Of a DNA stretch of 45,042 nt, positions 1 through 45,042 are shown piece after piece. The translations under genes were made by a program, and so were the position numbers. The number at the start of each line of letters is the position of its first letter. Position 1 is the stretch's first letter. The notes under the pieces are model-generated. The model had not been told where the DNA came from, searched no databases, and saw nothing but the letters and a program-made list of their open reading frames with translations. Origin of the DNA: Bacteroidia bacterium (GTDB lineage: Bacteria > Bacteroidota > Bacteroidia > J057); the NCBI GenBank assembly GCA_030430575.1, contig JAUIKF010000062.1:1-45042 (forward strand), given 5' to 3'.

Positions 1-3000
1 GGAATCAATGCGGCTTCCTTCATGCAATTGGGAGCAGATGTCTCCGATGGTATGACCTGTCCTGAAACGGTTACTAGAACCTATCAGATTGCTGATAATT
101 TGGGAAATACCACAACTTGTACCCATTTTATCATCATCAATGATATTACTGATCCCGTTATTACTTTAAACAATGCCAACCCTATCAATATTTGCCTCAA
201 TAATCCTTATGTGGAGCCTGGTGCTACTGCAAATGACAACTGTGATGGGCCTGTGGCAGTCGCTATTTCTGGCGTGGTAAATACAGCTGTTGCGGGGCCT
301 TACATTGTGACTTATGAATCTGTAGACGCTTGTGGAAATACTGCTTCTACGACAAGAACGGTCATAGTTGGCGGAGGAGCCGCTCCTATCTTAGCTCCCC
401 AAAATTGCAATTCGTGCAATCAAATACGGGTATTTTACTGTAGACATGATCCCGCCCCTGCGCCGATCAGTAGCTTTATTGCAGGTCCCAATTTTGTGAA
501 CCCTGCTTATGTGCCAGGCAATGACCTCAATTGGTATGCTGATGCTCCAGGTCCAAGTCAAGGGGCTGCATTAGGAGCTGAACCCATCGTGAATACTAAT
601 AATGCAAATACACGGTTCTATTGGGTCACACAATCAGCCCCAGGAGGCTCTTGTGAAAGCCCAGCCCGTCGCGTCCGCGTCAGAGTTCGCAATACCCCTG
701 TCGCCGTATTCGCAGATCCAGGCGCCCTTTGCTCGGGTGCTCCAATAGACTTGGCTACCCTCGTTTCTGACAATCGAAATGTAGCTGATCTATATGAAAT
801 TTGGGCAACTGACCCTACTTTGGGAGGGGCCCCAATAGCGACGCTAACAGCTACGGGCGGAGCCGTAGATGCCGGACAATCTGTAGTTGTCAACCCTGTA
901 GGTGCTACTGATTATTGGGTTGTAGCAATCAATGCCTTTAACCGCCCGCCAAGTTGTGGAAGCACAGCAATGGTCACGATCAATGCAACAATTTCCGCCG
1001 CTGTTAATCAATCTCCTGACCTGACAGCATGTCCAGGAGAGACTGTCATAGTACCTCCCTTTACTTCCGTTCCTGGAGGAGCCACCTTCAGTTGGGTTGC
1101 TAGCCCCTATGGAACAGGCGTTCCTTTAAATGGCATAGGAAATATCGGAAGTTTTGTTGCGGCGCCGAATGTAACGGGGGCAAATGTCAATGCAACTGTA
1201 ACCGTAATAGGTACCATCATGGGCTGTCCTTCGGCCCCTATGACCTTCAACGTCACAGTGTATCCAGACCCAGTAGTAATGGGTAAAAATGAAATGGTCT
1301 GTAGTGACCTGCCATCTCCCCTAGTGCTCAATACTGCCGGAGGAAGCGTCGCTGCCGTGAATTACAATCTTTTGAGCGTAAATGTCCCTGCTGGACTCGT
1401 AGCTGCCCCAGGCAATGCTATGCCAGCAAATGGCCTGAATTCAATGGCCATCCAAGGTGATGTATTTACCAATACTACTGGCCTTCCACTAACCGTTTCT
1501 TATCAAGTGACTGGCGTAAGTGCTATGGGATGTGAGGGACCAAGCAAAACACTTTACCTGACAGTGAAGCCAGAGCCTGTATTGAACAATACAGGGCAAT
1601 TCGTCTGTAGCGGAGGCACTTCGAATATCCCATTAAATGAAGCCAATGGCATGGCAGGGGTATCTTATACATGGAATGCCTCTTCTATTCCCGGAACCCT
1701 GATTCCACTTCCTGGATCACCCAGTTCAGGACCTGGCATGGTCATCCAAGACGCCTATCTGAATGCTGGTGGTTTCTCTAGCTTTGTCATTTATGACGTA
1801 GTACCGACGAGCGCAGCTGGATGTGTAGGGGAAACGAGCATGGCTTATCTGATGGTGGCACCTTCTACTTCAGCAGGCGTGTTTAGCCTAGCTGCATGCG
1901 AAGATCCAGCTATGTCTGGAAACGGGACTTTTGATTTGACATCATTAGATGGTGTCATTGGTGGTGGAGCCGCTGTCTCTTATTATGACTTGGGTGGACT
2001 TATTACGACCGCTAATTCTTATATCAGCGGATCTGCTACTGTGATGGCCTTCACCAGTATTGGAGGGTGTTATAGCCGAGCGACCATTAACCTTACGGTA
2101 AACGCTACACCTGCCATGCCTAATGCAAACAGCTTTATGGTCTGTGAAGGGCAGTCTACCAACATTGTACCAGCAGGACCTGGAAGCACCTTCAACTTCT
2201 ATAATTCCAATCCTACATTGGGAGGGGCCACCTTATTGGCTGGTGGTGTAGCAAATTATGACCCAATGACCACGGTCGGTGCCAGCCCACAGGTAATCTG
2301 GGTGACTACTACAAATGGGACATGTGAAAGTGCGCCTGTAGGAATTGCCATAACTGTCAAGCCGGCTCCTGCGCTAGTCGCCAACGGTGATGCGGCATGT
2401 GAAGATGGAGCCCTTATGCTGACCGCCAGCGGTGCTGCTAGCTATCAGTGGAATGGACCAAATGGCTATATGAGTAACGCCCAAAATCCAATCATTAGCT
2501 CTGCTATGCCTTCTCACAGCGGCAGCTATACTGTCGTGGGTACAGGCACCAATGGTTGTACCGCTTCTAAAACCGTGACTGGATTTGTCCAAGCGATTCC
2601 ATTCCCGGGCATCAGCCGAACGATCAACGTAGCTGCAAATGCTGGTTTAATCAACCTGTGGGATTCTTTAGGAGGTGCCCCTACCACCATGGGATTCTGG
2701 GCAGGCCCTATGCCTCCTACCAATGGATATTTGGGAACCTTCAATCCAGCGACCATGCCTAGCGGTGTCTACACCTATAACATTCTCATACCTGCGCCTT
2801 GTGACCTCTGTATGAAATCTGAAATCACCGTAAACATAATCCCTGTGCCCGGTGCTGGCATTGGAAACAAGAATGGCCAGATTTCTGAGGAAGAAGTGGC
2901 ACAGGCATTTGCTGCCTATCCTATCCCTGCCAAGGATTACCTAATGGTACGGGCCATGACTAAAGCAGACGGCGTACATAAAATGGTACTTAGTACCATC

Positions 3001-3150
3001 GAAGGCCGAATGATCTCTACGACCACAGTATCAGCAGAAGAAGTGAACCATGAAGTAAGGTTGGATATAGCGGACCTTGCAACTGGTACTTACGTCCTCC
3101 GCGTCTTCGATGCGAAAGGGGAAGTTCATACCCTCAGAATTGTTAAGTAG
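1..3150 (+). CDS. Large multi-Ig-domain T9SS-secreted surface protein, 3' part only
   Basis: The reading frame is open from base 1, so the gene begins upstream of the window; 1049 residues are visible. The first part carries an HYR/DUF5011-like Ig fold (key segments TDPVITL, VEPGATANDNCDG, YESVDACGNTAS). It is followed by roughly eight Ig-like/PKD-like repeats of about 90-110 residues, each opening with a short strand and a conserved Cys (for example FVCSGG, MVCEGQ, AACEDG). The last 80 residues (AAYPIPAKDYLMVRA to the final LRIVK) are a type A T9SS C-terminal sorting domain. Family knowledge: such proteins cross the outer membrane through the type IX system and are anchored or released at the cell surface, often as adhesins. 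No catalytic domain is visible. It is followed by a strong terminator. The function of the missing N-terminus is unknown. Confidence 0.9.
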   Translation, partial: GINAASFMQLGADVSDGMTCPETVTRTYQIADNLGNTTTCTHFIIINDITDPVITLNNANPINICLNNPYVEPGATANDNCDGPVAVAISGVVNTAVAGPYIVTYESVDACGNTASTTRTVIVGGGAAPILAPQNCNSCNQIRVFYCRHDPAPAPISSFIAGPNFVNPAYVPGNDLNWYADAPGPSQGAALGAEPIVNTNNANTRFYWVTQSAPGGSCESPARRVRVRVRNTPVAVFADPGALCSGAPIDLATLVSDNRNVADLYEIWATDPTLGGAPIATLTATGGAVDAGQSVVVNPVGATDYWVVAINAFNRPPSCGSTAMVTINATISAAVNQSPDLTACPGETVIVPPFTSVPGGATFSWVASPYGTGVPLNGIGNIGSFVAAPNVTGANVNATVTVIGTIMGCPSAPMTFNVTVYPDPVVMGKNEMVCSDLPSPLVLNTAGGSVAAVNYNLLSVNVPAGLVAAPGNAMPANGLNSMAIQGDVFTNTTGLPLTVSYQVTGVSAMGCEGPSKTLYLTVKPEPVLNNTGQFVCSGGTSNIPLNEANGMAGVSYTWNASSIPGTLIPLPGSPSSGPGMVIQDAYLNAGGFSSFVIYDVVPTSAAGCVGETSMAYLMVAPSTSAGVFSLAACEDPAMSGNGTFDLTSLDGVIGGGAAVSYYDLGGLITTANSYISGSATVMAFTSIGGCYSRATINLTVNATPAMPNANSFMVCEGQSTNIVPAGPGSTFNFYNSNPTLGGATLLAGGVANYDPMTTVGASPQVIWVTTTNGTCESAPVGIAITVKPAPALVANGDAACEDGALMLTASGAASYQWNGPNGYMSNAQNPIISSAMPSHSGSYTVVGTGTNGCTASKTVTGFVQAIPFPGISRTINVAANAGLINLWDSLGGAPTTMGFWAGPMPPTNGYLGTFNPATMPSGVYTYNILIPAPCDLCMKSEITVNIIPVPGAGIGNKNGQISEEEVAQAFAAYPIPAKDYLMVRAMTKADGVHKMVLSTIEGRMISTTTVSAEEVNHEVRLDIADLATGTYVLRVFDAKGEVHTLRIVK

Positions 3151-3174
3151 CTTCGCAGAGTTTTCTAAATAAGC

Positions 3175-3210
3175 AAAAGGCCAGTAGCTTTAATTAGCTG
3201 CTGGCTTTTT
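3175..3210 (+). terminator. Intrinsic terminator of the Ig-repeat protein gene
   Basis: An A-run and a stem (GGCCAGTAGC paired with GCTGCTGGCT, containing G-T wobbles) close an 8-nt AT loop and end in a T-run, 25 bases after the stop codon. The A-run also pairs with the T-run, lengthening the stem. Confidence 0.85.
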
Positions 3211-3266
3211 GGCTTTATTGTCGTTTTTTGAGAGATAATTGACTATTTTTAAACTACCCCAATCCT

Positions 3267-3887
3267 ATGCCCAACAAACGCCTCAAACCCTTCGGAAAAA
3301 CACATTCCCAAACCCTCAAGATCAGCATCTGCGACAAAAACCCAGACATCGCCAAAACATTAGCTGATACCTTCCAGGCCATCCCCGAAGTGGAAGTCAT
3401 CCATGGAGATCTCTTCAAAGTAAAAGCTGACGCTTTGCTCAGCCCCGCCAATAGTTTTGGCGATATGAGTGGTGGCATCGATCAAGCCATTGATGGCTTG
3501 TATAAAGGCAAGGCGCAGCCTGCTGTGCGGGATGCCATCATTCGAGAGAGCCTGGGCGAACTACCTGTGGGTCAGGCACTTGTGATCGAAATGGGAACTA
3601 AAAAATTCCCTTACCTCATCTGTGCGCCTACGATGCGCATTCCCGGAAGACTCCCTGTGGACTCCATCAATTCCTACCTGGCCATGCGAGCTGCACTGGT
3701 GACGATCAAATTGTCAGATCATCCCATCCGCTCCCTTGCTATGTCGTGCTTATGCACAGGTGTGGGAGGAATGGGCTATGAAGAAGCAGCTCTGCAACTG
3801 CTGACTGCTTATGTAAATATCGAGCAAGAGGATTGGAAGAGGATTACGCACCCCATACAGGCACCTTTTGGGCGGTATCGAACGTAG
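3267..3887 (+). CDS. Macro-domain protein (ADP-ribose binding)
   Basis: The 206-residue protein is essentially one macro domain. Visible hallmarks are LKISICDKNPDIA, then GDLFKVKADALLSPANSFG and DMSGGID, corresponding to the ADP-ribose-binding loop (the N of SPANSFG and the GG of the following loop), and a late phosphate-loop-like segment CTGVGGMGYEEAA. Macro domains bind or hydrolyse ADP-ribose and its derivatives; the SPANSFG...GGID form resembles the Appr-1''-p-processing and phage-type branch. The short basic N-terminus (MPNKRLKPFGK) lies outside the fold. The stop codon is 17 bases before the start of the FCP1-like phosphatase gene, so the two are probably co-transcribed. The substrate (protein, RNA or free ADP-ribose) cannot be told from sequence. 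Confidence 0.85.
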   Translation: MPNKRLKPFGKTHSQTLKISICDKNPDIAKTLADTFQAIPEVEVIHGDLFKVKADALLSPANSFGDMSGGIDQAIDGLYKGKAQPAVRDAIIRESLGELPVGQALVIEMGTKKFPYLICAPTMRIPGRLPVDSINSYLAMRAALVTIKLSDHPIRSLAMSCLCTGVGGMGYEEAALQLLTAYVNIEQEDWKRITHPIQAPFGRYRT

Positions 3888-3904
3888 GAATATGTTTATT
3901 CAAG

Positions 3905-4477
3905 ATGCACGCAATAGATTTTTCCAAAACTCTCCTCATCCTCGACCTGGACGAAACCCTCATCCACGCTACTCCCAATGTCTTGGATTATGAACCCGCA
4001 TTTCAGGTTTTTGAATACCATATTTACCTAAGACCCCATTTATCTACCTTCCTCCAAACTTGCACTGAGCATTTTACCCTGGCGGTTTGGTCTTCTGCTG
4101 GGGATAATTATGTCAATGAAGTGGTAAAACAAATTATTCCTCCAACCATCCCGTTGGCATTTGTCTGGGGAAGGAGTAAGTGTACGATGCGGGCGGAACA
4201 TATATTTGAGGAGGACCACTATTCACCTCATCTAGGACACCACCGTGCCGTCAAGCTCCTCAAAAAAGTCAAGTCCCTCGGCTTTCGCCTAGAAAGGACG
4301 CTCATTGTGGACGACAGTCCCCATAAGGCCAAATTCAATTATGGCAATGCCATTTATCCGAAACCCTTTGAAGGTGATCGGGCAGATGACGAATTGCTTG
4401 CCCTGGGGGATTATCTAACGACATTGAAGGACGTGGAAAATGTGCGGAAAATAGAGAAGCGCGGCTGGCGCAATTAG
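3905..4477 (+). CDS. FCP1/NIF-type HAD-superfamily phosphatase
   Basis: The HAD aspartate motif LLILDLDETLIHA is at the N-terminus (nucleophile D14, acid/base D16), followed by LRPHLSTFL, motif II TLAVWSSAG and the late acidic motif TLIVDDSPHKA. This is the NLI-interacting-factor/FCP1-like layout of eukaryotic CTD phosphatases, also known in scattered bacteria. An upstream in-frame ATG at 3833 exists, but it lies inside the macro-domain gene and would add non-homologous residues; the ATG at 3905 puts the DxDxT motif at residues 14-18, as usual. The 190 residues fit a bare catalytic domain. The target is unknown; pairing with a macro-domain gene may suggest nucleotide or phospho-ADP-ribose handling (inference). 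Confidence 0.82.
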   Translation: MHAIDFSKTLLILDLDETLIHATPNVLDYEPAFQVFEYHIYLRPHLSTFLQTCTEHFTLAVWSSAGDNYVNEVVKQIIPPTIPLAFVWGRSKCTMRAEHIFEEDHYSPHLGHHRAVKLLKKVKSLGFRLERTLIVDDSPHKAKFNYGNAIYPKPFEGDRADDELLALGDYLTTLKDVENVRKIEKRGWRN

Positions 4478-4574
4478 AACGCGTGATTGTCGCGCTTGCA
4501 ATACCAATTGGGGTCACAAAAGGTTATTTCACAGCCACTCAGTTTTCTTTCAAATGTAATTTGTTTATTGGAAG

Positions 4575-4730
4575 AGGTCGGATTAGGCAAAAATCCAACT
4601 CACCCTTCGACTCCGGTCAGGGCAGCGCATCCGGAAATCCGACCTAGCATCTGGAATTGCTTGACTACACAAGCTGGCGCGGATTTCGGATTGTAGGGCT
4701 GTAGGGCTGGGTGAAGCGTAATCCGCGCCT
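4575..4730 (-). repeat. MITE-like intergenic palindromic repeat, copy A
   Basis: The reverse complement of this stretch aligns with 17765-17892. Shared blocks in order are GGCGCGGATTAC, CAGCCC, AATCCG-AAATCC-CGCCAGCTTG, TAG-CAA, CGGATTTCCGGA and terminal TAATCCGACC. The ends are related (GGCGCGGATTA against the inverse of TAATCCGACC), and inner blocks (AATCCGAAATCC and GGATTTCCGGA) are also mutually inverted, so each copy is itself a nested imperfect palindrome. No ORF is present. It could be a non-autonomous transposon remnant or a REP-like element. Confidence 0.7.
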
Positions 4731-4751
4731 ACAGCATAGTAATTCCCCCAC

Positions 4752-4808
4752 CTCTTTTAGCATTATAGCTGGACGAATATAATTCGTCCAGCTATAATGC
4801 TAAAAGAG
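4752..4808. repeat. 27-bp perfect inverted repeat (hairpin)
   Basis: Arms 4752-4778 and 4782-4808 are exact reverse complements around a 3-base loop (ATA). The arm begins CTCTTTTAGCATTATAGC. It could be a bidirectional terminator or a structured RNA. The right arm is shared with a second hairpin downstream, so the two cannot fold at the same time. Confidence 0.8.
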
Positions 4809-4832
4809 AGACACAAATGTGTCCCTCTTTTA
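4801..4832 (+). terminator. Second hairpin, mutually exclusive with the preceding one
   Basis: TAAAAGAGAGACAC (4801-4814) pairs with GTGTCCCTCTTTTA (4819-4832) through 14 positions with one A-C mismatch and an AAAT loop. Bases 4801-4808 also form the end of the 27-bp inverted repeat, so an RNA crossing this region has two competing folds. It looks like a terminator-type stem, but no clean T-run follows it. Confidence 0.5.
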
Positions 4833-5012
4833 ATTAGGCGGCTAAATTAAGGAGAATATAAAAATGAATTAACTCTTTTGTAGGTGTTGGTGCGAAGTTT
4901 CAAGATAAGAACGGGGGGTAGTTGACTTTATTTCAATAGGGAATAAATATAACAAGGAATTTTGAAACAATGCGTTTTCTCAGGAGTACCATCATTGAAC
5001 CAACAAAAACCC

Positions 5013-6191
5013 ATGAAAAAACTTATCCTATTTTTTACCATTTGGCTAGTCATATTAGGGGTAAAGGCTCAGGTATTTGATGATCCTGCCTTCACCAATC
5101 CTGCCCGCAAGGCGCTTGAGCACGTCTACAACCTCGAATTCAAGGAAGCCAATACCATCCTCAATAGGCTCAAAATCACCTATAAGGATCACCCAGCCCC
5201 CTTTTTCCTCTCCGCAGTAAGTGGCTGGTGGCAGGCCTATTTATCTGAACAAACAGCCCCGAACTATGAGGAGATCGAGGAATTATTGGATCAAAGTATT
5301 GAGATTAATGACGAATATGAAGATCAGGAAGATTTTGAATTGGAGTATACCTACTTCAAGTTCATGGGCTATGCCCTCAAGGCCAAGGCCCATGCGGCGC
5401 AGGGTGAATGGTGGAAAGGCGTAAACGCCGCTCGCAAGGTCATTTCTCCTTTAAAAGCAGGCTTTAAATTCACTGAACGGCGGCCTGAATTTTTCTTCAG
5501 TTCTGGTATCTACCATTATTATGCTGCGACTTATGCAGATGAATACCTCATCGTCAAGCCATTCATGGTGTTTTTTCCCAATGGAGATGCCAAGCTAGGC
5601 CTCGAAGAGATGGAGAAAGCCGCCGCTGTAGACAATTTTGCGCAAGTTGAATCCATGTTTTACCTGGGGTATATTTACTTAGACGAAATCAATCAGCCTA
5701 AGAAGGGACTCGCAGTGACCCGTAGGCTGGCAGAGCGATTCCCCAAAAATACCTGGTTCCAGGCGGACTATGCCCATGCCCTACTGATCAATGGCCAACA
5801 CAGCGAAGCACAGACCATTCTCCAAAAGCTCATTGCTACTTACCAACAACAACCTGGTGCCAATACGCAAAACATTACCAGTCAAACCTCCACTTACACG
5901 ACCCATTTGATGCTCAAAGTCTACCATTACCTCGGCAAATCCATGCTGTTTGGCGAGCAGGCCCACCAAGAGGCCAAAGGATACCTGGAGAAAAGCTTTG
6001 CGATGGCGAAGCTCGCTGAGGTGGAAGAGGATAATCTTTTGGCTGAAGGCATGTACTATATCGGGCGTTGCTATGATGGGCTGGGCATGCGGGAGAAAGC
6101 CATTGAGGCATATAAAGAAGCCTTAGACATGGACCAGAATGTCTACATCAAGGATGAAGCTAAGGCGTGTATTAAGACGCCGTGTAAATAA
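5013..6191 (+). CDS. Secreted tetratricopeptide-repeat (TPR) protein
   Basis: I chose the ATG at 5013 rather than 4962 because it begins with a clean signal peptide (MKKLILFFTIWLVILGVKAQ, cleavage probably after KAQ), giving 392 residues. The rest is helical with TPR-like units: ALEHVYNLEFKEANTILNRL near the N-terminus, LAVTRRLAERFPKNTWFQ in the middle, and AEGMYYIGRCYDGLGMREKAIEAYKEAL near the C-terminus. TPR scaffolds bind partner proteins, and in Bacteroidota many are periplasmic or outer-membrane-associated. No enzymatic motif is visible. The gene stands alone and its stop codon lies inside a 66-bp perfect palindrome that probably terminates it. Confidence 0.8.
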   Translation: MKKLILFFTIWLVILGVKAQVFDDPAFTNPARKALEHVYNLEFKEANTILNRLKITYKDHPAPFFLSAVSGWWQAYLSEQTAPNYEEIEELLDQSIEINDEYEDQEDFELEYTYFKFMGYALKAKAHAAQGEWWKGVNAARKVISPLKAGFKFTERRPEFFFSSGIYHYYAATYADEYLIVKPFMVFFPNGDAKLGLEEMEKAAAVDNFAQVESMFYLGYIYLDEINQPKKGLAVTRRLAERFPKNTWFQADYAHALLINGQHSEAQTILQKLIATYQQQPGANTQNITSQTSTYTTHLMLKVYHYLGKSMLFGEQAHQEAKGYLEKSFAMAKLAEVEEDNLLAEGMYYIGRCYDGLGMREKAIEAYKEALDMDQNVYIKDEAKACIKTPCK

Positions 6192-6248
6192 TTTTTTCAT
6201 CGTAGGGACAGGACATGTCCTGTCCCTACGATGAAAAAATTATTTACA
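6183..6248. terminator. 66-bp perfect palindrome between convergent genes
   Basis: Bases 6183-6215 and 6216-6248 are exact reverse complements (33 bp per arm) with no spacer; the centre reads GGACAGGACATGTCCTGTCC and the flanks contain A- and T-runs. The stop codon of the TPR gene (6189-6191) is inside the left arm. The gene on the other strand ends at 6331. The symmetry and A/T runs suit a bidirectional terminator. Confidence 0.8.
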
Positions 6249-6330
6249 TAGTCCTATTCAGACATGAATTGTTGGGTTAAGTAAGAATAGTAAATGAATT
6301 CCAACTCCACTTTTCAAAATTGAAAACGCA

Positions 6331-8199
6331 CTAGTATTTCACCAACCTTTTCACCGCCTGTTGCTCTACTAAATCGAGGACGACTTGGTAGATCCCATTG
6401 GCAAGAAAGGCGATGGAAAATGCTTGCTCATTTATCCCTGCTGCGACTTGCTTTCGGAGTACCACACGCCCAGAAAGATCGATTACCTTTAATACCCCTT
6501 CGATATCACTTTCCACCCATGATATATTCACCTGATCGTGAGATGGATTGGGAAAGAGTTTGAAGTCAAATGAAGAGAGATTTTCGGAGGTCAATCGAGG
6601 CGCATTGCAATCCTTTAAGCGATGACTAGAAGAAGTAGAAGCAAGGGTAAAATGCTTATAAGTGGCAAAATCCACCGTTCCTGAAAGAATCTCTCCACTA
6701 TTGCCGTTCATCGTCACCGATGTATTGCCCAATGATACCCACTTGGCAAGTTGAGCATTCCAACCAGCGACACGAAGGTCACTACCATTCGAAGTATTAT
6801 CTACTCCACTACAATCTCCCCAATGTAACTTCACTGTTCCTGTAAGCACTGTAGGCCCAGCTATCCGCTCTGCCGTCCATAGGTCTGCGGTACTCACATG
6901 ATCCAGCCCAGAGGACACAGCACCTCCGAGTGATTGGGTATGAGAAAAAGTGATGTTCCATTTCGTCTGCTGGGAAGTATTTGGGGTGACGTCTATTTGT
7001 CGGTAAAAATTGCCATTGGAGCCAAAAGGAATGATAAAGGTGCCATTTCCATTGGTCGTTTTTTCTACCTGACTCCCCTCCACTATGTAGCGAGAAAGGC
7101 CAGGGTTAGTAATTTGAACTTGAGGGCCTAAGGCCAAAGTTTTGGCAGTAGATACCGTGCCATCTGTGAATGTCAGATTATGGGTTATAGAGAGGTCTTC
7201 AGGGATAGCCAATCCTCCCGGCAAATTGACTTCAAGGCTATGTAATGTAGAATTACCTTGTGATACAAGCCCTGCATAGGGAAGAGAAGGGTTATTAAAT
7301 TTGACCTTTACCCCTTGCAAATTGTTCGCTCCGAGCTGGTTTTGAGAAAAAATAAGGGTACCTGGAGTTGACGATTGGCTAAAAATCTCTGCATAGTCCG
7401 TATAGGTCGTCCAGGTAACCCAATCTATCGCTTGGTTGCCCTGATTAATCAAATTTTGAATGGAAATAGCCCCTGCATCTACCTCAAAGGAAGCCTGCCC
7501 TTCTAAATAGAAATGCTTGCATGTATCTACATTTCCAGAAAGGGCTGCGTTCCGATTGCCCAATAGATTGACATCATAATTGAAAAAAGAGGTTGGGCGT
7601 CCTACTGACGGAGCCCCCGTTGTGCCTCTTGATACCCAATTGCAGTCATTCGCCCAATCATCATCACAAGCCCCCGTCCACACAGCAAAATTGGTGGTTC
7701 CAAATGGTACCTCCCGGTAAGCGAGGGTCACATGCTGATTTGCGCCCAACTCCACACAAGGATAGGCCGTCACATAGAGATAATAGGTCCCTGACTGCGA
7801 CGGTGACCAAATCATAAAAGGTTCTCGGGGGCTATCTCCATAGAGATAATCGTCATCATAACTTTCCCCAAACACCCCTGGCGCTGGCAAATAGCAAAAC
7901 CCGTTAGGTTGATTGGGATCAATGATCGTCAAGTAGACATCCTTGGCGGAAACGCCTGTCACATTTCCACCAAATTGAGAGAGGGTGGTGATCACATAAG
8001 ATTTGCCCGCATCTGCTTGAAAAGAAATATAGTCCTCCCCATAATTGCCATTGATTTCTCCATATTTCCAATCACTCCAAAGTGCATAGACTGTCTGCCC
8101 TTCTTTGGGGACATTAAAGGCCGTACAAAAACTACACTGCCCGATGCCAAGCATGGGGGAGAATGAGAGCAACCCAATGAGGAAATAAAGTGTTTTCAT
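6331..8199 (-). CDS. T9SS-secreted surface protein, unknown function
   Basis: The product has 622 residues. It starts with a signal peptide (MKTLYFLIGLLSFSPMLGIGQ). Residues about 25-165 resemble a beta-sandwich/PPC-like module, with GEDYISFQADAGKSYVI and later SQSGTYYLYVTAYP. A Cys- and Trp-containing linker (WTGACDDDWANDCNW) leads into beta-rich sequence without a recognised catalytic site. The C-terminal 80 residues, from FKLFPNPSHDQVNISW to AVKRLVKY, are a type A T9SS sorting domain. I cannot assign a ligand. It is divergent from the YigZ gene; the two start codons are only 62 bases apart, so their promoters must overlap. Confidence 0.85.
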   Translation of the reverse strand: MKTLYFLIGLLSFSPMLGIGQCSFCTAFNVPKEGQTVYALWSDWKYGEINGNYGEDYISFQADAGKSYVITTLSQFGGNVTGVSAKDVYLTIIDPNQPNGFCYLPAPGVFGESYDDDYLYGDSPREPFMIWSPSQSGTYYLYVTAYPCVELGANQHVTLAYREVPFGTTNFAVWTGACDDDWANDCNWVSRGTTGAPSVGRPTSFFNYDVNLLGNRNAALSGNVDTCKHFYLEGQASFEVDAGAISIQNLINQGNQAIDWVTWTTYTDYAEIFSQSSTPGTLIFSQNQLGANNLQGVKVKFNNPSLPYAGLVSQGNSTLHSLEVNLPGGLAIPEDLSITHNLTFTDGTVSTAKTLALGPQVQITNPGLSRYIVEGSQVEKTTNGNGTFIIPFGSNGNFYRQIDVTPNTSQQTKWNITFSHTQSLGGAVSSGLDHVSTADLWTAERIAGPTVLTGTVKLHWGDCSGVDNTSNGSDLRVAGWNAQLAKWVSLGNTSVTMNGNSGEILSGTVDFATYKHFTLASTSSSHRLKDCNAPRLTSENLSSFDFKLFPNPSHDQVNISWVESDIEGVLKVIDLSGRVVLRKQVAAGINEQAFSIAFLANGIYQVVLDLVEQQAVKRLVKY

Positions 8200-8261
8200 G
8201 GTGATTTGTGTTGATTATCTGTTTACATTTATCGGTTAGAAAAATCATCCGAAATACGCAC

Positions 8262-8876
8262 ATGGAACCTAACACCCACCCTGCCTTTTATACCCTAAAA
8301 GCACCTTCAGAAGGCTTTTTGAAAGATCGGGGGTCTAAGTTCCATGCCTTTGCTTTTCCAGTGGAGACGGACGAAGAAATAGAATTGCACGTTTTGGCGA
8401 TAAAAAAAAGGTTTCACGATGCGCGTCACCATTGTGTGGCATACCGGTTGGGAAAGAAAGGGGAACAGGTCTACTCGACAGATGATGGTGAACCTGGCAA
8501 CAGTGCAGGGCCTCCTATCTTGGCGGCAATTCGATCGGCAGAACTCACCAATGTATTGATTGTGGTGGTGCGTTATTTTGGCGGAACCAAATTGGGCATC
8601 CGGGGGCTGATCGAGGCTTATCGAGGCGCAGCAGAAGATGCCATCTTATCAGGAGAGAGGTATGAGATCATTCCGAAAGTGACTTTCACCCTCTATTTTG
8701 ATTATCCGCAAACCCCAGAAGTGAATAGAATTTTGCACAGATTCGAAACTGAACAGGTAGCGGCGAGTTATCTGGAGAGTTGCCAACTTACGCTGTCTAT
8801 CAGGGAAGCACGATTCCCAGAATTAGAAAAAATGTTTATCCAGTCGCGTATTCAGCTAAAAAAGGAAGAAGAATAA
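8262..8876 (+). CDS. yigZ: YigZ/IMPACT (UPF0029) family protein
   Basis: The conserved UPF0029 core is complete: GFLKDRGSKFHAFAFPV, FHDARHHCVAYRLG, STDDGEPGNSAGPPILAAI and VVVRYFGGTKLGIRGLIEAY, followed by the small C-terminal ferredoxin-like DUF1949-type domain. I chose the ATG at 8262 (MEPNTHP), not 8208, because the extra 18 residues are not family-like; this gives 204 residues, the usual length. The family includes E. coli YigZ and eukaryotic IMPACT, which modulates the Gcn2 stress kinase; the bacterial role is unsettled. It is monocistronic. Confidence 0.92.
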   Translation: MEPNTHPAFYTLKAPSEGFLKDRGSKFHAFAFPVETDEEIELHVLAIKKRFHDARHHCVAYRLGKKGEQVYSTDDGEPGNSAGPPILAAIRSAELTNVLIVVVRYFGGTKLGIRGLIEAYRGAAEDAILSGERYEIIPKVTFTLYFDYPQTPEVNRILHRFETEQVAASYLESCQLTLSIREARFPELEKMFIQSRIQLKKEEE

Positions 8877-9168
8877 GAAGCTTATTTTCTCCGAAAGGTA
8901 GTTTTTTCCCAAAAACCCATTCAAATCATACAAATGGCATAGATATTGGGCGATTTTCAGTTACACAACACGAAAGCTAGAAAACTGCCTCCCTCTTGCA
9001 CACATTTAGACACGGCTGATAAATAGGTATTACGTAAGGATAATCGAGCAACGACTAAATACGTAGACGCCTAACTGATTACTTATACTAAACAATTATA
9101 AGGATCAGTTACTCTTTCACACATGAGAATGCCATAAATTTTGTGCTATGACAATCATCCTACTTAAC

Positions 9169-10839
9169 ATGACCAAACGCCTTCTGGCGATTACCCTCTT
9201 CTCCTTCTTCACTTTATTCTCCTGGCAGGCATATGCAGGTGACTGTTCTACTGCCACTTCGCTACCTAATACTAACACCTGGGTCAACAATATCAGCCTC
9301 ACTCCAAATTGCCCGCTTAATCCAGGTTATTCCAATGTAGGTTGTCAACAAGACGCCTGGTTTGTTTTTTCTCCTGGAACTCCGGGAACCAATTACAATA
9401 TGCGTTTCCACCTTAACGCTTCTACAGGGAGTACTCCTACCTATTATCATTTATTATATTCTGTAAGTCAGGATGCCAATAATGCCTGTGGGTGGAGTGG
9501 AACCCCGTTTGCTGCAGAATACTTACTAATTGAGACTCAATATCGCCCAGGAGGCGGATATGTGATTTTCACAGCCAATGGCCTTGACGGAAGTGGAACC
9601 TACTTTTTGGTAGTAGAAAACACCTCTACTGGCACTAGCACAGTTAATGGACGTGCCCAACAGATGAGCACGTGTTCTTCGCCTGCAAATGACAGATGTG
9701 CAAATGCTACGCCTCTCGTCTTAGGCGCTGGCATCGATAGCTCAGTACCAACAGGATCCGGAAGTGCTAACGTTGCGTGGAGTGATGGCCTTTGTGGAAC
9801 CACATCCTGTGCAACTGCACAGCGTCCTACCACGGAGTGTGGAGCTGCAGGCCAGGAGGATTATTATTGGAATGCGGGATGTGAACTCAAGACTACAGGC
9901 AAAGACCTTTTCGGTTTTTCAGCGTGTAATTCAGACCTCGACAATAGTGTATGGTATAGCATGAATGTTCCGGGAGGTATTAGTAACAGTGACTGGTATG
10001 TCCACTTAGGAAACATCTCTTGCTCTAGTGGGGGCAGCATTAAGGTTACCCTACTAGATGATGTGACATGCAATGATGCCAGTACCGCCGATATCCTTGA
10101 CAGGCAGGGGCTTTCTCTGACCTTGATGTGTGAGACCGTTGGGGGCGGAAATACCCTCCCGACTCCAGATGCTACCATCGGGCCTGTACGCCTCAATAAT
10201 GGTACAATACATATCCTCATAGATGGAGAAAATAGATCCCAATGTGACTTTTGCCTGGTGATGAGTCGCGACTATAACAATTTCTTGCTGCCTGTAACCC
10301 TCGCCAATTTTTCTGGCAAAAATGAGGCATTCGAAAACCATATATATTGGGAGACCACTTCTGAACAAAACAGCGATTTCTTCGCCGTCCAGCGGAGCCT
10401 CAATGGCAATATGTTTGAAACGATTGGCCATGTGAAAGCACAGGGAAATAGCGATCAAACAGTCTCTTACTCATTTGTAGACAAAGAAGCTCCTTTGGGA
10501 ACAGCTTTCTACCGCCTACGTCAGTTTGACATAGATGGAGAGCAGACAGTCTCTGATGCGATAGAAGTGCACCGAGCAGAAGCTGATTTTGAAATGCACA
10601 AACTTTACCCGAACCCTACAAGTGGCCAGCTAAATGCAACCTATAGTGCAATCGAAGCGGGCATTACCGCTGTCGCCTTCTCTGATGTCACAGGACGTGT
10701 AGTCAAGCAGCTAACACTGCCTACTGATGCTGGGACTAATAGCGCAGAGATTTCGCTTCATGACCTGGCCCCCGGTGTATACTTTGTCCGGTTCCGTCAG
10801 GGAGAGCGGGAATTTGTCAAAAAGATTGTGAAAAACTAA
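9169..10839 (+). CDS. T9SS-secreted surface protein with PPC-like N-terminal modules
   Basis: The start at 9169 gives a proper signal peptide (MTKRLLAITLFSFFTLFSWQ then AYAG); an upstream ATG at 9148 would only put seven residues before it. The 556-residue product has two Cys-rich beta modules, at about 25-165 (QQDAWFVFSPGTPGTNY) and 168-365 (NDRCANATPLVLGAG, DNSVWYSMNVPGG). The pattern NDRCANATPL...VWY is typical of pre-peptidase-like domains in Bacteroidota surface proteins. A beta-sandwich linker follows (LPVTLANFSGK, IYWETTSEQNSDFFAVQRS), the module that usually precedes a T9SS tail. The C-terminal sorting domain runs from LYPNPTSGQ to FVKKIVKN. No enzymatic residues are identifiable. A strong terminator follows 18 bases after the stop. 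Confidence 0.87.
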   Translation: MTKRLLAITLFSFFTLFSWQAYAGDCSTATSLPNTNTWVNNISLTPNCPLNPGYSNVGCQQDAWFVFSPGTPGTNYNMRFHLNASTGSTPTYYHLLYSVSQDANNACGWSGTPFAAEYLLIETQYRPGGGYVIFTANGLDGSGTYFLVVENTSTGTSTVNGRAQQMSTCSSPANDRCANATPLVLGAGIDSSVPTGSGSANVAWSDGLCGTTSCATAQRPTTECGAAGQEDYYWNAGCELKTTGKDLFGFSACNSDLDNSVWYSMNVPGGISNSDWYVHLGNISCSSGGSIKVTLLDDVTCNDASTADILDRQGLSLTLMCETVGGGNTLPTPDATIGPVRLNNGTIHILIDGENRSQCDFCLVMSRDYNNFLLPVTLANFSGKNEAFENHIYWETTSEQNSDFFAVQRSLNGNMFETIGHVKAQGNSDQTVSYSFVDKEAPLGTAFYRLRQFDIDGEQTVSDAIEVHRAEADFEMHKLYPNPTSGQLNATYSAIEAGITAVAFSDVTGRVVKQLTLPTDAGTNSAEISLHDLAPGVYFVRFRQGEREFVKKIVKN

Positions 10840-10857
10840 CGAGATATTTCTCATAAG

Positions 10858-10898
10858 AAAAAGCCTTGAGGGAGCCTGATGCTGTCTCAAGGCTTTTT
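10858..10898 (+). terminator. Intrinsic terminator
   Basis: The 13-bp perfect stem AAAAAGCCTTGAG / CTCAAGGCTTTTT with a 15-nt loop lies just after the T9SS protein gene; the T-run is on the + strand side. Confidence 0.88.
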
Positions 10899-11022
10899 CG
10901 CTTAGCGCCATTCCCCAAAAACCTTGGGTAAATAATGAGATTATCTCTATATTGGACATTATTACGCAATTATTTATGAGTTGCTCTTTTTACTATATAT
11001 TCAATACTAAACCGACACAATT

Positions 11023-12486
11023 ATGGGATGTGGATCATGTGGCAGCGGCGGCTGTACGCCTGCCGGCTGTGGTCAGAAGGGGGGATGTGCCACGGGAGGA
11101 TGCAATAAACTGAATACTTATGATTGGCTGGGCAATATGCTAGGCCCCGACCAGACAGAGGTAGACAACATATACGAAGTTCGATTTAAAAATACCCGCA
11201 AGAGCTTTTTCCGCAATGTCAATGGCTTACGATTATATACCGGTGATTTTGTCGCCGTAGAAAGTGACAGAGGCTATGATGTAGGACAAATTTCTCTTGG
11301 AGGGGTATTGGCAGAGCTTCAGATGAAAAAAAGAGGCTTCAAAAAGAGGCCCGATGATGCCCTCCGCATCTACCGAAAGGCAAATGAAGGAGACGTAGAA
11401 CTCCTTCAAGAACTGAGGGGCAAAGAGCCCAAACTGATCGCCAAAGTAAGAGAGATCATCATTGATCTCAAACTAGAAATGAAACTCTCTGATATAGAGT
11501 TTCAAGGGGATGGTACCAAAGCCATTTTCTATTATATTGCTGATCACCGAGTAGATTTTCGTGAGCTTATCAAACTCCTCGCCAGAGAGTTCCGCGTACG
11601 CGTAGAAATGAAGCAAATCGGCTTGCGACATGAGGCTGGTCTGATTGGGGGCATCGGGGCTTGTGGGCGTGAGCTATGCTGCTCCACATGGTTGACTGAT
11701 TTTAAAACAGTCAGCACTTCGGCCGCTCGGTATCAAAACCTCTCCCTCAATCCCATGAAGATATCAGGCTTGTGTGGGCGACTCAAGTGCTGCCTGAATT
11801 ATGAGCTTGACTCCTATATGGATGCCTTAAAAGACTTCCCCAAGATCGAAAAGATCAAGACGGTCAAAGGCATGGCTTACCTCCAAAAAACAGACATCTT
11901 CAAAGGCATGATGTGGTTTAGTTATCCCGACGAAACGAGCTGGCATCCTTTAGGGGTACAAGAGGTCAAGAAAATCATGGAGTTGAGCGAAAAGGGCGAA
12001 CCTATTGAATCGCTTTCTGCTATTGCGAAAAAACCAGAAACCAGTACGGCAAGGTCCTTTGACTTTGTAGATGTATTGGACACTGATCTGCCAGATCTCC
12101 CTGATAATGAAAGAGGTCGGAGGAAACGCAATAAAAAGCGGAGAAGACCCAATGACCCGCAGCAAAAACAACGTTCAAACCAGCGGTCCAGTCAACGAAA
12201 TAGGCCACAAAAGGGCCAAAAATCCCCTCAAACTACCAAGGAAAAAACTGCGGCTACAGGGGAAAAGAAACAAGCTGATCCACGCAAAAGGCAAGATAGG
12301 CCCAAAGACCAGCAATCTAGGAATCGCAGAGGAAGAAACAACCGCAATAACCCTGAAGGTGCAAACAAGCAACGTAACTCTGGGAACAGGGGAAAATCTG
12401 GCAAGCAAGGAACCCCAGGTAATCAGCAGGGCAATCGTCGACGCGGGAAACCTAAAAATCCGGGTAAACCTCCTGCAAAGGGCTAG
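11023..12486 (+). CDS. ricT: PSP1-domain protein, RicT/YaaT-like
   Basis: The 487-residue product starts with a Cys/Gly-rich segment (MGCGSCGSGGC..., eight cysteines in the first 26 residues), which could bind metal or an Fe-S cluster. The PSP1 C-terminal domain follows at about 80-270, with VDFRELIKLLAREFRVRVEM, GLIGGIGACGRELCCSTW and MKISGLCGRLKCCLNYE; these cysteines match the Fe-S-coordinating region described for RicT of the B. subtilis RicAFT (Y-complex), which affects RNA processing. Residues about 360-487 form a disordered, extremely basic tail (KRRRP, RNRRGRNNRNN), a plausible RNA-binding extension absent from B. subtilis RicT. Its position directly before gldH matches the order seen in many gliding Bacteroidota. 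Confidence 0.9.
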   Translation: MGCGSCGSGGCTPAGCGQKGGCATGGCNKLNTYDWLGNMLGPDQTEVDNIYEVRFKNTRKSFFRNVNGLRLYTGDFVAVESDRGYDVGQISLGGVLAELQMKKRGFKKRPDDALRIYRKANEGDVELLQELRGKEPKLIAKVREIIIDLKLEMKLSDIEFQGDGTKAIFYYIADHRVDFRELIKLLAREFRVRVEMKQIGLRHEAGLIGGIGACGRELCCSTWLTDFKTVSTSAARYQNLSLNPMKISGLCGRLKCCLNYELDSYMDALKDFPKIEKIKTVKGMAYLQKTDIFKGMMWFSYPDETSWHPLGVQEVKKIMELSEKGEPIESLSAIAKKPETSTARSFDFVDVLDTDLPDLPDNERGRRKRNKKRRRPNDPQQKQRSNQRSSQRNRPQKGQKSPQTTKEKTAATGEKKQADPRKRQDRPKDQQSRNRRGRNNRNNPEGANKQRNSGNRGKSGKQGTPGNQQGNRRRGKPKNPGKPPAKG

Positions 12487-12565
12487 ATGATCAATTGTGT
12501 GTTAAACCTGATACAATGTCTCGTTTAGACGCAGCGTCATTTTTTGAACCATATCCTTCCTCTTA

Positions 12566-13033
12566 ATGCTCCTTTTTAATCCAAAAATATTTATCAAAGG
12601 GCTTATCACATGTGTTGTGATAAGTCTTACCAGTTGTGGAGATTCTGCCTTGAGCAAGAAGTTTCCAGATGCCTGCTGGGGATATGACATGCCCCTCTCC
12701 TTTCCTATCACCTTGTCGGAAAATACCCAAGGTATTTTGGTGGAAATAGTTTTTGAAGAAGACTATAGCTACAGCAACCTGTATCTAGACCTTACCCTCA
12801 CCTCTCCTTCGGGCCAGGAAAAAACCCTGCAAGCGACTGAGACCTTTGTTGACCCCTTGGGCAACTGGGCTGTCCCTGCCGATGGCAAAACATATGCCTA
12901 TCAGTTTTCGAGCTTTGCAGCAATAGATGGAATGGAAAACGGCACTTATACCGCTGAACTGGTGCAAGCGATGCGGGATGACCCTTTATGTCATATTAAA
13001 AAAGTAGTAGTCAGGAATAGTACAAATCTATAG
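12566..13033 (+). CDS. gldH: Gliding-motility lipoprotein GldH
   Basis: The 155-residue protein has a lipoprotein signal (LITCVVISLTSC, lipobox Cys at about residue 24) and one beta-rich domain with FPITLSENTQGILVEIVF, the region around YSYSNLYLDLTLTSPSG, and TFVDPLGNWAVPADGKTYAY, which fits the GldH pattern. GldH is a lipoprotein needed for gliding in Flavobacterium johnsoniae and is often encoded just after the PSP1/RicT gene, as here. Identity is from length, lipobox, motif spacing and synteny; the primary similarity is modest. Its last six bases overlap the end of murF on the opposite strand. Confidence 0.75.
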   Translation: MLLFNPKIFIKGLITCVVISLTSCGDSALSKKFPDACWGYDMPLSFPITLSENTQGILVEIVFEEDYSYSNLYLDLTLTSPSGQEKTLQATETFVDPLGNWAVPADGKTYAYQFSSFAAIDGMENGTYTAELVQAMRDDPLCHIKKVVVRNSTNL

Positions 13034-14344
13034 TTGTTCCAATAACCCCTCCAAGGCAATACCTCTCGACCCTTTTAGCAATAACAAATCGACTTCCTCC
13101 ACCAGCCCAAGAAATATCTCTTGGGCACTGGCGACATCTTCAAACCAATAGGAAATGGCTTCCACTTCCGCCAGGCAAGCCTTCATTTCAGGCCCCACCC
13201 CTATCACAATACGAGGGGAGAATTGATTGATGAATTGGCCCAATCGTCTGTGTTCTACCTCGCTCGACTCTCCTAATTCCAACATATCCCCCAAAACAAG
13301 ACCGATCCGCTTATTGGACATCTCAAATATGTTCTGGATAGATGCTTGCATAGAATTAGGATTGGCATTATAAGCATCTAACCAAACCTCGTGTTTGGCT
13401 TTCTTCACCAATTGACTCCGATTATTTTGAGATACATAGGCACTGATCCCATCCTTAAGTTGGCGGATAGAGAGTCCAAAATGTATTCCTACAGCTACTG
13501 CTGCCAAGATATTGGTCAGGTTATAGGTACCTGAAAGTTGGGTTTCAAATTCAACTGGTGCTGGCCACCCCACATAGGAAATGCGAATTTTCATCCCCCC
13601 CAGATCCTGAGACAGGATCTCCCCTTGCAAGTCAGCCGAAGGGCTGCCATAGGAGATCGCAGGCGCTATGCCCTCTGCTACTGAGACTACCCGTTTATCG
13701 CCCCAATTTGCCCAAATAGTCCCTCCATTATCCCTAATGTATCGAAACAATGTCCCTTTCTCTTCTTGGACACCATCCAATCCCCCCAGGCGCTCCAGGT
13801 GAGCTTTGCCGATATTGGTAATCAAGGCCATAGAAGGGCGAGCTATCTGGACCAATTCTTCAATATCTCCTGGCTGGTTGGCTCCCATCTCTACAATGGC
13901 AATTTCTGCATCCTGCGGGATCGCCAAAAGTGTCAGTGGTACGCCAATATGGTTATTGAAATTGCCAGCCGTCGCAAATACACGTTTGCCTCGGCGCAAG
14001 ACAGAAGCCATGAGTTCCTTGGTCGTAGTTTTTCCATTGGAGCCTGTAAGGCCAATAACGGGGATATCGAGCGATTTTCGATACCTCAAGGCCAGGTCCT
14101 GGAGGGCTTTTAGCCCATCCTGAACCAATACATACCTTTCATCATCCTTTATATGATAGACAGGATCATCTAGGACTACATAGGCAGCTCCTTTGGTCAA
14201 CGCTTGTTGGGCGAAGGCATTGCCATCAAAATTTGCTCCTTTTAATGCAATATATATATCTCCTGCTTGTATTTTGCGGGTATCAATGCAAACAGAAGGA
14301 TGTTGTTGGAAAAGGGCGAATAACTGCTCTATGGTAGGCTTCAT
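13028..14344 (-). CDS. murF: UDP-N-acetylmuramoyl-tripeptide--D-alanyl-D-alanine ligase MurF
   Basis: This is a Mur ligase of 438 residues. N-terminal DTRKIQAGDIYIALKGANFDG is the UDP-binding start of MurF. The ATP P-loop is GLTGSNGKTTTKELMASVL, followed by NFNNHIGVPLTLL, IVEMGANQPGDIEEL and NIGKAHLERLGG, and a C-terminal domain with DAYNANPNSMQASI and LGDMLELG. It adds D-Ala-D-Ala to UDP-MurNAc-tripeptide in the cytoplasm. I chose the ATG at 14344 (MKPTIEQ), not 14371, to match the family N-terminus. It is monocistronic, divergent from tsf, and outside any mur gene cluster. Confidence 0.95.
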   Translation of the reverse strand: MKPTIEQLFALFQQHPSVCIDTRKIQAGDIYIALKGANFDGNAFAQQALTKGAAYVVLDDPVYHIKDDERYVLVQDGLKALQDLALRYRKSLDIPVIGLTGSNGKTTTKELMASVLRRGKRVFATAGNFNNHIGVPLTLLAIPQDAEIAIVEMGANQPGDIEELVQIARPSMALITNIGKAHLERLGGLDGVQEEKGTLFRYIRDNGGTIWANWGDKRVVSVAEGIAPAISYGSPSADLQGEILSQDLGGMKIRISYVGWPAPVEFETQLSGTYNLTNILAAVAVGIHFGLSIRQLKDGISAYVSQNNRSQLVKKAKHEVWLDAYNANPNSMQASIQNIFEMSNKRIGLVLGDMLELGESSEVEHRRLGQFINQFSPRIVIGVGPEMKACLAEVEAISYWFEDVASAQEIFLGLVEEVDLLLLKGSRGIALEGLLEQL

Positions 14345-14386
14345 TGGGCAAAAATCTCTATTATTCTGCAAGAAAAAAAATTGGCG

Positions 14387-14418
14387 TTTGTGTATCTACT
14401 TCAATTATCCTAACTTTG
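14387..14418 (+). promoter_or_regulatory. Bacteroidota-type promoter of tsf
   Basis: TTTG at 14387-14390 and TAACTTTG at 14411-14418, spaced by 20 bases, match the Bacteroidota vegetative consensus (TTTG, about 19, TAnnTTTG). The tsf start codon is 49 bases downstream. Confidence 0.7.
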
Positions 14419-14467
14419 CGTGAATTTTTTCAAATAGAAGTCAAAACCTATATAGTTAATAAGCAAT

Positions 14468-15301
14468 ATGGCAATTTCTGCAAAAGATGTAGCAAAACTC
14501 CGAAGCATCACAGGTGCTGGAATGATGGACTGTAAAAAGGCGCTTACCGAAGCAAATGGCGACTTTGATGCAGCAATCGATTTTCTCCGCAAAAAAGGAC
14601 AAAAGGTAGCTGGTAAGCGCGCAGACCGCGACGCAAAAGAAGGCTCTGTATTTGTACATTCTAATGGTGACGCTGCCGTCATCATCGAATTGAACTGCGA
14701 AACAGACTTCGTAGCTAAGAATGACGATTTCCAGGAATTGGGACAAAACATCCTGAATCTTGCCGTTAACGAAAGCCCCGCTGATCTTGAGGCGCTTAAA
14801 GGGCTTTCTATGGATGGCCGTGCGATCGCAGATCATTTGGTAGATGCCATGGGTAAAATCGGTGAAAAGATCGATTTGAGTGTTTATGTAAGAGTCTCTG
14901 GTGACAGCGTTATAACCTACTTGCACCCAGGTGCGCGTATTGGTGTGGCCGTGGCATTTGACAATGTCAATGGAGGAGACGTAGCCAATGTCGGAAAAGA
15001 TATTGCCATGCAGATCACTGCCATGAGCCCTATCGCTATTGATAAAGATGATGTACCTGAGGCTATTGTTGAGAAAGAATTGCAGATTGGGAGAGAGCAA
15101 GCCCTTGAAGAAGGCAAGCCCGCCCAGATTGTAGATAAAATCGCAATGGGTAAACTCAATAAGTACTATAAAGAAAATACCCTCCTGAATCAGGAATTTG
15201 TGAAGGATACTTCCATGACTGTGGGACAATATATCAAAAAATCGCTTGGTGCCGACGCCAAGGTATCCGCCTTCAAACGGATTCAGCTAGGCGCCCATTA
15301 A
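14468..15301 (+). CDS. tsf: Translation elongation factor Ts
   Basis: The N-terminal UBA-like helix region ([22 protein letters not shown]) and the signature [16 protein letters not shown], which contacts EF-Tu, are intact, as are the two core subdomains; 277 residues is the usual length. It is the nucleotide exchange factor of EF-Tu in the cytoplasm. In most bacteria tsf follows rpsB; here the upstream neighbour is the divergent murF and tsf has its own promoter. A UUCG-loop terminator separates it from pyrH, which probably reads through in part. Confidence 0.97.
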
Positions 15302-15317
15302 TTTGTAAGAATTTAAC

Positions 15318-15349
15318 AAAAGAGAGTTTTTCGAAACTCTCTTTTTTTT
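15318..15349 (+). terminator. UUCG-tetraloop terminator after tsf
   Basis: A 12-bp perfect stem AAAAGAGAGTTT / AAACTCTCTTTT around a TTCG loop is followed by further T residues. It lies between tsf and pyrH, so it may reduce expression of pyrH and frr relative to tsf. Confidence 0.88.
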
Positions 15350-15375
15350 GCCCAATTTTTTATTCTCTCATCCAT

Positions 15376-16083
15376 ATGCTTAAATACAAAAGAATCCTCC
15401 TCAAACTGAGTGGCGAAGCATTGGTCGGTGACCAAGGTTACGGCATCAATGCAGATACCTTAGCGAAATATGCTAAGGAGGTTGTTGAAATCCACAAGAT
15501 GGGCATTGAAGTGGCGATTGTTGTTGGAGGGGGAAATATTTTTAGAGGGATCCAAGCCGAGAAAGCAGGATTTGACCGGGCCAATGGTGACTATATGGGC
15601 ATGCTCGCGACGGTCATCAATGCCCTCGCCTTGCAAGATGCTATCGAGCACCATGGTGCATTTGTCCGGGTACAGTCTGCCATCGAAATGGCCAAAATCT
15701 GTGAGCCTTATATCCGTAGACGGGCTATCCGTCACTTAGAAAAAGGTCGAATTGTCGTCTTTGCTGCCGGAACCGGGAATCCTTTCTTCACCACAGATAC
15801 TGCTGCTAGCCTGCGCGCCATCGAAATCGAGGCCGATGTCGTCCTCAAAGGCACACGGGTAGATGGCGTATATACCGCCGACCCTGAGAAAGATGCCAAT
15901 GCGGTCAAATTTGATGAAATCTCCTTTGCTGATGTCCTCAGCAATCGCCTCAATGTCATGGACATGACAGCCTTTACCTTATGCCAGGAAAATGAGCTGC
16001 CTATCATCATTTTTAACATCAATAAACCCGAGAACCTCAAGCGTATTCTGGAAGGAGAAACAGTCGGTACCCTCGTCTTCTAA
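15376..16083 (+). CDS. pyrH: Uridylate (UMP) kinase PyrH
   Basis: The amino-acid-kinase fold is seen in [49 protein letters not shown] and [18 protein letters not shown]; 235 residues is the normal size. It phosphorylates UMP to UDP in pyrimidine nucleotide synthesis and is typically a hexamer under GTP/UTP control. It lies between tsf and frr in the conserved bacterial order. Confidence 0.97.
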
Positions 16084-16159
16084 ACGCTTCCTTTGGAATT
16101 TGACTTTGGATACAATTCAATTAATTTTACCTAAAAGTCAATCCTAACCTATATCCAAT

Positions 16160-16723
16160 ATGGAAGATAAAGTAAAAGAGCTGATGGCCAAGGCCGATTC
16201 GCTCATGAAGAAATCTGTTCTCCACTTAGAGGATGAACTCGCCAAAATACGCGCAGGGAAAGCCAACCCTATGATGCTAGACGGAATCTCAGTAGACTAC
16301 TACGGCACCCCTACGCCTATCAACCAGGTAGGATCCGTGACAGTCACTGATGCACGGACACTCACCGTACAACCTTGGGAAAAGCATATGCTGCCTGTGA
16401 TAGAAAAAGCAATTATGGGGGCCAATATTGGCTTGAATCCATCCAACGATGGGACATTGATCCGAATCCCAGTACCTGTCCTCACAGAGGAGCGCCGCAA
16501 AGGCTTGGTTAAGCAAGCCAATTCTGCTGGGGAGGATGCTAAAATAGCCCTTCGCAACCTTCGCCGTGATGGCCACAAACGCATCGCGGAGTATGTGAAA
16601 GATGGGCTTTCTGAAGATCAGGGAAAGCGTAAAGAAGGGGAGATTGATGAAATGACCAAAAAATACACAGGGAAGGTGGATGAAATCCTGAAAGCGAAGG
16701 AAAAAGACATCATGACAGTTTAG
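16160..16723 (+). CDS. frr: Ribosome recycling factor
   Basis: This is a full-length RRF (187 residues) with LEDELAKIRAGKANPMMLDG, VDYYGTPTPINQVGSV, the domain II segment SNDGTLIRIPVPVLTEERR and C-terminal helices ALRNLRRDGHKRI. With EF-G it dissociates post-termination ribosomes. It is the last gene of the tsf-pyrH-frr group and is followed by a hairpin terminator shared with convergent crtW. Confidence 0.97.
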   Translation: MEDKVKELMAKADSLMKKSVLHLEDELAKIRAGKANPMMLDGISVDYYGTPTPINQVGSVTVTDARTLTVQPWEKHMLPVIEKAIMGANIGLNPSNDGTLIRIPVPVLTEERRKGLVKQANSAGEDAKIALRNLRRDGHKRIAEYVKDGLSEDQGKRKEGEIDEMTKKYTGKVDEILKAKEKDIMTV

Positions 16724-16788
16724 GGGAATTATAGATTATTGATTGAATAATTTCTCACTAATAATTAATAATCAGTCAATTAATAATA

Positions 16789-16818
16789 AAACGAGCTGCC
16801 CTAGGGCGGCTCTTTTTT
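16789..16818. terminator. Bidirectional terminator between frr and crtW
   Basis: GAGCTGCC / GGCGGCTC (one G-T pair) with a CTAG loop is flanked by AAAA on the left and a T6 run on the right. It lies between the convergent frr and crtW stop codons and can serve both. Confidence 0.8.
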
Positions 16819-16819
16819 A

Positions 16820-17485
16820 TTATACAACACGCCATAGTCGCCACCAAGGTGTTCCCGGCTGGTCATGATGGGTGTAATGGTAGCCAAAGAAATAGCAGCT
16901 GAGGAAAGCCCAGAGGTGATTTTTGGGCTGGCTGCGTGCATGATGGTGATTGTCGGGAGCATGTGTCCCTCGATGCGGCAAGAAGGTGCCAAAATAGAAC
17001 AGCTGCAGCATGCTCAATACAGAGGGAATCACCCAGTAGAGGATGGCATTCGTTTCCGCAACCCATATCGTCATGACGTTATAGGCAATGGCTGCCAGTA
17101 CGATTTGTGGCCAAGTGATATATTCTCTCACAAAAGCCAAAAACCATGGTAGAAACCGCTCATTTCCCCTGTGAAAGTCTGGATCTCTATCTGTCGCCAC
17201 ATGGCGATGGTGGGCGTGATGCTTTCGTAGGAGGCGTTTGTATGGATTGAAGATAAACAGAAAAGTGCACAGCCTTCCTATCCACAAATTGACTTTGTGC
17301 CGTCCTGGTGCTACCGTCCCGTGCATGGCATCATGTGCTGTGATGAACAATCCCGTAAAAAGATGCATCTGTATCAACAACCTCACATAGGTCATAGGAT
17401 GCGTCCAGACTACCTCATAACTGAAATTGAGTCCCAGAGAGGTGCCCCAAAGTAAGATGATGGTAATGCCGATGAAAAGGCCCAT
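16820..17485 (-). CDS. crtW: Beta-carotene ketolase CrtW (fatty-acid-desaturase-like)
   Basis: The 221-residue integral membrane protein carries the CrtW histidine clusters HDAMHGTVAPGR, LRKHHAHHRHVATDRDPDFH, FGTFLPHRGTHAPDNHHHAR and FGYHYTHHDQPGTPWWRLW. These diiron-ligand motifs and the surrounding residues fit CrtW 4-ketolases better than CrtZ hydroxylases. The enzyme adds 4-keto groups to beta-carotene (echinenone, canthaxanthin) or to zeaxanthin (towards astaxanthin). It lies downstream of ispH on the same strand but 539 bases away, beyond a repeat element, so it may be transcribed separately. A heptamer array begins 11 bases upstream of its start codon. Confidence 0.87.
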   Translation of the reverse strand: MGLFIGITIILLWGTSLGLNFSYEVVWTHPMTYVRLLIQMHLFTGLFITAHDAMHGTVAPGRHKVNLWIGRLCTFLFIFNPYKRLLRKHHAHHRHVATDRDPDFHRGNERFLPWFLAFVREYITWPQIVLAAIAYNVMTIWVAETNAILYWVIPSVLSMLQLFYFGTFLPHRGTHAPDNHHHARSQPKNHLWAFLSCYFFGYHYTHHDQPGTPWWRLWRVV

Positions 17486-17495
17486 TGGGGGGAAG

Positions 17496-17531
17496 GTTTT
17501 AAGTTTTAGGTTTTATGTTCTAGTGTTCTAG
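17496..17531 (+). repeat. Heptamer array upstream of crtW
   Basis: Consecutive units GTTTTAA, GTTTTAG, GTTTTAT, GTTCTAG and TGTTCTAG. The first 27 bases (17496-17522) are an exact reverse complement of 27739-27765 after the TolC gene. Confidence 0.75.
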
Positions 17532-17764
17532 GTGAACTGACAATTCAACTTAGGGACAGTTTTAAATCAACCCTTAAGCAGCTTAGCTGTCATGTTGAAC
17601 GAAGTGAAACATCTAACTATCTTTTTACAATGAAATGACCCCAGTAAGATCCTTCATTTCATTCAGGATGACAGTAGAACTGTCGACTAAGATAATTGAC
17701 CCAAGTTCAATTGTCTATTCATCTAGGTCTAGTGTTCTTTCAAGACTGAAATGTGAAGAAACCA

Positions 17765-17892
17765 GAGGCGCGGATTACACACAAATCAGCCCCTCGAATC
17801 CGGAAATCCACGCCAGCTTGCATAGCAATCAATTTAATTTGCTGGGGCGGATTTCCGGACGAGGAGTTGGCTCTTGGCGTAATCCGACCCGC
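17765..17892 (+). repeat. MITE-like intergenic palindromic repeat, copy B
   Basis: It begins GGCGCGGATTAC and ends TAATCCGACCC, with inner inverted blocks AATCCGGAAATCC and GGATTTCCGGA. It is the inverted counterpart of 4575-4730. The inner arms flank a short AT-rich loop (CAATTTAATTTGC region), so the transcript would fold into a hairpin. No ORF is present. Confidence 0.7.
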
Positions 17893-17990
17893 TAACTCCA
17901 CAATTCAAAATTGAAAGGTGTAGTTGAAAGGCATTGACTATTCTTGGCTGTCGATTAAGTACAAATAACTAACAAGAAATAAAATTAACA

Positions 17991-18018
17991 TAGAACCTAA
18001 ATCCTAGAACATAGAACC
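17991..18018 (-). repeat. Heptamer array after ispH
   Basis: Units TAGAACC, TAAATCC, TAGAACA, TAGAACC; the complementary version of the GTTCTAG/GGTTCTA array near crtW, forming an inverted pair across the intergenic region. It lies six bases beyond the ispH stop. Confidence 0.7.
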
Positions 18019-18024
18019 TCATTC

Positions 18025-18870
18025 TTAAAATGATATCAGCTTCGCCTTTACGTCTTCCATGAGCCATTGGGGGGTGCTGGTAGCGCCACAGACGCCTACG
18101 GACTCGCCTGGCTGAAACCAGGCTTCCTTTATCTCTTCGGGACTTGTCACGAAGTGGGCGTGGTCGTTGACCGATTTGCAGACTTTGTAAAGCATGCGTC
18201 CATTGGAGGATTTTTTGCCGGCGACAAAGATTACTTTGTCGTGTGCTCGTGCAAAGGCGCGGAGTTCTTCTTCCCGATTGGAGACTTGTCGACAGATGGT
18301 ATCGTGAGGCCTGACTTCGAGGCCTTTATCGCGCAAGGAACGTGTGATTTGGTGAAATTTCCCTTTGCTCTTGGTCGTCTGGCTGTAGAGGGTGACTGAA
18401 GCGGGAAGTTTGGACAGGTCTAATTCCTCAATGTCCTGAAAGACAGTCGCCTTGTCACCCGTCTGGGCTTTGAGGGCGATGACTTCCGCATGGTCTTGCT
18501 TGCCGTAAATAAGAATATTTTCGCCGTTTTCGTGGGAGTTACGGATACGGTTTTGAAGTTTCAAAACGACTGGGCAGGAAGCATCAATAAGCTGAATATT
18601 GTTCTCCATCGCGACGCGATAGGTGGATGGGGGTTCGCCGTGGGCACGAATGAGGACTTTCACGTCGTGAAGTTCCTTCATCTGGTCATGGGAGATGATC
18701 TCCAGGCCCATGGCGCGCAGGCGCGCCACCTCCATATCATTGTGAACAATGTCGCCCAAGCAGTAAAGCTGGCCTTCTTCTTTCAAGATATCCTCTGCCA
18801 TCGCGATGGCATAGACTACTCCAAAACAAAATCCAGAACCTTTGTCAATAGTGACATGAAGCTTGTACAT
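18025..18870 (-). CDS. ispH: 4-hydroxy-3-methylbut-2-enyl diphosphate reductase IspH (LytB)
   Basis: The 281 residues contain the three Fe-S cysteines C15 (GSGFCFGVV), C99 (DASCPVV) and C193 (DTICRQVSN), the active-site histidines H43 (DIVHND) and H77 (IRAHGEPP), and the late motifs SQTTKS, GKKSSNG and GATSTPQWL. This is the Bacteroidota form. It catalyses the last step of the MEP pathway, producing IPP and DMAPP. I chose the ATG at 18870 because it matches the family N-terminus (KLHVTIDKGSGF) and lies four bases after the crtY stop; the longer form from 18909 would overlap that gene. It supplies precursor for the carotenoid genes of the same operon. Confidence 0.94.
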   Translation of the reverse strand: MYKLHVTIDKGSGFCFGVVYAIAMAEDILKEEGQLYCLGDIVHNDMEVARLRAMGLEIISHDQMKELHDVKVLIRAHGEPPSTYRVAMENNIQLIDASCPVVLKLQNRIRNSHENGENILIYGKQDHAEVIALKAQTGDKATVFQDIEELDLSKLPASVTLYSQTTKSKGKFHQITRSLRDKGLEVRPHDTICRQVSNREEELRAFARAHDKVIFVAGKKSSNGRMLYKVCKSVNDHAHFVTSPEEIKEAWFQPGESVGVCGATSTPQWLMEDVKAKLISF

Positions 18871-18874
18871 GATT

Positions 18875-19540
18875 TTATTCTCTAGTGATGCGACCATTAA
18901 GCCCTTCATAAATTATCACATTTATTAGAAATAATAACATTCCATATCCAGCATCTTCAATAGGAATACTCCCTAAGCGAATATCCAATTGCTCGACAGG
19001 GTTATAAATCACAACAGGAATCCCCGTCAATAGGCCATTAACCACAAAAAAAGGCAGTAATGAGATGAAATACGCAGGAAAAAAATGACGCATAATCTCC
19101 ATTTTTTTCCCTACCCAAATCCCTCCTAAGACGCCTGCAAGTCCCAAAGCTGTGACGAAAGTGTACAGCCGATCTACCTGCGTTATGGCCAAAATGCACA
19201 TGAGAACAAGAAAAAATGCTGTAAGGTTGCGACCCACCGTAAAATTTATCCCTTTTTTCCAGTAAACCTTCAAGCATTCATAAATAAACACTACCGCATA
19301 CGGAACCGTGAAGAAGAACATCCATTCCTCTATAGGGAGTCCCCAAATTGCAGGCCCTATCAGGTAATCAGGATTGAATTCCCAAACCCCCAATGCGGTG
19401 AACCATGCATCCCATACGATAAATAACACCCCTGTAATAATAATGGCAGGCAATAAGGCCCGCCATTTTTTGTAAAAGGTGACTTTTTTATCAAATGACA
19501 GCAACAAAGGAAACAACAAGGTTGCCCCGTTAATGATCAA
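18875..19540 (-). CDS. Lycopene beta-cyclase, fused CrtYc-CrtYd type; start codon unclear
   Basis: This membrane protein has two copies of the lycopene-cyclase domain. The first has VWDAWFTALGVWEFNPDYLI and GLPIEEWMFFFTVP; the second has NGLLTGIPVVIYNP and GSIPIEDAGYGMLLF. The repeated P-I-E-E/D motif is the hallmark of the CrtYcd/carR-type cyclases, which convert lycopene to beta-carotene. The reading frame continues upstream of the TTG at 19540 into family-like residues (SLSQYTYLIINGATLLFP), but no ATG exists before a T-rich stretch. Likely starts are this TTG or an ATT codon at 19567-19565. It lies 97 bases after crtB and four bases before ispH. Confidence 0.88.
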   Translation of the reverse strand: MIINGATLLFPLLLSFDKKVTFYKKWRALLPAIIITGVLFIVWDAWFTALGVWEFNPDYLIGPAIWGLPIEEWMFFFTVPYAVVFIYECLKVYWKKGINFTVGRNLTAFFLVLMCILAITQVDRLYTFVTALGLAGVLGGIWVGKKMEIMRHFFPAYFISLLPFFVVNGLLTGIPVVIYNPVEQLDIRLGSIPIEDAGYGMLLFLINVIIYEGLNGRITRE

Positions 19541-19637
19541 GTAAGTGTATTGGGAGAGACTGGAAATAAAAATGAAAATTAAAATGAAAAAAGAAAATCC
19601 GTGTAATCTGTGAAATCCGTGGCTTATTCTTTCTTCT

Positions 19638-20498
19638 TCAAATAGCCTTCAATTGAAACCTGAAGTAGGACTTGATCAGCAAGGCAATTTTCCCACTATC
19701 GGGCACCCGCAATCGTCGTTCCTGTACTTCAGCCGCTGAAGCCGCACAAATCTTATCAAATAATTTTCGATAGTAGACATAGGCCAAGTAGACGCCCATC
19801 TTTGCCCCTATCGGTAACTGACGGATGCCGCTGAGGGCATGATCAAAGTCTTTGAGAATATCAGCTTCTATCGCTGCTTTGGCATCGTTGTCAAAGCGAT
19901 CATAGTCAACGCCGGGGAAGTAGACCCTGCCACGATCCTGAAAATCGGACTTCATGTCTCTAAGGAAATTTACTTTCTGAAAAGCCTTTCCAAGGCTTTG
20001 GGCGGGGGCTTTCAGGCGCTCATACTGCGCCTGATCTCCTTGGCAAAATACGCGCAGACACATCAAGCCCACCACTTCTGCCGAGCCATAGATATAGTCT
20101 TCATATAATTGGTCGCTATACAATTTGGGCTGTAGATCCATTTCCATGCTGCGCAAGAATCCATCAATCAGCTCCCGCTCGATCTGATACGCGTGAACCA
20201 CTTGCTGAAAAGCTTGGAGGACAGGGTTCAAACTGATGCCCTCCTCGATGGCAGTATAGGTATCCTTCCGAAAACGAGCTAGCAGGTTGCTTTTATCATA
20301 GGCGTGAAACGTATCTACGATCTCGTCAGCATAGCGCACAAAGCCATAGATAGCATATATAGGGTCGCGGAAACGGTGTGCTAACACCCTGATTCCCAGG
20401 CTAAAAGACGTACTATAGCGATTGGTGATCAGCTTGGAGCACTTGGTGCAGGTCTCCTCGTATAGCTTCATTTGGCTGTTGGCAGAAATAGCGATCAT
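19638..20498 (-). CDS. crtB: Phytoene synthase CrtB
   Basis: The product has 286 residues of the squalene/phytoene synthase fold. The first aspartate-rich motif is YADEIVDTF (about 57-65) and the second is FLRDMKSDFQDRGRVYFP (about 179-196); RYSTSFSLGIRVL and YIYGSAEVVGLM are also conserved. It condenses two GGPP molecules to phytoene, the first committed carotenoid step. Its start codon overlaps the stop of the sigma-factor gene (ATGA at 20495-20498), which indicates translational coupling and fixes the start. The desaturase crtI that normally accompanies crtB is absent from the window. Confidence 0.95.
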   Translation of the reverse strand: MIAISANSQMKLYEETCTKCSKLITNRYSTSFSLGIRVLAHRFRDPIYAIYGFVRYADEIVDTFHAYDKSNLLARFRKDTYTAIEEGISLNPVLQAFQQVVHAYQIERELIDGFLRSMEMDLQPKLYSDQLYEDYIYGSAEVVGLMCLRVFCQGDQAQYERLKAPAQSLGKAFQKVNFLRDMKSDFQDRGRVYFPGVDYDRFDNDAKAAIEADILKDFDHALSGIRQLPIGAKMGVYLAYVYYRKLFDKICAASAAEVQERRLRVPDSGKIALLIKSYFRFQLKAI

Positions 20499-20995
20499 GA
20501 TCTTTTAATTTTTGTCTTGAGCTGCTTGCGAGCAATGTGGATTCGGTTCTTCACAGTACCAAGAGGCAAGCTAAGAATATCTGCAATCTCATGGTATTTA
20601 TACCCTTTATAATACATCAGGAACGAGGTTCTGAGGTCGTGGTTGAGGCCTTCAATCGCTTCGTGAATTTCTTCCATCGCAAGGCTTGTCCCTGCCTCGT
20701 TCTGAGTAGCATGGGTCGTATTATTGATAAAATAAAGATTTGCTGTCGAATCTACAAATGTACGACGCTTGACGATCCGGTGATAGTTGGTGATAAACGT
20801 GTTTTTCATGATCGTATAAACCCAAGCTTTCAGATTGGTTCCTTCCATAAATTTCTCTCGGTTGGTGATGGCTTTTACCATCGTGTCCTGGATCAAATCA
20901 TCGGCTTCTACTTCATCACGTGTGAACTTCATGGCGATTGGCTTCAAGAGTGGCTGTAAGCGGATTACTTCTGATTGGAATTGAATGGAGGTCAT
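20495..20995 (-). CDS. ECF-type RNA polymerase sigma factor leading the carotenoid operon
   Basis: The protein has 166 residues. Sigma region 2 is seen as VEADDLIQDTMVKAI and NLKAWVYTIMKNTFITNYHR. Region 4 is a helix-turn-helix: FLMYYKGYKYHEIADILSLP followed by LGTVKNRIHIARKQLK. No sigma-1 or sigma-3 domain and no adjacent anti-sigma gene are visible, so it is controlled by other means. It overlaps crtB by four bases, so it is made together with phytoene synthase. By inference it directs transcription of carotenoid genes, perhaps including its own operon, in response to light or oxidative stress. A good Bacteroidota promoter precedes it. Confidence 0.92.
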   Translation of the reverse strand: MTSIQFQSEVIRLQPLLKPIAMKFTRDEVEADDLIQDTMVKAITNREKFMEGTNLKAWVYTIMKNTFITNYHRIVKRRTFVDSTANLYFINNTTHATQNEAGTSLAMEEIHEAIEGLNHDLRTSFLMYYKGYKYHEIADILSLPLGTVKNRIHIARKQLKTKIKRS

Positions 20996-21024
20996 GATGT
21001 TTAACTATTTGTAGGTGTATGGTG

Positions 21025-21054
21025 CAAATGTATAAAAAATAAATCGTAACGCAA
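21025..21054 (-). promoter_or_regulatory. Bacteroidota-type promoter of the sigma-crtB-crtY-ispH operon
   Basis: On the minus strand TTG (21054-21052) and TACATTTG (21032-21025) are separated by 19 bases, an exact match to the Bacteroidota consensus spacing and -7 element TAnnTTTG. The sigma gene starts 30 bases downstream. Confidence 0.75.
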
Positions 21055-21329
21055 GCATTTTGTTTAATTTTGAACTAAAAATATTAAACAAAACCTTTTC
21101 ACAGAAATTTACCGTAAGTATTTGGCCCTTTTGGTTAGATTAGATATTTCAAATGCAATTATAGCCTATATAAATGGTCAACAGCCTTATATAGAGCCTA
21201 ATTATCACAAAAACTGAGACCACCAATGTTTGTCGGCACGCCAATACTGTTTAATATATTGCCGAAAATATAAAACAAACTCGTCCCCACTACATCGACT
21301 CAACACAAACGTCAGTCCCTTTTTACATA

Positions 21330-21353
21330 AATTAGTTCGTATTGCAACTAATT
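21330..21353. promoter_or_regulatory. Predicted MarR operator upstream of marR
   Basis: AATTAGTT (21330-21337) and AACTAATT (21346-21353) are perfect inverted arms separated by 8 bases. The site lies just before the TATATTTG -7 element, where bound repressor would block polymerase. The core TAGTT-N8-AACTA recurs at 21849-21866. Confidence 0.7.
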
Positions 21354-21357
21354 ATGC

Positions 21358-21365
21358 TATATTTG
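21358..21365 (+). promoter_or_regulatory. -7 promoter element of marR
   Basis: TATATTTG matches TAnnTTTG, 26 bases before the marR start codon. The -33 region is covered by the operator and has no exact TTTG. Confidence 0.6.
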
Positions 21366-21391
21366 CGCCTTCATTTCCAAAAACGTGTTGA

Positions 21392-21832
21392 ATGGATTCA
21401 AATATTTTAGGTCATAGCATGATTCCCTGGATAGGAAGATCTGCCAAAATGATGGGCATGTTCATGACCGCCAAGTTCAAGGCACATGAGCAAAATCTCA
21501 CCACTAAGCAGTGGATCTTGCTCCGAATCCTCCACCAAAAAGATGGGCAACGACAAAATGACTTGGCCCTGGTCACAGATCGGAACAAGGCTTCCCTTGC
21601 CCGGCTGATCGATACCATGGAAAAAAAACAGTTGGTGACACGTGTATCTTTCCCTGAAGACAAGCGGGTCAATCAGATTTTTTTAACAAAACATGGACGG
21701 GAGGTGTTTGCTGAATCTATCCCAACCATGCAGCAGATCGCTACTGAATTGGAAGCGGGAATCACGCCTGAAGAAATCCAGACCGTCATTGAGGTGTTAC
21801 AAAAAGTAATGAAAAATGCTACAACTGAATAA
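21392..21832 (+). CDS. MarR-family transcriptional regulator
   Basis: The 146-residue protein has the MarR winged helix-turn-helix: TTKQWILLRILHQKDGQRQN, DLALVTDRNKASLARLIDTM and wing residues LVTRVSFPEDKRVNQIFLT, with dimerisation helices at both ends. Such proteins bind palindromic operators as dimers and are usually released by small aromatic or oxidant ligands. It is the first gene of the efflux locus; the inverted repeats before it and before the adaptor gene suggest autoregulation and repression of the pump. Confidence 0.92.
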   Translation: MDSNILGHSMIPWIGRSAKMMGMFMTAKFKAHEQNLTTKQWILLRILHQKDGQRQNDLALVTDRNKASLARLIDTMEKKQLVTRVSFPEDKRVNQIFLTKHGREVFAESIPTMQQIATELEAGITPEEIQTVIEVLQKVMKNATTE

Positions 21833-21848
21833 ATTACTGATCCATATA

Positions 21849-21866
21849 TAGTTGTTGTACAAACTA
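21849..21866. promoter_or_regulatory. Second predicted MarR operator, before the efflux adaptor gene
   Basis: TAGTT (21849-21853), 8 bases, AACTA (21862-21866) repeats the core and spacing of the site before marR. It lies 7 bases upstream of the adaptor start codon and 16 bases after the marR stop. Confidence 0.65.
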
Positions 21867-21873
21867 ATTTTAC

Positions 21874-22992
21874 ATGAATAGACAAGTTATTATTTTCTCT
21901 GTATTAGGGGGTTTATTGATCCTCATAGCCTATTGGGTCTCTAGCAATATGGAAGGGAAGAAGCGAACCTTTAGGACTGCGCCTCCCAAACTCGTCACTA
22001 CGGTGTTTACCGAGACCGTCAAGAACACTGACATTCCCATCGTCATCACCACCAGTGGCAACTTGATGGCTAAAAATCGGGTAGAGCTATACGCCGAAGT
22101 GCAGGGGGTATTTTCGCGCAGCGACCGGACATTTAAGCCTGGGGTAAGATTTGGGAAGGGTTCACGCCTTCTCCAGATCAATAGCGACGAGCATGTGGCC
22201 AACCTTCGCGCCCAAAAGAGTAACCTCTACAATCAGGTGGTACTGCTGCTCCCAGACCTCAAACTAGACTATGCGGAATCTTTTCCAAAGTGGGAAGCTT
22301 ATGTGCGCGACTATGACATGAATGGCCCCGTTAAAGCCCTTCCAGAACCTGCTTCAGAAAAGGAGAAGCTGTTTATTTCAGGCAAAAATCTCTATACAGC
22401 TTGGTACAATGTCAAAAATCAGGAAGAAAGGCTCGCAAAGTACACCATCCGTGCGCCATTCTCTGGCATCCTGACGGAAGCCTTGGTGAACCCCGGCACC
22501 CTCGTACGCGCGGGTCAAAAGTTGGGGGAATATATAGACCCTTCTGTCTATGAGCTAGAAGTAGCTGTGAATACGAGTTACGGAAACCTGCTGGAAATAG
22601 GCAAATCCGTCGAGCTTCATAATGTAGAGAAAACCCAAACCTGGACAGGCAAAATAGTCCGCGTCAATAGTCGGGTGGATCAGGCATCTCAGACGATTCC
22701 GGTGTTCATCACGGTACGCGGAGAGGGCCTCAAGGAGGGCATGTACCTGGAGGCCGCCTTAATGGCCAAGGAGGAAAAAGAAACCTTTGAAATCAACCGC
22801 AAATTGCTGTTTGATGAGAATAAGTTGTTTGTGGTACAAGACACATTGTTAGCCGTGGCTACGGTCGAGCCTGTGTACTTCAAAGAAAATACAGTAGTGG
22901 TCAAGGGCTTGAAAGATGGCGAGAAAATACTCGCGCGCGTGGTACCAGCTGCTCATGCAGGCATGCGGGTGAAGGAATTATTGATTGAGTAA
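21874..22992 (+). CDS. RND efflux periplasmic adaptor (HlyD/AcrA family)
   Basis: The 372-residue protein has an N-terminal membrane anchor (VIIFSVLGGLLILIAYWVS). The biotinyl-lipoyl half-motifs are VELYAEVQGVFSRSDRTFKP and YTIRAPFSGILTEALVNPGT, and the beta-barrel region is YELEVAVNTSYGNLLEIGKS. The hairpin between the lipoyl halves is short, with only one coiled-coil segment visible. It links the inner-membrane pump to TolC. It follows marR by 41 bases, with an operator between them. Confidence 0.92.
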   Translation: MNRQVIIFSVLGGLLILIAYWVSSNMEGKKRTFRTAPPKLVTTVFTETVKNTDIPIVITTSGNLMAKNRVELYAEVQGVFSRSDRTFKPGVRFGKGSRLLQINSDEHVANLRAQKSNLYNQVVLLLPDLKLDYAESFPKWEAYVRDYDMNGPVKALPEPASEKEKLFISGKNLYTAWYNVKNQEERLAKYTIRAPFSGILTEALVNPGTLVRAGQKLGEYIDPSVYELEVAVNTSYGNLLEIGKSVELHNVEKTQTWTGKIVRVNSRVDQASQTIPVFITVRGEGLKEGMYLEAALMAKEEKETFEINRKLLFDENKLFVVQDTLLAVATVEPVYFKENTVVVKGLKDGEKILARVVPAAHAGMRVKELLIE

Positions 22993-23081
22993 TTATTCAT
23001 TGAATGATGGTCTAAATATCTGGCTGTCAGCACAGTAAATCAATAATCAGTCAATCAACCAATTATCAATTCTTCTCCCTC

Positions 23082-26000
23082 ATGAAGAAATTCATCGCAT
23101 ATTTTATCAAATACCCTGTCGCAGTTAATGTGATGCTGATAGGGATCATATTCTTTGGCTGGGCAGGGGCATCCAGGTTAAAATCTTCCTTTTTCCCCCT
23201 TACCCCTTCTAATATCATCACGGTCACAGTTGCTTATCCAGGCGCTTCGCCTCAGGAAATAGAAGAAGGGGTGGTTCTCAAAATCGAAGACAACCTTCGT
23301 GGCCTGGTAGGGATCGATCAGATCACTTCTACCTCTTTGGAAAATGCGGCGACGATCACCGTAGAAGCCTTTCAAAACTATGACGTAGATGTCATCCTGG
23401 CGAATGTCAAAAATGCAGTGGACCGTGTCCCTAACTTTCCTGTAGGCATGGAACCTCCCGTGATCGCCAAACAAGAAATCCTTAATGAAGCCATCAGTTT
23501 CAATGTGAGTGGTAAAGACGTCCCCCTTCGAACGTTGAAACAGATCGCCGAAAGCATAGAAGACGATCTGCGGCGGATGGAAGACATCTCCCAGGTGACC
23601 CTTTCAGGATTTCCTGCCCAGGAAATCGAAATCGCTGTTCGTGAACAAGACCTCCGCGCCTATGACCTCACATTCACAGAAGTGGCGCGTGCCGTCTCCA
23701 ATGCTAACATCTTGACGACAGGGGGAAACATCAAGACCGATGAAGAGGAATACCTGATTCGGGCAAAAAACAGGGCTTATTACGGTGACGAATTAGACTT
23801 CATTGTGGTAAGGGCTACTGCCTCTGGGCAAGTGATTCGCTTGCGCGATGTGGCTACGGTCACTGACCGCTGGGCTGAAAGTCCTGACCGCCTGTACTTC
23901 AATGGAGAGCCCTCCATTCAGGTCCGGGTCCAAACCACCAATAATGAGGACCTCATTACCGCTTCAGAGAAGGTAGTTGAATACATCAATGCCTACAATT
24001 TATCCCATGACAATATCCGAATAGACATAGGCCGAGATGCTTCTATTGCCCTGAAACAGCGGACAGAACTCCTGGTCAACAATGGGCTTTTAGGGATCTT
24101 ACTGGTCTTAATCTTACTATCTTTATTCCTCAAACCCAGTTTGGCCTTTTGGGTGGCATTTGGCTTGCCGATCTCCTTTTTTGGGATGTTTATCTTCTCG
24201 CCAAGCTTTATGACCATCAATGTCATGTCTCTCTTTGGGATGATCATTGTGATCGGTATTCTGGTAGATGATGGCATTGTGATTGGCGAAAATATCTACC
24301 ACCATTATGAGAAAGGGAAGAGCCCTATCAGGGCAGCCATCGACGGTACGCTTGAAGTGGCACCGCCTATTGTTTCAGCCATTCTGACCACCATGGTGGC
24401 ATTTTCAACATTCTTTTTTTTACAAGGTACCCGCTTAGGCAATTTTTACACAGAAGTCTCTATTGTAGTCCTTTTGACGTTAGGGTTTTCCCTCTTGGAA
24501 GCGCTGGTCATTTTGCCTGCCCACATATCGCATTCTCGTGCGATGAAGAAGAACAAGCAAAGCTACTTGCTCAACCGATATGCAGACAATTTTATGCTGG
24601 CCTTTCGGGAAAAAATCTATAGCCCAGCGTTGAGATTTCTCCTAACATATAAGCTGTTAGGGATTTCCATTCCCATCGCCTTGCTCATTATTACCATGGG
24701 AGCGATCAGCAGTGGCGTGATTGGCGTCACCTTTTTCCCAGCTATCGCCAGTGACCGTGTTTCCATTACCCTCGAAATGCCTAAAGGCACGAGTGAGCAT
24801 ATTACAGATTCTTTGATCTCTAAGATTGAAGTAGCTGCCTGGGAGGTCAATGAAGAATTTACCGAACAGCAAACAGGCAAGCAACAGGTCATTCAGAACA
24901 TCATTCGAAGGATAGGACCTGGGACCTCCACCAGCTCCTTGCAGCTCAATTTGCTCCCAGGAGAAACACGCGATGCGCCTTCTTCAGACATCGCCAATGC
25001 CGTCCAAGAGCGCGTCGGCCCTATTTACGGGGTGGAGAGCCTTATTTATGGTTCTGGCTCCAATTTTGGGGGATCTCCCGTTTCTGTTTCTCTTGTGGGC
25101 AGCAATATTGTCGAACTGAAGCGGGCCAAAGAAGCACTCAAAGTAGCTTTAAGAGAAATTCCTGAACTGAAGGATGTTTCAGACAACGACCCTGCGGGGA
25201 TCAAGGAAGTAATTCTTGTCTTAAAAGAAAATGCCTATCTCATGGGCCTTACGCTCAACGATGTCATGTCCCAAGTCCGGAGTGGCTTTTTTGGGCAAAG
25301 CGTACAACGCTTTCAGCGTGGGCGTGATGAAATCCGCGTGTGGGTGCGCTATGACAGAAAGGACCGTAAGTCCATCAAGAGCCTTGATGATATGTGGATC
25401 GTCACACCAACTAGAAACCGTGTTCCGCTTTCAGAAATTGCTACCTATACGATCGCCAGAGGAGAAGTCGCCATCAACCACCTCGATGGCGTACGCGAAA
25501 TCAAAGTGACAGCAGATGTAAAGAAACGCGGTGAAAGCACCACCGAAATCCTGACATTTATCCAGGATGACATTATGCCTGAAATCTTGGCCCAGAATCC
25601 CTCTGTGAGTCCTCAGTATTCAGGTCAAAATCGCGAAGCTGGAAAGATCAGCAAAGCATTGGGAATCGCCCTTCCAGGTGTATTAATAGCCATTGTTCTT
25701 ATCATTGCCTTCACTTTCCGCTCGTACAGTCAGCCCTTTATCCTCTTTCTCATGATCCCCTTTAGCCTGATCGGAGTCGCTTGGGGACACTGGTTACATG
25801 GGCAGCCGGTGAGTATCCTTTCGGCCTTGGGAATCGTGGCATTGATAGGGATTGTGGTCAATGATGGCTTGGTGTTGATTGGGAAATTTAATGGCTTCTT
25901 AAGGGAAGGGCTAAAGTATGACGAGGCCTTGTATCAAGCTGGTCGCTCGCGCTTCCGAGCGATCTTTTTGACCTCGATCACCACGATCGCGGGCCTTGCG

Positions 26001-26243
26001 CCCCTGATATTTGAGACGAGTCGCCAGGCGCAGTTCTTGATTCCTATGGCCATTTCCATCGCCTATGGCATCTTTATCGCCACCTTTTTGACCCTTTTTA
26101 TGCTGCCCCTTTTGCTCTCCTTTAGCAATTACATCAAGGTGGGCATTCAGTGGCTTTTCACGGGAAAAATGCCATCCAGAGAAAGCGTTGAAAGACCCGT
26201 CAAAGAACAACTGGCAGAACAGGAAGAATTACTGATTGATTAG
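23082..26243 (+). CDS. RND efflux pump, inner-membrane permease subunit
   Basis: At 1053 residues it has the standard AcrB-like length with 12 membrane segments and two large periplasmic loops. N-terminal IKYPVAVNVMLIGIIFFGWA begins TM1, and YPGASPQEIEEGVVLKIED is the porter entry motif. The TM4 proton-relay aspartates are present (GILVDDGIVIGENI). The TM10 region reads GIVVNDGLVLIGKFN, so the AcrB-type Lys (GLSAKNAIL) is replaced by Asn-Asp, as in other RND branches. The transported compounds cannot be predicted; the MarR regulation suggests lipophilic or aromatic substrates. It lies 89 bases after the adaptor gene and uses the same operon. Confidence 0.95.
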   Translation: MKKFIAYFIKYPVAVNVMLIGIIFFGWAGASRLKSSFFPLTPSNIITVTVAYPGASPQEIEEGVVLKIEDNLRGLVGIDQITSTSLENAATITVEAFQNYDVDVILANVKNAVDRVPNFPVGMEPPVIAKQEILNEAISFNVSGKDVPLRTLKQIAESIEDDLRRMEDISQVTLSGFPAQEIEIAVREQDLRAYDLTFTEVARAVSNANILTTGGNIKTDEEEYLIRAKNRAYYGDELDFIVVRATASGQVIRLRDVATVTDRWAESPDRLYFNGEPSIQVRVQTTNNEDLITASEKVVEYINAYNLSHDNIRIDIGRDASIALKQRTELLVNNGLLGILLVLILLSLFLKPSLAFWVAFGLPISFFGMFIFSPSFMTINVMSLFGMIIVIGILVDDGIVIGENIYHHYEKGKSPIRAAIDGTLEVAPPIVSAILTTMVAFSTFFFLQGTRLGNFYTEVSIVVLLTLGFSLLEALVILPAHISHSRAMKKNKQSYLLNRYADNFMLAFREKIYSPALRFLLTYKLLGISIPIALLIITMGAISSGVIGVTFFPAIASDRVSITLEMPKGTSEHITDSLISKIEVAAWEVNEEFTEQQTGKQQVIQNIIRRIGPGTSTSSLQLNLLPGETRDAPSSDIANAVQERVGPIYGVESLIYGSGSNFGGSPVSVSLVGSNIVELKRAKEALKVALREIPELKDVSDNDPAGIKEVILVLKENAYLMGLTLNDVMSQVRSGFFGQSVQRFQRGRDEIRVWVRYDRKDRKSIKSLDDMWIVTPTRNRVPLSEIATYTIARGEVAINHLDGVREIKVTADVKKRGESTTEILTFIQDDIMPEILAQNPSVSPQYSGQNREAGKISKALGIALPGVLIAIVLIIAFTFRSYSQPFILFLMIPFSLIGVAWGHWLHGQPVSILSALGIVALIGIVVNDGLVLIGKFNGFLREGLKYDEALYQAGRSRFRAIFLTSITTIAGLAPLIFETSRQAQFLIPMAISIAYGIFIATFLTLFMLPLLLSFSNYIKVGIQWLFTGKMPSRESVERPVKEQLAEQEELLID

Positions 26244-26387
26244 GAATGAATAAAAATTAAAATGAAAGTTGAAATTAAAATATGAACTGATTCTCAGTGA
26301 GTTATAGATGAATAACTGAAAAGTTATTTTTTCTTCATTCCTTAATTATTGATTCACCATTATTTTCTACTACAAACTTCCCATAAT

Positions 26388-27698
26388 ATGAGACGCGTCC
26401 TCAGCTCCATTATCCTGATACTGCTTTTTTCGCTTAGTTTTTCCCAGACCCTGCTCACCCCTCAACAAGCGGTAGAGATTACCTTGGAAAACAATTACCA
26501 AATCAAGATCGATAAGAATGCGGTAGAGACAGCAGAAAACAATACAAGCAAGCTCAACAACCGCTATTTACCGACACTAGATGCAGCTGCTGGGGGCAAT
26601 CTCGATCTGGGAAGCTCTACCCAGCAATTTGGAAATGGATCAGAGAACAAGGTGAGAAACGCCTTTTCTAACGGCGCCAATGCCTCATTGACGGCTAATT
26701 ACACAATCTTTGACCAAACGAGGAGCACTACCCTCGCCCAACTTAGAGAGACCCTTAACCTCGTGGACCTTCAGCTCCGCCAGACCATGGAGCTCCAATT
26801 GCTCCAGTTATTCAACACCTACTATCAGGTGGCCCGTCTGACCGCTAACCTGGAAGTGCAAGCGCAAACCCTCGAAGTATCCAAAAAGCGCTTACAGCGA
26901 GCGCAGTATCAATTTGAATATGGTCAAGGCATCCGCCTTGATGTCCTCAATGCCCAGGTAGATGTGCAGCGTGATAGCATCAATTTTCTCAATATTAAAC
27001 GCGATCTCAAAAACAGTCAGCGTGACCTCAATTTCATCATGGGACGTCCTGTGAATACTTCCGTTGCTGTTGACACTGCCGTGCGATATGCCCAAAACTT
27101 CACCCTTGGCACCCTCTATGAGCAAGCCAAACAGCAGAATATCGGCATCCTGATTGCGGCCAAAAACCTGGACGTCACCCAATTTGACCTGCAGCGTATC
27201 GCTGCTGAGCGTAAACCCCGAGTTACGACCAATGCTTCTTATACCTACAGTTTTCAAGACAATGCCTCAGGAGCGTTTATAGACCTCTCTACCAGCACAG
27301 GGCTGGGCGTGGGTGTAAACGTATCATGGAATATCTATGACGGCGGCGTGCGCAAGATTCGGGAACAGAATACCCTGCTAACCCTCAAGAGCCAAGGCAT
27401 TCAAAAAGACCTCCAATTGGAACAACTTGGGAGAGACCTCAACAATGCGTGGGAGAGCTATCAAAATGCCTTGTATGTCCTAGAGGCTGAAGAAGCGAAC
27501 CTTAGTACCAATCGCCTCAACTTTGCCCGTACAGAAACGCAGTATCAGCAAGGTCAAACCACCTCCGTCGAGTTTCGCCAGGCCCAGCTCAACCTGCTCA
27601 ATGCCGCCACGAATTACAATAATGCAAAGTTTGACGCCAAGGTACTGGAATTAGAACTGTACCAATTGAGCGGGGGGTTGATGGGGAGGAAGTTTTAG
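26388..27698 (+). CDS. TolC-family outer-membrane efflux protein
   Basis: I chose the ATG at 26388 because it begins with a signal peptide (RRVLSSIILILLFSLSFSQ), giving 436 residues. Two outer-membrane-efflux-protein repeats are seen: LTPQQAVEITLENNYQIKID near the N-terminus with a long amphipathic helix, and VEFRQAQLNLLNAATNYNNA near the C-terminus. Glycine-rich beta segments (SLTANYTIFDQT and GVNVSWNIYDGG) form the barrel strands. It has no lipobox. It provides the outer-membrane channel for the pump encoded just upstream. The stop codon overlaps a heptamer array. Confidence 0.92.
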   Translation: MRRVLSSIILILLFSLSFSQTLLTPQQAVEITLENNYQIKIDKNAVETAENNTSKLNNRYLPTLDAAAGGNLDLGSSTQQFGNGSENKVRNAFSNGANASLTANYTIFDQTRSTTLAQLRETLNLVDLQLRQTMELQLLQLFNTYYQVARLTANLEVQAQTLEVSKKRLQRAQYQFEYGQGIRLDVLNAQVDVQRDSINFLNIKRDLKNSQRDLNFIMGRPVNTSVAVDTAVRYAQNFTLGTLYEQAKQQNIGILIAAKNLDVTQFDLQRIAAERKPRVTTNASYTYSFQDNASGAFIDLSTSTGLGVGVNVSWNIYDGGVRKIREQNTLLTLKSQGIQKDLQLEQLGRDLNNAWESYQNALYVLEAEEANLSTNRLNFARTETQYQQGQTTSVEFRQAQLNLLNAATNYNNAKFDAKVLELELYQLSGGLMGRKF

Positions 27699-27766
27699 GT
27701 TTTGGGTTTTGGGTTTTGGGTTCAATTTCACTTAGACTTAGAACATAAAACCTAAAACTTAAAACA
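27692..27766. repeat. Inverted pair of heptamer arrays after the TolC gene
   Basis: GTTTTAG then three GTTTTGG units (27692-27719) overlap the TolC stop codon. The opposite-oriented array TAGAACA, TAAAACC, TAAAACT, TAAAACA is at 27739-27766. Bases 27739-27765 are the exact reverse complement of 17496-17522. Confidence 0.75.
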
Positions 27767-27767
27767 A

Positions 27768-27810
27768 GAAAAAAGGCACAACACCGGGCGAAGTTGTACC
27801 TCATTTTTTA
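27768..27810 (+). terminator. Possible terminator of the efflux operon
   Basis: GGCACAAC (27775-27782) pairs with GTTGTACC (27793-27800) with one mismatch; an A-run precedes it and a T-run follows. The remaining intergenic DNA to 28054 has no further recognisable feature. Confidence 0.5.
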
Positions 27811-28054
27811 GGCTATTTCAGACGTTTTCAGGAGCTGATGATGTAAAGATGGCCGCTGAGGCAGGGGAATCCTAGTGCCAATGAATAAGTGTGTCGGTTG
27901 GAGGGGATAGTGTGTAGGAGGAAATGAAGAATGGAGAATTCAGAAGATCTTAGGCATTCTCAGTTTTCCATTCTCCATTGTTAATTCAGGGTTTCTTTTT
28001 TATTTAGACTGATTCTAATTAACTTCGCAGCCATAACTTCTAACTCCTCCTCTT

Positions 28055-28147
28055 ATGCCTAAAAAGAAGTGCTGCAAAAAGTGGAAAAAAAAGGGTAAAG
28101 CCTGTAAAAGTTGCCCACTAAGTGGGAAGATCAGAAAGAAGAAGTGA
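28055..28147 (+). CDS. Tiny Lys/Cys-rich ORF (30 residues)
   Basis: ATG at 28055 runs to TGA at 28147. The product starts MPKKKCCKKWKKKGK and continues with ACKSC; it has four cysteines (a CC pair and a CxxC pair) and about half lysines. An AG-poor but CTCCTCTT-containing leader precedes it. Composition suggests nucleic-acid binding or metal binding, but 30 residues is too short for homology by eye and it may be spurious. It ends 78 bases before the adenylyltransferase fusion gene. Confidence 0.35.
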   Translation: MPKKKCCKKWKKKGKACKSCPLSGKIRKKK

Positions 28148-28225
28148 AAGGCTGATTGTCTGAGTGTCTGAAAGTCTGAGCGACCCGTTGGCTGAATATA
28201 TGGCTCTTTTTGTTACTTTCGGGCT

Positions 28226-29539
28226 ATGTATACCTCAGCAGATAAGCTTCTAGCGCTCCCCCAAATTCAGGCGCAAATCACTACCTGGCGCAGCCAGCAA
28301 GCACGAATCGTGTTTACCAATGGCTGTTTTGATCTCCTTCATCCTGGTCATATTGATTACTTGGAAAAAGCCAGACAATTGGGTGATAAGCTGATTGTGG
28401 GGTTAAATTCGGATGCTTCTGTGCAGCGACTGAAAGGGATGTCGCGACCGTTATGTCCCGAGAGGGACCGTGCCAGGATGTTAGGTGCATTGGCAAGTGT
28501 GGATGCCGTTGTTATGTTTGAAGAAGACACGCCTTTGGCCTTGCTTACGGCGCTTCAGCCAGATGTACTGGTGAAAGGGGGGGATTACGAAGGAAAATTG
28601 GTGGTGGGGCGTGAGGTAGTGGAGAAAAATGGTGGTGAGGTGGTCCTCATTCCCTTCCTGGAGGGCTATAGCACGACTTCCCTCATCGAACGCATACAAG
28701 GCGTTGAGTTGGAAGTAAATGAGCAGCGAATTCGCCTATCACAAGATGCCATAGAATTGGCAATTCCCCTCCATTTCAATGGGCCACAGCCCAATACCTA
28801 TGGGGTGCCAGCGGCCAGTGCCCACCCCTATGAAGATGGCGAATTTGTGGGAGATGTCAATCAAGGGGGAAGTTGTAATTTTGAGCAATACACCTTTGTT
28901 CCACATTGCAATGGTACTCATACCGAATGTGTGGGGCATGTCGCCGACCAGCCAGTTTACCTACATGAGCAGCTCACGGATAGCTTCTCTCTTGCACAAC
29001 TCATTAGCATACAGCCCATCCATCCTACTGAAAGCTCAGATTCCTATCAGCCTCCTTTGGCACCTGAAGATTGGGTAATCGATAAAAACAGCCTGGAAAA
29101 GGCTTTGGCAGGACATATTTCCCCAGCTACCAAGGCACTCATCATTCGCACCCTCCCCAACGGCCCGCATAAACTCAGTCAAGACTATATGCAAGCGCCA
29201 CCTGCTTTTTTTTCGAATGAGGCCATGACCTATATCCATGAATTGGGCATCCACCATTTGTTGGTCGATATGCCCTCGGTAGACCGCCTATTTGACGAAG
29301 GCAAACTCAGCAATCACCGTATCTTCTGGCAACTGACGCCTGAAGGCCATCAGGTAGACCTCCACCAGCCTTTGACAGCCTTACGCACGATCACGGAGAT
29401 GATCTATGCCCCTGATGAGGTAGCTGACGGCACCTATATGCTCGAGCTTCAGGCTGCGCCTTTTATGGCGGATACTGCGCCGAGTCGGCCACGGTTGTTT
29501 AAGACCGCTCGGGCTTCGCAGACTCAGCCCTCGCTGTGA
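28226..29539 (+). CDS. Fusion of heptose-1-phosphate adenylyltransferase (RfaE2-like) and a cyclase/kynurenine-formamidase-like domain
   Basis: The 437-residue ORF joins two families. Residues about 1-160 are an RfaE2/HldE C-terminal-type nucleotidyltransferase: TNGCFDLLHPGHIDYL (HxGH motif H39-H42), GLNSDASVQRLKG, VLVKGGDY and GYSTTSLIERI. Residues about 165-430 are a cyclase-family (arylformamidase-like) domain of the Bacteroidota type, with FVGDVNQGGSCNFEQYTF, HCNGTHTECVGHV (metal-type His and acidic residues H227, H232, E234, H238) and LLVDMPSVDRLFDEGKL. The first half activates heptose-1-P for LPS; the second resembles N-formylkynurenine hydrolases. The joint functional sense is unknown. 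The last about 13 residues come from the downstream palindromic repeat. A weak promoter TACTTTCG (28214-28221) lies 5 bases before the ATG. Confidence 0.88.
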   Translation: MYTSADKLLALPQIQAQITTWRSQQARIVFTNGCFDLLHPGHIDYLEKARQLGDKLIVGLNSDASVQRLKGMSRPLCPERDRARMLGALASVDAVVMFEEDTPLALLTALQPDVLVKGGDYEGKLVVGREVVEKNGGEVVLIPFLEGYSTTSLIERIQGVELEVNEQRIRLSQDAIELAIPLHFNGPQPNTYGVPAASAHPYEDGEFVGDVNQGGSCNFEQYTFVPHCNGTHTECVGHVADQPVYLHEQLTDSFSLAQLISIQPIHPTESSDSYQPPLAPEDWVIDKNSLEKALAGHISPATKALIIRTLPNGPHKLSQDYMQAPPAFFSNEAMTYIHELGIHHLLVDMPSVDRLFDEGKLSNHRIFWQLTPEGHQVDLHQPLTALRTITEMIYAPDEVADGTYMLELQAAPFMADTAPSRPRLFKTARASQTQPSL

Positions 29540-29813
29540 GACCGTTCGCTTGCGCTCACTGCGGGACCGTTCGTCGCGAAGCTCCTCACTGCGGGATCGC
29601 TCGGCTCGAAGACTCACCTCGCTGCGAGATTCACCCTGAGCGCAGCCGAAGGGCTAAAGGCATGACTTTTAGTCTCTTGTCTCGCAGCGAGTCTTCGAGC
29701 GGTCTCGCAGTGAGGGCTGTCTTCAGTCCGAACGGTCTCACAGTGAGGAACGCAGTGACGAACGATCTCGCAGCGAGCCCGCAGGGCGAGCGGTCTTAAT
29801 CCCGAGCGGTCTC
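29501..29813. repeat. Large nested imperfect palindrome between convergent genes
   Basis: The stretch is built from repeated short modules such as ACCGCTCG, TCGAAGACTC, CTCACTGCGGGA and TCTCGCAGTGAG. The left half (for example GCTCGAAGACTC at 29604-29618) is inverted in the right half (GAGTCTTCGAGCGGTCTC from 29690) around a spacer near 29630-29679. It overlaps the end of the fusion gene and the last codon of the Rieske gene on the other strand. The same modules build 34881-35086. Confidence 0.75.
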
Positions 29814-30162
29814 AGAATATCCCCAAAAACCTCCTCTTCGGCAATTTCACCCAAAGTTCCCCGCGCTCTTTCTTGACCTCGTAGGATTCGAGGAAATAGC
29901 CACCGGTACGGCATTCGCCGGAATGGAGGTCAAAGGCGAAGCGATGCCAAGGGCAGACGATAGCGCCGCTATCGTCTACATGGCCGCCGGCCAGGGGGCC
30001 GCGTTGGTGGGGACAACGGGCATCTACGGCATGCCATTTCCCTTCATGAAAGGCCACACAGAGGAGCTTATTGCGGACCGTCACGCTGTGGAGTTGGCCT
30101 TGCTTCGGTTCGTATAGATCTGCATGACTGAGGGCTTCAATCGGATACCATTCGTGCGGCAT
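29812..30162 (-). CDS. Rieske [2Fe-2S] domain protein
   Basis: The 116-residue protein has the Rieske cluster motifs CPH (C50, H52) and CPWH (C70, H73) with 17 residues between, in DARCPHQRGPLAGGHV and IVCPWHRFAFDLHSGEC. It is a single-domain ferredoxin of the NirD/BphA3-like kind, an electron carrier or small subunit of an oxygenase or nitrite reductase. No partner oxygenase is nearby. The C-terminal LPKRRFLGIF is family-like, so the stop at 29812 inside the repeat is genuine. Confidence 0.9.
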   Translation of the reverse strand: MPHEWYPIEALSHADLYEPKQGQLHSVTVRNKLLCVAFHEGKWHAVDARCPHQRGPLAGGHVDDSGAIVCPWHRFAFDLHSGECRTGGYFLESYEVKKERGELWVKLPKRRFLGIF

Positions 30163-30256
30163 AGTTTTCTGGTTTTGTCTTTCGTCTGAGTTCGTGTTAA
30201 TTTAGGCAAATAATCAGACAGTAAAGACAGAAACACTTACGCTAGCAGCTAACAGA

Positions 30257-32329
30257 TTGAATTCTAGGATCATAAAAGGCATATTATTGACCCTTTCTAT
30301 AGGATTGTGGGGGTTGCTGGTGGTTTTTCACTGGTTGGCGAATCGTATCGGAACGCCGCCTTACTTGTGGTTGTGGTATCAAGTAAGCCTTGCAGGGTTT
30401 TTTATAGGAACCGCCATTTACATACGACAGGTATTTTCCAAAATAGAACGCCTAGATGTCATCACGATGCTTTGGCGCCTATTTATCATAGGCATGGTAG
30501 GGATCACCCTGATGCTGGCCATGCTCATGCTACATCATATCCTGGATGAGAAGCTCAGTTCCAGTATGATGACGATCCTGAGTCCTGCTTTTTATACCAT
30601 CAGCCTGTTTGCGCTGTTGATTTTTTTCCTTTCAGGTGTCTTTATCTATAAGCGATTTATTCTGTACCAAAAAACTAAGCGAAAGCTATGGAGTTGGAAT
30701 ATTTTTCTGGGGTTTATGATGGTGACCCTGACGTTAGGGATTACAGAGCTTTTTAAGCCCAATGGAGTTCCGGATACCCTCGATACCTCTATTGACATTT
30801 TGTTCGCAGTGCTGCTGCTGTATTTAGCTACAAATGTTAGTTGGACAGCTTATCTCAATTTCAATCAGAAGTTGAAGGCTTTGGGGTTGTTTGTTCTGGT
30901 CATCGTAGTATCGGTGACTTACCTCACAGCATTGGATCGGCTCCCTACTGAGTTGGACCTTACCGATAAAGGGATTGGTTTCTTTAATCAGTTGATGGAC
31001 TTACGGTTTGTGTTTTTTATTGCAGCCTTCACCATTTCCTATAGCGCCATTTCCATCCTGGTCCTTTTCTTTAACCTCCCCACCTACTCTATCTTCGAAC
31101 TCAAAAGCTCAGAGATCGCTTCCTTTAACAAAATTCACCAAGCGATTCAGGGCAATTTTAATCACACAGACATTCTCAATACGCTCCTGGATGCCAGTAT
31201 GCTTTCTTCCAATGCACGTGCTGGCTGGGTAGAAATCCTCAATGGGAAACAGACCTCTGAAGTTCATATTCGAAAAGGGATAGAATCTGAAGAGATCCAA
31301 GCCCTAGTTGACAGCTATGACATGTTAGGAAGGGTAAAAGAAGATCGGCAGTATTTCTTGGTAAAAAACACGCGAAGGCATAAGACCTTCAAACATGCAG
31401 ATTCGCCTTTCCGATCTCTCTTGTGCATGCCGATTTTTGTCAAGAACGAGTTGCAAGGAGCCGTCTATATTGCCAATGAAATGTCCAATTCCTTTGAGGA
31501 TGTGACGCTGGCTTCTATTTCGTCTTTTGTAGAGCAGGCGAGCACGGCGATTGAGAATGCGGGATTGGTGCAAAATGCGATCAGTCTGGAACGCTACCAG
31601 GAGCAGATCAAGATCGCTAAAGAGGTGCAAAGTCAATTGCTCCCCAATGCATTGCCGAACTCTTCGGTGCTTGAATTTGGCGTAGTGAATGCCACAGCGG
31701 AAGAGATAGGTGGAGACTATTTTGATATCATCCGTCAAGACGATCTGTACCGCATCGCCATCGGCGATGTATCGGGCAAAGGCACTACCGCCGCTTTCTA
31801 TATGGCGGAGATCAAGGGCATCTTTCATGCCCTCAGTCTGGCGAAAGTATCGCCTAAGGAATTTGTCGCTCTCGCGAATCAGGCGATCTCAAATTGCTTC
31901 CATAAAGGCTCTTTTTTGACCTTGACGTATCTCCATATTGATGTGAAGACACGCGAGTTAGAGATGATTCGAGCAGGTCACTGCCCATCTTTCTATTATT
32001 CGGCTGCTGAAGATAAGATCAGCACGTTGCGCAAAGGAACTTTGGGCCTGGGGATTGTGAGAAATGAAACTTTTTCCAAGCATCTTAAGTATAGTGATGC
32101 GATCAAATTTGAGGCGGGAGATATACTCACTTTATACACTGACGGGGTGGTAGAAGCTCGAAATACGGAGAAGGAAGAATTTGGCTATGAGCGATTCCAG
32201 GAGGTATTGGAAGCCAATAAAACAAAAAGCGCTCAGGAAATAGGAGAAGCCGTCATGGATGCCGTGCGGTTGTTTGCAGGTGAAGGGATTCACGACGATT
32301 ACACTTTGCTAATCATTAGATTTTTATAA
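30257..32329 (+). CDS. Membrane GAF-PP2C (SpoIIE/RsbU-type) serine phosphatase
   Basis: The product has about 690 residues, starting at TTG 30257; no ATG precedes the first membrane segment. About eight transmembrane helices occupy residues 1-265. A GAF-like domain follows at about 290-440 (ILNTLLDASMLSSNARAG, SLLCMPIFVKNELQGAVYIA). A coiled linker (RYQEQIKIAKEVQSQLLP) leads to the PP2C domain at about 470-690, with GGDYFDI, GDVSGKGTTAAFYM, LYTDGVVEARN and IHDDYTLLIIRF holding the metal-binding aspartates. SpoIIE-type phosphatases dephosphorylate STAS antagonists; the STAS and kinase genes follow directly. The 8-TM sensor half and GAF domain suggest a signal sensed in the membrane or cytoplasm. 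Confidence 0.9.
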   Translation: MNSRIIKGILLTLSIGLWGLLVVFHWLANRIGTPPYLWLWYQVSLAGFFIGTAIYIRQVFSKIERLDVITMLWRLFIIGMVGITLMLAMLMLHHILDEKLSSSMMTILSPAFYTISLFALLIFFLSGVFIYKRFILYQKTKRKLWSWNIFLGFMMVTLTLGITELFKPNGVPDTLDTSIDILFAVLLLYLATNVSWTAYLNFNQKLKALGLFVLVIVVSVTYLTALDRLPTELDLTDKGIGFFNQLMDLRFVFFIAAFTISYSAISILVLFFNLPTYSIFELKSSEIASFNKIHQAIQGNFNHTDILNTLLDASMLSSNARAGWVEILNGKQTSEVHIRKGIESEEIQALVDSYDMLGRVKEDRQYFLVKNTRRHKTFKHADSPFRSLLCMPIFVKNELQGAVYIANEMSNSFEDVTLASISSFVEQASTAIENAGLVQNAISLERYQEQIKIAKEVQSQLLPNALPNSSVLEFGVVNATAEEIGGDYFDIIRQDDLYRIAIGDVSGKGTTAAFYMAEIKGIFHALSLAKVSPKEFVALANQAISNCFHKGSFLTLTYLHIDVKTRELEMIRAGHCPSFYYSAAEDKISTLRKGTLGLGIVRNETFSKHLKYSDAIKFEAGDILTLYTDGVVEARNTEKEEFGYERFQEVLEANKTKSAQEIGEAVMDAVRLFAGEGIHDDYTLLIIRFL

Positions 32330-32368
32330 AATAATAACTCTCTAACATATAGACCGTATTCAAAGAAC

Positions 32369-32707
32369 ATGGAGATCATAGAAAAGCAACAAAACGGGTA
32401 TTATACACTGACCCCTGTAGGGGATCTGGATGCCAATTCATCGTTGGAGATGGATGCGTGTATCAATGGTCTTTTGCAAAAAGATATTGTCAATCTCCAT
32501 ATCGATTGCAGCCAGCTCAAGTATATCTCCAGCGCAGGCTTGGGGGTATTTATTTCGTTTATTGATGAAATAGAACAAAAGGGGGGAAAGATCATATTTT
32601 CTCACCTCACAGAAAGCGTCTTTGATGTCTTCGAACTGCTCGGCCTTAACCAAATTGTAACCATTGTAACAAATGGGGAGGAAGTATCCCCGCTATTTTC
32701 ATCATGA
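32369..32707 (+). CDS. STAS-domain anti-sigma-factor antagonist (RsbV/SpoIIAA-like)
   Basis: The 112-residue STAS domain has GDLDANSSLEMDACI and the phosphorylation-site loop LKYISSAGLGVFISF, with the likely phospho-acceptor Ser55 where SpoIIAA has its DSSGLG motif. Dephosphorylated STAS proteins bind the kinase/anti-sigma factor. The stop codon overlaps the start of the kinase gene (ATGA at 32704-32707). It is the middle gene of the three-gene partner-switching set. Confidence 0.92.
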   Translation: MEIIEKQQNGYYTLTPVGDLDANSSLEMDACINGLLQKDIVNLHIDCSQLKYISSAGLGVFISFIDEIEQKGGKIIFSHLTESVFDVFELLGLNQIVTIVTNGEEVSPLFSS

Positions 32708-33126
32708 AAACAGCAATCAAGGTAAAGTGTAGCAAAGGCAGCCTGATTGTCATCAGGGACTTTGTCAATAAGTGGCTCACAGAGCGAGCCATCACAGGCG
32801 TTCTGGCCAACCAGATCGTCCTCGCAATAGATGAAGCATGTGCCAATAGCATCATCCACCAGCACCAATGTGACGGAAAAAGCAATATCGAAATTCAAAT
32901 GTCGCTGGAAGCACAAACAGTGCATGTGGAGATCAAAGATACAGGCAATGCCTTTCCGATCACCCGCTATAAACCGCGGGCCATCAACGATATCATCCGC
33001 AAGCGCAACAAAGGGGGCATGGGCATTTACCTCATTCGAAACATCATGGATGAAATTGAGATAGAACAGAAAGCAGACCATTTCATCTATAAATTTGCCA
33101 AACATATCAATGGGCAGGCTTTGTAG
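32704..33126 (+). CDS. RsbW/SpoIIAB-like anti-sigma serine kinase (HATPase_c)
   Basis: The 140-residue GHKL ATPase has an N-box AIDEACANSIIH (E44, N48), the G1 box IKDTGNAF (D79) and the G2 box GGMGIYLIRNIMDEI. These are the residues used to bind ATP and phosphorylate the STAS partner. In Firmicutes the free kinase holds a sigma factor; none is encoded nearby, so the output partner is unknown. Translation is coupled to the STAS gene. A terminator follows. Confidence 0.92.
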   Translation: MKTAIKVKCSKGSLIVIRDFVNKWLTERAITGVLANQIVLAIDEACANSIIHQHQCDGKSNIEIQMSLEAQTVHVEIKDTGNAFPITRYKPRAINDIIRKRNKGGMGIYLIRNIMDEIEIEQKADHFIYKFAKHINGQAL

Positions 33127-33172
33127 AAAATAATTGAGAATGGAGAATTAGTCGGGAAATAAAATCAAAGAA

Positions 33173-33209
33173 AAATAGGATCAGTGACCAAGGTTGCTGA
33201 TCCTTATTT
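33173..33209 (+). terminator. Terminator of the partner-switching operon
   Basis: AGGATCAG (33177-33184) pairs with CTGATCCT (33197-33204), with an A-run before and a TATTTG tail after; it lies 50 bases downstream of the kinase gene. Confidence 0.6.
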
Positions 33210-33254
33210 GTTTCTAAACCAATTTTTCTCCCTATCTTGAAATCGAATTCAAGG

Positions 33255-33296
33255 GTGAATTTGAACTTGGGTTTGAGTTTGAACTTGAATTTGATC
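33255..33296 (+). repeat. Hexamer array upstream of the HMG-CoA reductase start
   Basis: Seven 6-base units GTGAAT, TTGAAC, TTGGGT, TTGAGT, TTGAAC, TTGAAT, TTGATC. In the reductase frame they would read as an Asn/Leu-rich stretch, so an upstream TTG start at 33237 is unlikely to be real. Confidence 0.65.
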
Positions 33297-33332
33297 TTAA
33301 ACTTTATCCTAACCTACAACCTATCTCCTGCT

Positions 33333-34880
33333 ATGATCATTCCTAGCTTATTACTCAAGCAATTATACACCCGTGGAAGCCTCAAGAATATTGATGGAGG
33401 AGTCACTTTTTCTCTCAAAAACCGACTCAGTGATGCCACTATACTAGGCATCAGCAATTTGGAAATAGAAGACAAAAAGGTACCCCTTGATCATGTGACG
33501 CTGTTTTTAGAAGATGGATCTAGCTTGTCTCCCACTGAAGTTTCAGAAAATAGCCCAATTCCCTTTCCACTCAGTACCACCATTGATATTCGGGCTGAAA
33601 TCGATCACCTGAGTGTAGGCAAGCACAAGTTGCGGTTAGAGGTCGAAACCAAACCATTTGGGAAACTCAAGCTGAAGGTGGACGGAAGTATATCTGAAGA
33701 GGACGAGGATCGCGTGGTGATTCCAAGGGATAGGAAAGACGATTTTTCAGATAAAATTATCAAAGAGCGGCAGCAGTTTGTAGAAAAATATACGGGTAAA
33801 AAATTGGAACACCTTCCACATTATTCTTTTGATCCGCATATCACAGCAGGCAATTGTGAACACTTCACGGGCGTAGCCCAGGTACCTATTGGCTTTGCAG
33901 GGCCACTTACCATTAATGGAGAGCATGCCCAAGGAGACTTCCTCATTCCGCTAGCTACAGCAGAAGGCACCCTGGTCGCCTCGTACAATCGAGGGATCAA
34001 GCTGGTCAATGCTTGTGGAGGCGTAAAATGCACCGTCGTAGACGATGCCATGCAGCGTGCGCCCGTCTTTGTGATGGAAGATGCACGAGCAGCTCGTGAG
34101 TTTGTGAAATGGGTAAAAGCTCATGAAAGAATCATCGCCGAGCATGCAGAAGCAACTACCCGTTCGGGAAAACTATCCTACATCGACTGCTACCTCGCCA
34201 GCAAATTTGCCTATTTGCGCTTCAATTTTACCACAGGTGACGCTGCGGGTCAAAACATGGTCGGGCGGGCTACCTTCGCCGCTTGTAGCTGGATTCTAGA
34301 TCACTACACGGATTACCGTTTTGAGCATTTTTTCCTTGAATCCAACCTCGCTACTGACAAAAAAGCCTCGCAGGTCAATATCATGCACACACGAGGCAAA
34401 CGCGTAACTGCTGAAGCCGTCATCAAGCGTGATATTCTGCATCAATATATGCGGGTAGATACCAAGACTCTCTCCCACCACGCTGGCGTCGCCAACGTAG
34501 GGGCTATCCTCTCTGGCGCCAATAATAATGGCCTACACTCCGCCAACGGCATCACGGCGATGTTCATCGCGACAGGACAAGATGTAGCCAATGTCTCCGA
34601 ATCGTCGGCCGGAATTATTTTCATCGAATTGACAGATGACGATGATTTGTATATTTCCATTACAATCCCCTCCCTGATCGTCGCGACATATGGAGGAGGC
34701 ACTGGCCTTGCAACCCAGAAAGAGTGCCTTGAATTGATGGATTGCTATGGCAAGGATCGGGTGAAAAAACTCGCTGAAATCATCGCGGGAGTTGTCCTTG
34801 CAGGTGAATTGTCTCTGGCATCAGCCATTTCTTCTTCTGACTGGGTCTCCAGTCATGAGCAGTATGGGAGAAACCGGTAG
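33333..34880 (+). CDS. HMG-CoA reductase, class I-like, with an extra N-terminal region
   Basis: The product is 515 residues from the ATG at 33333. Residues about 140-515 are the catalytic part: VPIGFAGPLTINGEHA, PLATAEGTLVASYNRG (catalytic E211), FTTGDAAGQNMVGRATFA, ATDKKASQVN (K343), IATGQDVANVSESSAG (D417), YISITIPSLIVATYGGGTG and a C-terminal SH (H508). The pattern is that of class I enzymes (mevalonate formation with NADPH). The first about 125 residues (LLLKQLYTRGSLKNIDGG, LSDATILGISNLEI) are an additional beta-rich domain of unknown role. The reaction makes mevalonate from HMG-CoA. It is monocistronic. Its presence with ispH is noted in the findings. Confidence 0.92.
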   Translation: MIIPSLLLKQLYTRGSLKNIDGGVTFSLKNRLSDATILGISNLEIEDKKVPLDHVTLFLEDGSSLSPTEVSENSPIPFPLSTTIDIRAEIDHLSVGKHKLRLEVETKPFGKLKLKVDGSISEEDEDRVVIPRDRKDDFSDKIIKERQQFVEKYTGKKLEHLPHYSFDPHITAGNCEHFTGVAQVPIGFAGPLTINGEHAQGDFLIPLATAEGTLVASYNRGIKLVNACGGVKCTVVDDAMQRAPVFVMEDARAAREFVKWVKAHERIIAEHAEATTRSGKLSYIDCYLASKFAYLRFNFTTGDAAGQNMVGRATFAACSWILDHYTDYRFEHFFLESNLATDKKASQVNIMHTRGKRVTAEAVIKRDILHQYMRVDTKTLSHHAGVANVGAILSGANNNGLHSANGITAMFIATGQDVANVSESSAGIIFIELTDDDDLYISITIPSLIVATYGGGTGLATQKECLELMDCYGKDRVKKLAEIIAGVVLAGELSLASAISSSDWVSSHEQYGRNR

Positions 34881-35086
34881 AGACCGCTCCCTGCGGTCGC
34901 TGTCAGATCGTTCGGCCCAAAGGCCTCACTGTCAGACGAGAGACCGCTCGGCTTGAAGACTCGCCTCACTGTCAGACTCAAGGCAATCCTTCTTGTCTGA
35001 AAGCGAGTCTTCGAGCGATCTGACAGTGAGTGCAGCGAACGGTCTCGCCTCTTGTAGCGAGGACCGTCTTCGGGCCGAGCGGTCTC
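34881..35086. repeat. Second nested imperfect palindrome, related to 29501-29813
   Basis: The modules GAGACCGCTCGG, TTGAAGACTCGC and CTCACTGTCAGA on the left are mirrored as AGCGAGTCTTCGAGCGATC and TCTGACAGTGAG on the right around a short spacer at 34981-34994. The element begins at the HMG-CoA reductase stop codon and lies between convergent genes. Confidence 0.75.
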
Positions 35087-35134
35087 ACCGTTTCCCGTAG
35101 GGTCACGATATATCGTGACCCTACGGGAAACGGT
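35087..35134. terminator. 48-bp perfect palindrome at the 3' end of the SDR gene
   Basis: Arms 35087-35110 and 35111-35134 are exact reverse complements (24 bp each) without a spacer; the centre reads GTCACGATATATCGTGAC. It is one base from the SDR stop codon (35136-35138). Confidence 0.8.
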
Positions 35135-35135
35135 C

Positions 35136-36005
35136 TCACAGAATCTTCTCATCATCTCTGATTCCACACAAGGCTTCGCTTTCTTCCCAAAGGCGGCGGG
35201 CGTCGTCTTCCTTATAGGAACGCTTAGACGACTTCTTGGGCGCACATTTGTCCCAATACAAGCCGCTCTTGCCAATGACTTCTTCAGAGGAAGCCAGGTA
35301 GATCGAGGTTTCAGCACCTTCGGCAGGGCTGACGCCGCCAGAGCGGCGGATTTTCCATGCCAGGGCATGGATAGAAGCCGTATGCTTGATCCCAATATCC
35401 GTCTTCACCAATCCAGGCTGGATGCAGTTGGCAGTGACATTGGTGATCCCTGCTGCCTTGAGCTTGCGGTCAAGCTCATAGATAAATAGGCAGTTGGCCA
35501 GTTTGGACTGGGCATAGGCGCGAAGTCCGTGATATTTGCGGTCTAGGTTGAGGTTACCAAAATGCATTTTGGTCTGAAAATGGGAGTCAGAACCTACTAC
35601 CAAGACACGACCTTCTGGGGCAGCCTTGAGTCCTGGCATGAGCAAATGGGTCAACAGAAATGGCGTAAGGTGGTTCACGGCAAATTGCATTTCTATCCCA
35701 TCTTCGGTGAGTGTCTGCTTGGACAGCCAGGTGCCCGCATTATTCAGAAGGACATCTATCCTGCTCCATCGTGAAAGGATGGTCTGAGCTGCTTTCCTTA
35801 CTTCTTTTTGAGAGGAGAGATCTGCTGACACCACATGAATTTCGGGATTGCCTGACGCTTTGGCAATTCGGATGCAAGCGTCCTTTCCTTTTTCGGGGGT
35901 CCTACAAACCAAGATTACGCGAGCGCCTAAATGGGCTAAGCCGAGGGCGGTCTCATAGCCAATTCCCGTGTTGGCTCCTGTTACAATACATGTCATTCCG
36001 TGCAT
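35136..36005 (-). CDS. Short-chain dehydrogenase/reductase (SDR), retinol-dehydrogenase-like
   Basis: The 289-residue classical SDR has the cofactor motif VTGANTGIGYETA (residues 8-20), LLNNAGTW, a catalytic Ser near S139 (VVGSDSHF) and YAQSK (Y164, K168), then NCIQPGLVKTDIG. The C-terminal region GLYWDKCAPKKSSKRS is typical of the retinol-dehydrogenase/WW-oxidoreductase-like subgroup, NADP-preferring (R35 after the second strand: CRTPEKG). The substrate is unknown. ATG 36005 or 35996 could be the start. The gene stops within the palindrome region, and a near-leaderless promoter precedes it. Confidence 0.9.
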   Translation of the reverse strand: MHGMTCIVTGANTGIGYETALGLAHLGARVILVCRTPEKGKDACIRIAKASGNPEIHVVSADLSSQKEVRKAAQTILSRWSRIDVLLNNAGTWLSKQTLTEDGIEMQFAVNHLTPFLLTHLLMPGLKAAPEGRVLVVGSDSHFQTKMHFGNLNLDRKYHGLRAYAQSKLANCLFIYELDRKLKAAGITNVTANCIQPGLVKTDIGIKHTASIHALAWKIRRSGGVSPAEGAETSIYLASSEEVIGKSGLYWDKCAPKKSSKRSYKEDDARRLWEESEALCGIRDDEKIL

Positions 36006-36011
36006 GGGGTG

Positions 36012-36042
36012 CGAAGATATAATAGTGCGCGGCTTTTGGCAA
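36012..36042 (-). promoter_or_regulatory. Possible promoter of the SDR gene
   Basis: On the minus strand TTG (36042-36040), 20 bases, TATCTTCG (36019-36012); close to the TAnnTTTG consensus. It lies only 6 bases before the start codon, so the transcript would be almost leaderless. Confidence 0.4.
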
Positions 36043-36103
36043 GTCGCTTTGGGTTGATAATAAAGGATAGTCGGAAAACAGGTGGTACAATTATCAAGCC
36101 TAC

Positions 36104-37399
36104 TTACCTTAAGATCACAATCCGCGCCGTGATTTTCTGGTTGGGATACGATATGACCGCATAATAGGTCCCTGAAGGGATGCCTTGCATAGATACGGCC
36201 CGCTTTCGTTTCCCTATATTCACAAATCCGCTTTCTGAACGGACGATTTTCCCCCCATAAGTCCTTAATTTAAATTCAACATAGGTCTCCTCATTAAAAT
36301 CAAATTCCAGTACCAGTTTTTGGCCTTTCAACAACGTCTTTTTGACAATAGAAACAGTTCCCACTGTAGCAGGCTCCAGATTCAACGCTTCATCCGAGCC
36401 CTCATCTGTGACTTCCGCTCCTGCTATTGGCTCTGGAGGCTCCAGTGCCTCGATAGCCGCAATTCTTGCTTCGAGGTCCTCAAGCGTTTTAGGGGAATAC
36501 CGAAGGTATATCCGTTCGGGAGCTACTGCCTCGGGATGGCTTATGAGCGGAGCTGGTGAATGACTATTTCGGTCTAACATCGCTAGGGAATTTCCCTTCC
36601 TGAGGGCAGATATTTGGGCACCTGCCAGTTCAGGGGTTTGCCCTTCTCCTCCATCCTCAGGCACAGCAGGAGGGTCCAGGAGGAGGAGCATCTCTGCTAA
36701 GGAATTAAGGTCTGTGTCGTAGGATTTCGATGGAATAAATGACGGAACGAGGTTTTGAGGTGCAGGAGGGGATATCGGGGTAAGGCCCTCAGGGACGGCA
36801 GGTTTTCGCCGAAGATCGGCGGTCATGGATTGGAACCTCACAGAAGATTTGATGGAAATGCGCGCTGCTTTGGGCAAAGTAGGGGCTTGCGTCCGTATTC
36901 CAGCAAAAGCCTCTGATTCGGCAGTAGTGATCACTGGGAGCTGGTCAGTTTCTTCTCCAAAATCCCCCGACCGATTCATGGTGATCATCTTTTGAAAGGC
37001 GCGTTCCCCAGTCCAGAACGTGAATCGATAGGGTGTCAACCCTGCTCCCGTAGTGTCCTTCACCCCAGACCGTATTTCAAATACATAAGCCCTGTCTTGT
37101 TCCAATAAAAAATAAGGCTCCAAAGTCAAATTACGGAGGTCATATTTGAAGGTCACAAATGAGGGCATCTCCGAACTCGGATCATCTGCCGGATATAGTT
37201 TCACGGTCTGGTTGTTGACAGTGCTTTCATCCAATGGCCCATTTGGCAACTGCAAGATCACCGAAATAAAAGCATTTCGGATGATGTTTTGAGAGCCTTC
37301 CTTGGGAAAGGAGCCTACAACTTGAGGAGATTGAGAAAAGGTAAAAGTAAAGGAAAAACAACAGCAAAGCGCAAAGCCAATCAACAACAATTTTTTCAC
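36104..37399 (-). CDS. Secreted protein with an N-terminal Big_5-type Ig domain and T9SS-like tail
   Basis: The product has 431 residues. A signal peptide (LLIGFALCCCFSFTFTFSQ) is followed by a Big_5-like Ig domain at about 25-130 (PQVVGSFPKEGSQNI, RNAFISVILQLPNGPLDEST, LEQDRAYVFEIRSGVKD). Residues about 150-340 are low-complexity and proline-rich without a recognised domain. The last 80 residues (KTLLKGQKLVLEFDFNEETY to QKITARIVILR) resemble a short T9SS sorting domain. Big_5 domains often sit on adhesins. The gene ends upstream of the SDR promoter and is five bases after the DUF1232 gene on the same strand. Confidence 0.75.
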   Translation of the reverse strand: MKKLLLIGFALCCCFSFTFTFSQSPQVVGSFPKEGSQNIIRNAFISVILQLPNGPLDESTVNNQTVKLYPADDPSSEMPSFVTFKYDLRNLTLEPYFLLEQDRAYVFEIRSGVKDTTGAGLTPYRFTFWTGERAFQKMITMNRSGDFGEETDQLPVITTAESEAFAGIRTQAPTLPKAARISIKSSVRFQSMTADLRRKPAVPEGLTPISPPAPQNLVPSFIPSKSYDTDLNSLAEMLLLLDPPAVPEDGGEGQTPELAGAQISALRKGNSLAMLDRNSHSPAPLISHPEAVAPERIYLRYSPKTLEDLEARIAAIEALEPPEPIAGAEVTDEGSDEALNLEPATVGTVSIVKKTLLKGQKLVLEFDFNEETYVEFKLRTYGGKIVRSESGFVNIGKRKRAVSMQGIPSGTYYAVISYPNQKITARIVILR

Positions 37400-37404
37400 T
37401 CGGT

Positions 37405-37854
37405 TTAGTCTTTTTCTGCTTTTGGTGGGGTCAATTTCTGCCGAATTTTGCCCACTAGCATTTTGCTGCCAAGCAGGGTGTCGGCCTTTTTGACAAAATT
37501 TCGGGCTGTGGGGAGCAATTCCTGGTCGCCAGACCAGTGCTTTTCGGCGATTTTGAAATGGGGGGTATTGATCATGCTATGGATGACATATATGGCCAGT
37601 GCCACATCATCTGCAAATCCCATATATCCACTGATCAACTCAGGAATCAAGTCCACTGGCATGACAAAATACGTCATGGCGGCGCCCAGTTTGGCTTTTT
37701 CCCCTTTGGGCACCTCTTCATCTCCCAGCAATTTGGCAAGCAAATGAAATAGATCTGGCGCTAGCATCAAGTACTCGGCTACCTTATGCCCATCGCCTGC
37801 TTTCTTTTGCAGCCACTCGCGCATTTGGGTTCTAAGTTTTTGATAAAAGTCCAT
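37405..37854 (-). CDS. DUF1232 (YkvA-like) protein
   Basis: The 149-residue protein contains the DUF1232 core: AAMTYFVMPVDLIPELISGY followed by MGFADDVALAIYVIHSM, a small membrane-associated helical domain with the PxDLIPE and DD motifs. The family is widespread and of unknown function. Its stop is 5 bases upstream of the next gene on the same strand, suggesting an operon with the Big_5 protein gene. Confidence 0.88.
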   Translation of the reverse strand: MDFYQKLRTQMREWLQKKAGDGHKVAEYLMLAPDLFHLLAKLLGDEEVPKGEKAKLGAAMTYFVMPVDLIPELISGYMGFADDVALAIYVIHSMINTPHFKIAEKHWSGDQELLPTARNFVKKADTLLGSKMLVGKIRQKLTPPKAEKD

Positions 37855-37921
37855 AACCTCATCAAGATAAGAAAAAATCAGAATTCATCCTATAAGGCCA
37901 TTCATTGGGCTATATCGCCCC

Positions 37922-38614
37922 TTACTCCAACTCGGAAGGGCGGTGAGGGGACAATTCACGGTGCTGGCGGATCGCACGTCTGGCTAGCCAGATACCAATG
38001 ATCAAGGCTACAAAGGAGAATAAGGCAACAAATCCCATGTTCAAGAATAGGAAGAAATCATAGAGGCCGTGGAAAAGGACGGCGATGCCCAGCCCCTTGA
38101 GCCTTTCAAGGTAAGGGCTGCCATGTTTGATATACTTGGCACGGCCGACAAAATAGCCCATCAAAATACCAAAAACGGCATGAGCAGGTACGGCGGTGAC
38201 CATACGCAGCAAAGCCACCTCTTCTCCTCCATTCATCACATAGAGCACATTTTCGATAGCTGCAAATCCCAGTGATACCGTCACGCCATACATGATCCCG
38301 TCATATGGCTCATCAAATTCTTTGTGTGGGTAATTATAATAGCGCAGGACAAGGTATTTCATCCATTCTTCGGTAAGCGCCACCACAATAAATGCATACA
38401 CAATGATCCCAAAAATACTGTCATGAGAAACCCCCAAAAATTGACGCAAAATACCGCCTAAATAGACGACAGGCACAGCCGTCAATATCCCTAGGATAAA
38501 GGTGATAATGAGGTATTTGAGCGGTTCCCGGTCATATTCGTCTCTGACATAGACGTATGTCATCAGGAATACAACAGGAGCCAATGCGAGGGTGAGAAGT
38601 TCTAGTATTTCCAA
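37922..38614 (-). CDS. PrsW-family intramembrane metalloprotease
   Basis: The 230-residue membrane protein has the PrsW signature: YVRDEYDREPLKYL, then the paired glutamates ALTEEWMKYLVLR, GFAAIENVLYVM, AVPAHAVFGILMGYFVG and FHGLYDFFLFLNM. The conserved E, H and HGxYD residues are in their expected order over about seven membrane segments. PrsW of B. subtilis cleaves anti-sigma factor RsiW at site 1. No anti-sigma factor is adjacent here, and the substrate is unknown. It is 12 bases after yraN on the same strand. Confidence 0.9.
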   Translation of the reverse strand: MEILELLTLALAPVVFLMTYVYVRDEYDREPLKYLIITFILGILTAVPVVYLGGILRQFLGVSHDSIFGIIVYAFIVVALTEEWMKYLVLRYYNYPHKEFDEPYDGIMYGVTVSLGFAAIENVLYVMNGGEEVALLRMVTAVPAHAVFGILMGYFVGRAKYIKHGSPYLERLKGLGIAVLFHGLYDFFLFLNMGFVALFSFVALIIGIWLARRAIRQHRELSPHRPSELE

Positions 38615-38626
38615 GGAGAATGATTT

Positions 38627-39007
38627 TCAGTACAGGTCGATCATGCGAAAGGCATCTTCAAAATGCTCAATAAGCGGATGCTCTGTGTCGGCTTTTTGGA
38701 TGGCAATGACATCAAATCGCACAGGCACAGTGCGCATCTGTTTTTCATACAGATAACTGTCTGCGACTTTGAAGATGCGTTTTTTCTTGGCTGGCGTGAC
38801 GGCGGTTTCCGGAAAAGGGCCTTGGGTCCCACTTCGGGCTTTGACTTCGACAAAGACCAGTTCCGCAGGTTCTAGCTGCAAAGCGACGATGTCGATTTCA
38901 GCTTGCTGAAAGCGGTAATTACGGTCCAAGATATTGTATCCCTTGGCTTCAAGCAAGCCCGCCGCTATATCTTCTCCTCGCTTGCCGATGTCATTGTGGT
39001 CCGCCAT
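38627..39007 (-). CDS. YraN/UPF0102 family nuclease-like protein
   Basis: From the ATG at 39007 the product has 126 residues, the usual length; the longer frame from 39124 adds an Ile/Phe/His-rich low-complexity segment encoded by an AT-rich repeat. The restriction-endonuclease-like core is GKRGEDIAAGLLEAKGY, FQQAEIDIVALQ and LVFVEVKARS, giving the E/D-ExK pattern. The family is associated with Holliday-junction-like or DNA-repair roles. It is the first gene of a group with the PrsW-like gene. Confidence 0.92.
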   Translation of the reverse strand: MADHNDIGKRGEDIAAGLLEAKGYNILDRNYRFQQAEIDIVALQLEPAELVFVEVKARSGTQGPFPETAVTPAKKKRIFKVADSYLYEKQMRTVPVRFDVIAIQKADTEHPLIEHFEDAFRMIDLY

Positions 39008-39120
39008 GAGGAAATAGATGGAATTAAAATGAAAATAAAAATGAAAGTAAAAAATTAACCTGATTATCAATGCCATATGAATCGAAAAATCCAATTCCTT
39101 TCCCATCTCCCCACATTTAC

Positions 39121-39190
39121 TCATTTAATCATCTACTCCTCTATTCATTCCATTCTATCATTCTCTCATCCCCTCATTCTATCATTCCTC
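39121..39190. repeat. Pyrimidine-rich phased repeat, copy 1
   Basis: TCATCTACTCCTCTATTCAT and CATTCTATCATTCTC-type units repeat here and again at 39994-40060 in the same orientation (shared ATCATCTACTCCT, CATTCTATCATTC). It lies at the 3' end of the DUF4412-like gene; no hairpin was found. Confidence 0.6.
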
Positions 39191-39193
39191 CCC

Positions 39194-39859
39194 CTATGGG
39201 CGATAGTCTCTATTCGAAATCTCAAACCCCTCGGGCAGTTCAAATTGCTCCTTATCAAATTCGCGGAGGTTGATGTTTTGGATCAACGTGACCACCGTGA
39301 GGTCTCGGGTTTTCTTGACGATCTTCAAGGGGATACGCCCTTCCAGCCCCTTCACCAGGAAAAAGGGCTTTGCCCGTTTTTTATCCTCATAAAACTTCAG
39401 GTCTACTCGATAGTCATCTGAGACATAAAAGAGGAAATAAGCATTGTCCTTCTTCATGCGATAGACATCACAAGTGGTGCCAAACACTTCGGCCGTCTTA
39501 TCTGCAAATTCAGCTACAGGGACTTCTTTATTTTCACGGTTAAGGTCCGTATGAGGCGAGTATTTATAGGCTTTCTTCTCCTGCATATTGATGCTCACCT
39601 CAACATCTCTGTCATTGAGGTAAAGGAATGTTTTGGGGTAACGGCCCCCTTTGAGGTTGACGATATAGCTGCCGTCTTTGATGTGAAGCTCCAATTCATT
39701 ATTGGGTTCGTTCATCCGAATGGCATCTGCGCTGGCCCCATTGAACTTCACCTGATAGGTGAGGGTGCCTTCAAAAAAGGGGATTTCCCCGTTTTGGGCT
39801 ATCAGAAATGAGCCAATCGTAAAAACGAGGAATATTAGGATAGTGCGGAAAGCGTTCAA
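39194..39859 (-). CDS. Secreted beta-rich protein, DUF4412/GLPGLI-like
   Basis: The 221-residue product has a signal peptide (RTILIFLVFTIGSFLIAQ) and one beta-rich domain starting with FFEGTLTYQVKFNG and continuing with ELHIKDGSYIVNLKGG and FGTTCDVYRMKKDNAYFLFY. The initial EGTLTYQV with a following KDGSY and a single Cys fits the DUF4412/GLPGLI class of Bacteroidota exported proteins of unknown role; the assignment is tentative. It has seven to eight TTCAGGG units just upstream of its start codon. Confidence 0.7.
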   Translation of the reverse strand: MNAFRTILIFLVFTIGSFLIAQNGEIPFFEGTLTYQVKFNGASADAIRMNEPNNELELHIKDGSYIVNLKGGRYPKTFLYLNDRDVEVSINMQEKKAYKYSPHTDLNRENKEVPVAEFADKTAEVFGTTCDVYRMKKDNAYFLFYVSDDYRVDLKFYEDKKRAKPFFLVKGLEGRIPLKIVKKTRDLTVVTLIQNINLREFDKEQFELPEGFEISNRDYRP

Positions 39860-39877
39860 GATAATTGGGGTTAAGAG

Positions 39878-39932
39878 TTCAGGGTTCAGGGTTCAGGGTT
39901 CAGGGTTCAGGGTTCAGGGTTCAGGGTTCAGG
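39878..39932. repeat. TTCAGGG heptamer array upstream of the DUF4412-like gene
   Basis: Seven full copies of TTCAGGG plus a partial eighth, perfect, starting 18 bases upstream of the start codon on the minus strand. Confidence 0.9.
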
Positions 39933-39993
39933 TGAAAATCGCTCCTTATGTCGTGCTGCTACATATACGCTGTGAAAATAAACATTATTTTAT

Positions 39994-40060
39994 CATTTTA
40001 TCATCTACTCCTTTTCTCATTCTCCATTCTATCATTCACTCCTTCTATCATTCGATCATT
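39994..40060. repeat. Pyrimidine-rich phased repeat, copy 2
   Basis: Direct-orientation relative of 39121-39190 (ATCATCTACTCC, CATTCTATCATTC, then CTTCTATCATTCGATC). It ends at the stop of the phosphodiester glycosidase gene. Confidence 0.6.
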
Positions 40061-41000
40061 TCTTCTTCCTCCTCACCCCTATGACGTTTGGAATACGCCA
40101 AAAGTCATCATTGCTGTCATCTTCGAAGAAGCCTGTCTCATAGCTGCCCATCTTTGCCACTGTTTTTTGTGGATGATTCAGGTAAAAGGACGCTTCGGGG
40201 CCACCTTCCAGATAGATGGCTTGTTGGATGCCGATGGGAAATTTCAAGAGGATTCGGATAAAATCGTGTACGCTGTAGGGAGACCGGGTAAAAGCAAAAA
40301 GGACTCGTCCTTTGTTGTCTGTACATAGGACCACCATACTCCAGTAGCGCTGCTGTCGGCCCCATTTATTGCGGCGGTTACAGTCGATCATGCGGATGCT
40401 TTGTGAAACAGACTGGTAGTCCTCAACCAGTTTCTCCCAGTCGTGGCATTCGCGATCGATGAGCTGAAAGGGCGGCAGGCTTTCTGTCGAGGGATGGAAG
40501 GCGATAAAGGCTTTGTCTTTATTGAAGCGGGACTGATTGACAAAATCGTAGTTTTTCATGTATCCCACATTCGTGAGGTGATCGCTTTGGTACATACCGG
40601 CATTGACGACGGCGATCAGCCCTTCTTTTGCAGCCCAGTCAGGCGCAAAGCGTGGCAATCTATCGCCAGCTTTGGCACTGACAAGTTGAAAGTCAAAATG
40701 CGCGGGATCTATCCGCAAGAGCGTAACGCGGCTATCGCCGATATTGGCACGGATAGAAGCTTCCGCTTCTGTGAACGCTAGCCCTGGCTCCAATTCTTCC
40801 CATATGATGGGGATAGGATTAGCGGCAGGTGTATGTGCAAGAATTGGTGGCGGGACGAAAGTATCTGGCTCGGGAGGTGGTGGAATTGGCGTCGTATCAA
40901 TGGCAGGCGCCACATAGGCGGGCGGCTGTGTATCAGCCCCTTCCTTCATCTCGCAGGCCATGCCTGAAAGGACCAGAAGACCTATCCCTAGGCGCTTCAT
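40056..41000 (-). CDS. Lipoprotein with a phosphodiester glycosidase (NAGPA/DUF2233) domain
   Basis: I start at 41000 (ATG) because it gives a lipoprotein signal (MKRLGIGLLVLSGMACEMK, lipobox Cys 17) and 314 residues; a longer frame from 41039 would bury it. After a Pro-rich linker (PPPPEPDTF) comes the phosphodiester glycosidase domain: LVSAKAGDRLPRFAPDWAA, VVNAGMYQSDHLTNVGYM, QRYWSMVVLCTDNKGRVLFA and IYLEGGPEASFYL. This family includes the enzyme that uncovers mannose-6-phosphate signals and bacterial homologues that hydrolyse phosphodiester-linked sugars. It is on the minus strand after the DUF4412-like gene. Confidence 0.87.
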   Translation of the reverse strand: MKRLGIGLLVLSGMACEMKEGADTQPPAYVAPAIDTTPIPPPPEPDTFVPPPILAHTPAANPIPIIWEELEPGLAFTEAEASIRANIGDSRVTLLRIDPAHFDFQLVSAKAGDRLPRFAPDWAAKEGLIAVVNAGMYQSDHLTNVGYMKNYDFVNQSRFNKDKAFIAFHPSTESLPPFQLIDRECHDWEKLVEDYQSVSQSIRMIDCNRRNKWGRQQRYWSMVVLCTDNKGRVLFAFTRSPYSVHDFIRILLKFPIGIQQAIYLEGGPEASFYLNHPQKTVAKMGSYETGFFEDDSNDDFWRIPNVIGVRRKKK

Positions 41001-41157
41001 TATCAGCAGACTGTGGATGCCCAGCGTTCGCAGATTCATTCACCCAATTTACAGAAAAAACCTCCTCAGGAGTTAATTTATCCGTAACTTTGCCGACAGA
41101 TAAGTGAAATTATTAATTGATGGATGATTGATTATTAATTGATTGTTCTGAAAGAAG

Positions 41158-42216
41158 ATGACTATGAAAACATTCTCCCTACCTATCAGCCTATTAGGGG
41201 CCATTTGTGCGATGCTACTGTTCACCTCCTGTGGGGACAGCGCCCGAACGCTGACATTTGACACCAATACCGTCAATTATGACAAGACCGTGACCCGCGC
41301 CACTGCTGCGAAGTTGGGTCAATACCTCAAAAACAATGGGCATTTTGATAAAGCCCGATATGTGGGATTATATGTAGAGAAAGATCGCTTGGACTATACC
41401 CTTCATTGGGTGGTAACGGTGGGATTTTTGCCTACGCCCGATACCTTGGCCTATTTTCGAGGGCTGGTGGATAGCCTTCGCCTACGTGTTTTTGACGAAA
41501 GGGAAGTCACCATTTACCTGACAGACCATCCTGAAGAAGAAGAATGGGAGATTCTTAAGGAAGCTGAGCCGATGGTCCGTTTTGGTATGCACACCTTGTA
41601 TTATATGCCTTCTGTAGACCGCGCAGATGCGGAGAAACTGGCAAACTATCTGACGGCCCATGAACAGTTTAACTTCACCACCCCGCAAGTTCTGCGCTTG
41701 CAAGCCTGGGGCAGTGAGTATGTCATCTCCATGGGCCTTACCGATGGCGTGACAGACGAATTGATTACCCAAATCAGCAGTTTAAGAGGTGGCATCAGCA
41801 AAGAAGTCTTTCCAGACAAAGAACTCGGAATGGAATTCCGAGATCACCTTTTGCACGATATTTTGCGCGACGTTTCTGGACCTTTTTTCCAGAATAGCCT
41901 GAAAGTAGATGGCATGGAAATCCGCTACTCTGAAGGGATCAATGAGCTCACGGCCATTACCCTTCGCAATTACCTCAAGACCCGAGGATTCCTCAAACAC
42001 GCCAACTGGGTCAATCTATCCGAGAGTGACGGCGGCTATAAGCTCACCATTCCGCCTCGTAGCGGTGTCAAAGCCCCTGGGGATGTGCGCATGGCCAGAC
42101 GCCTGACGATGGAACTCAAAAAGGTGTTGGGCGGCCGTACCGATGTCGAATTATATGACCAAGGTACGCGTGAGCGTGAACTCGTGCCTGGCGGACGGCA
42201 GTATGAACTCGACTGA
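41158..42216 (+). CDS. Lipoprotein with three similar internal repeats, unknown function
   Basis: The product has a lipobox (LGAICAMLLFTSCGDSA, Cys 25). Three related segments follow: VNYDKTVTRATAAKLGQYLK (about 38-57), YYMPSVDRADAEKLANYLTA (about 147-167) and IRYSEGINELTAITLRNYLK (about 257-276), each followed by beta-type sequence. Each unit has an aliphatic strand, then a helix ending KLxxYL. This may be a tandem small alpha/beta domain. No enzyme motif was recognised. A TAACTTTG -7 element (41085-41092) lies upstream, without a clear -33. It is convergent with the next lipoprotein gene. Confidence 0.75.
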   Translation: MTMKTFSLPISLLGAICAMLLFTSCGDSARTLTFDTNTVNYDKTVTRATAAKLGQYLKNNGHFDKARYVGLYVEKDRLDYTLHWVVTVGFLPTPDTLAYFRGLVDSLRLRVFDEREVTIYLTDHPEEEEWEILKEAEPMVRFGMHTLYYMPSVDRADAEKLANYLTAHEQFNFTTPQVLRLQAWGSEYVISMGLTDGVTDELITQISSLRGGISKEVFPDKELGMEFRDHLLHDILRDVSGPFFQNSLKVDGMEIRYSEGINELTAITLRNYLKTRGFLKHANWVNLSESDGGYKLTIPPRSGVKAPGDVRMARRLTMELKKVLGGRTDVELYDQGTRERELVPGGRQYELD

Positions 42217-42222
42217 GTCGAG

Positions 42223-42321
42223 GAGATTGCAGATTGCCGAACAAGGATTGAAGATTTAAGAAGTGAGGAAAATATCTTTACTTCAACAATCCTTGTTCGT
42301 CAATCGATATTCTGCAATCTC
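42223..42321. terminator. Interrupted inverted repeat between convergent lipoprotein genes
   Basis: GAGATTGCAGA (42223-42233) and CGAACAAGGATTG (from 42238) are mirrored as CAATCCTTGTTCG (ending 42299) and TCTGCAATCTC (42311-42321) around a loop with TTACT. It fits a bidirectional terminator for the genes that end at 42216 and 42329. Confidence 0.7.
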
Positions 42322-42328
42322 TTCATTC

Positions 42329-43150
42329 CTACAGTTCAATCACCTTCGTCTTATTCCGATAAGTTACCGTAAGCTCCGAATCACACGTTCCATCGCCAAA
42401 GTCCACGGTCATAGCCGATGGCAAAAGGGTCGTAGAAACCGTCACCATACCGCTCGCAGGCAAGATGTAGCCATCACTCAGACAAGCTGTCTTGACCTCA
42501 ATGGGCTGTGTGATCAAAGCGCTATAACTATCTCCATCTTTATTCGTGCCGGTGCTATTGCCTTCGATGTGGAACACATCGTCTGAAGGATCGCCAGAGC
42601 CTTCGCCAGCCACCCAGGTGATGGTCCGCACGGACGCATAGCTCACCGTCGTACCGTCTGGATAGGTCAATTGACCATTGCTGATGTCATAGCTGAAGGT
42701 CAATTGCCCCTGGCTATTGCGCGCCAATGTCTGCACCGTCAGGGCACCGCCTAGTTGATAGCCTTCAACTTCATAATTGACAAATGAGATGCTCATTTGG
42801 GAGCCGGGGGCGCGGTCGCGCCCGATGTAGGCGATCTTGATGACGCCGGACCGTTCGCGGCCGTCAGGACCCGTACAGCCTGTGCCGAAGTCTACGGTCA
42901 CAAGTTGGGCTACTGTGTCCAGGGTAACGGCTGCACACAAGGTACTTGTCTTGCCATATAGCCCGGCTTCTTGCATAGCTTCGTCTACAATTTGATAGAC
43001 TTCGTCAAATTCACTTTGAGTCGTAGCAGCGACTTGTACGGTGAGGTAGTCGGCTTCATCATCGGGGGTGATCACGGGATCATTCTGGCAGGCCGTCAGG
43101 GTCATACAGAGGATTGTCAATAGCAAAAGGGAGGTTTTCAGGGTTTTCAT
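42329..43150 (-). CDS. Lipoprotein of unknown function
   Basis: The product has 273 residues with a lipoprotein signal (MKTLKTSLLLLTILCMTLTAC, lipobox Cys 21). The mature part is beta-rich and acidic; it has STLCAAVTLDTVAQLVTVDF, GTGCTGPDGRERSGVIKI and YILPASGMVTVSTTLLPS near the end. No recognised domain. Similar beta-rich lipoproteins are common in Bacteroidota. A long GTTTTGN heptamer array begins 11 bases upstream of its start codon. Confidence 0.75.
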   Translation of the reverse strand: MKTLKTSLLLLTILCMTLTACQNDPVITPDDEADYLTVQVAATTQSEFDEVYQIVDEAMQEAGLYGKTSTLCAAVTLDTVAQLVTVDFGTGCTGPDGRERSGVIKIAYIGRDRAPGSQMSISFVNYEVEGYQLGGALTVQTLARNSQGQLTFSYDISNGQLTYPDGTTVSYASVRTITWVAGEGSGDPSDDVFHIEGNSTGTNKDGDSYSALITQPIEVKTACLSDGYILPASGMVTVSTTLLPSAMTVDFGDGTCDSELTVTYRNKTKVIEL

Positions 43151-43160
43151 AAGAGAATTG

Positions 43161-43258
43161 GTTTTGGGTTTTGCGTTTTGGGTTTTGAGTTTTGAGTTTT
43201 GGGTTTTGCGTTTTGGGTTTTGGGTTTTGGGTTTTGGGTTTTGGGTTTTGAGTTTTGG
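43161..43258 (+). repeat. GTTTTGN heptamer array (14 copies)
   Basis: Fourteen consecutive 7-base units of GTTTTG plus one variable base (G, C or A) in the order G,C,G,A,A,G,C,G,G,G,G,G,A,G, then GTTTTTT. It lies in the upstream region of the minus-strand lipoprotein gene, whose start is at 43150. Confidence 0.95.
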
Positions 43259-43528
43259 GTTTTTTCGGCAAGCGATTTTTGTTCCTCAGAACGACTCAAA
43301 ATTGGGGGGATAGGCCCTGTTTTCTCCTATTTATTCAACAAACGGCGTGGTATTCTTTGCAAACGGCTGATGGAGTTCTATGTGCGGAACTGGAAGGGGT
43401 GTTGGGCATTGATTTATCCAATCGTCAACCTGATGCCTTAGGTTAATTAATTGCCCTAATATTTTGGTGTGGTTACAGAATGAGATAAATTTCCTGATGT
43501 AGAATATGAAAAATCGTAGCTAAATTAT
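43259..43528. other. Intergenic DNA, nothing further recognised
   Basis: No convincing gene, hairpin or promoter was found between the heptamer array and the next gene. Confidence 0.5.
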
Positions 43529-43957
43529 ATGAAAATACTAATATCAATCCTTACCTTTTTTGTGATACATTCAGTTAATGTAATTGGTCAAAACCAAACT
43601 TCAGGTGCCAGTAATTGTCCTAAAATGAACCTAATTGATGATTCAAACGGAGGAAGAGAATATTATTGTGAAGGACATGGCATGTCAGTACTTTTATTTC
43701 TAAACCAAGATTCTACTTTTGATTTTTTCCATCTTGAAACTAAACTCACTGTTTCATCAGGCATTTGGTTCACTCAGGATGATACTATACTTGTTTTATA
43801 TACACGTTTGCCACAGTTGTGTGATTTAGAAAATAGTACAGGGATGAAAAAAATTTACAAAACATTTGATTTAGAATTTATCAATATAGAAAGTTTTACA
43901 AATAAAAGATTTCTTTTAAAAGGCAAAGCTTTGTTTTTAATAGAACCGAAAGGGTAA
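43529..43957 (+). CDS. Secreted hypothetical protein, AT-rich
   Basis: The 142-residue product has a signal peptide (MKILISILTFFVIHSVNVIG) and a small domain with ASNCPKMNLIDDSNGG, STFDFFHLETKLTVSSGIWF and ILVLYTRLPQLCDLEN. The GIWFTQDDTILVLY pattern suggests a lipocalin-like or calycin-like strand order in a secreted protein, but I do not recognise a family. The gene is clearly more AT-rich than its left neighbours, as are the two genes that follow. Confidence 0.6.
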   Translation: MKILISILTFFVIHSVNVIGQNQTSGASNCPKMNLIDDSNGGREYYCEGHGMSVLLFLNQDSTFDFFHLETKLTVSSGIWFTQDDTILVLYTRLPQLCDLENSTGMKKIYKTFDLEFINIESFTNKRFLLKGKALFLIEPKG

Positions 43958-44147
43958 TATATGGCCAAAGCCCTTAACCTATTCCCCCTGGTCATCATTT
44001 TTACCTAAAAAGGGGTTAGAGGCAACAAAGCCTTCATCAGTCGTCAGCAGCGCCTTTTGCTAAAACCGCTATGCATTATGATTCGGAGAAATTACTTTTG
44101 ACATCTCCCTAGCGTTTTGAAGTTAAACCAGATCAGGAAGAGTTTTG

Positions 44148-44513
44148 ATGAACTATAATAAGATAAAGCTCCATTGCCAAGAAGACCACATTGCTGCGAG
44201 TTATTTTATTCTTGTGGCAAATCGACTTTATGAAATTTTTGGCGAATTGGAAACCGTTGAAGCGTGTTATGGAATTATTCAGCTTATAACTGATCATTCA
44301 CTTATTTTTCCAGATGGGTTTATAATAAATGATGAGAAAAATAAATCCTTTTGGATATGGAGAATCGATGCTGCTGTTATTGCAAGTGTATTATACGCTG
44401 GAAATGAGACACCTTTAGTTTTGAAGGCAAAATCTATTGAGAGTAATTTATATGAGGAAGCTTATCAGAATATGGCAAAGAAAATGGAAGATGTTGGCGT
44501 GAAAATAGTGTAA
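44148..44513 (+). CDS. Hypothetical protein, AT-rich
   Basis: From the ATG at 44148 the product has 121 residues. It has no signal peptide; the core is helical (SYFILVANRLYEIFGELE, ASVLYAGNETPLVLK, LYEEAYQNMAKKMEDVG). It resembles no family that I recognise. It ends 3 bases before the next start codon, so the two are probably cotranscribed. Confidence 0.55.
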   Translation: MNYNKIKLHCQEDHIAASYFILVANRLYEIFGELETVEACYGIIQLITDHSLIFPDGFIINDEKNKSFWIWRIDAAVIASVLYAGNETPLVLKAKSIESNLYEEAYQNMAKKMEDVGVKIV

Positions 44514-44516
44514 ATT

Positions 44517-44915
44517 ATGTATCTGGGTTTTCTTTTTCGGGTGATGATGTTAACCTGGGCATTCTTGCCATGCTTTACGTATGCGCAAAAAATAATTCCC
44601 CTTGTTTTGGGGTCGGGATATAGAGCGGATACGGTAATTGTATTGGTTAATAGAGACACGGTATTTAATGATGTAGTAATCTCTTCGGCTGTGACTGGCT
44701 TTGCTCGCGAAATTAGATTGCCCAGAGAAAAGGGCAAAAAACTGACTGTTGATTTTGTAATCAACGGATTTACAACTTTTACGATAGTAATAGACCCTAA
44801 AATGCTTAAGCGGCACAGTATGATAGTTGTAAACGCATATCCAGCGAAAAAACTTCCTATTATAGGCCATCTTGAGATAGAGATAGTCAGTTATAAAAAG
44901 CGTTTTTTTTACTAA
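44517..44915 (+). CDS. Secreted hypothetical protein, possibly frameshifted at its end
   Basis: The 132-residue product has a signal peptide (MLTWAFLPCFTYAQ part) and a beta-rich stretch (VIVLVNRDTVFNDVVISS, KLTVDFVINGFTTFTIVI). It ends KKRFFY at a T8 run (44903-44910). The next frame stays open from there to the window edge. No family is recognised. Confidence 0.55.
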   Translation: MYLGFLFRVMMLTWAFLPCFTYAQKIIPLVLGSGYRADTVIVLVNRDTVFNDVVISSAVTGFAREIRLPREKGKKLTVDFVINGFTTFTIVIDPKMLKRHSMIVVNAYPAKKLPIIGHLEIEIVSYKKRFFY

Positions 44916-45042
44916 AAAACGTGAGTTCTTTATCGTCTTACGACATTTGGGATTAAATTTTAACAACTTGATTAGGCTGGAAGAATGCTTTAGAGGGGAT
45001 GATTCCTGGCTTGATGTCGATGAAGTCATACGCGCATATCCC
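44916..45042 (+). other. Open frame at the right edge, possible partial gene
   Basis: In the frame that includes 44944-45042 the sequence reads FNNLIRLEECFRGDDSWLD and continues to the window end. It may be the continuation of the preceding ORF after a frameshift in the T8 run, or a separate gene starting at an alternative codon (for example TTG 44947). The protein segment is too short to classify. Confidence 0.35.

Follow-up and report, generated by a model that had tools for sequence, protein, structure and literature searches.

The locus described here raises the question of why an enzyme domain of lipopolysaccharide heptose activation should share one open reading frame with a hydrolase that probably belongs to tryptophan catabolism, and whether such a protein implies a link between the two pathways. 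The frame lies in a window (the whole stretch of DNA analysed) of 45,042 nucleotides from the genome of a Bacteroidia bacterium, hereafter G000, assembled into 127 contigs with a size of 8.16 Mb. We consider it likely that the gene is a lineage-specific fusion of two neighbours, rfaE2 and a KynB-like gene, and that it encodes a bifunctional protein without mechanistic coupling between the halves.

The gene forms a single frame of 437 codons from ATG to TGA (Table 1), and a search with the fused protein against its own genome returned one uninterrupted self-match over residues 1–437. Both results confirm the single ORF proposed in the sequence-only reading of this DNA. No second copy of either half was found in G000 with the fused protein as query (E≤0.001). 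The N-terminal half matches the NCBIfam model TIGR02199 (rfaE_dom_II) over residues 18–158 with 205.5 bits against a cut-off of 181.5, and the C-terminal half matches the Pfam family Cyclase (PF04199) over residues 197–354 with 43 bits against a gathering score of 23.1. The combination of an RfaE2 domain with a cyclase/arylformamidase-like domain, as first suggested, is thus borne out by scores above both cut-offs. The motifs named with it were likewise all recovered: HPGH at residues 39–42, which we take to be the HxGH nucleotide-binding motif of nucleotidyltransferases, GGDY and STTSLIERI in the N-terminal half, and HCNGTHTECVGH at residues 227–238 in the C-terminal half. Of the positions that 90% or more of the other rows share in the respective alignments, the N-terminal half keeps 49 of 50 (41 other rows; the change is I107L) and the C-terminal half deviates at 1 of 40 (102 other rows), the median deviation among the other rows being 1 in both cases. 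Nothing in this comparison suggests decay of either half.

Table 1. Position of the fused gene and its features in the window
Feature	Position	Strand	Basis
Fused ORF, 437 aa, RfaE2/HldC-type adenylyltransferase and kynurenine-formamidase-type cyclase (predicted)	28226..29539	+	Open frame, HMMs
N-terminal half, heptose-1-phosphate adenylyltransferase domain, residues 1–158	28226..28699	+	TIGR02199, HldC 5xf2 fold, conserved positions
HPGH motif, residues 39–42	28340..28351	+	From translation
Junction CAA GGC GTT GAG TTG; stop and start codons of relatives absent	28697..28711	+	Spacing compared with relatives
C-terminal half, PF04199 cyclase-fold hydrolase, probable kynurenine-formamidase-type subfamily, residues 159–425	28700..29500	+	PF04199, KynB fold, neighbours
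Metal-site motif HCNGTHTECVGH, residues 227–238	28904..28939	+	18-row alignment, KynB profile match
C-terminal tail, about residues 426–437 and stop codon, repeat-encoded	29501..29539	+	Repeat matches, end of same-genus protein
Dispersed repeat copy, about 300 bp, with internal inverted repeats	29502..29812	.	Inverted repeats, genome matches

The best fold match of the N-terminal half is HldC of B. pseudomallei (PDB 5xf2; Z 8.5), with 42% identity over the 108 residues of the structural alignment. The two share the whole domain and the HxGH, GGDY and STT motifs. Unlike HldC/RfaE2, the N-terminal half is without the last 3–5 residues that follow the STT/STS motif in three relatives, and unlike HldC it runs directly into a second enzyme. 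Its residues 112–157 were predicted with low confidence because the alignment used for structure prediction was too thin, comprising 34 cyclase rows from the best 80 loci, a single row for RfaE2 and the query itself, and no meaning can be attached to how the two domains lie relative to each other. The HldE model (NF008454), which matches residues 9–158, offers a known case of RfaE2 within a bifunctional protein. The partner in HldE, however, is an enzyme of the same pathway, that of the fused protein one assigned to tryptophan catabolism. A homologue of the heptose-7-phosphate kinase is encoded on contig C22 of G000 and covers nearly the full model with 326 bits against a cut-off of 345, a value reached by none of the 22 genomes of the order and by 2 of 14 control genomes. 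A cytidylyltransferase–PfkB fusion with a domain order opposite to that of HldE was seen in the family (L023, 337–1905), where other frames of similar length match both models.

The structure of the C-terminal half was predicted with pLDDT mostly above 90. Compared with 13 solved cyclase-fold entries it gave Z scores of 16.4–22.7, the best belonging to the kynurenine formamidases KynB 4cog, 4cob and 4co9 (22.4–22.7; for 4cog, 22.7 over 205 residues at 2.1 Å) and all others lying at 21.1 or below. Foldseek also placed 4co9 first, with an uncharacterised hydrolase ranking between it and the other KynBs. Since the next fold relatives follow closely in Z, the substrate cannot be read from the fold alone.

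According to a KynB study (PMC4243253), the metal site of this enzyme is formed by Asp56, His161, Glu173, His50 and His54, His60 is the key catalytic residue, and none of His54, Asp56 and His60 varies across 336 KynB sequences. In an 18-row alignment with the C-terminal half, H227, H232, E234 and H238 are invariant, as are H364 and E391, and in the profile alignment H364 falls in the region of a later KynB histidine. The three motif histidines align with those of KynB; E234 stands at the position of Asp56 and there is one extra residue, in an aligned stretch that is weak (7 bits). Within the limits of that stretch, the canonical HxGTHxDxPxH of KynB, with its Asp56, is replaced by HxxGTHTExxxH. 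The domain is also larger than that of KynB, and it scores 16.8 bits to the canonical model TIGR03035, far under the cut-off of 223.05. The C-terminal half is therefore outside the canonical family as curated; it most likely works like KynB. KynB is dimeric and builds its active site from residues of both subunits, again according to PMC4243253, and by analogy the fused protein may dimerise through its C-terminal half. Three members with the HxxGTHTExxxH motif were scanned (P0001, L002 and L084), and all three miss the curated KynB model. Their subfamily of PF04199 is apparently an under-annotated type of kynurenine formamidase.

The gene context of this subfamily resembles that of KynB. We counted neighbours within 4 kb to either side of the best 80 of 583 confirmed cyclase loci in named genomes, checking one or two representatives of each kynurenine-pathway enzyme. 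At least one gene of the pathway was present near the cyclase in 63 of these 80 loci, namely KMO (52), kynureninase (51), 3-HAO (45), ACMSD (37) and TDO (8). RfaE2 was a neighbour once, at L080, and HldE or heptose kinase at none of the 80; 17 of the 80 had no pathway gene nearby, some loci being cut short. Among the 22 genomes of the order, 15 carry both the cyclase and kynureninase, one has each alone and five have neither (Fisher p 0.0013, kinship ignored), and no association of the cyclase with RfaE2 was detected in the same 22 genomes (p 1). The two single cases are G006, in which the cyclase is present and kynureninase does not exceed the cut-off, and G011, in which the reverse is found; G008 has KMO and 3-HAO and neither kynureninase nor a cyclase of this kind. 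The content of G007, where the cyclase and kynureninase occur without RfaE2 or a strong heptose-kinase match, suggests that the cyclase is independent of RfaE2. Nine genomes (G003, G004, G005, G012, G013, G015, G016, G020 and G021) have kynureninase above the cut-off, and in each the sole PF04199 protein found is this cyclase. Judging from record titles, the subfamily extends over Bacteroidota, Acidobacteriota, Gammaproteobacteria, Planctomycetes and others.

G000 itself encodes TDO (C34), kynureninase (C45), KMO (C9) and 3-HAO (C105), all off the contig of the fused gene, so a formamidase would complete the pathway. Given the kynurenine neighbours, the KynB-like fold and the presence of the pathway in the genome, we take the C-terminal half to be most likely a kynurenine formamidase, KynB-like with an altered metal motif, and not a sugar enzyme. 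A role in a modified-sugar step, raised in the sequence-only reading, is not supported by gene context and co-occurrence, the relatives of this half being found beside kynurenine genes and together with kynureninase, with no special tie to RfaE2. G000 also encodes two PF04199 proteins of greater distance, on contigs C56 and C73, which score 82.3 and 43.3 bits to TIGR03035 and could share the formamidase role. G021 has what looks like an operon led by rfaE2, with cyclase, kynureninase and KMO following in that order on the same strand (L171, 805–4765), an arrangement seen only there in the match tables of the order's 22 genomes.

Fusion of the two genes appears to be confined to G000. The search covered 735 other genomes in all, drawn from the family, order, phylum and class, and its results concern the matches listed. 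Outside G000, no match spanned both halves among 13 genomes of the family or 22 of the order, and no fused homologue was present among the matches listed for even draws of 395 phylum and 395 class genomes. Some match to the fused protein was found in 289 and 371 of these, respectively; about the best 150 matches of each draw were considered, near the top of which a fused homologue should rank. That the halves are always separate genes in relatives, proposed earlier as a ground for rejecting the fusion, is true of every match listed; it does not count against the fusion, being what a lineage-specific event looks like. Of the long frames in the match lists, which also include those of, for example, G115, G242, G199, G122, G589 and G107, a few were inspected as candidates for other fusions and rejected: in L042 (482 aa) Pfam identifies a cyclase only, in L033 (G013, a frame of 1152) the cyclase is an ORF of 249 aa, and in G182, G166 and G213 RfaE2 forms a separate ORF. 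The match of RfaE2 in G517 occupies residues 332–484 of an ORF of 487 aa, the upstream part of which received no identification. Text searches of the open-access literature brought up no earlier report of an rfaE2–cyclase fusion, which is weak evidence of novelty.

RfaE2-like genes are also common on viral contigs of IMG/VR, where at least 575 of 600 candidate stretches code for a relative of the fused protein. The best 80 of the 575 confirmed loci match mainly the N-terminal half, and the C-terminal half used alone gave no match in these 80 (E≤0.001); for one locus, L202, a match was reported over residues 7–238.

How the fusion may have arisen can be read from three of the 21 other genomes of the order, in which rfaE2 and the cyclase are adjacent. 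The genes are separate in all three, by a gap of 2 nt in G009 of the same genus (rfaE2 at 965–1447 and cyclase at 1450–2268 of L002), and with an overlap of 4 nt in G002 and in G021, which belongs to another family. Junction spacing, counted from the S codon in the STT/STS motif near the RfaE2 C-terminus as far as the end of the cyclase IPL motif, is 116 nt in each of them and 102 nt in the fused ORF. In the relatives the cyclase frame is consequently out of register with that of RfaE2 (116 mod 3 = 2), whereas in the fused ORF it is in register. The shorter junction and the shared register therefore indicate that a net deletion joined the two frames. Two adjacent and tightly packed genes would have become one by a net loss of about 14 nt across the stop and start codons, which would have removed both codons and merged the frames. 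RfaE2 would have been shortened by about 3–5 residues at its end; the cyclase would have lost little more than its start. The linker of a few residues proposed earlier proves to be no added linker, the spacing across the junction being 14 nt below that of three relatives.

The simplest reading of these sequences is that the fusion arose after the split from G009. It cannot be dated from this comparison, the two genomes being distant from each other (protein identity 57% and 62%) with synonymous sites near saturation (pS 0.70 and 0.75; pN 0.31 and 0.28), and for the same reason pN/pS says little on selection since the fusion. In the tree of the cyclase half, the fused gene and its same-genus counterpart form one group (97/97); most of the RfaE2 tree lacks resolution, and it says nothing firm on the history of the pairing. 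The end branches of the fused gene (0.66 and 0.96) are longer than those of G009 (0.31 and 0.42), which could reflect faster change in the gene or in the whole lineage.

That the genes are truly separate and an assembly or sequencing error mimics a fusion would agree with its presence in one genome, each match listed elsewhere covering one half only. We nevertheless regard such an artefact as very unlikely. One miscalled base or a one-base indel would leave the junction spacing almost as it is, whereas the observed junction is 14 nt net shorter than the identical spacing of the three relatives and the frames merge exactly; the assembly is moreover rated 99% complete with 2.21% contamination. 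The assembly error at the junction that was named at the outset as able to refute the fusion thus becomes unlikely. A real ORF could still give two proteins in practice if the cyclase were freed by cleavage or by an internal start, for which there is an in-frame TTG (codon 162, 28709–28711) with AAGG 7 nt upstream; the start/stop overlap in G002 and G021, two of the three genomes where the genes adjoin, also suggests translational coupling. This outcome seems unlikely to us, because no sequence feature would halt ribosomes arriving from the upstream half, so that the long form is expected anyway, and Shine–Dalgarno sites probably matter little in Bacteroidota. Our best inference remains a stable bifunctional protein made as one chain. 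Two independent active sites would perform adenylyl transfer to heptose-1-phosphate, for ADP-heptose synthesis, and metal-dependent hydrolysis of N-formylkynurenine, in the pathway from tryptophan through kynurenine to 3-hydroxyanthranilate. The two activities would be tied by co-expression only, and we see no evidence of substrate exchange between the halves.

The catalytic assignment of the C-terminal half has its own competitor, another cyclase-fold hydrolase, of an isatin-hydrolase-like or esterase-like kind, with a role within the kynurenine pathway or next to it. The fold is common to the uncharacterised 3krv (Z 21.1) and to isatin hydrolase (Z 18.6), the metal motif departs from that of canonical KynB, and another PF04199 protein is an esterase, according to PMC5341072. 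We judge this unlikely, since within the clusters the C-terminal half would fill the step from TDO to KMO, which is formylkynurenine hydrolysis, and since no other PF04199 protein was found in the nine genomes mentioned above, all with kynureninase above the cut-off. A different proposal would have the two halves coupled and acting on a new joint substrate, such as a modified heptose or a kynurenine product in nucleotide-activated form. The adjacency of RfaE2 and cyclase genes in G009, G002 and G021, with rfaE2 at the head of a kynurenine operon in the last, speaks for it, and shows that the pairing also occurs outside the fused genome. Against it stand the count of this adjacency in the order (3 of 21 other genomes), the neighbour counts around the cyclase (63 loci with kynurenine genes, one with RfaE2 and none with heptose kinase, among the best 80 of 583) and the gene content of G007; together they make a coupled enzyme very unlikely. 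The recurrence of the pairing, adjacent in three other genomes of the order, at the head of a kynurenine operon in one of them and fused in G000, could also mean that heptose activation for LPS and tryptophan catabolism are physiologically connected, with the fused protein channelling or co-regulating both; this is in our opinion highly improbable.

A fusion of neighbours without mechanistic coupling would be a readable case of how a very small deletion can merge genes from unrelated pathways, and the same genus provides intact, separate versions for comparison. Both halves are most likely ordinary enzymes of known kinds, fused in one lineage. It also serves as a caution that a domain fusion need not mean a functional link. 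A by-product of the analysis, maybe more useful than the fusion itself, is the KynB-like subfamily whose metal motif is altered, which is widespread and has kynurenine-pathway genes beside it in several phyla; this HxxGTHTExxxH subfamily is probably the formamidase of the bacteria that carry it.

At the 3′ end of the gene, a dispersed repeat that gave at least 113 matches in G000 (E≤0.001; 40 of 220 candidates scored) begins at about 29502, and many of the other matches begin at about 29499–29503 (query position 5–9). The protein of the same-genus genome G009 ends a few residues beyond this start point. From these two observations, the last 12 or so residues and the stop codon are taken to be derived from the element, in agreement with the repeat-encoded C-terminal tail noted earlier. 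Further downstream, three small genes of the same-genus genome, acetyltransferase-like, kinase-like and cytochrome-like as named by eye, are missing from the window. The Rieske-type and SpoIIE-like genes of this region (29540–32329), also named by eye, are syntenic with that genome (L173, 6823–10935).
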